A stretch of DNA of 35,815 nt from a virus. The stretch covers positions 1 to 35,815 of the IMG/VR virus record IMGVR_UViG_3300048929_000783; one strand, given 5' to 3'. Under the pieces are notes generated by a model. The model saw nothing but the letters and a program-made list of their open reading frames with translations. It was not told where the DNA came from and ran no database searches. Shown piece after piece: positions 1-35,815 of this stretch (positions are counted from its first letter, which is position 1; each line of letters opens with the position of its first letter). Both the position numbers and the translations under genes were made by a program.

Positions 1-207
1 TCAGAACAAGTTGGGGAACAGCGTGGGGCCGCAGCGGGCGGCCATCCACAGGAGCGCGACCAGGCTGATCACGACGCCAGTCACGCCCCAGGCGTCGGAC
101 GCTTCGAGCAAGTCATTCTCATGCGGGGCCAAGCGCTGCGTGGCGTGCTGGTGGCGGATCGTGGCGCGGGGCTTTCGCTCCCGCGCGCAAGAGAACAGGC
201 GCGCCAT
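1..207 (-). CDS. small single-pass membrane protein, early operon
   Basis: 68-aa protein; its stop codon is the first three bases of the window. The basic N-terminal half (residues 1-30, many Arg/His) is followed by one hydrophobic stretch (GVTGVVISLVALLWMAA) that should span the membrane, and a short tail. ATG at 207 is preferred; a GTG directly before it at 210 is the alternative. It overlaps the stop of the upstream gene, so it is translationally coupled as the last visible gene of the leftward early operon. I do not recognise the family. A small inner-membrane phage protein (holin-like or exclusion-like) fits the shape but is inference. Confidence 0.55.
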   Translation of the reverse strand: MARLFSCARERKPRATIRHQHATQRLAPHENDLLEASDAWGVTGVVISLVALLWMAARCGPTLFPNLF

Positions 208-401
208 CACGCTTCACGCCTGCGGAAGAGCCAGCGCAAACCCGGTGCCGACAGGTAACCCAGCGCGGCACCGGCGGTCGTAACGACGAGCGTGGTGCTG
301 GTGGGTTCCAACCGAACCAGCCCGTAGCTCAGCAGACCGGCAGCGGCCGCCCTCGCGGTGGCAGGCAGGGATGCGCGCAGGATCTTGCGAAAACGGTTCA
401 T
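207..401 (-). CDS. small hydrophobic protein, early operon
   Basis: 64-aa protein with a basic N-terminus (MNRFRKILRASL), two short hydrophobic helices (about residues 13-29 and 38-54) and a basic tail (RWLFRRREA). This gives a compact two-helix membrane hairpin. Its ATG overlaps the stop of the upstream 87-aa gene (ATGA), and its own stop overlaps the next start, so it is part of a tightly coupled operon. Function unknown. Holin-like topology is possible, but the better holin candidate lies in the late lysis/tail region at 22937-23308. Confidence 0.55.
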   Translation of the reverse strand: MNRFRKILRASLPATARAAAAGLLSYGLVRLEPTSTTLVVTTAGAALGYLSAPGLRWLFRRREA

Positions 402-661
402 GCTTGGGTCTCCGGTCCATAGAGGGCGTCAAAATGAGGCTTCATGTTGATCCGCCACTGGCGCGCTGCGGCGAGGCGCGCGGCGCGGCTTTCGCGGCGA
501 CGGCGTGGGGCGGGCACCGGCTCTGGCGCGGTTTCGGGGCCGTAGAGCGCATCGAAGCGGGCCTTGTTGGCCAGGTGCCAGGCGCGGGGATCGCGGGTGT
601 CGTTCTGCGCGAGCGAGCCGTGATCGTAGTGGAAGTGGGCAGGAGCGGCGCGCGGGGGCAT
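398..661 (-). CDS. 87-aa basic protein with duplicated FDALYGPET motif
   Basis: 87-aa protein of unknown family. The sequence shows two near-identical copies of a short motif, RFDALYGPET (about residues 36-44) and HFDALYGPETQA at the extreme C-terminus, separated by a very basic linker rich in Arg and Ala (APRRRRESRAARLAAAR). The ATG at 661 overlaps the stop of the preceding gene (ATGA). A longer frame continues upstream but would run through that gene, so the short form is chosen. Two copies of a linear motif around a basic hinge suggest a peptide that binds one partner twice; this is inference. Confidence 0.6.
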   Translation of the reverse strand: MPPRAAPAHFHYDHGSLAQNDTRDPRAWHLANKARFDALYGPETAPEPVPAPRRRRESRAARLAAARQWRINMKPHFDALYGPETQA

Positions 662-852
662 CAGGCGGCCCTCCGGCGCGGTGCGCGGCTGCCACCGTGG
701 AGCAGCTGGTGCACGGGCACGCCAGCCTTGGTGCAATCGGGGCACCAAGCATTGCCGTGGCGCGTGGTCCAGCCCGCCGGGGCGATGCCATCGGCAGAGT
801 GGTGTTCGACGTTGCAGGAGCACTGGAAAACGGCAGGTGGGCGAAGGCGCAT
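661..852 (-). CDS. 63-aa putative zinc-finger protein
   Basis: 63-aa protein with two Cys pairs, CSC near residues 11-13 and CPDC near residues 37-40, with His residues between them, as in small zinc-ribbon proteins. A good Shine-Dalgarno (AAAGGAA) lies 6 to 7 bases before the ATG at 852. It sits two genes downstream of the Cro-like and CII-like regulators and directly after the Ogr-like gene. Metal binding is inferred from the Cys spacing only; the function is unknown. It may be a DNA- or RNA-binding early regulator. Confidence 0.55.
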   Translation of the reverse strand: MRLRPPAVFQCSCNVEHHSADGIAPAGWTTRHGNAWCPDCTKAGVPVHQLLHGGSRAPRRRAA

Positions 853-947
853 CGGGCGTTCCTTTCGGGCAAAGTTCGGCCGTCGCCGGAAACGAGGCCC
901 GGCGGCGGGAAAGCGGGAATGTGGCGGCGGTCAGGAAAAGGGGCGGC

Positions 948-1298
948 TCAGCCGGGAAGCTCCGGCGGGCTGGCGCTGTCGAACAGTTCGGGCTGCGCCG
1001 CATCGCGCGGGCGCATGATCTCGATGGCTTCCTGCCGCGTGACGGGCCGCATGGGCAGCGTCACGCGCGGGTTGGGGATGGCGCTGGGGGCGATGCCATA
1101 GTCGTAGGTCTCGCTGGCCTTCCAGCTGTGCCCGCAAAACAGGTTGGCGCACTGGTAATAGATGTCGCGGTGCGTGGGTGTAACAACGCGGCTCGTGCGG
1201 CGCTGGCCCACGGTGTCGCAATGGGGGCAGCGCAGCCGGTCGGTGCGGGCGGGCGCGGGTTGGTTGTGGCCGGGATCGGGCAGGGGATGGGCGGCCAT
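948..1298 (-). CDS. ogr: Ogr/Delta-family late-gene transcription activator
   Basis: 116-aa protein with the Ogr/Delta zinc finger of P2-like phages: C24-x2-C27 (CPHC), then RRTSR, then YYQC50 and C55 (CANLFCGHSW). In P2, Ogr binds a dyad upstream of late promoters and contacts the alpha subunit of RNA polymerase to switch on morphogenesis and lysis genes. The C-terminal part (about residues 60-116) is longer than in the 72-aa P2 protein and ends in a MRPVTRQEAIEIM segment. It starts 2 bases after the stop of the 150-aa gene. In P2, ogr sits beside D; here it lies inside the early operon, behind the Cro-like gene. Likely targets are the palindromes at 12645, 19571 and 27286. Confidence 0.88.
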   Translation of the reverse strand: MAAHPLPDPGHNQPAPARTDRLRCPHCDTVGQRRTSRVVTPTHRDIYYQCANLFCGHSWKASETYDYGIAPSAIPNPRVTLPMRPVTRQEAIEIMRPRDAAQPELFDSASPPELPG

Positions 1299-1300
1299 GG

Positions 1301-1753
1301 TCAGAGCGTTTCCCGTTCCTGGCGATCGAGCGCGGCCAGGCCATCGGTGATCGCGGCCAGCGCTTCCTCCCCTTCCTTGCGCGCGCGGCGCAGGGCGGCC
1401 GGGTCTTGCGGATGCATCGCGGCATCGAGCAGTGCGGCCACGGCCTCACCGCTTTCCTTGGCGGCGACGGCGGCGGCGCGCGTCATATCCGTGGCGCCTT
1501 CGCTGGCGGCAATGTCCAACTGGAAGCTGTAGACGCGCAGGATCGGCGCGTGATCGCCGCCAGCCTCGATAAACGCGCGATCGAGCCGCATGGCGTCGAG
1601 AATCGAAATCTCGCTATCGGCATCGGGATCGGACCACATGCGCACCAGGCGCCCGCTGCGGCCCACCAGCATGCCGCACTTGTCCCACCCGATGCGCGCG
1701 GCGATCACGGTAAGGGCCTGGTGCACAGTGAGAGGATCGCGCCGCTTGGTCAT
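1301..1753 (-). CDS. phage regulatory protein, CII/CP76-like
   Basis: 150-aa protein. The N-terminal half (PLTVHQALTVIAARIGW ... CGMLVGRSGRLVRMWSDPD) looks like a helix-turn-helix region followed by a region resembling phage regulatory proteins found next to cro/cI in proteobacterial prophages. The C-terminal half is an Ala/Glu-rich helix (about 95-150). A longer frame runs upstream but would cover the Cro-like gene; the ATG at 1753 overlaps that gene's stop (ATGA). Its place as second gene of the early operon fits a CII-like role in the lysis-lysogeny decision. The family call is weak and made by eye. Confidence 0.6.
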   Translation of the reverse strand: MTKRRDPLTVHQALTVIAARIGWDKCGMLVGRSGRLVRMWSDPDADSEISILDAMRLDRAFIEAGGDHAPILRVYSFQLDIAASEGATDMTRAAAVAAKESGEAVAALLDAAMHPQDPAALRRARKEGEEALAAITDGLAALDRQERETL

Positions 1754-2058
1754 GCCACGCGCCCCTGCAAAGTGCTGTTCCGATTGAAAGAGACGCGCTG
1801 CATGCCGTGGTCTACGCCTTGCCAGGCAGGCGAGGGGCCAAGATCGGCCGGGTAGATATCGGGGCGCAGCAGATGACGCGGAATGCCGGTCGCGGCTTCG
1901 ACGGTCAGGACATACTCGGCGGGCAGGCGCTTGGCGGTTTGCAGCCAACGCCAGACTGCTGGCTGGGTAACATTGCAAATGCGCGCCAGTTCGGACTGTG
2001 AACCAGCTGCCTCTACAGCTGCATGAAGTGCCTCAAGGGGTTCCGCCGTCGTGCTCAT
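1750..2058 (-). CDS. Cro-like repressor with YdaS-type HTH
   Basis: 102-aa protein. Residues 7-50 carry a Cro/YdaS-type helix-turn-helix (SQSELARICNVTQPAVWRWL), followed by LPAEYVLTVEAATGIPRHLLRPDIYP, which is the usual continuation in YdaS-like phage regulators. It is the first gene of the leftward early operon, divergent from the CI-like gene at 2143. The intergenic 84 bases contain tandem operator-like repeats. It should compete with CI for these operators and allow early transcription. ATG at 2058 is chosen over an upstream in-frame ATG because the HTH begins right after it. Confidence 0.82.
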   Translation of the reverse strand: MSTTAEPLEALHAAVEAAGSQSELARICNVTQPAVWRWLQTAKRLPAEYVLTVEAATGIPRHLLRPDIYPADLGPSPAWQGVDHGMQRVSFNRNSTLQGRVA

Positions 2059-2070
2059 GCCGCACGGGGT

Positions 2071-2113
2071 ATTACAAGATTTATGCCTCGTCAATTACTA
2101 GATTTAAGTGGCC
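2071..2113. promoter_or_regulatory. cI/cro switch region: tandem operator-like direct repeats
   Basis: Between the divergent Cro-like and CI-like genes lie two copies of a 15-base element, ATTACAAGATTTATG at 2071 and ATTACTAGATTTAAG at 2094. They match at 13 of 15 positions and are 23 bases apart, about two helical turns, so both face the same side of the DNA. The region is far more AT-rich than the flanking genes, as expected for overlapping divergent promoters. Binding by CI and/or the Cro-like protein is inferred from position. Confidence 0.55.
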
Positions 2114-2142
2114 TGCTATTAATTTGGTTATAGGGTTGGTGC

Positions 2143-2811
2143 GTGGCAACCTTGGGTGAACGCATCAAAGAACGGCTGAACGCCGTGGGCCTCTCGCAGG
2201 CGGAACTGGCGCGCCGGATTGGCGTAACGCAGCCAGCGATCACCCATTTGATCAAGCGGGGTACAGGGGGCACGGCGCATCTGCACAAGATTGCGCGTGA
2301 ACTGGAAACAACGCCTGAATATCTAAATGGCGAAAGCGAAACTGCCGCCCTCCCGGATGGAGCGCAGCCAATCGCGATCGACGTCGTGCCGATCGATCCC
2401 GACCAGGTGGAGATCGATATGATCGACCTGGCCTTCGGCATGGGCGGCACCTTCGTCGACACCGACCACATCAACATCGAAAAGGTCGGCTTCTCCCGCA
2501 AGTGGCTCCGCCAGTTCACCCATTCCACGCCCAGCCAGCTTTTCACCACCAAAGGCATCGGCGATTCGATGCAGCCCACGATCTCCGATCACGACATCGT
2601 GGTCGTCGACCGCTCCGACCGCCGCCCCGAATTTGCCGACAAGATTTGGGCCATAGTCTTCGGCGGCGTAGGCATGATCAAGCGCCTCCGCCCCATGCCG
2701 GACGGCTCCGTGCTGATCAGTTCCGACAACCAACTGGTGCGCGATGCCCGCGCCGTGGATGGAGAATTGCACATCATCGGTCGCGTCGTAGCGGTTGTGC
2801 GCAAGGTTTGA
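2143..2811 (+). CDS. CI-like phage repressor (HTH + S24 LexA-like peptidase)
   Basis: 222-aa lysogeny repressor. Residues 5-60 are an HTH_3 domain (GLSQAELARRIGVTQPAITHLI). Residues 130-222 are an S24/LexA-like domain with the Ser in GDSMQP (S142) and the general base in VGMIKRL (K180). The start is GTG at 2143 with a modest AGGG about 8 bases upstream. No clear Ala-Gly or Cys-Gly cleavage site is visible between the two domains, so RecA-stimulated self-cleavage cannot be confirmed by eye. It is divergent from the Cro-like gene and should keep the leftward early operon, including ogr, silent. Confidence 0.88.
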   Translation: MATLGERIKERLNAVGLSQAELARRIGVTQPAITHLIKRGTGGTAHLHKIARELETTPEYLNGESETAALPDGAQPIAIDVVPIDPDQVEIDMIDLAFGMGGTFVDTDHINIEKVGFSRKWLRQFTHSTPSQLFTTKGIGDSMQPTISDHDIVVVDRSDRRPEFADKIWAIVFGGVGMIKRLRPMPDGSVLISSDNQLVRDARAVDGELHIIGRVVAVVRKV

Positions 2812-2850
2812 TGTTTTAATATTATCTAACAAATTGTTGGAGCAATAAAA

Positions 2851-3522
2851 TTGAGCGCAAGGTATGTGGAAGATCGTAGTTTAAGGGAGAAAACGAACGA
2901 TCTGATCGCGCAAATAAAAGATGGATTCAATTCTTCGAAGGAGGCCTTTGTAGAATCAACCGATATCGTTTTAAAGATGAATGAATCTAACGATATAATG
3001 AAAGAAATTCCTATTATAAAATGGGTTGCGAAAATTGACGAATTCAAGTCTAATTATCATAAACGCAGGCTTCATCGTAATACTTCAGAATTTCTTAGAT
3101 CTGTTTCTCTTGGAGATAACTTAAATATAGAGCGATTGCACGATAAAATTACATCCGATGCGGCATTTGAGGCGGAATTTCAGGATATCATTGCCGATAT
3201 ACTATTGGAATCTTCTCGCCCTATGAAAGCTTTTATTCTAGGACGGTTGGTTTTTGAGTTAGCCTCGGGCTCCGTTCAACCGGATAAATTTGAAATGTAT
3301 TCTCACATCATTCATTCATCCTCCGTAGCGGCGCTCCATGCGTTAAACTCGTTTATGCTCCGAAATAATGCAGAGTCTGGAAAATCTGGGCATGGCGAAA
3401 TTCCCGAAGAGGGTCTTCTTTTCTCTCTTGGTGTGGCTCGCCGATTTGGCAATGGGTTTTTCGTTACGCAAGATGGCGTCGATCTATGGCGGCATGGATT
3501 TAAGGGCTGGGGTGTCTCCTGA
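2851..3522 (+). CDS. AT-rich accessory protein of unknown function
   Basis: 223-aa protein that I do not recognise. It is mostly helical and charged, with a short hydrophobic patch (IMKEIPIIKWVAKI, about residues 49-62), a basic segment after it (YHKRRLHRN), a second apolar helix near 125-138, and a C-terminal FFVTQDGVDLW stretch. The start is TTG at 2851, supported by GGAG about 9 bases upstream. Base composition is strikingly AT-rich against neighbours near 65 percent GC, a sign of recent transfer. It lies 39 bases after the repressor gene in the same direction, a place where prophages express conversion or exclusion genes during lysogeny. Defence or superinfection exclusion is inference. 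Confidence 0.7.
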   Translation: MSARYVEDRSLREKTNDLIAQIKDGFNSSKEAFVESTDIVLKMNESNDIMKEIPIIKWVAKIDEFKSNYHKRRLHRNTSEFLRSVSLGDNLNIERLHDKITSDAAFEAEFQDIIADILLESSRPMKAFILGRLVFELASGSVQPDKFEMYSHIIHSSSVAALHALNSFMLRNNAESGKSGHGEIPEEGLLFSLGVARRFGNGFFVTQDGVDLWRHGFKGWGVS

Positions 3523-3764
3523 ATGTAGGGATGACGGCGATGTGGGGCGCGTTCATATGCTCCGAGCCACACCATCGGCTGTGCTGAGAATCCGGCATGT
3601 TAGATCCTCTGTGATTGACGCAGTGCGCGCGCAATGCGATTTCGAAGCAAGTTCGTGGAAAATGCGCCACTCGGTCCTCTGCCGGCGGGTGCGTTCCGCT
3701 TACGGATTTCGGCCGTTCGTTCGGAATTGGCTATCGGAATGCAACTTGGTTCGGGGATTCGATA
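3523..3764 (+). other. intergenic segment between the two accessory genes
   Basis: 242 bases between the AT-rich gene and the ATPase gene. Open frames exist here (for example a 140-codon frame across 3368-3790), but they lack recognisable protein character and overlap the real genes. A TTGACG at 3615 could be a -35 element for the ATPase gene, but no convincing -10 follows at the right distance. I see no RNA gene or repeat. The length suggests the ATPase gene has its own promoter instead of being coupled to the upstream gene. Confidence 0.35.
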
Positions 3765-5876
3765 GTGCCTTCGTTGACGCCCAACATTGAGAATCGCGTC
3801 CGCAAACTGCCGAAGCCATCAAATGCGACACAGGGCTTGCAGCCATTGTTCGAAGCCGTCAGCAATGCGGTTTTTGCAATTGAGGATCGCTTCGACGAAG
3901 AGATTCGGCGTGGCGAGGTCGAAATTCGGATTGCTGGGCTGTCTGATCCGCATGCTATCGAAATAACGATTACGGATAACGGCATAGGTTTGGATTTTCC
4001 CAGATTTGACGCATTTTGTGAGATAGATACCGATTTCAAACGCAAGCGGGGCGGCAAAGGTGTGGGGCGGCTCTTTTGGCTCGACGCCTTTGCGGAGATT
4101 GCAGTGGAGAGCGTGTTCGAAGCTGATGGTGTGCTCCTGCGGCGGGAGTTCGCTTTCGTGCTGAACAACGAAGAGCAGGTCGTTCCCAAGGGAGATGTGC
4201 TGCCAGTAGCCGACGGTAGCGCCATTGGCACAACAGTGCGCTTCAAGGGCCTCCGCCAAAACTATTCAGAGACGTTTCCAAAGCGGGCAGATACCTTTTT
4301 GAGGTATTTCAGCGCACACTTCATTGCGGATTTTCTTCTCGGCGATGGTGCCGCCATTAAGGTCGATCTCGATGGTGACGTGACTGAATATCCGAAGGCT
4401 GTCTCAGCACTGAAGGTTGGCAGTCCGCTCCAAACAAGTTTCAAGAATGATGATTTCGGTGAGTTGCATATCAAAGGATTTACCTGTCTTGCCGAGGCTA
4501 GCACAGGGTTGGAAGGGAAGCATCAGCTTCATCTACTTGCAAACGGCCGGACTGTAGAGACCCGTAAAGTAGATAATCTTTTGGGTGTCAGGGAACTGGA
4601 ACGCGAAGGACAAGCAGAACTGGTTTTTCATGGCTGTGTATCTGGAGAATATCTTGATCTTAGGGTAAATGAGGGGCGAACGGCCTTCAATCTTCCAGAG
4701 CGTACCCTCAAGAATATCAGTCGTGTCTGCATGGAAAAGGTTCGGGAGCGCCTTCTACCCGATCAGGTCAGATCCTATGTGGAAAAGCGGAAGCGCGATT
4801 ATGTTGACTTTGTTGAGCGCTATCCGACATTCGGCTTTGATGACGATGATACTCAACTCAACCGCGTACCCTTCCACGCATCGAACGCCGAGGAGTTCGC
4901 TTCTGGCTTGATCAAGTATCAGATCAGGAGGGAAGAGCAGCGACAGGATAGCCTGCAGGCGCTTATTAACGCACTAGACCTTGAAGATGTACCGGTCAGT
5001 TATGAGGCGTCCGTTGCGAAAGCTGTTAGCGACATTCAGACTTCCGAGAGATTGGCACTCGCACAACATGTTGTACGGCGTAAACTGGCATTGGAGTTGC
5101 TGGATAAGCTCATACGTAGGCTTCGCGCGAAGGAAGGACAAGAGGATGATTTCCACCTCGAGCGGACCTTGCATTCTTTCATTTGCCCAATGAGCGTGAG
5201 AGGTGACGATTCATCTGAGGTTAAGGGCCGAGCCCATGACTTGTGGGTGATCGATGAGCGCCTCGCTTTTACTCGCGCGTTTTCGTCGGATAAGCGCCTT
5301 GACTCTATCATTGCGGATGGAGGTTCGAGTGATAGGCCGGACGTAGTGGTGTGGGATTTGGCTTACGGGTTGGGTACTACTGATCCGGCGGATGCCGAGA
5401 TGGTTGATGTAACTGAACCGCTGCGAACTGTGTTGGTGGTCGAATTTAAGAAGCCAGGCAGGAAGCATTATCGTAAGGCGGAGGATCAGATCGAGCAGCA
5501 GATTACCAAATATCTGGCCCAAATGAAGGGCGGATTGATCGAAGCTTTTGATCGTGCACGCGTACGGGTGGCTGACGATTGTGTGTTTTATTGCTACGTC
5601 GTTGCTGACATTGTAGGAGATCTTGAGTTGCAGTTGTCAGGTTGGGACACGACTTCGAATGGGAAAGGGAGGATTCGTCAACTCCGTGGCCGATACAGTG
5701 GTCAGATCGAAGTCATTCAGTGGCAAGATCTTGTCAACGACGCGTGGATGCGCAATCGGGCGACACTCCACGCCGCAGGGCTTAGCCGCAAACGGACGAT
5801 GGATTTGCAGCCGCAGATTTCTGATCCAGAGCCGGACGACGAAGAATTGTTGGGCGGCGTCGATGCTGCAGAATGA
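3765..5876 (+). CDS. GHKL ATPase fused to PD-(D/E)XK nuclease, candidate anti-phage protein
   Basis: 703-aa protein from a GTG at 3765 with GGGGA 7 bases upstream; an upstream in-frame start at 3615 adds 50 residues of no clear protein character. The N-terminus is a GHKL ATPase: N box with E30 and N34 (LFEAVSNA), D71 in DNGIG, the glycine-rich lid GGKGVGR (about 96-102), and GSAIGTT near 151. The middle (about 380-480) is helical and charged. The C-terminus has nuclease signatures: D526 in RPDVVVWD, E560-F-K562 in VVEFKKP, and Q578-ITK-Y582, the D / ExK / QxxxY pattern of RecB/Cas4-type PD-(D/E)XK enzymes. It resembles MutL/MORC-like clamp ATPases joined to a nuclease. Composition is about 50 percent GC, unlike the phage core. 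It converges with gene D, 11 bases apart. Anti-phage function is inferred from architecture and location. Confidence 0.82.
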   Translation: MPSLTPNIENRVRKLPKPSNATQGLQPLFEAVSNAVFAIEDRFDEEIRRGEVEIRIAGLSDPHAIEITITDNGIGLDFPRFDAFCEIDTDFKRKRGGKGVGRLFWLDAFAEIAVESVFEADGVLLRREFAFVLNNEEQVVPKGDVLPVADGSAIGTTVRFKGLRQNYSETFPKRADTFLRYFSAHFIADFLLGDGAAIKVDLDGDVTEYPKAVSALKVGSPLQTSFKNDDFGELHIKGFTCLAEASTGLEGKHQLHLLANGRTVETRKVDNLLGVRELEREGQAELVFHGCVSGEYLDLRVNEGRTAFNLPERTLKNISRVCMEKVRERLLPDQVRSYVEKRKRDYVDFVERYPTFGFDDDDTQLNRVPFHASNAEEFASGLIKYQIRREEQRQDSLQALINALDLEDVPVSYEASVAKAVSDIQTSERLALAQHVVRRKLALELLDKLIRRLRAKEGQEDDFHLERTLHSFICPMSVRGDDSSEVKGRAHDLWVIDERLAFTRAFSSDKRLDSIIADGGSSDRPDVVVWDLAYGLGTTDPADAEMVDVTEPLRTVLVVEFKKPGRKHYRKAEDQIEQQITKYLAQMKGGLIEAFDRARVRVADDCVFYCYVVADIVGDLELQLSGWDTTSNGKGRIRQLRGRYSGQIEVIQWQDLVNDAWMRNRATLHAAGLSRKRTMDLQPQISDPEPDDEELLGGVDAAE

Positions 5877-5887
5877 AAGACCCTACT

Positions 5888-6949
5888 TCAAATTTCTCGC
5901 TTAAGCATCATTTTCACATTTGCAGTGCTTAGTGTCACCATGGATTTATAGCCTCCGCTGTCGTGCTCATGGGTTGTGCCGGTAATCTTCCAGGCTTCCT
6001 TGTCGATGTGGGGTCGGAACCCTGACAACGTCACCTGCGTGCTAGGAACTGCCCGCGCATCGCCATAGGGCAGGGTGATATTGACGGTGGCCGAGAGGTG
6101 GCCCAGCCGGCCAGATTCGGCCTGCACGGCTGCGTGGGCCGCCGTTTCGTTAGGATAGACACGCTTCAGCCGACGTCGATTGCTACCACCGGCCGTTACC
6201 GTCTTACGTGTTCCAGCATCCTGATCATGCCATTGCGCTTCAGCTCCATTGTAGGCTTTCTCCCGCGCCGCGCGGCGCCAGGTGACGCTGCTGCATTGCT
6301 GGCGGGTGATGGTCAGGCTGGGCAGGGCCTTACCGCCGGGCGTGGTCGTGGCGCTGCGCGGGGCGAAGATCAGGGTGCCGTCTTTGACTGTGGCCACGGC
6401 ATCGAACTGGCGGCCGAGATCGCGGATGAACTGCATGTCGCTCTTGTTGTGTTGCTCGGTGGCCGGGATGGTCCGGTCGGCCAGATCAGGGTGGCAGGCG
6501 GGGGTGAGGGCGTTGTCGGCGGCGATCTTGATAATAATCGCGCCCAGGGTCTGGCCCACCCAACTGCGCGTCTTGCGGGTGCGGTAGCTGCCTTTGAAGT
6601 CGGCACTATGGGCGGTGATCGTCACGCGGTCGGGCGGGCCGCTCCAGGTGAGCTCGTCCACCACGAAGCTGCCCTTGTCGACCAGGCCGATGGGCACACC
6701 GGTGCCGCGCGACCAGCCCAGCCACACGGCGATGCGCGCGCCCTGGCGGGGCGGGACGAACGCGCCGTCGGTATCGTGCACCACGATTTCCAGGCTGTCG
6801 GCCTCTTCGCCCAGCTTTTCGGAGAGGCGCAGGGAGAGAAGGCGCGGGGCGAGGGTGGCGGTGAGGTCTTCCCCGTCGAGCGTGACGCGCCAGGCGGCAC
6901 GGGGCTGGCTGTAGGGCGATTGTCCGGTGGCAGGCAGGCTCGCCATCAT
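5888..6949 (-). CDS. D: late control / baseplate hub protein gpD
   Basis: 353-aa gpD-family protein (P2 gpD is 387 aa). It forms the baseplate hub that holds the spike gpV, equivalent to the T4 gp27 fold. Recognisable features are an N-terminal hub barrel (SLEIVVHDTDGAFVPPR, residues about 45-65), a FKGSYRTRKTRSW segment, the QFIRDLGRQFDA stretch, and the closing HEHDSGGY...LSTANVKMML typical of this family. Tandem ATGs at 6949 and 6946 overlap the gpU stop, so it is translationally coupled. A frame extending to 7363 is only the shadow of gpU and gpT. Last gene of the leftward tail operon. Confidence 0.9.
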   Translation of the reverse strand: MMASLPATGQSPYSQPRAAWRVTLDGEDLTATLAPRLLSLRLSEKLGEEADSLEIVVHDTDGAFVPPRQGARIAVWLGWSRGTGVPIGLVDKGSFVVDELTWSGPPDRVTITAHSADFKGSYRTRKTRSWVGQTLGAIIIKIAADNALTPACHPDLADRTIPATEQHNKSDMQFIRDLGRQFDAVATVKDGTLIFAPRSATTTPGGKALPSLTITRQQCSSVTWRRAAREKAYNGAEAQWHDQDAGTRKTVTAGGSNRRRLKRVYPNETAAHAAVQAESGRLGHLSATVNITLPYGDARAVPSTQVTLSGFRPHIDKEAWKITGTTHEHDSGGYKSMVTLSTANVKMMLKREI

Positions 6950-7320
6950 GCCACCCGCGTCAATTCGAGAGTGAAGTCGATCTTGCGGGCCTGGCCGGTG
7001 TCGATCAGGTTCGATCCGCCGTTGGCCAGGCGATCGATGGTATAGGTGCCCAGGATCATGCCGGTGCCGTCCATCAGCGGCCAGGCCTCGCCCTCGCTGG
7101 CCATTTCCGCCAGGGTTTCGATGGCCGAGGCGCTGCCGGCAAGCTCGGGTACCAGAGTGCCGGTGAGCGTCACCTTGTCGTCGCCCACGCCCACGAACTG
7201 GCTGGCGGCGGGCGCGAGGAAGCGGTCGTCGCGCGCGTGGCGGAAGGCGCGGTCGCGCTCGATGCGGTCGGGCAGCATGGTCTGGCTGTCGAACACGAAG
7301 AGGCCAAGGGCAAAGAGCAT
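6946..7320 (-). CDS. U: tail protein gpU
   Basis: 124-aa gpU-family protein (MLFALGLFVFDSQTM at the N-terminus, then a central TLTGTLVPELAG and GTYTIDRLANGGSNLIDTGQARKI in pieces), which in P2-like phages is a small tail protein required for tail completion and stability. The start at 7320 is fixed by homology: the MLFALG opening is typical. A much longer frame continues upstream through gpT in another reading frame and is not real. It lies between T and D exactly as in P2. Confidence 0.88.
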   Translation of the reverse strand: MLFALGLFVFDSQTMLPDRIERDRAFRHARDDRFLAPAASQFVGVGDDKVTLTGTLVPELAGSASAIETLAEMASEGEAWPLMDGTGMILGTYTIDRLANGGSNLIDTGQARKIDFTLELTRVA

Positions 7321-7331
7321 GCAGGTCTCGC

Positions 7332-9479
7332 TTAGAAGTCGTCGCCGTAATCGCCGCCGCCACCGCCGAGCTTGCGCTTGACGATGTCGATTACGCGGCG
7401 GGCCAGGTCCTCGGCGTTTTCGCCGGGCAGCTGGTAGATGTTGAGCGTCAGGTTGAGGGGGGCAGCGGCCACGGGCGCAGTGCCGGACCTGGCGCCATTG
7501 GGTGCTGCGCCGGTTGACGCGCTCCCCATCGTTGGCCCGGCGAGCACCAGGGCGCCCGCGCCGGCCACGCGGGCCGCCATCCTGCCCATGGAGCGCAGAG
7601 GCTTGCCTGCGCCGCCATCGATGCCGGCGCCCAAGCCGGTGGCGATATGGCCGCCCATTTCCATCATGAGCCGGGACGGGCTCTTGATGCCGAAGTAGTT
7701 CTTGAAGGCAGTCACCCCGCTGCGCGCGACCAGGAGCAGCCGTGTGACCAGGCGCGAGGGATCGAGCATGGTGAGCAGGCCCTCCATCATCATGGCGCCG
7801 ATCGAGCGGAACCACGCCGGGGCGGCGGACCACATGCCCTTGATCGACGCCCAACCAGTGGAGAACGCGGCCTTGATCTTGTCCCAATTGGCATAGACGA
7901 GATAGGCCACCGCCGCGATGGCCGCGCCGATCACGATGGGCCACAGGCCGATGGCACCGATGATCGGGCCGATCACCATGAACGCCGCGCGCACCATCAT
8001 GAAGCCATTGCGCAGGGCCGCGAAGGTGGAGAGGATCGAACCGAAGCCGAACTGCAGGGCGCCGAGCGCAGCCTTGCCGGCGACGAAGGCCATGACCAGC
8101 GTCATGAGGGAGCGCGCGGTTTCGGGATTGGCCTGCGCCCAGCGCGACACCGCCGAGACGCCCTGGTTCACCCACCCGAAGAATTGCGTCATCGCCGGGA
8201 GCAACGTGGCGCCCAGCGTGATTGCCAGGGCGCTCATCGTGCCCTTGAAGCTTTCCCAGGCAACGGATGCGTCATGCGCCTCGCGCTGGCGGAATGCGGC
8301 ATCGACGGTGCCGCCGCTCTTGGCCAGGTCGCCGCGGATCTTGCGATAGTCCTGCATGTTGAGGATCAGCGTGCGCAAGGCCGATTGGGCCTGCATATCC
8401 TCCACCACCAGGCCGAGCTTCGACAGGTCGCCGCCGGTGGCTTTCTGGGTGATTTCGGCGAGGGCCTCCATCGGGGTCTTGCCCTTGGCATAGGCGGCCT
8501 TGAGCGCGGCGGGCAGATCGACGCCGAAGTTCTTCTTGAAGGCGTTCTGCACGGTGGGCGAGTTCACCTTGGCCAGCAAGTTGGCGACGTTGGTGGCCGC
8601 TTCCTCGCTGGTGCCGGCGCCGCGCCGAGCGATTTCGAGCGCGGCGGTGAGATCGGCCACGGCGCCCAGGCCCGATTGGCCCAGCGCCTGGGCCTGCGCG
8701 GTAAGGCTCGGGAAGTAGCGGGCCATATCCTTGACTTCGAAGGCGCCGACATTGCCGCCCGCCGCCATGATATCGAGCGCCTTGCCGGTGTCGCCCAAGC
8801 CTACCTTGAGGTTCTGCAGGTTGGCCGAGGCAGCGGCGGCGCCATCGGCAATGTCGACTTTCATCGCCGTGCCGAGCCGCCCGATCGGGGCGATCATCTG
8901 CATGGCTTCGCGCGGATCGATGCCGAAGCCCGACAGCGCATCGACGCCCGAGCGCATGGCCTCGGGCATCTGGTGCGCCGCCTCGGCCGCGCGCAGGATG
9001 CCCTGGGCCATGGCGTCGGTCTGCGCCTGGGTGAGGTTGGCCTTTTGCGCGATGTCGACCATGCCGCTGCTGAAGTCCATCGCGGCCTTGCCGGCGAGGA
9101 CCAGCGGCGTGGCGAGGCCAGCGGCGCCGAGCATGTTGTCGGTTCCGGCGCTCTTGAGCTGCTCGCCGCGCTGGCCGATGCGGTTGGTATTGGCGTTGAA
9201 AGTGTTGATCGCCTTTTGCCGGTCGATCTGCGTGTTCACGCGTTCCAGCTGCGCGGCAAGATCGCGCTGCCGGGCGGTCAGGTCTCCGGTGTTGTCCGCG
9301 CCTTTGGCAATCTGCGCGTCGAGATCCTTCATCTCCTTTTTAAGATCGCGGGCCTGGCGGAACATGCCCTTGAGCGCCTGGTCGCCGCTTCTGCCCAGGC
9401 CGATCAGGTTCTTCAGCGCGCCCGAGAGCTTGTCGTTGCCGACGAACGACACGATCAGGGACAACTTGTTGCTGGCCAC
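7332..9479 (-). CDS. T: tail tape measure protein gpT
   Basis: 715-aa tape measure protein (P2 gpT is 815 aa) that sets tail length and is probably ejected with the DNA. The N-terminal part has a charged coiled-coil region (about residues 40-90, KKEMKDLDAQIAK and repeats of Gln/Arg/Asp), followed by an Ala/Gly-rich core similar to the TP901-type tape measure domain. A hydrophobic block of membrane-length helices lies around 480-540 (MVIGPIIGAIGLWPIVIGAAIAAVA in part). FGIKSPSRLMMEMG is a widely conserved tape measure motif. The start is GTG at 9479, preceded by ACGGAG, 4 bases after the E' stop. The tail GGGGDYGDDF is low complexity. Confidence 0.92.
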   Translation of the reverse strand: MASNKLSLIVSFVGNDKLSGALKNLIGLGRSGDQALKGMFRQARDLKKEMKDLDAQIAKGADNTGDLTARQRDLAAQLERVNTQIDRQKAINTFNANTNRIGQRGEQLKSAGTDNMLGAAGLATPLVLAGKAAMDFSSGMVDIAQKANLTQAQTDAMAQGILRAAEAAHQMPEAMRSGVDALSGFGIDPREAMQMIAPIGRLGTAMKVDIADGAAAASANLQNLKVGLGDTGKALDIMAAGGNVGAFEVKDMARYFPSLTAQAQALGQSGLGAVADLTAALEIARRGAGTSEEAATNVANLLAKVNSPTVQNAFKKNFGVDLPAALKAAYAKGKTPMEALAEITQKATGGDLSKLGLVVEDMQAQSALRTLILNMQDYRKIRGDLAKSGGTVDAAFRQREAHDASVAWESFKGTMSALAITLGATLLPAMTQFFGWVNQGVSAVSRWAQANPETARSLMTLVMAFVAGKAALGALQFGFGSILSTFAALRNGFMMVRAAFMVIGPIIGAIGLWPIVIGAAIAAVAYLVYANWDKIKAAFSTGWASIKGMWSAAPAWFRSIGAMMMEGLLTMLDPSRLVTRLLLVARSGVTAFKNYFGIKSPSRLMMEMGGHIATGLGAGIDGGAGKPLRSMGRMAARVAGAGALVLAGPTMGSASTGAAPNGARSGTAPVAAAPLNLTLNIYQLPGENAEDLARRVIDIVKRKLGGGGGDYGDDF

Positions 9480-9483
9480 GCGG

Positions 9484-9959
9484 CTACTCCGTTCGGTTCA
9501 TGCGATTCCACGCGGCCACGGCGCGGCGGTGCCAGTCGAGCAGGTCGGCCAGGTCCATTGCGGCCAGGTCGGACAAGGGCCAGTGGAACACCGCCGCGAT
9601 ATCGGCGATCAAGGTTTCGACGGTCAGTGAACCGTCATCTCCGCCATCACTTCGCGCTGGGCCTTGCTCAGAAAAAAACCGACCACCGTGCCGACCACTT
9701 CGGCAAAGTCATCGGCCTCGAGGCCATAGAACTCGTGCGCGGCAATGGCAGGCGTGGTGATGCGCGGGATCACCTTGGCGACGGCATCGACATCGGCCGC
9801 GACAAGATCGGTGAGCTTGGTGCCGCGCAGATCGCCGCCCTTTGGCTTGCGGATGGTGAGGCTGGCGATCCGGCCACCTTCGCGGACGATGGGCTGAGCG
9901 AGGGGGACGACGACGGACGTGCTGGCGGCCTGCGCGGGCGCGGGCGTGGTATCGGTCAT
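9484..9959 (-). CDS. E+E': tail assembly fusion gpE+E' made by -1 frameshift
   Basis: If ribosomes slip by -1 at the T7 run (9672-9678), translation leaves the E frame after residue 96 and continues through SEQGPARSDGG into LTVETLIADIAAVFHWPL... and ends AAWNRMNRTE at 9484, giving about 158 aa. The E' part carries the FHWPLSDLAAMDLADLLDW signature of the P2 GpE' family but has no start codon of its own. In P2 the same pair is produced by -1 frameshifting and the fusion acts as tail assembly chaperone, like lambda G/GT. The frame is open all the way from the slip site. Confidence 0.8.
9624..9959 (-). CDS. E: tail assembly protein gpE
   Basis: 111-aa product without frameshift; a phage tail assembly chaperone (TAC) between the tube and tape measure genes. 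The N-terminus is Ala/Pro-rich, then TIRKPKGGDLRG and the VAKVIPRITTPAIA segment typical of this family, ending FFLSKAQREVMAEMTVH. ATG at 9959 follows a clear ribosome site upstream of the 110-base gap to FII. The large majority of ribosomes would end here at TGA (9624), the rest producing the E+E' fusion. Confidence 0.88.
   Translation of the reverse strand: MTDTTPAPAQAASTSVVVPLAQPIVREGGRIASLTIRKPKGGDLRGTKLTDLVAADVDAVAKVIPRITTPAIAAHEFYGLEADDFAEVVGTVVGFFLSKAQREVMAEMTVH
9672..9678 (-). promoter_or_regulatory. -1 ribosomal frameshift slippery site T TTT TTT
   Basis: Seven consecutive T on the minus strand, read in the E frame as ggT TTT TTT ctg. This is a perfect X XXY YYZ heptamer for tandem -1 slippage. 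After slippage the new frame is open and leads straight into E'. Only one stretch this long of T is seen in this GC-rich operon, which supports selection for it. No attempt was made to fold a downstream stimulatory structure. Confidence 0.78.
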
Positions 9960-9996
9960 GGCTGGCGATCCTTGATGAAGTGCGGTCCGATGAAGG

Positions 9997-10032
9997 CCCC
10001 TGCCGGCAGGACCGCCTTTCTGCCGGCAGGGG
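9997..10032 (-). terminator. strong hairpin between FII and E
   Basis: Perfect 13-base inverted repeat, CCCCTGCCGGCAG at 9997-10009 and CTGCCGGCAGGGG at 10020-10032, around a 10-base loop, in the 110-base gap between the tube gene and gene E. There is no T run after it in the leftward direction, so it is not a classic intrinsic terminator. It may act as an RNA-stabilising or attenuating stem that lets the abundant tube protein be made in excess of the chaperone. The role is inferred from position. Confidence 0.5.
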
Positions 10033-10070
10033 ACCGGGCGCGAGAGGGCCGCCCGGATCTGGTGAGGGGC

Positions 10071-10580
10071 TTAGCGGCCGAGCGCGGCGCGGATCTCGGC
10101 GTAGCGATCGACGCCGAAGACGGTGAAGATCATGTTGATCAGGTCGATTTCGATCCAGTCGACGCCATCGACGATCAGGCGGTAGTAGCTGCAGCCCACC
10201 TTGTATTTGTGGGTGCCGTTGTCGCCGGGCTTGGCATTGCCGAAGTCGATTTCGGTATAGCGGCCCATGCACACCACTTCGACGCTCTGCACCTGCCCGG
10301 TGAGATCGTTCTGGTAAGCGCCGACAAAGCGCACCAGGCTGGAAGCGAGCGAGGTGGCGCCGAACTGCCGAAGCGCCGCGTCGATCATGCCGCCCATGGA
10401 AAACTCGAACTCGAGCTTGTCGAGGCCCATGTCGATCGGCACCGGGCCGATCATGCCGCCGCCGCGCCAGTCCTCGGTCTTGATGACCAGCTTGGGCACG
10501 GTGACTTCCTCGGTTTCGGCGAGGTGGCCGACGCCATCGAGCAGCATGTCCATCTGCTTCAGCTTGAAGGGGAAACCCAT
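10071..10580 (-). CDS. FII: major tail tube protein gpFII
   Basis: 169-aa contractile tail tube protein (P2 FII is 172 aa). The sequence opens MGFPFKLKQMDMLLDG, then EEVTVPKLVIKTEDWRGGGM and an EFSMGGMIDAALRQFG segment typical of the family, and ends in a beta-rich part (CSYYRLIVDGVDWIEIDLINM). Many copies stack into the inner tube within the FI sheath. It starts 12 bases after the sheath gene stop. Confidence 0.93.
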   Translation of the reverse strand: MGFPFKLKQMDMLLDGVGHLAETEEVTVPKLVIKTEDWRGGGMIGPVPIDMGLDKLEFEFSMGGMIDAALRQFGATSLASSLVRFVGAYQNDLTGQVQSVEVVCMGRYTEIDFGNAKPGDNGTHKYKVGCSYYRLIVDGVDWIEIDLINMIFTVFGVDRYAEIRAALGR

Positions 10581-10592
10581 GGCAATGCTCCT

Positions 10593-11702
10593 TTAGGCGG
10601 TTAGCTGGCTGGCAAAGTCGGCGTAATATTTGTCGGTCACGCGCTGGTTGAGAGAGAGGCCCTCGAGCGGGGCCACGCCGGTGAAGTCGTAGTCGATCAC
10701 GGCCTGGCCATTGGCGAGATCGGCCGCCTGGTTGAGCGCGGGATCGTACCAGGCCTTGCCGCCGATCAGCCGGCCGGCGGTGACATAGGAGCGCAGCCTG
10801 GCGTTGATCGTGTCGATCGTGTCCTTGACCAGCATGACGGTCATCGGCTTGTCGGCCGCCCAGGCGAGGCCCTGCTCGATCTCGTCGGCGATCACTTGCG
10901 AAGTGCGCACCACGCTTTCGAAGGCGTAGAGCGGTTCGTCGCTGCAGGTGCGGTTGCCCCAATAGCGATAGCCGCCGCCGAAGCGCACCAGCGTGGTAAT
11001 GCCCGCCGCATTGAGCAGCGCGGCATCGGTTTCGGTGCTGTTGAGCGCAAAACTCACGTCCTGGGAAATCCCGGTCACGCCGGTGACGGTCACGTTGGAG
11101 ATCGTCTTGTGCCAGCCCATGTCGGCATCGATCTGGGCGCGCATGCCCATGGCGCGGGCGACGGCATCGCCGGCGAAGCCGCCCGACCAGTTGGGCCAGA
11201 TCATCATCATTTCGCGTTCGCCGAAGTTCTCGCGATAGGTCAGCGCCTCGGCCACCGTCGAACCTTCGCCAGCGAAGTAGAGAAAGCCGCGCAGCTTCTT
11301 GGCCACCCCGGCAAAGTGCGCGGTCACCGCCTCGCTATCGAGCGCCGGGGCGCCGAGGATACGCGGGCGCACCTGCAATTCGGCCTCGGCGGTGATCAGC
11401 TTGTCGATCCCGGCGATGGTCAGCGCATCCTGCGCCTGGGCATCGGCGCCCACGCCCACGCGCGCCAGCACGATCACGGGGCTGGAAACATCGGCAATCG
11501 CATCGAGCGCGGCGGGCAGGGTGCCGGTGGCGCCGATGGTGGCCAGCGCCTTGCGCACATCGGTGATCAGCACGCGGCCATTCAGGGGGAATGCATCGGC
11601 CGGCGCGTCGGGTGCGGTGCCGACCAGGCCGATCACGGCGGTGGACTGGGAGGCAATCGCGCGACTGCCTGCGGTGAGAAAATTGGTCTTGATGCCGTGC
11701 AT
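10593..11702 (-). CDS. FI: tail sheath protein gpFI
   Basis: 369-aa contractile sheath protein (P2 FI is 396 aa). The opening IASQSTAVIGLVGTAPDAPADAFPLN and the C-terminal block GGKAWYDPALNQAADLANGQ...YDFTGVAPLEGLSLNQRVTDKYYADF (given in parts) are standard for this family; the region around residues 240-270 holds RFGGGYRYWGNRT. ATG at 11702. It is followed by the tube gene as in P2, and preceded by W instead of G, because J-I-H lie on the other strand here. Confidence 0.94.
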   Translation of the reverse strand: MHGIKTNFLTAGSRAIASQSTAVIGLVGTAPDAPADAFPLNGRVLITDVRKALATIGATGTLPAALDAIADVSSPVIVLARVGVGADAQAQDALTIAGIDKLITAEAELQVRPRILGAPALDSEAVTAHFAGVAKKLRGFLYFAGEGSTVAEALTYRENFGEREMMMIWPNWSGGFAGDAVARAMGMRAQIDADMGWHKTISNVTVTGVTGISQDVSFALNSTETDAALLNAAGITTLVRFGGGYRYWGNRTCSDEPLYAFESVVRTSQVIADEIEQGLAWAADKPMTVMLVKDTIDTINARLRSYVTAGRLIGGKAWYDPALNQAADLANGQAVIDYDFTGVAPLEGLSLNQRVTDKYYADFASQLTA

Positions 11703-11715
11703 GGCTGGCTCCTGT

Positions 11716-12090
11716 TCAGGCGGCGCGGATGGACAAGCGGGAGAGGGGAATGGTCAGGCGGGTGAGGGTGTTGGCGAGCGTGCCGACCTTGGTGCCGACG
11801 ATCTCGGCCACGGCCTGGCCCGAGGCGAGCTCGCCCGAGACCGTGACCTGGCGCACCACTATGCGCGGCTCCCACTTGGCCAGGGCCAGGGCGATGCCCA
11901 TCGATGCGAGCAGGGCCGTGGCGCGGTTGATGGGCCGGTCGACCAGATCGGCCAGGATGCAGCCATAATCGCGGCGCATCGTGCGCGTGCCGAGCGGGGT
12001 GGAAACGATATCCTCGCACGACTGCGCCAGGTGATCGTCGCCCGAGAGCGGCGCTCCAGTCAGGCGATTCATGCCGGTGAGGCTGGTCAC
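11716..12090 (-). CDS. W: baseplate wedge protein gpW (gp25-like)
   Basis: 124-aa protein of the GpW/gp25 lysozyme-fold family, found in baseplate wedges of all contractile tails. Visible signature: DHLAQSCEDIVSTPLGTRTMRRDYG near residues 20-45 (the LGTR...RDYG motif) followed by ILADLVDRPIN. The start is GTG at 12090, overlapping the gpV stop; an ATG 18 bases downstream is the alternative. It sits directly before the sheath gene. Confidence 0.9.
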   Translation of the reverse strand: MTSLTGMNRLTGAPLSGDDHLAQSCEDIVSTPLGTRTMRRDYGCILADLVDRPINRATALLASMGIALALAKWEPRIVVRQVTVSGELASGQAVAEIVGTKVGTLANTLTRLTIPLSRLSIRAA

Positions 12091-12599
12091 AGCGGTCCCC
12101 CGCTCTGCGCGGCGCCGGATTGCACCTGGCCGTGCTTGTGCGTCTTGAGGCTGATGCCGGCGGCGGTCACGTCTTCGCCCGCCTCGACTTTGCCCGACAC
12201 GGTGAGATCGCCTGTCAGCGCGACCTTGCCACCATCGGGCATAGCCAACGCCAGAGTATGGCTTTCAGGATCGTAGGACAGCACCGCGCCATCCTTGAAC
12301 TGGATCAGCGGCATCGCGCTGTTGCCCGGGACGGGGAAGGCATTGCAGGCAATGCCGCCGATTGCGATGGCGGCGCCGATCTCACCCGCTGGGCAGAGCA
12401 CCAGGACTTGTTCGCCGACCGTTGGCGGGCACCACACGCGGGTTTCGCCCATGCGCGGGGCGGCCCAGCGGATTGGGCCGGTCTGTAAATCCTCGTCGAT
12501 CTCCACCACGCATTTGCCGGCGGCATGATCGACCGAGACCACGCGCCCGAAGCGCAGCAGTTCGTCGGGATCGGTCAGGGTGCTTTCGGGCGTTCTCAT
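12087..12599 (-). CDS. V: baseplate spike protein gpV
   Basis: 170-aa membrane-piercing spike, with an OB-fold N-terminus (FGRVVSVDHAAGKCVVEID, about residues 17-35), a central GEQVLVLCPAGE segment and a beta-helical C-terminus ending LKTHKHGQVQSGAAQ. The HKH near the tip resembles the metal-binding HxH apex of P2-type spikes. ATG at 12599 is preferred; an upstream in-frame ATG at 12635 would fall close to the late promoter palindrome and has no ribosome site. First gene of the leftward tail operon; its start is 56 bases from the centre of that palindrome. Confidence 0.9.
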   Translation of the reverse strand: MRTPESTLTDPDELLRFGRVVSVDHAAGKCVVEIDEDLQTGPIRWAAPRMGETRVWCPPTVGEQVLVLCPAGEIGAAIAIGGIACNAFPVPGNSAMPLIQFKDGAVLSYDPESHTLALAMPDGGKVALTGDLTVSGKVEAGEDVTAAGISLKTHKHGQVQSGAAQSGGPL

Positions 12600-12644
12600 G
12601 ACGCCACTCAGCCACCGGATCGCGGCGGGGGCCATGGGGGCCGA

Positions 12645-12665
12645 TTGTAAGGCCGCCGCTTACAA
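12645..12665. promoter_or_regulatory. Ogr-type late promoter palindrome, divergent V / J
   Basis: Perfect inverted repeat TTGTAAG-N7-CTTACAA between the divergent baseplate genes V and J. P2 Ogr/Delta sites are TGT-N12-ACA dyads near -55 of late promoters; here the core is TGT-N13-ACA. The centre (12655) is exactly 56 bases from both flanking start codons (12599 and 12711), so one symmetric site could serve two opposed late promoters. The same element recurs at 19571 and 27286. Confidence 0.75.
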
Positions 12666-12710
12666 CGCGCGCGGGTGGCAGGAAGGCCGGAGCAGCGGCA
12701 AGCCCAGGCC

Positions 12711-13670
12711 ATGGCCGACAGCACCACCGCAATCGATCTCTCGCAACTTCCCGCGCCCACCGTGGTCGAGCAGATGTCCTATGAGGATATCCGTGCCCAG
12801 GCCGTGGCCAGGCTGCTCGAGGATTTGCCCACGTTCGACGCTACGGTCCTGAGCGATCCGGCGGTCAAAGTGCTCGAGGTGTTCTGCTACCGCGAAATGC
12901 TGCTGCGCCAGACATTCAACGAGCGCGCGCGGCAAGTCATGCTGGCCTATGCCAAGGGCAGCAATCTCGACCAGCTGGGCGCGCTGCTCAATGTCGCGCG
13001 CCTGCCCGGCGAGCTGGACGAGGCGTACAAGGCGCGCATCCAGCTGGCGCCCGAGGCGTTCAGCGTGGCCGGCCCGGCCAGTGCCTACCGCTACTATGCG
13101 CTGTCGGCCGCCAACACGCTTGCAGATGCCAGCGTCACCAGCCCCCGGCCCGACGACATCCGAGCGCTGGTGCTGCGCGTGCTGGACGGCTACAGAGCTG
13201 ATGCGGATCTGGTAGCGGCAATGACCACCGCCCTCGACGGCGCGATCTGGCCGGGCACGGTGGTTGTGTCACTGCTGTCTGCCCTGGGCGATGGATCGGC
13301 CAGCGACGACGAGATCGAAGCGGTCGAACTGGCTGTCGCTGCAGACGAGGACGTGCGCCCGCTGACCGACTGGCCGCAAGTGCGCTCGGCGCAGATTATC
13401 GATTACGAGATCGATATCGACCTGGTGCTGTTCAGTGGCCCGGACGAGACCATCGTGCTCGCCGCAGCGCAGGAAGGGGTGGAAGCCTACAAGGCCGGGT
13501 CGCGCAAGCTGGGCCGGTCGATCACGCGGGCCGGGCTCTATGCCGCTGCCGTGGTGGCCGGCGTCCAGAACGCGCTGATCAACAAGCCGGAGGCCGACGT
13601 GCCGATCGGCAAGACGCAAAGCGCCAATTGCGTGGGCACTGCGGTGAGGATTGCCGGCCGTGTCGAGTGA
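12711..13670 (+). CDS. J: baseplate assembly protein gpJ
   Basis: 319-aa Baseplate_J family protein (P2 J is 302 aa), a wedge component equivalent to T4 gp6. Typical parts are SYEDIRAQAVARLLEDLP and FCYREMLLRQTFNERARQVMLA near the N-terminus, AKGSNLDQLGALLNVAR, and a C-terminal ITRAGLYAAAVVAGVQN segment. ATG at 12711 matches the family start; an earlier in-frame ATG at 12675 lacks a ribosome site. First gene of the rightward baseplate-fibre operon. Confidence 0.92.
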   Translation: MADSTTAIDLSQLPAPTVVEQMSYEDIRAQAVARLLEDLPTFDATVLSDPAVKVLEVFCYREMLLRQTFNERARQVMLAYAKGSNLDQLGALLNVARLPGELDEAYKARIQLAPEAFSVAGPASAYRYYALSAANTLADASVTSPRPDDIRALVLRVLDGYRADADLVAAMTTALDGAIWPGTVVVSLLSALGDGSASDDEIEAVELAVAADEDVRPLTDWPQVRSAQIIDYEIDIDLVLFSGPDETIVLAAAQEGVEAYKAGSRKLGRSITRAGLYAAAVVAGVQNALINKPEADVPIGKTQSANCVGTAVRIAGRVE

Positions 13671-14331
13671 CAGCCTGCTCCCGCCCAACTCCACCCCGCT
13701 CGAAGTGGCGCTCGCGCGCCTGGGCCTGCGCTTCGAAGACATCGACCTGCCGATCGAGCAGCTGTGGGACCCGTGGGCCTGCCCGGTTGCCGCGCTGCCC
13801 TGGCTGGCCTGGTCGCTTTCGGTCGACAAGTGGGATGCGGAGTGGAGCGAAGAGGAGAAGCGTGCCGTTACCGCCCGCGCGATCGAGGACCAGCGCCGCA
13901 AGGGCAGCGTCACGGCGGTGAAGACCGCGCTGGCCGGGATCGATGCGCTGGCCACGCTGGTGGAGTGGCACCAGGCCAGCCCGCGCGGGGTGCCGCACAC
14001 CTTTGCCGTGCATCTGCCCGCGATCGGCGCCGATGGCCCGGACGGCGGCCCGCGCATCTCGGCCGCGACCACCGCGCAGATCATTGCCGATGTCGTGCGG
14101 GTCTCACCCGCGCGCAGCCACTTCGACGTGGTGATCGACCTTGCCGTTGCCGGAGCCACCGCCGCCACCGGCGCCGCGCGCGCCGCGCTCTACCGCCGCG
14201 CCAGCGCCGGCCCCGACACCAGCGGCACCGATTGGGCCGTGCTGATCACCGACGAGATCGGCGAGCCCCTGACCGACGATGCCGGCCAATTTCTCGATGC
14301 CAGCCCAATTCTTGACGGGAGTGCCGCTTGA
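13660..14331 (+). CDS. I: tail/baseplate protein gpI
   Basis: 223-aa gpI-family protein (P2 I is 176 aa), which connects baseplate wedge to tail fibre. SLLPPNSTPLEVALARLG at the N-terminus and the LWDPWACPVAALPWLAWSLSVDKWD segment (shown in parts; residues about 35-60) are diagnostic. The C-terminal region carries an extra Ala-rich and ITDEIGEPLTDD stretch. GTG at 13660 is chosen because GAGG lies about 10 bases before it, while the TTG at 13651 directly abuts that site. Overlaps the end of J. Confidence 0.88.
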   Translation: MSSDSLLPPNSTPLEVALARLGLRFEDIDLPIEQLWDPWACPVAALPWLAWSLSVDKWDAEWSEEEKRAVTARAIEDQRRKGSVTAVKTALAGIDALATLVEWHQASPRGVPHTFAVHLPAIGADGPDGGPRISAATTAQIIADVVRVSPARSHFDVVIDLAVAGATAATGAARAALYRRASAGPDTSGTDWAVLITDEIGEPLTDDAGQFLDASPILDGSAA

Positions 14332-15827
14332 TGAACGCGCTTGTCCTGCAAATCACCAATGCCGGCCGCGCGGCCATGGTCGATCCGGCCGGGGGCGGCA
14401 CGCGCACCGTGCGCATTGCGGCGGCCGGATTGACCCAGGCCGTATTCGTACCCGCGCCTACGCTCGAGGCATTGCCCGGCGAGCTCAAGCGCATTGCCAC
14501 GGTGTCCGGCCTGCCGGTGGCACCCGATACCATGCATCTCACCCTGCGCGACAGCGGGACCGATGCCTATGCCGTGCGCGGCTTCGGGCTCTACCTCGAG
14601 GATGGCACTCTGTTCGCCGTCTATGGCCAGGCAGAAGCTATCCTCGAGAAGGCAGCGGCGGCCACGTTCTATCTGGCTGTCGACTGGACGCTCGAGGCCG
14701 GCGATGTGGCCGCGATCACGTTCGGCGACACCACGTTCCTCAATCCGCCCGCGACCGAAGCGGTGGCAGGCGTTGCGCAACTGGCGACGGTTGCCGAAGC
14801 GCTGGCCGGCCTGGTCGCCGACAAGATCATCACCCCCGCCACCATGGCGCAGGCCCTGGCCGGCTATGTCAACGCGGCGCAGCTGGGCGCGGCGGGCGGG
14901 GTGGCCACGCTGGGCGAAGACGGCAAGCTGGCACTCGAGCAGCGCCCGGCGATCGACCTGATCGACGTGTGGCCGGTGGCCAACCAGGCCGCGATGCTGG
15001 CCAAGGCCGATGCAACGGTGGGCGATTTTGCGGTGCGTGCCGACAATGGCCTGGTCTATGTGCTGCAGGCCCTGCCGCCCAGCACGCTGGGCAACTGGCT
15101 CGAGATCTCGACGCCAGCACCCGTGTCATCGGTCAACGGCAAGGTCGGCGCCGTGGTGCTGTCGCCCGGCGATGTCGGCGCGGTGCCCAGCGGGCGCAAG
15201 GTGCAGACCACCGGCGGATTGCTGGGCGGCGGTGGAACGCTGGCCGGCGATCTTACCCTGACGCTTGCTCCCGCCAGCGCGGCAGAGGCGGCGGCCGGTG
15301 CGGCAGGCGACAAGGTCGTTACCCCGGCCAGCCTCGCCACGATCCTGGCCACGCTGGCCGCCAAGGCCAATGGCGCGGCCACCGTCTCGGCCGGCGGGCT
15401 GCTGTGGGGTGGCGGCGCGCTGTCGGGCAATCCCACGATAGGTCTCGATGCGGCGTCCCCGGCCGAGATCCTCGCCGGTGCCGGCGGCAACAAGGCGGTC
15501 ACGCCTGGTGCACTGGCCGGCTTGCCCAAAAGCCTTACGCCCAATGGGTTCTGGGCTTTCCCCGGCGGGCTCAAGCTGATGTGGGTGCAAGTGCGCCAGG
15601 TCATCGGCACCGAAACGCTGTTCACCGTCACTTATCCCGACAGCTTCAACTCCTTCGTGGTGCCGCTCTCGGCCACGGCCTGGAATGCCAATTTCGGCAG
15701 CGCGCGCGACTTGTGGCTGCAACTGGTGGGCGAGCCCGGCCTCTCGTCCTGCACCGTCCAGACCCAGTCCGACGATGGCCAGAACATGCGCATCGACGGC
15801 TTCAACGTCCTCTTGCTCGGGGTTTGA
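14331..15827 (+). CDS. H: tail fibre protein gpH-like
   Basis: 498-aa fibre. The N-terminal region (about 1-130: LQITNAGRAAMVDPAGGGT ... DWTLEAGDVAAITFGD) is the phage tail-collar/gpH attachment domain. The shaft has Ala/Gly-rich imperfect repeats, such as TTGGLLGGGGTLAGDLTL and SAGGLLWGGGALSGNPTI, each followed by a DKVVTPASLA or NKAVTPGALA unit. The C-terminal 100 residues (NGFWAFPGGLKLMWVQV...TVTYPDSFNSF) resemble the gp53-like knob found at fibre tips. ATG at 14331 overlaps the I stop by one base. Binds host surface receptors. Confidence 0.85.
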   Translation: MNALVLQITNAGRAAMVDPAGGGTRTVRIAAAGLTQAVFVPAPTLEALPGELKRIATVSGLPVAPDTMHLTLRDSGTDAYAVRGFGLYLEDGTLFAVYGQAEAILEKAAAATFYLAVDWTLEAGDVAAITFGDTTFLNPPATEAVAGVAQLATVAEALAGLVADKIITPATMAQALAGYVNAAQLGAAGGVATLGEDGKLALEQRPAIDLIDVWPVANQAAMLAKADATVGDFAVRADNGLVYVLQALPPSTLGNWLEISTPAPVSSVNGKVGAVVLSPGDVGAVPSGRKVQTTGGLLGGGGTLAGDLTLTLAPASAAEAAAGAAGDKVVTPASLATILATLAAKANGAATVSAGGLLWGGGALSGNPTIGLDAASPAEILAGAGGNKAVTPGALAGLPKSLTPNGFWAFPGGLKLMWVQVRQVIGTETLFTVTYPDSFNSFVVPLSATAWNANFGSARDLWLQLVGEPGLSSCTVQTQSDDGQNMRIDGFNVLLLGV

Positions 15828-15829
15828 GC

Positions 15830-16321
15830 ATGTCCGAAGTTTACTTCAGCGCCGCGCGCGGCGGTTTCTTCCACGCCACCACGCACCCGACCTTGCCCGA
15901 AGACGCGGTGCGCATATCGCGCCTGCGCCATCGCCAACTGCTCGACGCCCAGGCGCAGGGCCGCACCATCGTGGCCAACGACAAGGGCCGTCCTGTCCTG
16001 GCGCCGGTCGTACCGCCCAGCCTCGAGCAGCTGCGCACGCAGGCGAGCGCCGCCGTCAATGCCGAGGCGAGCCGCCGTATCCTCGCTGTCGCCACGCTCG
16101 AGCGCCAGACGAACGACAACGCGCTGATCGCCCAGGTCGCGCTCGCTGCCGCCACCGGCGCGCCGGCACCGGCAGGCTTGGCCGAAGCGCTCGCCCGCCG
16201 CGCCGCGATCGACGCGATCCGCGCCGCGTCCAACCGTATCGCTGCCACCATCGCGCAGATGCCGGCGGCCAATCTCACCGATTACGATGCCACGGCCCAG
16301 CGCCTGTGGGTGGAGGGCTGA
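15830..16321 (+). CDS. fibre-associated protein, possible tail fibre assembly factor
   Basis: 163-aa protein starting MSEVYFSAARGGFFH, with HRQLLDAQAQGRTIVANDKGRPVL near residues 35-58, then PPSLEQLRTQASAAVNAEASRR. This layout, a short surface-like head followed by a long Ala-rich helix, is that of many tail fibre assembly (gpG/tfa-like) proteins, which chaperone the fibre tip. It lies 2 bases after the H stop and 3 bases before the next fibre gene, as expected for such a chaperone. The family call is by context and general pattern. Confidence 0.65.
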   Translation: MSEVYFSAARGGFFHATTHPTLPEDAVRISRLRHRQLLDAQAQGRTIVANDKGRPVLAPVVPPSLEQLRTQASAAVNAEASRRILAVATLERQTNDNALIAQVALAAATGAPAPAGLAEALARRAAIDAIRAASNRIAATIAQMPAANLTDYDATAQRLWVEG

Positions 16322-16324
16322 TCC

Positions 16325-18673
16325 ATGGCCAAGATTTCCAAACTGCCACCGGTTAAAGTTCCAGACGGCACCGAGACCGTGGTGGTGCTCAAGGATGGCG
16401 AGGCCCAGCGTGTGGGCCTGGCGCCGCTGTTGGGCGCCGGCGCGGCGCCAATCCTGGCCCAGGCGGCAGGCTATCGGGACGAGGCCGGCGTGCAGGCCGA
16501 TCGCGCCAGCGCGGCCGTGGGCGGGGCGCTGTCCGCGCTCAATATCTTCGTCATGGCCCCGGAGACCGGCTACCTGCTGGCCTTCCGCGATCCGGTGACC
16601 GAACGCGCGGTGGCCTGGATTACCACGGCAGGCACCTTCGAGTTCGCCGCAATCAATTTCCCCAATGCCGCGGTCACGCGCGAGAAGCTGGCGTCCGAAG
16701 TGACCGGCTTGCTGCCCATGCTGATGGCCCCGGAGACGGGTTTTGTCTGTGGCTTCCGCGATCCGGTCACCGAACAGACTGCGTTCGCAATCACGACCGA
16801 TGGCCGGATCGTGGGCGGCTTCGAAGTGTCGCTGCCCAACATGACGTCCGGGCTGCAGCGCCAGCTGATGCTGCGCGACCGACTGCCGGCGCAGGGCCTG
16901 CCATCGTCGGTTCGTTCGCGCGCTTTCGAGACGGGCTTGCGCACGTCGACCGCCGGCTATGCCTGGGTGCCGTTGCCGCCCGAACTGACCACGCTGGTTA
17001 CCGGGCAGAACCAGCACGATGCCGCGTTCCGCCGCCGCTCGCTCACCCCGATTGCCGACCAGTACATGGGCACCTGGTCGCCCGGCGCTTATGCCTCGAG
17101 CGGGCCATACCTGGGCTATTTCGATCATGACGATGTGCTGCCCGCAATCGTCCCGGCGGCCGGCAGCTACTTCATCTTTCGGCGCCAGGGCGGCGGCGCG
17201 CGCGATCTGGGCGGCACGATCGGCATCGTCTACGAAGGCGATGCCATCGTCTCGGATGGTGCGGCCTGGCGCGCGCAGCACTGCCCAAGCGCGCCGGCAC
17301 CGTACACCGATACTCAAGCCGCGCAGGCCAGCACATTTCGCACATGGTGGGCAGTCACGGCACCTGGCACATTCAACGGCGTGGCCTATGCCACCGGCGA
17401 TGTGATCCTCGGGCACGGCGGCACGTACTACAAGGAGTTCACGCGCGGCGATGCCGGCGCGGGGCAGTGGTTCAATGCCGGCGAGTGGAGCGCGGCGAGC
17501 GGTGCATTCCCGGCCGGCGCGCAGGATGGCTATTGCTACCAGGTCACCGCTGCAGGAACCGTGGGCGGCATTACCTTCGCGATCGACGACTGGGTGTTCC
17601 GCTACAACGGCGCCTGGGGCAAGTGCGCGGGCGAGGCGATCATTACCGTGCCCGCCAATCAGCCCTATGCGCTGCCCTGCCGCACCGATGCCAGCGAGTG
17701 GGAAGCGCGGCTGCTCAACAAGAGCACGAGCACGGTGTTCTTCAGCCAGAAGGTCATGGCACGCTGGGATGCGCCCACGCCCTACACCACCGGCGTCGTG
17801 CTCTATTCCGACAGCATGGGCGGCTATCTCGAAGCCAGCATGGATGCCGCACTCGGCAGGCGGCCGTTCTACCTTGCCGATACCGGGCTCAACCTTGCGC
17901 AGGACAATGCCAACCACTCGGCCGGCGCCATGGAGATCGTCTCGCTGGCCGAACGCGATTTCCTGACCGGCGACCAGTGGGCCGGGCATACCGTGCTGGG
18001 CTGGCTCGGGCAGAATGGCGAGTGGTTCCAGGAGACGATGCGGGCGCACCAGATCATGCGCCGGCTCTGCAACGCGCACGGCGTGCCCTATGTGCCGATC
18101 TCGGTGCTCGGCCGCCGCACGGCGACATGGAACGGGCAGCGCCTGGTTCACTACTGGCAGGAAGACCAGTTCAACAATGTCCTGGGCGGGGCGGGGGAAA
18201 GCCTGGTGCGCACCAACCGCGCTCTCAATGTCATGTTCGGCGGGCGTTACATCTACAGCCTCAAAGCCGTGCTCGATGGCGTGACCAGCACGCTGGCCGA
18301 TCCTACCCATCCGGGGATGACCGAACTGCAGGTGGCGCGCCAGCTGGGCGTGGTGCCGATGTCCTACTACTTCAACTATGGCACCATGCCCTGGTCTCCC
18401 AATGACCTGGTCTATCGCGGCACGTGGAATGCCACGGCCTTGCCGGCCGGGGGCGCCAACCTCGATTACTTCATCCGTGTCGGCGATGCGGGCGCGAACA
18501 ACGTCGAGGGCGGCCAACGCTACGTGGGCAATATCATCGTCAACGTCGCCGGGGTCTGGACCGAATACCCGACCGGCGGATCGAACCGCGTCCACCTCGA
18601 GGCGACCGGCAACCAGGGCAATCCCGACCTTGCCAACAGCACCGTCAACTCTCTGAACCTTTGGGGCTACTGA
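16325..18673 (+). CDS. receptor-binding tail protein with SGNH esterase-like domain
   Basis: 782-aa protein. Residues 77-114 and 134-172 are a tandem repeat (MAPETGYLLAFRDPVTE / MAPETGFVCGFRDPVTE). The middle (about 320-440) holds repeated beta modules (TWWAVTAPGTFNG..., GYCYQVTAAGTVGG...). From about 490 there is an SGNH/GDSL-like hydrolase: LYSDSMGG with candidate nucleophile S497, and D659-PT-H662 as the DxxH block. A final module (about 700-782) again resembles the middle repeats. SGNH domains in phage tails usually deacetylate surface polysaccharides. It is preceded by a fibre-assembly-like gene and followed within 1 base by another tail gene. Confidence 0.75.
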   Translation: MAKISKLPPVKVPDGTETVVVLKDGEAQRVGLAPLLGAGAAPILAQAAGYRDEAGVQADRASAAVGGALSALNIFVMAPETGYLLAFRDPVTERAVAWITTAGTFEFAAINFPNAAVTREKLASEVTGLLPMLMAPETGFVCGFRDPVTEQTAFAITTDGRIVGGFEVSLPNMTSGLQRQLMLRDRLPAQGLPSSVRSRAFETGLRTSTAGYAWVPLPPELTTLVTGQNQHDAAFRRRSLTPIADQYMGTWSPGAYASSGPYLGYFDHDDVLPAIVPAAGSYFIFRRQGGGARDLGGTIGIVYEGDAIVSDGAAWRAQHCPSAPAPYTDTQAAQASTFRTWWAVTAPGTFNGVAYATGDVILGHGGTYYKEFTRGDAGAGQWFNAGEWSAASGAFPAGAQDGYCYQVTAAGTVGGITFAIDDWVFRYNGAWGKCAGEAIITVPANQPYALPCRTDASEWEARLLNKSTSTVFFSQKVMARWDAPTPYTTGVVLYSDSMGGYLEASMDAALGRRPFYLADTGLNLAQDNANHSAGAMEIVSLAERDFLTGDQWAGHTVLGWLGQNGEWFQETMRAHQIMRRLCNAHGVPYVPISVLGRRTATWNGQRLVHYWQEDQFNNVLGGAGESLVRTNRALNVMFGGRYIYSLKAVLDGVTSTLADPTHPGMTELQVARQLGVVPMSYYFNYGTMPWSPNDLVYRGTWNATALPAGGANLDYFIRVGDAGANNVEGGQRYVGNIIVNVAGVWTEYPTGGSNRVHLEATGNQGNPDLANSTVNSLNLWGY

Positions 18674-18674
18674 C

Positions 18675-19568
18675 ATGGCGAAAAACGGCCTGCTCTTCGA
18701 CCTGCCCGGCGCGGCTTTCACCAATCCCGCCCTGCCGCGCATTCCCGACAACTATCCCTTGCTCAACAAGGGGTCGCTCATGCTGGTGGACTTCGGCCAC
18801 AGCCGCAGCAGCCCGGCCACCGGCGTGCCCGGCAATGGCGCGACCATCACCAACCTGGCGTCCAAGTATGCGGCCAAGCTGCTGAATGTGGATCCCGCAC
18901 TGACGCACCCCACCATGGTCCGCGCCGATCAGGCGACCGACATGCAGTTCGCCCGCACCGCCAAGGGCGGGCTGCAGGCGCTGGTAAGCCAGGTGAACGA
19001 TGCCGCCAACCGCTATGCCATCATCCGCGCGGCCGATGCGCTCAAGAACTTCCTGATCGCGAACCCCGATCATGACATCTACATGCACGCGATCGAGCGT
19101 ATCGATCGGCCGTCGATCTTCACCACCGGCACGCAGCCGGCCGAAGGCGGTATCCATGCCTCTTCCCAGGCTACTGCCAACTACTTCGGGATTTTCCAGC
19201 ACGGCCTGATCCGGCCTTATCCTGGCCAAGCGACATTCATCGGGCAGCGATCCCTGCCACTCGCACCGGCACTGGGCCTGCAGTTCAAGAACGTGGCAGC
19301 GAATGCCTTTGCCGGCACGCCACCCGCGCTTGCCAACTTCCTGTTCTATCATGGCTGGGGCAACTATTTGTCATTCTCGGGTGCCAACCTGCACAAGGGA
19401 CGGTCCTCGACGCTGTACCAATGGTATGTCGAAGACCTGACCGCCTCGGGCCGCAGCTATGCCGATGTCGATGCCGACGCCATGGCCCTGTTCACCAAGG
19501 ATTGGCTGACCGAAGGCGGACGCTATTACGGCGATGATCGGCCGCTCGATCCTGCGGCTTTCCTCTGA
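18675..19568 (+). CDS. tail-associated protein of unknown function
   Basis: 297-aa protein, unrecognised family. It opens MAKNGLLFDLPGAAFTNPALPR, has GVPGNGATITNLASKYAAKLL, an IYMHAIERIDRP segment, and FLFYHGWGNYLSFSGANLHKG near residues 225-245, followed by LYQWYVEDLTASGRSYADVDADAMALF. Pattern and start (1 base after the esterase gene stop) place it in the fibre cluster as a receptor-binding or minor tail protein. No enzymatic motif is obvious. It is the last gene before the lysis promoter palindrome. Confidence 0.65.
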   Translation: MAKNGLLFDLPGAAFTNPALPRIPDNYPLLNKGSLMLVDFGHSRSSPATGVPGNGATITNLASKYAAKLLNVDPALTHPTMVRADQATDMQFARTAKGGLQALVSQVNDAANRYAIIRAADALKNFLIANPDHDIYMHAIERIDRPSIFTTGTQPAEGGIHASSQATANYFGIFQHGLIRPYPGQATFIGQRSLPLAPALGLQFKNVAANAFAGTPPALANFLFYHGWGNYLSFSGANLHKGRSSTLYQWYVEDLTASGRSYADVDADAMALFTKDWLTEGGRYYGDDRPLDPAAFL

Positions 19569-19570
19569 TC

Positions 19571-19591
19571 TTGTAAGCGCGAAGCTCACAA
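19571..19591. promoter_or_regulatory. Ogr-type late promoter palindrome before the lysis genes
   Basis: TTGTAAG-N7-CTCACAA, a 21-base dyad with one mismatch between the arms, directly after the last fibre gene and 80 bases (centre to ATG) before the endolysin. It shares the TGT-N13-ACA core with the sites at 12645 and 27286. Position fits a dedicated late promoter for the endolysin-spanin genes. A TACTCT at 19634 is a possible -10 about 55 bases from the dyad centre. Confidence 0.68.
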
Positions 19592-19660
19592 CGGGCGGGC
19601 GATTCAATCGCGCGCGCGCAATGGCATGGCGGGTACTCTCCCACAAACGAGGTGCCCGCC

Positions 19661-20389
19661 ATGATCGATTTTTGCAAAGCCCAGGTCGCGCTGGCCAAGG
19701 CCGGATATGCGCCTGGGCCCAATGACGGTGTTTGGGGGCCGTCGACTTGCACGGCGCTGCTGGCGCACCAGGCGCAACGCCAGCCCGACGCTACGCTGCG
19801 CGCGCTCGGCCGCGCCGCTGCCGTCGAATTGCCCCGCTACGGCATCACCAACAGCCCTGCGCGCCTCGCCGAATGGCTGGCGCAGACCGGCAACGAGACC
19901 GGCGGCTACACCCGCTTCGAAGAGAACCTGCGCTATTCCGCGCAGCGCCTGCTCGCAATCTGGCCTTCGCGCTTCAGGACGCTGGCCCAGGCGCTGCCCT
20001 ATGCCTGGGACCCGACCGACCCCGACCGGGAAGACATTGCACTGGCCAACCTGGTCTACGGCGCGCGCATGGGCAACGAGGCCAACGGCACGGCCGACAA
20101 CGATGGCTGGGACTATCGCGGCGGCGGCCTGATCCAGCACACCGGCAAGGCAGAGTTCGACACGTTGTTCGCGCGCTTGGGCGTGAATGCCGCGCAGATC
20201 CACGGCGGCGATCCGGTGGCCATGGTGCGCGCGGCCTGCGACTATTGGGATCGCGTCGGCGCCAATGCCTATTGCGATCGCGGCGACTTCCGGGGCTTGC
20301 GCAAGCGCGTCAATGGTGGGCTGATCGGCGTGGACGAAGTTGCTGCGCGGCGCGCGCGCAGCCTGTCCGTGCTGGGCAGCGTGGCATGA
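19661..20389 (+). CDS. endolysin: peptidoglycan-binding domain + GH19-like lysozyme
   Basis: 242-aa lysin. Residues 1-40 form a peptidoglycan-binding-type repeat (AKAGYAPGPNDGVWGPSTCTAL). The rest is a GH19 chitinase-like muramidase: LAEWLAQTGNETGGYTRFEE (E79 the likely catalytic acid, with E87/E88 nearby), then RYSAQRLLAIWPSRF and DGWDYRGGGLIQ...TGKAEF, both typical of phage GH19 lysins. No signal sequence, so it needs a holin. ATG at 19661 has GAGGTG 6 bases upstream. Replaces P2 gene K. Stop overlaps the next start. Confidence 0.88.
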   Translation: MIDFCKAQVALAKAGYAPGPNDGVWGPSTCTALLAHQAQRQPDATLRALGRAAAVELPRYGITNSPARLAEWLAQTGNETGGYTRFEENLRYSAQRLLAIWPSRFRTLAQALPYAWDPTDPDREDIALANLVYGARMGNEANGTADNDGWDYRGGGLIQHTGKAEFDTLFARLGVNAAQIHGGDPVAMVRAACDYWDRVGANAYCDRGDFRGLRKRVNGGLIGVDEVAARRARSLSVLGSVA

Positions 20390-20898
20390 TGGACTTGCGC
20401 GCGATTCTCGCTTGTTGGGCGGCCGGCCTGGTGCTGGTTGCCGCGCTCGCCTTCGCCGCCATGACGGCTGCGGCCATTCACTACCGTCATGCCGCCCGCG
20501 ACGAAAAGGACGGCCGTGCCGCCGATCGCGCCGGCTATGTCGCGGCCCAGGCCGAAGCCACCCGCCTCGCAGCCGAGGCACTCCACCACCAGGAAGCGGT
20601 CTATCGCATGAAGGCCGCGCAACAGGACCAGGCCCATGAAACCGAACTTGCCCAAGCTCGCGCCGCTGCTGCTGCCTATAGTGCTGCTCACCGCGTGCAG
20701 CCCCAAGCCACTCAACGTGCAGGCGGGCCGGCCCTTGCCGCCGCCACGGGTGACGGTGCCGGCTTTCGCGCGCCAGTGCCCGCCGCTGGTGTCGTGGTAT
20801 CCGAACAAGACGTGCAAGCCTGTAGCGAAGTGACCGCCTATGCGCTCACGCTGCGGGATTGGGCGCTGGGGCTGGATGAGCCGCAGCCCGACCCATAG
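20386..20898 (+). CDS. inner-membrane spanin (LysB/Rz-like)
   Basis: 170-aa protein with an N-terminal transmembrane anchor (ILACWAAGLVLVAALAFAAMTAAA, about residues 6-28) followed by a long Ala/Gln/Glu-rich coiled coil (AARDEKDGRAADRAGYVAAQAEATRLAAEAL in parts), the shape of i-spanins. ATG ATG at 20386 overlaps the endolysin stop. A complete outer-membrane spanin gene is nested inside it in another frame, the classical Rz/Rz1 arrangement. Acts in the last step of lysis by fusing inner and outer membrane. Confidence 0.85.
   Translation: MMDLRAILACWAAGLVLVAALAFAAMTAAAIHYRHAARDEKDGRAADRAGYVAAQAEATRLAAEALHHQEAVYRMKAAQQDQAHETELAQARAAAAAYSAAHRVQPQATQRAGGPALAAATGDGAGFRAPVPAAGVVVSEQDVQACSEVTAYALTLRDWALGLDEPQPDP
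20636..20833 (+). CDS. outer-membrane spanin lipoprotein (LysC/Rz1-like), nested
   Basis: 65-aa lipoprotein entirely inside the i-spanin gene in the +1 frame. Signal peptide MKPNLPKLAPLLLPIVLL ends in the lipobox LTAC, with Cys at residue 21 for lipidation. The mature part is short and Pro-rich (PLPPPRVTVPAFARQCPP), as in o-spanins. ATG at 20636 has AGGACC upstream. It pairs with the coiled-coil i-spanin across the periplasm. Confidence 0.88.
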   Translation: MKPNLPKLAPLLLPIVLLTACSPKPLNVQAGRPLPPPRVTVPAFARQCPPLVSWYPNKTCKPVAK

Positions 20899-20922
20899 GG
20901 CTGGCGCGGCTTCGGTTCGTCC

Positions 20923-21225
20923 TCAATGCATGCCAGGGTCGCGCGACACGTTGACGCGCACCGGCTTCCCGGTCGTCTGTATGTAAGGTACGGCCATCAG
21001 GAAAGCGCTGTGGTCCAGATCGTCGGCGACATTGGCCTTAATCTTTTCCATACCGCGCGGCTCCACCAGAGGCTGATCCTCGAACCAAAGTTCAAGCGCT
21101 TCCACGGCCTTGGGTAGCACGTCGGCCAGATCGTCGGCAGCGGAAAAGCAGCCGGGCAAATCCGGGAACGTCGCTCCCCAAGCGCTGTCTTCGTCTTTTT
21201 GGATCAGGGCAACGAAGGTTTTCAT
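20923..21225 (-). CDS. HicB-like antitoxin, short and without partner
   Basis: 100-aa protein with a HicB-type partial RNase-H-like fold: MKTFVALIQKDEDSAWGATFPDLPGCFSAADDLADVL shown in parts, where the FPDLPGC segment is diagnostic. Full HicB proteins continue after the PVRVNVS stretch into a ribbon-helix-helix or HTH domain, but here the frame stops at RDPGMH, so the DNA-binding part looks lost. No HicA toxin gene is next to it. It follows the HigA-like gene by 13 bases and converges on the spanin gene, 24 bases away. Either a domesticated regulator or a remnant. Confidence 0.72.
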   Translation of the reverse strand: MKTFVALIQKDEDSAWGATFPDLPGCFSAADDLADVLPKAVEALELWFEDQPLVEPRGMEKIKANVADDLDHSAFLMAVPYIQTTGKPVRVNVSRDPGMH

Positions 21226-21238
21226 GCAGCGCGACCAA

Positions 21239-21526
21239 TTACGCTGCGGTGGCGACTGAAAGCCGCAAGCCGAACGAGCGCAGAATGGCGGTGAGCGTAT
21301 CCAGCGAGGGATTACCGCCTTCGCCAAGGGCCTTGTAAAGCCCAGCGCGGCTGATGCCTGCGTCGGCAGCAACTTTCGACATCCCACGGGCGCGGGCTAC
21401 GTTGCCCAGCGCCAAGGCGATGACCGCCGGATCGCCATCCTCGAACGCGGCTTCGAGATAATGGCGAACGTCTTCTTCATCACCCAGATGTTCAGCGACA
21501 TCGTACGTCTTGAGTTCGATGGCCAT
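21239..21526 (-). CDS. HigA-like antitoxin (addiction module antidote)
   Basis: 95-aa antitoxin of the TIGR02684-type family: TYDVAEHLGDEEDVRHYLEAAF, then an HTH with MSKVAADAGISRAGLYKALGE, ending LDTLTAILRSFGLRLSV. It neutralises the adjacent toxin and represses the operon. The ATG at 21526 lies next to the toxin stop, with a strong AAGGAG inside the toxin gene end. Toxin-first order is typical of HigBA-type pairs. Confidence 0.88.
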   Translation of the reverse strand: MAIELKTYDVAEHLGDEEDVRHYLEAAFEDGDPAVIALALGNVARARGMSKVAADAGISRAGLYKALGEGGNPSLDTLTAILRSFGLRLSVATAA

Positions 21527-21528
21527 GA

Positions 21529-21822
21529 TCAAATCTCCTTTGCGAGTGCAATGGCAAGGGCGATATCGGCGTCCTGCCCCTTCTTGGTGCCGCCGCAAAG
21601 CAGCACGACGATTTCACCGGAAGGCCGCTCGGTAAAATAGACCCTATAGCCCGGACCGAAATCGACTTTCAGTTCCGATACACCGCCTTTCAGATTACGG
21701 CACTGGCCAGGGTTGCCCAGCGCCAGACGGTCGATCCGGATGCGAATGCGCGCGATGGCGGCGCGGTCTTTCAAGCCAGCCATCCAAGCGTCGAATTGCG
21801 CGGTGGTCTTGACCGTCTTCAT
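21529..21822 (-). CDS. HigB/RelE-superfamily toxin (Gp49-like addiction killer)
   Basis: 97-aa toxin of the phage-derived Gp49/TIGR02683 family: FDAWMAGLKDRAAIARIRIRIDRL, GNPGQCRNLKGGVSELKVDFGPGYRVYF in parts, and LLCGGTKKGQDADI. These proteins cleave mRNA at the ribosome. ATG at 21822 is preferred over an upstream in-frame start because the MKTVKTTAQFDAW opening is canonical. A promoter-like TTGACA with a palindrome lies directly upstream. The pair probably stabilises the prophage or acts in abortive infection. Confidence 0.88.
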   Translation of the reverse strand: MKTVKTTAQFDAWMAGLKDRAAIARIRIRIDRLALGNPGQCRNLKGGVSELKVDFGPGYRVYFTERPSGEIVVLLCGGTKKGQDADIALAIALAKEI

Positions 21823-21824
21823 GT

Positions 21825-21858
21825 CTACTTTAGTAGTCGATCTGTATCCTGTTGTCAA
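21825..21858 (-). promoter_or_regulatory. putative promoter/operator of the toxin-antitoxin operon
   Basis: On the minus strand a perfect -35 TTGACA (21858-21853) is followed after 17 bases by TACTAA (21835-21830), a weak -10. The -10 lies inside a small palindrome CTACT-TT-AGTAG (plus strand, 21825-21836), suited for autorepression by the HTH antitoxin. The predicted transcript would begin almost at the toxin ATG. The AT-rich stretch contrasts with neighbouring coding DNA. Confidence 0.42.
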
Positions 21859-21872
21859 CTATAGTGGACAGC

Positions 21873-22337
21873 TTAATCCAAAAGCCCCAAGCTGTCTTCC
21901 TCGATCAGCCGCACATCGGCCTCGTTTAAGCCCAGCAACCGTCGCGCAGCATAGCGCACGCGAATGGAATTGCGGATGCGCGGATCGACCGGGGCTTCCT
22001 CGCCGAAGTGGTGCACTTCGGCGGTGCGCTGGACCAAAGGCCGGAAGCTCACCACGACTTCATCGGTGCGGGCAGTGCCGCGCAGGTTGCGCGCCAGTGC
22101 CGCCTTAGGGAACATGCGCGCCTTGCGCTTGCGCAGGCGGCCGCGCCGGTCGCGCTGGCTCTTGCGCGGCTCCATCGGCGTGCCATCAGGCTGCACGTTG
22201 TCGCGGATGCGTTTGGCGTTGGCGTCGCGCAGGGCCTTGGCCAGCTTGCGAGTGAGTTTGCGGCGCTCGCCCGGCTCGAGGCGGTGGAGATAGCCTTCGA
22301 GCCAGGGCGCAAGGTGGTCGAGACCGTTATCCGCCAT
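21873..22337 (-). CDS. S: tail completion protein gpS
   Basis: 154-aa protein of the phage virion morphogenesis / GpS family (P2 S is 150 aa). APWLEGYLHRLEPGERRKLTRKLAKALRDAN is given in parts, followed by RIRDNVQPDGTPMEPRK, a well-conserved motif, and FPKAALARNLRG; the C-terminus holds YAARRLLGLNEADVRLIEE. Needed with R for joining or completing the tail tip. It starts 5 bases after the R stop. Last gene of the leftward capsid/tail-completion operon, before the toxin-antitoxin cassette. Confidence 0.9.
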   Translation of the reverse strand: MADNGLDHLAPWLEGYLHRLEPGERRKLTRKLAKALRDANAKRIRDNVQPDGTPMEPRKSQRDRRGRLRKRKARMFPKAALARNLRGTARTDEVVVSFRPLVQRTAEVHHFGEEAPVDPRIRNSIRVRYAARRLLGLNEADVRLIEEDSLGLLD

Positions 22338-22342
22338 CCGGG

Positions 22343-22822
22343 TCAATCCAGTGGGCGCGGTGCGACCTGTTGGCCATCGACCCAGATCGCGGTGAGGCCA
22401 GGGCCGATCTGGCTGATTTCGGGAATGAGCGGCACGGCCTGTTCGACCGTGGCAAGATTCCAGCGTCCCGCATCGCCCGGCGTGGCCGTAACCGCCTCGT
22501 TGAGCGACAGCGTGATCTGCACATCGACTGCGCCGGCATCGAGGATATCGACTTCGAAAGGGATGCCTTCCGCGCCGCTGGCGAGCAGATCGGGCTGTTG
22601 GGCGCGCAGCCATTCGCACACCGTGAACATGATGATGTCGGGATCGCCTGCGAAGCCGCTGATCAGCACGATCAGATCGTATTCCCAGGCAAAGCCACGC
22701 TGGGCACCCTGGCGGGCGATTACTTTGCCCTTTTCCACCCACATGGCCAGGCGATCGGGATCGCGGCCGAGTTCGGGCAACAAGGCGGTTATCGCCGCGC
22801 GCAGGAGGTCGGGTTTCTTCAC
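22343..22822 (-). CDS. R: tail completion protein gpR
   Basis: 159-aa gpR-family protein (P2 R is 155 aa), opening MKKPDLLRAAITALLPELGRDPDRLAMWV in parts, then FAWEYDLIVLISGFAGDPD and VCEWLRAQQPDLL, all standard. GTG at 22822 overlaps the stop of the small membrane gene (GTGA). It acts with S in finishing the tail before head-tail joining. Confidence 0.9.
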   Translation of the reverse strand: MKKPDLLRAAITALLPELGRDPDRLAMWVEKGKVIARQGAQRGFAWEYDLIVLISGFAGDPDIIMFTVCEWLRAQQPDLLASGAEGIPFEVDILDAGAVDVQITLSLNEAVTATPGDAGRWNLATVEQAVPLIPEISQIGPGLTAIWVDGQQVAPRPLD

Positions 22823-22944
22823 GGTTGCGCGCCGGTGCGGCGATGCGCGCGCAGTTGCAAGTGATGGGGCACAGCCAGCACCGCAGCCATGGCCGCGCCG
22901 GCCAAGCTGGCGAGCGTGATCGCGCCGATCAGGACATCACCCAT
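22819..22944 (-). CDS. 41-aa membrane peptide in the holin/R region
   Basis: 41-aa protein with one hydrophobic segment (MGDVLIGAITLASLAGAAMAAVLAV) and a basic tail with several His and Arg (PHHLQLRAHRRTG). A strong GGGGAG lies about 6 bases upstream, which fixes the ATG at 22944. It overlaps the stop of the holin-like gene by 8 bases and the start of R. Position corresponds to the small lysis-timing genes (lysA-like) of P2. A single-span antiholin or pinholin role is possible but unproven. Confidence 0.62.
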   Translation of the reverse strand: MGDVLIGAITLASLAGAAMAAVLAVPHHLQLRAHRRTGAQP

Positions 22945-23308
22945 TGCCAATCTCCCCGCCGGCAGGCTCTGGCAGCCCCAGGCGCTTGCGGAACAACCAG
23001 GCCGCGCCATCGAGCAGCAGAGCGAAACCGACCATGCCCTGGCCCATGGCGATCAGCACTGCGACCACGGGATCGAGGTGGTAAAAGCTGACCAGCACGA
23101 CCGACACGGTGGCAAAGGCGGGCAGCGCGGAAACTTCGCCGATCGCCACATAGCGGCGGCGGCGGTGCCAGTGTTCGGCCATGATTGGATCGGCCGGCGG
23201 ATCGCCCGCCAGGCCATAGAGTCGCAGACCGAGCTTGGCCGCGACCACGGTGGCGGCGGCAAACAGGCTGGCCAGCCACCAGAAGAAGAAATCGCGCCAG
23301 TCGGCCAT
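22937..23308 (-). CDS. putative holin (gpY position), three membrane spans
   Basis: 123-aa membrane protein. Hydrophobic helices are seen at about residues 8-25 (FFFWWLASLFAAATVVAA), 60-78 (VSALPAFATVSVVLVSFY) and 82-105 (VAVLIAMGQGMVGFALLL), with a charged loop RRRRYVAIGE between the first two. It lies between X and R exactly where P2 has holin gene Y. I see no sequence match to Y itself, so the call rests on topology and position. A longer frame to 23494 overlaps X and is rejected. If right, holin and endolysin sit in opposed operons here. Confidence 0.62.
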   Translation of the reverse strand: MADWRDFFFWWLASLFAAATVVAAKLGLRLYGLAGDPPADPIMAEHWHRRRRYVAIGEVSALPAFATVSVVLVSFYHLDPVVAVLIAMGQGMVGFALLLDGAAWLFRKRLGLPEPAGGEIGNG

Positions 23309-23312
23309 CGTG

Positions 23313-23531
23313 TCAGTCCCAATAGTTGGTTGTGTCGAGCGTGGTGGTTGCGTCGGTTGCCGGCGGATCGGGCAGGATGACCGCCGTGCCCTCGGCGATC
23401 TGGGCAGAGAGCGACAAGCCCGGATTGAGATCGAGCGCGGCCTCGACCACCCCGCCGGCCGTGGTGCCGAGCACACGCCAGCACACAGCATCAAGCATTT
23501 CGCCCTGCTGTGCGGTGGCGGTTGTGGTCAT
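23313..23531 (-). CDS. X: tail protein gpX
   Basis: 72-aa LysM-like gpX protein: TAQQGEMLDAVCWRVLG, then VVEAALDLNPGLS and AEGTAVILPDPP, the family pattern for a small tail protein that may bind peptidoglycan or the tail tube tip. ATG at 23531 overlaps the stop of the 80-aa gene (ATGA). It sits between L and the holin-like gene, as in P2. Confidence 0.9.
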   Translation of the reverse strand: MTTTATAQQGEMLDAVCWRVLGTTAGGVVEAALDLNPGLSLSAQIAEGTAVILPDPPATDATTTLDTTNYWD

Positions 23532-23770
23532 TCGGACGGCTTACCCGGATCGATGACCTGCACGGCACCCAGCGCAAAGTTATAGATCGCTTCGGCAGCA
23601 TCAATCAGTTGCATGTGGCTACAGCTATGCGTGCGCGCGGCGATGGCCTGTTCGATTGCCCAGCGCCGCAGGTGGCCTTGGGAAAACTCCGCATAGCCTT
23701 TGCCGAACGGCGGCGGCGGCGCTGTCGGCGGCGTCGGTAGTGGGCCGGGTTTAGGGCGGTATCCAAACAT
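23528..23770 (-). CDS. 80-aa protein between L and X, unknown
   Basis: 80-aa protein with a Pro-rich N-terminus (RPKPGPLPTPPTAPPPPFG) followed by a helical part with His residues (RRWAIEQAIAARTHSCSHMQLIDAAEAIYNF in parts). The start at 23770 is supported by AAAGGA 8 bases upstream. The stop overlaps the X start. P2 has no gene here, so this is an addition in this lineage. Function unknown; the Pro-rich head could be a flexible docking peptide for the head-tail junction. Confidence 0.68.
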   Translation of the reverse strand: MFGYRPKPGPLPTPPTAPPPPFGKGYAEFSQGHLRRWAIEQAIAARTHSCSHMQLIDAAEAIYNFALGAVQVIDPGKPSE

Positions 23771-23781
23771 CGTGATTCCTT

Positions 23782-24255
23782 TCAGATCAACTCTATCGCC
23801 ACGCGCGTGGTGCCGATGAGATCGCGGATCGCTTCGGTGCACATGCGCCGGTAATCGGCGGCGGTAAGCTTCTCGTCGTCGGCGCGGGCCTGGCCGTGGG
23901 TGGTGGCAGTCACGTCGCGGTGCGTCTCTGCGAGCTCAGCCGCTGCCGCGCAGCGCACGGCGCGGGTGTAAAGCACTACCGCCCGGACCTTGCCGCCGAT
24001 CTTCCGCAACGGCTCCACCTCGGCAAGGCTGGTGCAGCCTTCGGCCTCGCGTGCAGCGCGCCAGGTGGCCAGTTCGCTTTCCGCAGTCAGCAAGCCGCCT
24101 TCGAGCGCGCCTAGGAGGCGGGCATGGGTGACGACTTCGCCCAGGCGCAGGGCATCGCGCATGGCATTGCAGTCGATATCCGGCCACCAGCCATCGCCCG
24201 GCATCACAGCGCCGGTGGGCGAGACGGGGGAGGGCGGGACACTGACAAAGCTCAT
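23782..24255 (-). CDS. L: head completion/stabilisation protein gpL
   Basis: 157-aa gpL-family protein (P2 L is 169 aa). WWPDIDCNAMRDALRLGEVVTHARL, given in parts, is the standard opening, followed by LEGGLLTAESELATWRA and a C-terminal ADYRRMCTEAIRDLIGTTRV segment. Needed after packaging to complete the portal vertex before tail joining. It follows M after a 108-base gap without a clear gene. Confidence 0.9.
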   Translation of the reverse strand: MSFVSVPPSPVSPTGAVMPGDGWWPDIDCNAMRDALRLGEVVTHARLLGALEGGLLTAESELATWRAAREAEGCTSLAEVEPLRKIGGKVRAVVLYTRAVRCAAAAELAETHRDVTATTHGQARADDEKLTAADYRRMCTEAIRDLIGTTRVAIELI

Positions 24256-24363
24256 TGTGCTTGCTTTCGAAGGGGGTGGGGGGTGAGGGCGCGGGCGAGG
24301 GGAGCGGATGCTTCCCCGACCGTTCCCGCCCCCCGGCGCGGGTGGCGCAGCTGGTGTGTTCGG

Positions 24364-25110
24364 TTAGGTGCCGTCGTTTGCGGCGGGCAGCTTCTTGAGC
24401 TCGGCGGTGAGCCGCTCGATGATCTTCCTCACGCCTGCGTTCTGGTCGAGCTCGAGCGCGCGGCCGACATGGTCGAGTGCGGCAGCAACCAGCGCGCGCT
24501 TGCCACCGGCCCGCTGGCTTTCCGCCTCGGGATCGAAGGTGTCGGCTTCGGCCTGGAAGGCGAGACCCAGCGCCTTGTGCAGCTTGGCGCGCACCTGGTC
24601 GGGCATGTCGTGGTCTTCGGTCAGGGCAAGGGTCTGCTCGAGCACCGGACGCGGCACGGCGGCGGCGATGCGCAGGGCGCTGTCGGCAATTTCCTCGGCC
24701 AGCACCACGGCGGGGCTGCGCTTGTAGCGTTCGGGCAGGCCGAGATTGGCGGTGAGCATATGCGCGCCGAGTTGTAGCGCCAGCGGCCAATCGCCGACGT
24801 CGATTGCCCAGACCAGCATGGTCCCGACGATATCGTCCTGCACCGGCGGATCGGAGCGCATCGCGCCTTCGACCCAAGCACGATAGCGGCCGATCATCCC
24901 GGCCTTGGCAGCGATCTTGCGCTCGACCGACTGGATCTGGCGCAGGCTTTGCAGATCCTGGCCAAGTGCTGCGAGCAGCAGGGCATATTCGCTCGCCACC
25001 GCTCCGGTGGTGGGCATGGGCGCGGGCGCATCGGCCGCGCGCGGGGCGGCGCTGTTGGCGCCGGCCTGGGCGGCGCGATGGTGCTCGCGATGGCGGCGGG
25101 CAAGGGACAT
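24364..25110 (-). CDS. M: terminase small/endonuclease subunit gpM
   Basis: 248-aa gpM-family terminase subunit (P2 M is 247 aa), which cuts at cos with the large subunit P. The N-terminal 35 residues are basic and Ala-rich. The core has YALLLAALGQDLQSLRQIQSVERK, AAKAGMIGRYRAWVEGAM and DIVGTMLVWAIDVGDWPLAL, each typical of the family. ATG at 25110 with GGAGA about 9 bases upstream. Between N and M lies a terminator-like hairpin, so M is probably made less than capsid. Confidence 0.9.
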   Translation of the reverse strand: MSLARRHREHHRAAQAGANSAAPRAADAPAPMPTTGAVASEYALLLAALGQDLQSLRQIQSVERKIAAKAGMIGRYRAWVEGAMRSDPPVQDDIVGTMLVWAIDVGDWPLALQLGAHMLTANLGLPERYKRSPAVVLAEEIADSALRIAAAVPRPVLEQTLALTEDHDMPDQVRAKLHKALGLAFQAEADTFDPEAESQRAGGKRALVAAALDHVGRALELDQNAGVRKIIERLTAELKKLPAANDGT

Positions 25111-25136
25111 GGGGCGAATCTCCGATGGCGGTAAAA

Positions 25137-25187
25137 CCTGCCCGGCGCGGCCCCCTGATTGTGGGACACATGCCGGCGCCGGGCAGG
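25137..25187 (-). terminator. intrinsic terminator after the capsid gene
   Basis: Perfect 12-base inverted repeat, CCTGCCCGGCGC at 25137-25148 and GCGCCGGGCAGG at 25176-25187, in the 113-base gap between N and M. Read leftward, the stem is followed by TTTTA, as in rho-independent terminators. A second smaller hairpin (GGGGGC-N6-GCCCCC, 25191-25208) lies directly beside it. Partial termination here would set the high capsid to low terminase ratio. Confidence 0.6.
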
Positions 25188-25223
25188 GAAGGGGGCAGGG
25201 CCGCCCCCTTATTGGAGGCGACG

Positions 25224-26306
25224 TCAGGCCGGCTTGGGCGCCAGCACGATGTTTTCGACAAAAGCGCTCTTGCCGTAGTCCTCGACCACGTAAGCCACAT
25301 TGGCGCTCTCGTAGTTCGCCATGCGGTTGTATTCGCTTTCGTCTTTCAGCTGGCGGCGGCGGGTTTCTTCCTGCTCGTAGATCGACAGGTTATCGAGGCT
25401 GGTGATCAGCAAGGCACGGGCAGGGAAGAACGGCACACGTACGGCCGGCAGGCCGCCGATCTGCTTGTCCGAGCGCAGGATGCGGTCGCGCGCTTCCTGT
25501 TCGGTGGCCTTGTCCCCGGCGTTGTTGATCATCGGAAAGTACTTGTCGTGCACCAGGTCGCGCCCGACGATGACAACCAGATCGGTGCTGTCGCGCTGCC
25601 ATTCGTCGAGCAGTTCGATCGCGTCGATCACCAGCGCATCGAGGTTGACATAGTCGGCCCGCGCGGTGGCGGCGTTGCCGGCGTCCGGATTGAACACGTC
25701 CACGCCCGAAGCGACATAGATCGCCTTGGTGCCATCAGCCGTCAGTGCGCCATCGTTGAGCCAGCGTGCCGGGGCCACGGTGCGGATCTTGTGCAGCCAG
25801 CCCTTGTTGACGTCCTGCAACAGCGGGTTGGCGGCGCGGTCGGTCTGAGGCGCCACGCTGGTGCCGTTCCACCCGATCATGATCGTGTCGCGGCCCTGCT
25901 GCTTGAGGATGGCATCGCGCAGGATCGTTTCGAACTCGGCCTTGTGGCGCCAGGCGTCGAGCTTGGCATAGGGGATCGCCCAGTCGAAGTCGGTCTTCTC
26001 GCACCGATAGCCGTCGATCTCGGCGCTGTCGGTCGGATCGGTGGGCTGGCGGCGGTTGTTGTTGGCGGTGTTGGTTCGGCCAGCCATGGTGCGGGTAACA
26101 CCGACTCCGACCTTTTCGCCCTCCTGATCGGGCACCAAGTGGACGTTGATCGAGGAGAGGAACTCACTCGACTGCTGGATGCGTTCGACCAGGGTTTGCT
26201 GCACCACCGGGGCAACGGTGAACTGCACGGTGGCATCGGGCACATTGTTGATCAGCGCGATCTGGCTGACATAGCTGTTGAAGAGGACGCGGGTTTCGTT
26301 GCGCAT
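25224..26306 (-). CDS. N: major capsid protein gpN
   Basis: 360-aa HK97-fold capsid protein of the P2 gpN family (P2 N is 357 aa). MRNETRVLFNSYVSQIALIN opens the protein as usual; then FLSSINVHLVPDQEGEKVGVG, DWAIPYAKLDAWRH and LVVIVGRDLVHDKYFPM. The C-terminus has SVYEQE-type LSIYEQEETRRRQ and NYESANVAYVVEDYG, also standard. Matured by the protease in gpO. ATG at 26306 with AAGGA 6 bases upstream. Confidence 0.95.
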   Translation of the reverse strand: MRNETRVLFNSYVSQIALINNVPDATVQFTVAPVVQQTLVERIQQSSEFLSSINVHLVPDQEGEKVGVGVTRTMAGRTNTANNNRRQPTDPTDSAEIDGYRCEKTDFDWAIPYAKLDAWRHKAEFETILRDAILKQQGRDTIMIGWNGTSVAPQTDRAANPLLQDVNKGWLHKIRTVAPARWLNDGALTADGTKAIYVASGVDVFNPDAGNAATARADYVNLDALVIDAIELLDEWQRDSTDLVVIVGRDLVHDKYFPMINNAGDKATEQEARDRILRSDKQIGGLPAVRVPFFPARALLITSLDNLSIYEQEETRRRQLKDESEYNRMANYESANVAYVVEDYGKSAFVENIVLAPKPA

Positions 26307-26341
26307 GGGTGTTCCTTAAAAAGAGAGGGGCCTGGCGGCGA

Positions 26342-27208
26342 TCAGCAGTCGGTGCGCACGCGGTTGTCGCCGCCGGTGGCGGGCTGGCGCTGGGCAAAGG
26401 CGGCGGCCGGCGTGCGCTCGAGCGTGGCGGCGATTTCGGCCACCTGGCCTTCGAGTGCGGCCGCGCGCTGTCCGCTGGCCTGGGCGAAGGTCTGGAAGCT
26501 GGTGGCCAGTTCCGTGACTGCCTGGTTCATCGCCTGGGTCAGCGCGGTGAAGGCCGCGGCATCGGCGCCGGGCTGGGCAGCGGGCGCAGCCGGTGCGGGC
26601 GCCGGTTCCACTTGCTGGCGTGCGGTGAGCCCGTCGAAGAAGGCGGCGATCTTGCCGATCAGGCCAGTGGCCGGATCGTCGGTTTCGTCGGCCAGTTCGA
26701 GCTCGAACTCCTCGGCGGCCGAGAACAGGTTTCCCGCGTCCAGCTTGCGGCTGCGCAGCGGGGACTTGTCGCCCTGGGTCGCCGCGAACTGCAGCATTTC
26801 CGTGCCGAGCGATGCCGGGCTGTCGGTCACGGCCAGGCCGACGAGATAGGCCTTGCCGGTGCCTGCAAAGTTGGGGTTGATCTCAATCGAGGTGAACAGC
26901 TTCTGCTTGGCCTGGTTCATCGCGATCAGCGGCTCGAGCGCTTCGATCTCGGCGAACAACGCCAGGCGCGTTTCGGTCTTGCCGCCGATGGTCAACTGCA
27001 CCTCCTGCGTGCGCAGCGACAGCACATCGCCCAGCGACTGGAACGGCGGATCGGCCGTCACGCCCCGGATATGCTCGAGGTTGACCCGCGCGGCGAAGGT
27101 CTTGGGATCGTAGGTTTCGACCGCGTCGATCAGCCACTGGCGTTCGATGGCGCGGCCATCGGTGGTGGCGCCTTCGACGGCGACGCGGAAAAAGCGGGAC
27201 TTGGGCAT
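26342..27208 (-). CDS. O: capsid scaffolding protein and protease gpO
   Basis: 288-aa scaffold (P2 O is 284 aa). The N-terminal half is a herpes-like serine protease: D17, H46 in VNLEHIRG, and S107 in FTSIEINP, matching the Asp-His-Ser triad known for P2 gpO. The C-terminal half (about 180-288) is a long helical, Ala/Gln-rich scaffold domain with Pro/Ala linker APAPAAPAAQPG. It directs capsid assembly and cleaves N and itself. ATG at 27208 with GGAG upstream. First gene of the leftward head operon, divergent from terminase P. Confidence 0.93.
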   Translation of the reverse strand: MPKSRFFRVAVEGATTDGRAIERQWLIDAVETYDPKTFAARVNLEHIRGVTADPPFQSLGDVLSLRTQEVQLTIGGKTETRLALFAEIEALEPLIAMNQAKQKLFTSIEINPNFAGTGKAYLVGLAVTDSPASLGTEMLQFAATQGDKSPLRSRKLDAGNLFSAAEEFELELADETDDPATGLIGKIAAFFDGLTARQQVEPAPAPAAPAAQPGADAAAFTALTQAMNQAVTELATSFQTFAQASGQRAAALEGQVAEIAATLERTPAAAFAQRQPATGGDNRVRTDC

Positions 27209-27285
27209 TCAGGGCTCCGGTCCAGGAGTGACGGCGGGACAACCGCACCAGGCCCCGGATCGCGCCGCATCTCAACGCGGGCGCG

Positions 27286-27306
27286 TTGTGAAACCGCGCC
27301 TTACAA
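27286..27306. promoter_or_regulatory. Ogr-type late promoter palindrome, divergent O / P
   Basis: TTGTGAA-N7-CTTACAA between the divergent O and P genes, third member of the 21-base dyad family with core TGT-N13-ACA. The centre is 58 bases before the P start and 88 before the O start. In P2 the divergent late promoters for O and P lie in the same gap and use Ogr. The sequence downstream has no clear -10, as is usual for activator-dependent promoters in GC-rich DNA. Confidence 0.72.
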
Positions 27307-27353
27307 TCGGTCCCCGCCGACAGCCCCGTCCAAGGGCCATAGCGTGGCCCGCG

Positions 27354-29222
27354 ATGGAGCAGCCCCCTGACAACGACAACCTCGATACAGAACCCGACGC
27401 CTCCGCGTCCGGCGCCAATGTCGTGCCGATTGCCGAACGGGTGGCGCAGCGCATCGAGGCGCGCTCGCTCTATTGGCGGGGCTGGTCGATCGCGCAGATC
27501 GCCGAGGAAACCGGCCTTGCCGTATCGACGCTATCGAGCTGGAAGCAACGCCAGCGCTGGGACGCGGCGAGCCCCCGTGCGCGGGCCGAAGAATGCCTGT
27601 GGGTTCGCTATCAGACGCTGCTGACCAAAGAGCAGAAGACGGGCAGCGACTTCAAGGAAATCGACCTGCTCGGCCGCCAGTTCGTGACGTTCGCGCGCAT
27701 CGGCAAGTTTGCCGGTGACGATGGCAACGAGGCCGATCTCAACCCTGATCGGGCCAAAGGCGCCAAGGCGGCCAATGCCAAGAAGGAGAAGGCCAAGAAC
27801 CTGATCACGCCGGACATGGCGTCCGCCCTGCGCGCCGACATGGTGGCGGGCCTATACGGTCATCAGGAAACCTGGCTTTCCACCACGCATCTGCGCACGC
27901 GCATGATCGTGAAAAGCCGGCAGATCGGCGCCACCTGGTACTTCGCGCGCGAACGACTGCTGGTGGCGCTGGAGACCGGCAAGAACCAGATATTCCTCTC
28001 GGCCTCGCGCGCCCAGGCCAACATCTTCCGCGCCTACATCGTGCAATGGGTGCAGAAGGTCTGCGGGGTAACGCTCAAGGGCGATCCCATCGCCATCCAG
28101 CGCGGCGAGGACGACACCGGCGCGCCGCTCGACCCGGTCGAGCTCTACTTCCTGGGCACCAATTACCGCACCGCGCAGGGCTATCACGGCGACGTGATCA
28201 TCGACGAGTGCTTCTGGATCTACGGCTTCGAAGAGCTCTTCAAAGTGGCCGCCGCCATGGCGACGCACAAGATTTACACGCGCACGCTGTTTTCCACGCC
28301 CAGCACGCTGGCTCACGAAGCCTATCCCATGTGGAGCGGCGACCGATTCAACCGGCGCCGTGCCAAGGCCGACAAAGTGCGCATCGCCATCGACCATGCC
28401 GACCTGAAGGACGGCGCGATCGGCGCCGACGGCATCTGGCGCCAGATCGTCACCGTGTTCGACGCGCTGGCCAAAGGCTTCGACCTGGTCGACGTCGAGG
28501 AGCTCCAGCGCGAATATGCGGTGGACGAGTTCGACAACCTGTTCCGCTGCCTGTTCCTCGATGACAGCCAGTCGATGTTTCCCTTCGAGATCATGCGCCG
28601 CTGCATGGTCGATAGCTGGGAAATATGGCGCGACTTCCAGCCCTATGCCGCGCGGCCTTACGAGGGTGAAGTCTGGCTGGGCTACGATCCCAACGCCAGC
28701 GAGAACGGCACGGGTGACGATGCCGCGCTGGTGGCCATCGCCGTGCCGATCACGCCGGGGGCCAAGTTCCGCATCCTCGAAAAGAAGCGCCTCAAGGGCC
28801 TGCAATTCGACGAGCAGGCCGCCGCGATCCGCGAGATGGCCGGCCGCTACCGCGTCACCCGCATCGCCATCGACGTGACGGGCGTGGGCAAGGCGGTCGA
28901 GCAACTGGTGCGCAAGTGGTTCCCGCTGGTCACCCCGATCCTCTATTCGCCGCTCACCAAGAGCCAGATGGTGCTCAAAGCCAAGAACGTGATCACCACC
29001 GGCCGCCTGCAGTTCGACGCGGGCTGGCTCGACATGATGAGCGCCTTCATGGCCATCCGCCCCGAAATCACCAAGCACGGCATCACTTATGTCGCCGGCC
29101 GGGCCGGTGGCGTGGGCCATGCCGACCTGGCCTGGGCGACGATGCACGCCCTCTACTTCGAACCGCTCGACGCCAGCGAAGGCATCGGCGGCAGCTCTAC
29201 CTTGGAGATTTTCGATGTCTGA
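27354..29222 (+). CDS. P: terminase large subunit gpP (ATPase + nuclease)
   Basis: 622-aa terminase (P2 P is 590 aa). The N-terminus has an HTH (WRGWSIAQIAEETGLAVSTLSSW) for cos recognition. The ATPase shows the deviant Walker A VKSRQIGAT (residues 186-194) and Walker B VIIDE (D284, E285). The RNase-H-like nuclease holds GYDPNASENGTGDD, IAIDVTGVGKAVE and the C-terminal GHADLAWATMHAL. Packages DNA into the procapsid. ATG at 27354 is the first plausible start after the late dyad; a frame extending to 27147 would cross the dyad and is rejected. Confidence 0.95.
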   Translation: MEQPPDNDNLDTEPDASASGANVVPIAERVAQRIEARSLYWRGWSIAQIAEETGLAVSTLSSWKQRQRWDAASPRARAEECLWVRYQTLLTKEQKTGSDFKEIDLLGRQFVTFARIGKFAGDDGNEADLNPDRAKGAKAANAKKEKAKNLITPDMASALRADMVAGLYGHQETWLSTTHLRTRMIVKSRQIGATWYFARERLLVALETGKNQIFLSASRAQANIFRAYIVQWVQKVCGVTLKGDPIAIQRGEDDTGAPLDPVELYFLGTNYRTAQGYHGDVIIDECFWIYGFEELFKVAAAMATHKIYTRTLFSTPSTLAHEAYPMWSGDRFNRRRAKADKVRIAIDHADLKDGAIGADGIWRQIVTVFDALAKGFDLVDVEELQREYAVDEFDNLFRCLFLDDSQSMFPFEIMRRCMVDSWEIWRDFQPYAARPYEGEVWLGYDPNASENGTGDDAALVAIAVPITPGAKFRILEKKRLKGLQFDEQAAAIREMAGRYRVTRIAIDVTGVGKAVEQLVRKWFPLVTPILYSPLTKSQMVLKAKNVITTGRLQFDAGWLDMMSAFMAIRPEITKHGITYVAGRAGGVGHADLAWATMHALYFEPLDASEGIGGSSTLEIFDV

Positions 29223-30282
29223 CGCCCTGGTCGCCGCTGCGTCCGTCGCCGCGCCCGCCCCCGTTCCTGTCGAAGGCGAGGTGCTGCCCGATACCGGCGG
29301 TTCGATCAGCTTTGCCTTCGGCGATGCCGAGAGCGTGCTCGACCGGCGCGAGTTATTCGACCTGTTCGAAGTGGCGCACAACGGGCGATGGTACGAGCCG
29401 CCCATCTCCCCGGCAGGCCTTGGTCGCTGCTATCGCATGGCCGCGCATCACCAGTCGGCCATCCTGCTCAAGCGCAATCTGCTTGTGTCGAGTTTCGTGC
29501 CGAGCCGCTGGCTGTCCAAGGCCGACTTTTCACGCTGGGCGCTCGACTGGCTGATCTTCGGCAACGGCTATCTCGAGGCAGTGCCCAACCTTGCCGGCAG
29601 GCCTGCCGCGCTGCGGCCCGCACCGGCCGCCTTCACGCGCGTGGGACGCAAGCCGGATCAGTTCTTCTATGTGCCGGGCATGTTCCTGCGCGATGCGACC
29701 GAGTTCCGCACCGGCTCAATCCACCATCTGCTCGAGCCCGATCCGATGCAGGAAATCTATGGCATGCCGGAATATTTGTCGGCGCTGCAATCGGGCCTGC
29801 TCAACGAAAGCGCCACGCTGTTCCGCCGCAAGTACTACATCAACGGCAGCCACGCCGGGTACATCCTGCACATCAGCGACGAAGGCTTTAGCGAGGCCGA
29901 CAGCGCCGCGCTGCGCGATGCTATGCGGCGCAGCAAGGGGCCTGGCAACTTCCGCAACTTCTTCCTGCACATCCCGCGCGGCAAGCCTGAGGGCGTGCGG
30001 ATCATCCCGATCGGAGAGGTGGGGGCGAAGGACAACTTCGTCGACATCAAGGATATGACCGCGCAGGACATGCTGGCCGCCCACCGCGTGCCGCCGCAGC
30101 TGCTTGGCATCGTGCCCAAGAACAGCGGCGGCTTTGGCAACGTGATCGATGCCGCCCGCACGTTCTACCAACTCGAGATCGTACCGATCCAGCAGCGCAT
30201 GCTGGAAGTGAACGACTGGCTCGGCGCCCAGGCGCTGGCCTTCCAGACGCCCGACGTGGCCCAGATCGCCGCGCCACGCTGA
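29215..30282 (+). CDS. Q: portal protein gpQ
   Basis: 355-aa PBSX/P2-type portal (P2 Q is 344 aa). YEPPISPAGLGRCYRMAAHH, SRWALDWLIFGNGYLEAV, and HLLEPDPMQEIYGMPEYLSAL are standard. The C-terminal half contains RVPPQLLGIVPKNSGGFGNV and an EIVPIQQRMLEVNDWL helix. Forms the DNA entry ring at one capsid vertex. ATG at 29215 overlaps the P stop by 8 bases. Followed by a GC-rich hairpin. Confidence 0.95.
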   Translation: MSDALVAAASVAAPAPVPVEGEVLPDTGGSISFAFGDAESVLDRRELFDLFEVAHNGRWYEPPISPAGLGRCYRMAAHHQSAILLKRNLLVSSFVPSRWLSKADFSRWALDWLIFGNGYLEAVPNLAGRPAALRPAPAAFTRVGRKPDQFFYVPGMFLRDATEFRTGSIHHLLEPDPMQEIYGMPEYLSALQSGLLNESATLFRRKYYINGSHAGYILHISDEGFSEADSAALRDAMRRSKGPGNFRNFFLHIPRGKPEGVRIIPIGEVGAKDNFVDIKDMTAQDMLAAHRVPPQLLGIVPKNSGGFGNVIDAARTFYQLEIVPIQQRMLEVNDWLGAQALAFQTPDVAQIAAPR

Positions 30283-30291
30283 TACGAATTG

Positions 30292-30322
30292 CCCGCCCCG
30301 GCCGAGCCGGTCGGAAGGCGGG
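30292..30322 (+). terminator. nested GC hairpin after the portal gene
   Basis: Ten bases after the Q stop: an inner perfect stem CCGGC-CGA-GCCGG (30298-30310) within an outer CCCGCC...GGCGGG pair (30292-30297 and 30317-30322). No T run follows, so termination would be weak or Rho-assisted. It ends the late P-Q unit and separates it from the SOS-controlled dam gene. Confidence 0.42.
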
Positions 30323-30420
30323 GGAAGGGGCGCGCCAACGCCCCATATCCGACGAAAGTTCCTCGTCATGTCCCGAACGGGCCCTGCCCGAGCCATCCCG
30401 CCTGCCGAATCGGCAGGGTG

Positions 30421-30435
30421 GAACATATAAGGAAC
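30421..30435 (+). promoter_or_regulatory. LexA (SOS) box before dam
   Basis: GAAC-ATATAAG-GAAC, which on the minus strand is GTTC-N7-GTTC, the direct-repeat LexA operator of alphaproteobacteria. It lies 7 bases before the dam ATG and includes the AAGGA ribosome site and a TATAAG -10-like core, so bound LexA would block transcription. A nearly identical box stands at 35617. A small hairpin CCTGCCG-AAT-CGGCAGG (30401-30417) lies just upstream. Confidence 0.75.
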
Positions 30436-30442
30436 ACTATCG

Positions 30443-31261
30443 ATGTTGTCGACCCAAGTCGCCCTGGACGCACACGAGCCGATCACCCCGATCCGCCCGC
30501 CAGCACCCTATATTGGTGGCAAGAGCAGGTTAGCCAAGCGCCTGGTCGAGCGGATCAATGCTACCCCGCACACCGTCTATGCCGAACCCTTCGTCGGCAT
30601 GGGCGGCGTGTTCTTCCGCCGCGACCAGCGCCCCAAATGCGAAGTGATCAACGACTGGAGCGAAGACGTTGCCACGTTTTTCCGCGTGATCCAGCGGCAT
30701 TATGTGGCATTCATGGACATGCTGCGCTGGCAGATCACCAGCCGCGCCGGCTTCGACCGCCTGCGCCGCCAGGACCCGACCACGCTGACCGATCTGGAAC
30801 GCGCGGCGCGGTTCCTCTACCTGCAGCGGCTGGCGTTTGGCGGCACTGTAGTTGGACGCAATTTTGGCATAGATTTTGGTTCGAGTGCGCGTTTCGATGT
30901 CACCAAAGTCGCTCCCTTGATCGAAGCGGCTCATGAACGACTCTCCGGGGTGATCATCGAACGCTTGCCCTGGTCCACCTTCCTCTCCCGTTGCGATCGG
31001 CCGGGCACGCTGTTCTATATCGACCCGCCTTACTATGGCACCGAAGGATTTTATGGCTCGGACCTATTCGATCGCGACCAGTTCGACGCGATGGCTGAAC
31101 AATTGCGCGGCCTCAAAGGTCAATTCATCCTTTCCCTCAACGACCATCCCGACGTTCGTCGTATTTTCAACGGCTTCGCGATCGAGGCGGTGCCGGTACG
31201 CTACACCGCAGGAGGTATGGCGCGCAGCAAAGTGGAGGGGGAGGTGATTATCAGGGGGTGA
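30443..31261 (+). CDS. dam: DNA adenine methylase (Dam family, D12 class)
   Basis: 272-aa N6-adenine methyltransferase of the Dam/D12 class. Motif X is APYIGGKSRLAK (residues 21-32), motif I EPFVGMGG (48-55, binding SAM), and the catalytic motif IV DPPY at 194-197, followed by LSLNDHPDVRRIF. No nuclease partner is beside it. Phage solitary methylases protect DNA against host restriction or tune gene expression; the target site cannot be read from the sequence. An SOS box overlaps the ribosome site. A perfect hairpin follows the stop. Confidence 0.9.
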   Translation: MLSTQVALDAHEPITPIRPPAPYIGGKSRLAKRLVERINATPHTVYAEPFVGMGGVFFRRDQRPKCEVINDWSEDVATFFRVIQRHYVAFMDMLRWQITSRAGFDRLRRQDPTTLTDLERAARFLYLQRLAFGGTVVGRNFGIDFGSSARFDVTKVAPLIEAAHERLSGVIIERLPWSTFLSRCDRPGTLFYIDPPYYGTEGFYGSDLFDRDQFDAMAEQLRGLKGQFILSLNDHPDVRRIFNGFAIEAVPVRYTAGGMARSKVEGEVIIRG

Positions 31262-31269
31262 AGGTGCGA

Positions 31270-31299
31270 CCAGTGCCGAGTGGTCTGCTTCGGCACTGG
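31270..31299 (+). terminator. hairpin after dam
   Basis: Perfect 10-base inverted repeat CCAGTGCCGA (31270-31279) and TCGGCACTGG (31290-31299) around a 10-base loop, 8 bases after the dam stop. No T run follows. Probably a terminator or 3' end stabiliser for dam. The remaining bases up to the restriction-methylase start at 31523 hold no other gene that I can support. Confidence 0.5.
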
Positions 31300-31522
31300 C
31301 GCCTTGCGGCCAGTTCAAGGCATTCGGCATCGTTGGTATGGGCGCAGCTTCTGCTAAATTCGGCCACTGAGATCGCGCAATTGGCCTGTCGGCTTCACGC
31401 CCACTTTCGGCCGCTCAGAAAACCGCTTGACCTCCTCAAAAGCGGATGCGGACGTGCGGAGCCAATGGGACACATTCTCGCAGGGTCTTGCGCATGACCA
31501 ACTCGTTAGCCAATGTGGACCC

Positions 31523-34500
31523 ATGAGGTCCAATCCTGATCGGTCCGCGCGCTTTCGCGCTCTCGCAATTGCCTACTACCAAGCCGTGCACGCTGCCGAA
31601 CAAGCTGCGGTCGAGGGTGAGGATGAGGCGCAGTTAACGGCACCGGTCAGCAATCTGTTTTCCGGCCTGTCAAGCCTCGCAGCGCTCGGTAATCTACGGC
31701 TCATACGGGAGACGCGGCTGGAGTCTACTCGCCCGGACTTTGCAGCGATCCTCACTCGCGCCGGAAAGACGTACCAAAAGGGGTACGTCGAACTAAAGGC
31801 GCCCGTCTACTCGGTGGATGCTTCCCTGTGGACAGGTCGCAATGCTCGTCAGTGGGAGCGGATGAAGAGCGAGGCAGAAATTCTAATCGTATGTAATGGC
31901 CTTCATGCACAGCTTTACCGCGACGGCGAACCGGTCGGTGCCGCTGCGGAACTGCCATACAATGACCCGGAGCACTGGGAGTGGACCAACCTCGTTCACC
32001 TTCTCGATTCGTTTTTTTCGCTTACCCCCACGCCGATTATCAATGTGGCAGAGCTCTCAAGGCGGCTCGCTGTTCGAACTGCCGATCTGCGAGACCGCTT
32101 GCTCTGGTTGCTGGAGCAAGAGGGGCCAGCGGCGACAGCGACGAACGGCGGCTACCAAGCTTGGCGTCAGCACGTATATCTCCATGCCAGCCCTAGGGAC
32201 TTCGCTGACGGCATTTCGCAAGTTGTGGCCTACGGCATGGTCCTGGCGGTGTTGTCGACGGATAGGTCCGCGTTAGACAAAGATGGCGATGGGCATATCA
32301 CCGTGGCCGAAGCTAGGGTTGCCATTAGAACGCTAAGCCCGGTTCTTGCTGCCGCGTTTGCCCCCCTAATCGATAAGCCGGCGCTTGCGCAGGCCGTGGA
32401 GATCGAGCTTGGCGCACTTGAGACTCTGGTAAGTGCGATCAATGCAGAGAGGGTGAACTGCAGCGGCGATCATAGAGGCGATCCGTGGCTCTACTTCTAT
32501 GAAGACTTCCTCAGTGTATACGATCCCGAAGAGCGAAAGCAGGCGGGCGTCTACTACACGCCTATCGACGTGGTGCAGGCAATGGTCAACATCACCGATC
32601 ACCTACTTGTCGAACGGTTCGGGAAGAGGACGGGGTTCGCGGATCCGACTGTCGTTACACTCGATCCGGCGACGGGCACAGGTACGTTCCCCCTCGCGAT
32701 TATCGATAAGGCCGCGGCGCGCGCAAGGGAGGTCCGAGGACAGGCTGGTCCAGCACAGGCCGCCGCAAACCTTGCCCGTACGCTGCTTGCTTTCGAGCTG
32801 CTTCCCGGTCCATATTCCGTCGCTCACCTTCGGCTCTCTCAGCGGTTGACCAGTCTGTCGAATGGGCAGGGCGCTGCGCGCGTTGTTCTCACCGACACGC
32901 TGGAGTCGCCGCTTGACCCTAATGATCAGCTTGCCCTGTTCGGTGACGCCGAAGTGCTCGCGGCCGAGCAGAACCGCGCGAAACGCATCAAGCTGGATCA
33001 GCGAGTGACAGTCGTCATCGGAAATCCCCCTTACCGCCGTGTTGAGCGCGAAATGGAAGGTCGCGGTTCAGGTGGTTGGGTCATTGACGGTCGCGTGCCT
33101 GGTCGGAGATCGAGAAAAAGCCTGTTCGATGACATTCTCGATATCGCGCGGGCAAATACAATTTTCAGCCATCAGGCAAGCCTCTACAATCTCTATGTTT
33201 ATTTCTGGCGCTGGGCGATGTGGAAGGCGTTTGAGGCGCATGGCCCCGGTCCGGGCGTTGTTGCTTTCATCACCGCTAGTAGTTGGCTCGCGGGACCGGG
33301 TTTTGTCGGGCTGCGCCAACTTGTTCGAGAGAAGTGTGATGAGGCGTGGGTCATTGATCTTGGGGGCAATAATCGAGGCGCAATCCCCGAGGAGAACGTG
33401 TTTGCGATTGAGACCCCGGTTTCGATCGTCATTCTCGTGCGGGATGGACCTTCAGATCGAGGAACTCCCGCAATTGTTCACTACCGCCGGCTGACTGGCA
33501 CAGCGGCGACGAAGCTGCAGGCTATGCGAGAGATCGCGTCCTCTGCATCGCCGCTAGATGGAGAGTGGGAACTTGCTCCTTCCGGGGCGCTCGACCCCTT
33601 CAAGCCTGCGACCGGCGGTGCCGGGTGGGCGGACATGCCGCTAATAACGAATATATTCCCTTGGCAGCAACCTGGCTGCAAATTCGGCCGGACTTGGCCA
33701 ATCTCACCGTCGCCTCAGCTACTCGAAGATCGCTGGCGGCGCTTTGCACGCGCGCCCGGTTTGGAGAAGGAAGTGCTCTTCTCCACCGCGTCCACTGGCC
33801 GCACGATCCACACGAAAGTCGCAGGCTTGCCACGTCTCGTTGAAGCGAACGGCAAAACTCCGCATCCGCCGATAGTACGGTATGGTTACCGAAGCTTCGA
33901 CAGGCAGTGGGCATACGCTGATCCGAGAGTAGCGGCGCTCGAAAGACCATCGCTGTGGCAAAGTCTCTCAGACAGCCAAATCTTCCTATGCTCCCTCTTG
34001 ACCGGCCAAGTCTCCGAGGGGCCGTCGTTGGTCTGCTCTACCGCTGTCCCCGACCTTCACTACTTTCGTGGGAACTACGGAGGGAAAGATATAATCCCCC
34101 TTTACAGGGATGCGCACCGGAGGTCGCCTAATCTAACACGCGGACTTGCTCGCCTGCTCGCAGAACGGTTGGAGATCGAGCCACCAAGCGTCGATGATGT
34201 CGCGGCATATGTCTACGCGCTGCTCAGTGCATCTGCGTTTCAGGCCAGATTCTCAGAGGAGTTGCGCACGCCCGGACTTCGGGTGCCTTTGACCTCGGAG
34301 TCAGACCTCTGGGGAGAAGCAGTCGATGCGGGTAAAGATCTCCTTTGGCTCCACAGCTACTGCGAGCGAATGCAGAATCCAGCACAAGGTCGAGGAAGGC
34401 ACCTTCCGCCTGTGGCCGGACTTGGCTGGGATGCACCGGTGATCACCATCCCCTGGGATCTCAATGATGTCAGCTATGACGAAGGGAGCGGCACGCTGAA

Positions 34501-34870
34501 GATCGGGGACGGTTGCGTCAGTGGCGTCCGCGCTGACGCCTGGGCCTACCAGGTGAGCGGCATGCCCGTTGTAAGGAAATGGCTGGGCTATCGTACGGCG
34601 AAAGGTGTCGGGCGTGCAACAAGTTCGGGTAGTGAACTCGACCGGCTGCGTCCGATCGCCTGGCTTGACGAATGGAATGACGAGTTGCTCGACCTACTGC
34701 GGGTGCTGACGTTGACACTGGATAAGCAGGAGGCGCTTTCCGACTTGCTGTCTCGCATCTGCACCGGAGAGCTGATCCCAGCGAATGTCCTGCCAAACCC
34801 AACGGCGGCCGAGCGAAAGGTTCCTCGTTCCAGCGCGGCCCCTGGATTTGCGTTCGACGGCGGCCACTGA
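31523..34870 (+). CDS. single-chain restriction-methylase, Type ISP/IIG-like without helicase
   Basis: 1115-aa enzyme from ATG at 31523; a TTG at 31427 would add 32 non-family-like residues, so the start is uncertain. N-terminal nuclease: RPDF (D72) and VELK (E90, K92), a PD-(D/E)XK signature. A helical linker holds an EF-hand-like loop (DKDGDGHITVAE, 252-263). The N6-adenine methylase follows: GVYYTP, motif I DPATGTGTF (381-389) and NPPY (501-504). The C-terminal third, with VSGMPVVRKWLGYRTAKGVG and EWNDELLDLLRVLTLTLD, is the Type ISP target-recognition domain. Type ISP enzymes carry a helicase between nuclease and methylase; here there is none and the length is shorter. Restriction of foreign DNA with self-methylation is expected. 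Confidence 0.85.
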   Translation: MRSNPDRSARFRALAIAYYQAVHAAEQAAVEGEDEAQLTAPVSNLFSGLSSLAALGNLRLIRETRLESTRPDFAAILTRAGKTYQKGYVELKAPVYSVDASLWTGRNARQWERMKSEAEILIVCNGLHAQLYRDGEPVGAAAELPYNDPEHWEWTNLVHLLDSFFSLTPTPIINVAELSRRLAVRTADLRDRLLWLLEQEGPAATATNGGYQAWRQHVYLHASPRDFADGISQVVAYGMVLAVLSTDRSALDKDGDGHITVAEARVAIRTLSPVLAAAFAPLIDKPALAQAVEIELGALETLVSAINAERVNCSGDHRGDPWLYFYEDFLSVYDPEERKQAGVYYTPIDVVQAMVNITDHLLVERFGKRTGFADPTVVTLDPATGTGTFPLAIIDKAAARAREVRGQAGPAQAAANLARTLLAFELLPGPYSVAHLRLSQRLTSLSNGQGAARVVLTDTLESPLDPNDQLALFGDAEVLAAEQNRAKRIKLDQRVTVVIGNPPYRRVEREMEGRGSGGWVIDGRVPGRRSRKSLFDDILDIARANTIFSHQASLYNLYVYFWRWAMWKAFEAHGPGPGVVAFITASSWLAGPGFVGLRQLVREKCDEAWVIDLGGNNRGAIPEENVFAIETPVSIVILVRDGPSDRGTPAIVHYRRLTGTAATKLQAMREIASSASPLDGEWELAPSGALDPFKPATGGAGWADMPLITNIFPWQQPGCKFGRTWPISPSPQLLEDRWRRFARAPGLEKEVLFSTASTGRTIHTKVAGLPRLVEANGKTPHPPIVRYGYRSFDRQWAYADPRVAALERPSLWQSLSDSQIFLCSLLTGQVSEGPSLVCSTAVPDLHYFRGNYGGKDIIPLYRDAHRRSPNLTRGLARLLAERLEIEPPSVDDVAAYVYALLSASAFQARFSEELRTPGLRVPLTSESDLWGEAVDAGKDLLWLHSYCERMQNPAQGRGRHLPPVAGLGWDAPVITIPWDLNDVSYDEGSGTLKIGDGCVSGVRADAWAYQVSGMPVVRKWLGYRTAKGVGRATSSGSELDRLRPIAWLDEWNDELLDLLRVLTLTLDKQEALSDLLSRICTGELIPANVLPNPTAAERKVPRSSAAPGFAFDGGH

Positions 34871-35087
34871 GGGGGGTATTGCGACGCTTGCTTCTTCACA
34901 GCTTTATAGATGACCGCCAGAAACTCGCCGGGGGCCCCATGAGGTTGTATGGTTGCTCGGGGAAGTACTGGACGTCCGCTCCTGGGGACCCGCAGTTCGA
35001 CGTGTCGCTTCGTAAGGGCAGGAAAGTCCCAAACTTGGACCATTGGGACGTATGCTGTCTTCTGCTCCAGTCGCGGCAAGAAGCCTC

Positions 35088-35414
35088 CTATCGCAACGCC
35101 CGCGACTGCCGCTTCCACTCCCGCTCCGGCGGCATGGGCAGCACCACAGTCGCACTGCACTCATTCACCGTCTCGATCCGCACCGGCCACACCTTTTGCC
35201 GCCACTGCGCCACGCAAACGATGCACCAGAACCGGCGGCGCACCTCGGGCAGGCGATCGTCCCACCCGCGCCGCTGGAAATGCCACCACAGGCCGTGGGG
35301 ATCGAAGGTCATCGAATGCCCGCAGCGGCAAACCGGGCGCACGACCAGGCGAAGCGCGGCGGCATCGGTGAGCGAGGTGGGCTCCATCAGGCCCGCCGCG
35401 TTCCAGCGCGGCAT
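35088..35414 (-). CDS. putative zinc-ribbon protein, unknown
   Basis: 108-aa protein with two Cys/His clusters, CRCGH (C29, C31, H33) and CIVC (C64, C67), separated by FDPHGLWWHFQRRGWDDRLPEV, a very aromatic linker. This suggests a zinc ribbon that binds nucleic acid or protein. It starts 6 bases after the 61-aa gene stop, so the two probably form one SOS-controlled unit. I do not recognise the family by name. The 217 bases between it and the restriction-methylase stop hold no gene that I can support. Confidence 0.65.
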   Translation of the reverse strand: MPRWNAAGLMEPTSLTDAAALRLVVRPVCRCGHSMTFDPHGLWWHFQRRGWDDRLPEVRRRFWCIVCVAQWRQKVWPVRIETVNECSATVVLPMPPEREWKRQSRALR

Positions 35415-35420
35415 GGCGCG

Positions 35421-35606
35421 TCACAGTTTCAGGCCGAGCTGCTCGGCTTTGGGCGGGGCGGCCTGCAGGCGTTCGGCGATAGCGCCGGCGAGCTCGCGGG
35501 CAGCGTCTTCGCGCAGGGTGGGGGAAGGGGCGGTGATGCCGACGCGCGCCCAGCCAGGGGCCTCGAGGATCGCGTCCGCCATGATGTCGAGGTCGATTCG
35601 TTCCAT
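35421..35606 (-). CDS. DUF6771-like small protein, SOS-controlled
   Basis: 61-aa protein: MERIDLDIMADAILEAPGWARVGITAP followed by LREDAARELAGAIAERL (in parts). The ILEAPGWARVGITAP stretch matches the small DUF6771 family that is common in sphingomonads beside SRAP genes. ATG at 35606 is chosen because the LexA box ends 11 bases before it; a longer frame to 35666 would run through the box. Function of the family is unknown; the SOS box suggests a role in DNA damage response. Confidence 0.72.
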   Translation of the reverse strand: MERIDLDIMADAILEAPGWARVGITAPSPTLREDAARELAGAIAERLQAAPPKAEQLGLKL

Positions 35607-35616
35607 GGCGATATTG

Positions 35617-35631
35617 GAACATAATAGGAAC
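35617..35631. promoter_or_regulatory. LexA (SOS) box between DUF6771-like gene and SRAP remnant
   Basis: GAAC-ATAATAG-GAAC on the plus strand, GTTC-N7-GTTC on the minus strand. Compared with the dam box at 30421, the 16 bases from GAACATA to GGAACA differ only at two central positions. It lies directly before the leftward 61-aa gene and 59 bases before the rightward SRAP start, so it could control both. Confidence 0.75.
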
Positions 35632-35689
35632 AAACGCGCAAGCCGGCCCGCGATTTGACTCTGCACGTCGGGCGGCAGACATCGAGGCC

Positions 35690-35815
35690 ATGTGCAACCT
35701 TTACCGCCTGCGCGCCAACCAGGCCGAAGTGGCCCAGATATTCGCCGCCGAGGCCGTGCCGGGCGGTACCCATCCGGTGGGCCCGCCTTGCCTGGCCTTG
35801 AGCGAACGCTCTTAA
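35690..35815 (+). pseudogene. truncated SRAP (YedK/HMCES-like) gene
   Basis: 41 codons ending in TAA at the last base of the window. The first about 22 residues, MCNLYRLRANQAEVAQIFAA, match SRAP proteins, whose Cys2 forms a protective thiazolidine link with abasic sites in single-stranded DNA. After EAVPG the sequence leaves the family pattern and soon stops; intact proteins have about 200 residues with downstream Asn, Glu and His catalytic residues. This is a 5' remnant or a frameshifted copy, perhaps cut by recombination. A GAGG precedes the ATG. Confidence 0.7.

What the first reader, a model, noticed from the sequence alone, without database searches (positions are those of the whole stretch)
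3765..5876. GHKL ATPase joined to a PD-(D/E)XK nuclease in a prophage accessory island
Seen: GHKL boxes (E30/N34, DNGIG, GGKGVGR, GSAIGTT) at the N-terminus and D526 / E560-x-K562 / QxxxY at the C-terminus of one 703-aa chain, in DNA of lower GC than the phage core, inserted between the repressor and gene D. Known: GHKL clamps such as MutL and MORC act on DNA, RecB/Cas4-like nucleases need accessory ATPases, and such prophage sites often hold anti-phage genes. Inference: an ATP-gated DNA nuclease that attacks superinfecting phage. I cannot place it in a named defence system.
Basis: partly seen in the sequence, partly recalled or inferred. Interest (0 to 1): 0.78.

Follow-up and report, generated by a model that had tools for sequence, protein, structure and literature searches.

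The report
GHKL-Shedu type anti-phage nuclease
A prophage gene encodes a one-protein bacterial immune enzyme, an ATP-driven clamp joined to a DNA-cutting domain; the architecture was predicted in 2008 (paraMORC3) and shown to block phages in Vibrio cholerae in 2025 (VcSduA), so this is a further member of a known kind.

Summary
Window 3765-5876 encodes 703 aa with a GHKL ATPase (E30, N34, D71-N-G-x-G75, G96-G99-G101-R102), an S5-like middle domain, a helical linker and a PD-(D/E)XK nuclease (E466, D526, E560-x-K562, Q579). In about 120 homologues from several phyla these residues are invariant or nearly so. AlphaFold gives pLDDT 87; the N-terminus folds like Hsp90, MORC, Topo VI-B and MutL, and the C-terminus matches Shedu nucleases best.

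The architecture is paraMORC3 (Iyer 2008) and VcSduA, a Shedu type I-D protein shown in 2025 to restrict phages through the equivalent Glu and Lys (E27, K557). PADLOC-2023 and Pfam miss it because the nuclease has diverged from SduA_C.

The low-GC spot between repressor and tail gene D is a variable cargo site: sister prophages carry Septu, IetS and an nSTAND protein there. The same window also holds a type IIG restriction enzyme.

Verdict: new member of a known kind. What it senses, and how ATP gates cutting, remain open.

The parts
3765..5876 (+). GHKL ATPase - PD-(D/E)XK (Shedu-type) nuclease gene, 703 aa, GTG start
3765..4364 (+). GHKL (Bergerat) ATPase domain, residues about 1-200; E30, N34, D71-N-G-x-G75, G96-x-x-G99-x-G101-R102
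   Evidence: Pfam HATPase_c E=3.5e-4 in the window protein (below its gathering score) and matches in 61 of 68 homologues; invariant residues; fold match to Hsp90, MORC3, Topo VI-B and MutL
4365..4664 (+). S5-like transducer / middle domain, residues about 201-300
   Evidence: AF2 model; VIA-align alignments to Hsp90, MORC, MutL and Topo VI-B extend over residues 1 to about 340
4698..5129 (+). long helical linker, residues about 312-455
   Evidence: secondary structure of the AF2 model
5130..5786 (+). PD-(D/E)XK nuclease domain, residues about 456-674; E466, D526, E560-x-K562, Q579
   Evidence: invariant or nearly invariant in 122 sequences; Shedu top structural matches Z 7.2/7.0/6.9; hhalign to Shedu prob 91, E 1.2e-6
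2851..3522 (+). upstream low-GC accessory ORF, 223 aa, separate family, not co-conserved with the ATPase-nuclease
   Evidence: no significant homologue in the other loci then held; Photobacterium plasmid homologue at 33%; GC 0.41
2143..2811 (+). phage repressor, left border of the cargo site
   Evidence: phrog_4 transcriptional repressor E=5.6e-42
5888..6952 (-). tail gene D homologue of a P2-like phage, right border of the cargo site (start approximate)
   Evidence: ORF; conserved in 28 viral loci

Best explanation
This is a single-protein anti-phage enzyme of the paraMORC3 / VcSduA kind (GHKL-type Shedu, type I-D), carried as cargo by a P2-like prophage. Most likely, two chains dimerise through ATP-bound GHKL domains and form a clamp with the S5-like middle domains (inferred from the fold family). 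ATP binding or hydrolysis, coupled to engagement of foreign DNA, moves the helical linker and licenses the C-terminal nuclease, which cuts the DNA with a metal-dependent E466 / D526 / E560-x-K562 active site. The lysogen is thereby protected from superinfecting phages by direct restriction rather than suicide. Shown here: domains, conservation, fold and genomic context. Shown elsewhere for VcSduA: both activities are needed and protection holds at high phage load. Inferred: dimer clamp, DNA as target, what is sensed.
For: Invariant GHKL and nuclease residues across homologues. AF2 pLDDT 87 full length and 83 for the nuclease alone. N-terminal half aligns to Hsp90, MORC3, MutL and Topo VI-B at Z 16-18. 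Nuclease: the top three structural matches are B. cereus and E. coli Shedu; profile match to Shedu prob 91, score 52.7 against at most 20.8 for 40 shuffled and 12.4 for the reversed control. VcSduA has the same layout, and E27A and K557A abolish defence (PMC12137116); E-to-K spacing there is 530, family median 528, window protein 532. Iyer 2008 defines paraMORC3 as GHKL + S5 + RE-fold nuclease with E-D-ExK. Six of 11 plasmid homologues sit beside RM, CBASS, AbiE or Abi genes. The cargo spot holds Septu, IetS or an nSTAND protein in sister prophages.
Against: Pfam SduA_C (PF14082) does not detect the nuclease. Structural Z for the nuclease is only about 7 and tied within 1 with BspD6I. The VcSduA sequence itself could not be compared. 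No activity data for this protein. The neighbourhood count has no proper control.
Confidence: 0.8

Rival explanations
1. An ATP-gated nuclease that triggers abortive infection (damages host DNA or RNA on infection) rather than restricting phage DNA directly.
For: Some PD-(D/E)XK defence effectors act by abortive infection, for example WonB, whose target is probably rRNA or tRNA (PMC12137116). Nothing computed here tells the target.
Against: VcSduA protects at all tested phage loads, which its authors read as restricting the phage while preserving the host (PMC12137116).
Confidence: 0.12
2. A housekeeping or repair factor (MutL-like or Topo VI-like) or a phage replication/recombination gene, not an immune gene.
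For: The N-terminal fold is shared with MutL, Topo VI-B and gyrase.
Against: Patchy distribution (6 of 296 genomes of one order), plasmids, prophages and defence neighbours, different cargo at the same spot in sister phages, invariant fused nuclease.
Confidence: 0.05
3. A subunit of a larger restriction system that needs partner genes supplied elsewhere (as in the type I RM operons of Vibrio fluvialis and Salinivibrio).
For: Homologues are the last gene of a type I RM operon in Vibrio fluvialis and Salinivibrio; the same prophage carries a type IIG RM enzyme, though about 25 kb away.
Against: VcSduA works alone in E. coli (PMC12137116); most homologues examined have no conserved partner, and the upstream ORF is not conserved with it.
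Confidence: 0.08

Closest known systems
VcSduA, GHKL-type Shedu (type I-D) of Vibrio cholerae VSP-II (PMC12137116)
   Same: Single protein; N-terminal GHKL ATPase, clamp-like middle domain, C-terminal PD-(D/E)XK; essential Glu and Lys at matching positions (E27/K557 there, E30/K562 here)
   Different: Host and carrier (pandemic island against P2-like prophage); VcSduA sequence not available here, so identity unknown; SduA_C / DUF4263 not detected by Pfam in the window protein
paraMORC3 family (Iyer, Abhiman and Aravind 2008, PMC2292703)
   Same: GHKL + S5 + C-terminal RE-fold nuclease with E-D-ExK; proteobacteria and bacteroidetes; often standalone genes
   Different: 2008 text gives no defence assay; member list not compared sequence by sequence
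Shedu SduA (B. cereus 8TI8/8TI9, E. coli 8PS4/8PS5)
   Same: C-terminal nuclease fold and catalytic pattern; hhalign prob 91; top VIA-align rows
   Different: N-terminal sensor differs: no GHKL ATPase; E. coli SduA is a homotetramer that senses DNA ends (PMC12904381), whereas a tetramer model was not well supported for VcSduA
MutL, MORC and Topo VI-B
   Same: GHKL-S5 ATPase module (Z 16-18)
   Different: Different or no nuclease; chromosome functions

Membership tests
paraMORC3 / VcSduA-type (GHKL-Shedu, type I-D) | N-terminal GHKL ATPase with motifs I-IV | tested here: met
   fold
paraMORC3 / VcSduA-type (GHKL-Shedu, type I-D) | S5-type middle domain after GHKL | tested here: met
   AF2 model and VIA-align alignments over residues 1 to about 340 to MORC3, MutL, Topo VI-B and Hsp90
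paraMORC3 / VcSduA-type (GHKL-Shedu, type I-D) | C-terminal RE-fold nuclease with E-D-ExK | tested here: met
   E466, D526, E560, K562 in 122 of 122; PD-(D/E)XK structures fill the top VIA-align rows
paraMORC3 / VcSduA-type (GHKL-Shedu, type I-D) | Direct sequence homology to V. cholerae VcSduA | not tested
   Sequence not found in the collections searched; only residue numbering compared
paraMORC3 / VcSduA-type (GHKL-Shedu, type I-D) | Anti-phage activity needing ATPase Glu and nuclease Lys | not testable with these tools
   shown for VcSduA only (PMC12137116)
Shedu by Pfam definition | SduA_C / DUF4263 (PF14082) profile match | tested here: not met
   no match in the window protein; best E 0.15 in 1 of 13 homologues; not among the families listed for 68 homologues at E 0.1
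Shedu nuclease core by profile and fold | Remote homology of the nuclease to SduA | tested here: met
   hhalign prob 90.9, E 1.2e-6, shuffled and reversed controls fail; top VIA-align hits 8ti9, 8ps5, 8ps4, Z about 7, tied within 1 with 2p14
PADLOC-DB 2023 defence systems | Match to any model | tested here: not met
   (only weak TmtA and PtuB matches in single homologues)
MutL | MutL C-terminal endonuclease or dimerisation domain | tested here: not met
   C-terminus is PD-(D/E)XK; no MutL C-terminal Pfam match

The most novel reading that the evidence does not exclude
The family is a separate defence type in which a MORC/MutL-like ATP clamp, not a Shedu-style end sensor, decides when a PD-(D/E)XK nuclease may cut, possibly by reading DNA topology or strand state, and P2-like prophages shuttle it through a previously undescribed cargo site between repressor and gene D.
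Probability: 0.2. Interest if true: 0.55.

Novelty: new member of a known kind. Interest (0 to 1): 0.27.

Why it matters
It shows that GHKL-type Shedu nucleases travel on P2-like prophages and are missed by the Pfam and 2023 PADLOC models tested here, so defence surveys based on such models may under-count them. An alignment of 68 diverse members gives ready mutants and a clean test bed for how a MORC/MutL-like ATP clamp gates a nuclease, an open mechanism. The repressor-gene D site adds a place to look for further defence genes.

Tried and rejected
PADLOC, PHROGs, NCBIfam and Pfam gave no family name beyond weak HATPase_c. Sequence searches of the PDB with the protein or its profiles found no convincing match for the nuclease and only weak GHKL hits. 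Foldseek alone ranked McrC and FokI weakly for the nuclease with no Shedu among its 50 rows; VIA-align put Shedu first. The upstream ORF 2851-3522 was considered as a partner and rejected: no significant homologue in the other loci. WonAB, described in the same paper, was considered and rejected: its ATPase is an ABC type. Attempts to reach VcSduA itself through DUF262 neighbours (GrwAB) in gammaproteobacterial genomes showed no adjacent DUF262 gene. A whole-genome search with PF14082 in eight genomes that carry homologues found no match at those genes. The paper defining Shedu types (Gu 2025) is not held. Relatives of the host genome could not be drawn because the window is a virus record. 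A scan for Shedu relatives in viral contigs found none.

Full report
Observation. The ORF at 3765-5876 encodes 703 residues without a stop. Homologues align from residue 1 and annotated genes start at the same position, so the GTG start is well supported. In 68 diverse homologues E30, N34, D71, G73, G75, G96, G99, G101, R102, E466, D526, E560, K562 and Q579 are invariant; in a larger set E466, D526, E560 and K562 are present in 122 of 122 and Q579 in 120. The gene has GC 0.52 and GC3 0.54 against 0.65-0.67 and 0.78-0.89 for the tail genes beside it.

What it is. Library scans give only weak HATPase_c in the window protein, but it is found in 61 of 68 homologues. AlphaFold2 on the 68-row alignment gives mean pLDDT 87. 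The N-terminal 340 residues or so align with Hsp90, MORC3, Topo VI-B and MutL at Z 16-18. The nuclease predicted alone has pLDDT 83 and pTM 0.83. Its best VIA-align matches are B. cereus Shedu (Z 7.2, 4.2 A over 146 residues) and E. coli SduA (7.0, 6.9), followed by BspD6I, EndoMS, FokI, McrC and other PD-(D/E)XK enzymes; Z values within 1 are ties. Profile comparison with nine Shedu proteins gives probability 91, E 1.2e-6, with ExK on ExK and the C-terminal strand motif IEVIxW on IITFDEL. Column-shuffled and reversed controls reach at most score 20.8 against 52.7. Pfam's SduA_C model does not detect it.

Known counterpart. Iyer and colleagues (PMC2292703) defined paraMORC3 as GHKL + S5 + RE-fold nuclease with E-D-ExK, in proteobacteria and bacteroidetes, partly as standalone genes. 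Adams and colleagues (PMC12137116) showed that VcSduA, of this architecture, blocks Drexlerviridae in E. coli and vibriophage X29 in V. cholerae, that E27A and K557A abolish activity, that protection holds at all phage loads tested, and placed it in Shedu type I-D. The E-to-K spacing is 530 in VcSduA, 532 here, median 528 in the family; several members carry exactly E27 and K557.

Distribution and neighbours. In 296 genomes of one gammaproteobacterial order six have one, near the 1.2% published. Of 11 plasmid homologues inspected, six lie within 12 kb of recognised defence genes: type I RM in Vibrio fluvialis, Salinivibrio and Rhodococcus, CBASS in Acinetobacter, AbiE in Hymenobacter, Abi in Phaeobacter. 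Six stretches elsewhere on those same plasmids show one defence gene, a cas6 cut at the edge; these controls were picked after the fact and weigh little.

The prophage site. Twenty-two related viral loci have both gene D and the repressor. The gap between them is 0.9-5.3 kb, lower in GC than the locus in every case, and its content differs between lineages. Proteins tested from eight loci (two of them without a detected repressor) include Septu PtuA/PtuB (L172), IetS (L154), an nSTAND-type candidate (L152), an HD-CE protein with a GHKL ATPase (L150) and a double-GHKL protein with HEF_HK (L174). Homologues of the window gene also lie near gene D in two other P2-like prophages at 39% and 26% identity (L060/L108, L121). 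P2-like cargo sites rich in defence genes are known at other positions (PMC9122126, PMC9519451). In this window a type IIG restriction-modification enzyme lies at the other end.

Mechanism. Fold, conservation and the VcSduA genetics support an ATP-gated nuclease acting directly on incoming phage DNA. The dimer clamp, DNA as substrate and the sensed feature are inferences. E. coli SduA senses DNA ends with a different N-terminal clamp (PMC12904381); here the GHKL-S5 module takes that place, so the trigger may differ.

Verdict. The finding is real and well read, but it belongs to an already described kind. Interest is modest; the prophage site and the undetected divergence from Shedu models are the useful additions.

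Noticed in passing
window 31427-34870 (+) and 30443-31261 (+): Type IIG restriction-modification enzyme (PADLOC E 5e-254, Type_ISP_C) next to a D12-class adenine methyltransferase, in lower-GC DNA at the other end of the same prophage.
   Followed up: partly
window 2851-3522 (+): 223-aa ORF of unknown family, GC 0.41, start codon TTG as listed; only Photobacterium damselae plasmid homologues (33%) were found among plasmids and none in phages.
   Followed up: partly
window 20923-21387 (-): HicB-like antitoxin domain (PF15919, E 6.6e-15) in the phage region; no HicA partner looked for.
   Followed up: no
L002 10622-14016: In Vibrio fluvialis an SduA-type Shedu gene overlaps the GHKL-nuclease gene by 4 bases at the end of a type I RM operon; the closely similar Salinivibrio operon (L010) lacks the Shedu gene.
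   Followed up: partly
L178 7452-10857: In Rhizobium sp. B21/90 a distant GHKL protein with its own RPD...EIKKPG nuclease motif sits just upstream of a Shedu gene: a second GHKL-nuclease/Shedu pairing.
   Followed up: partly
L013 2485-4509: Phage vB_RanS_PJN03 encodes a homologue annotated as N-acetylmuramoyl-L-alanine amidase, apparently a misannotation.
   Followed up: no
L174 7669-10593: 974-aa protein with two GHKL ATPase domains and a HEF_HK domain downstream of gene D in a related prophage.
   Followed up: no
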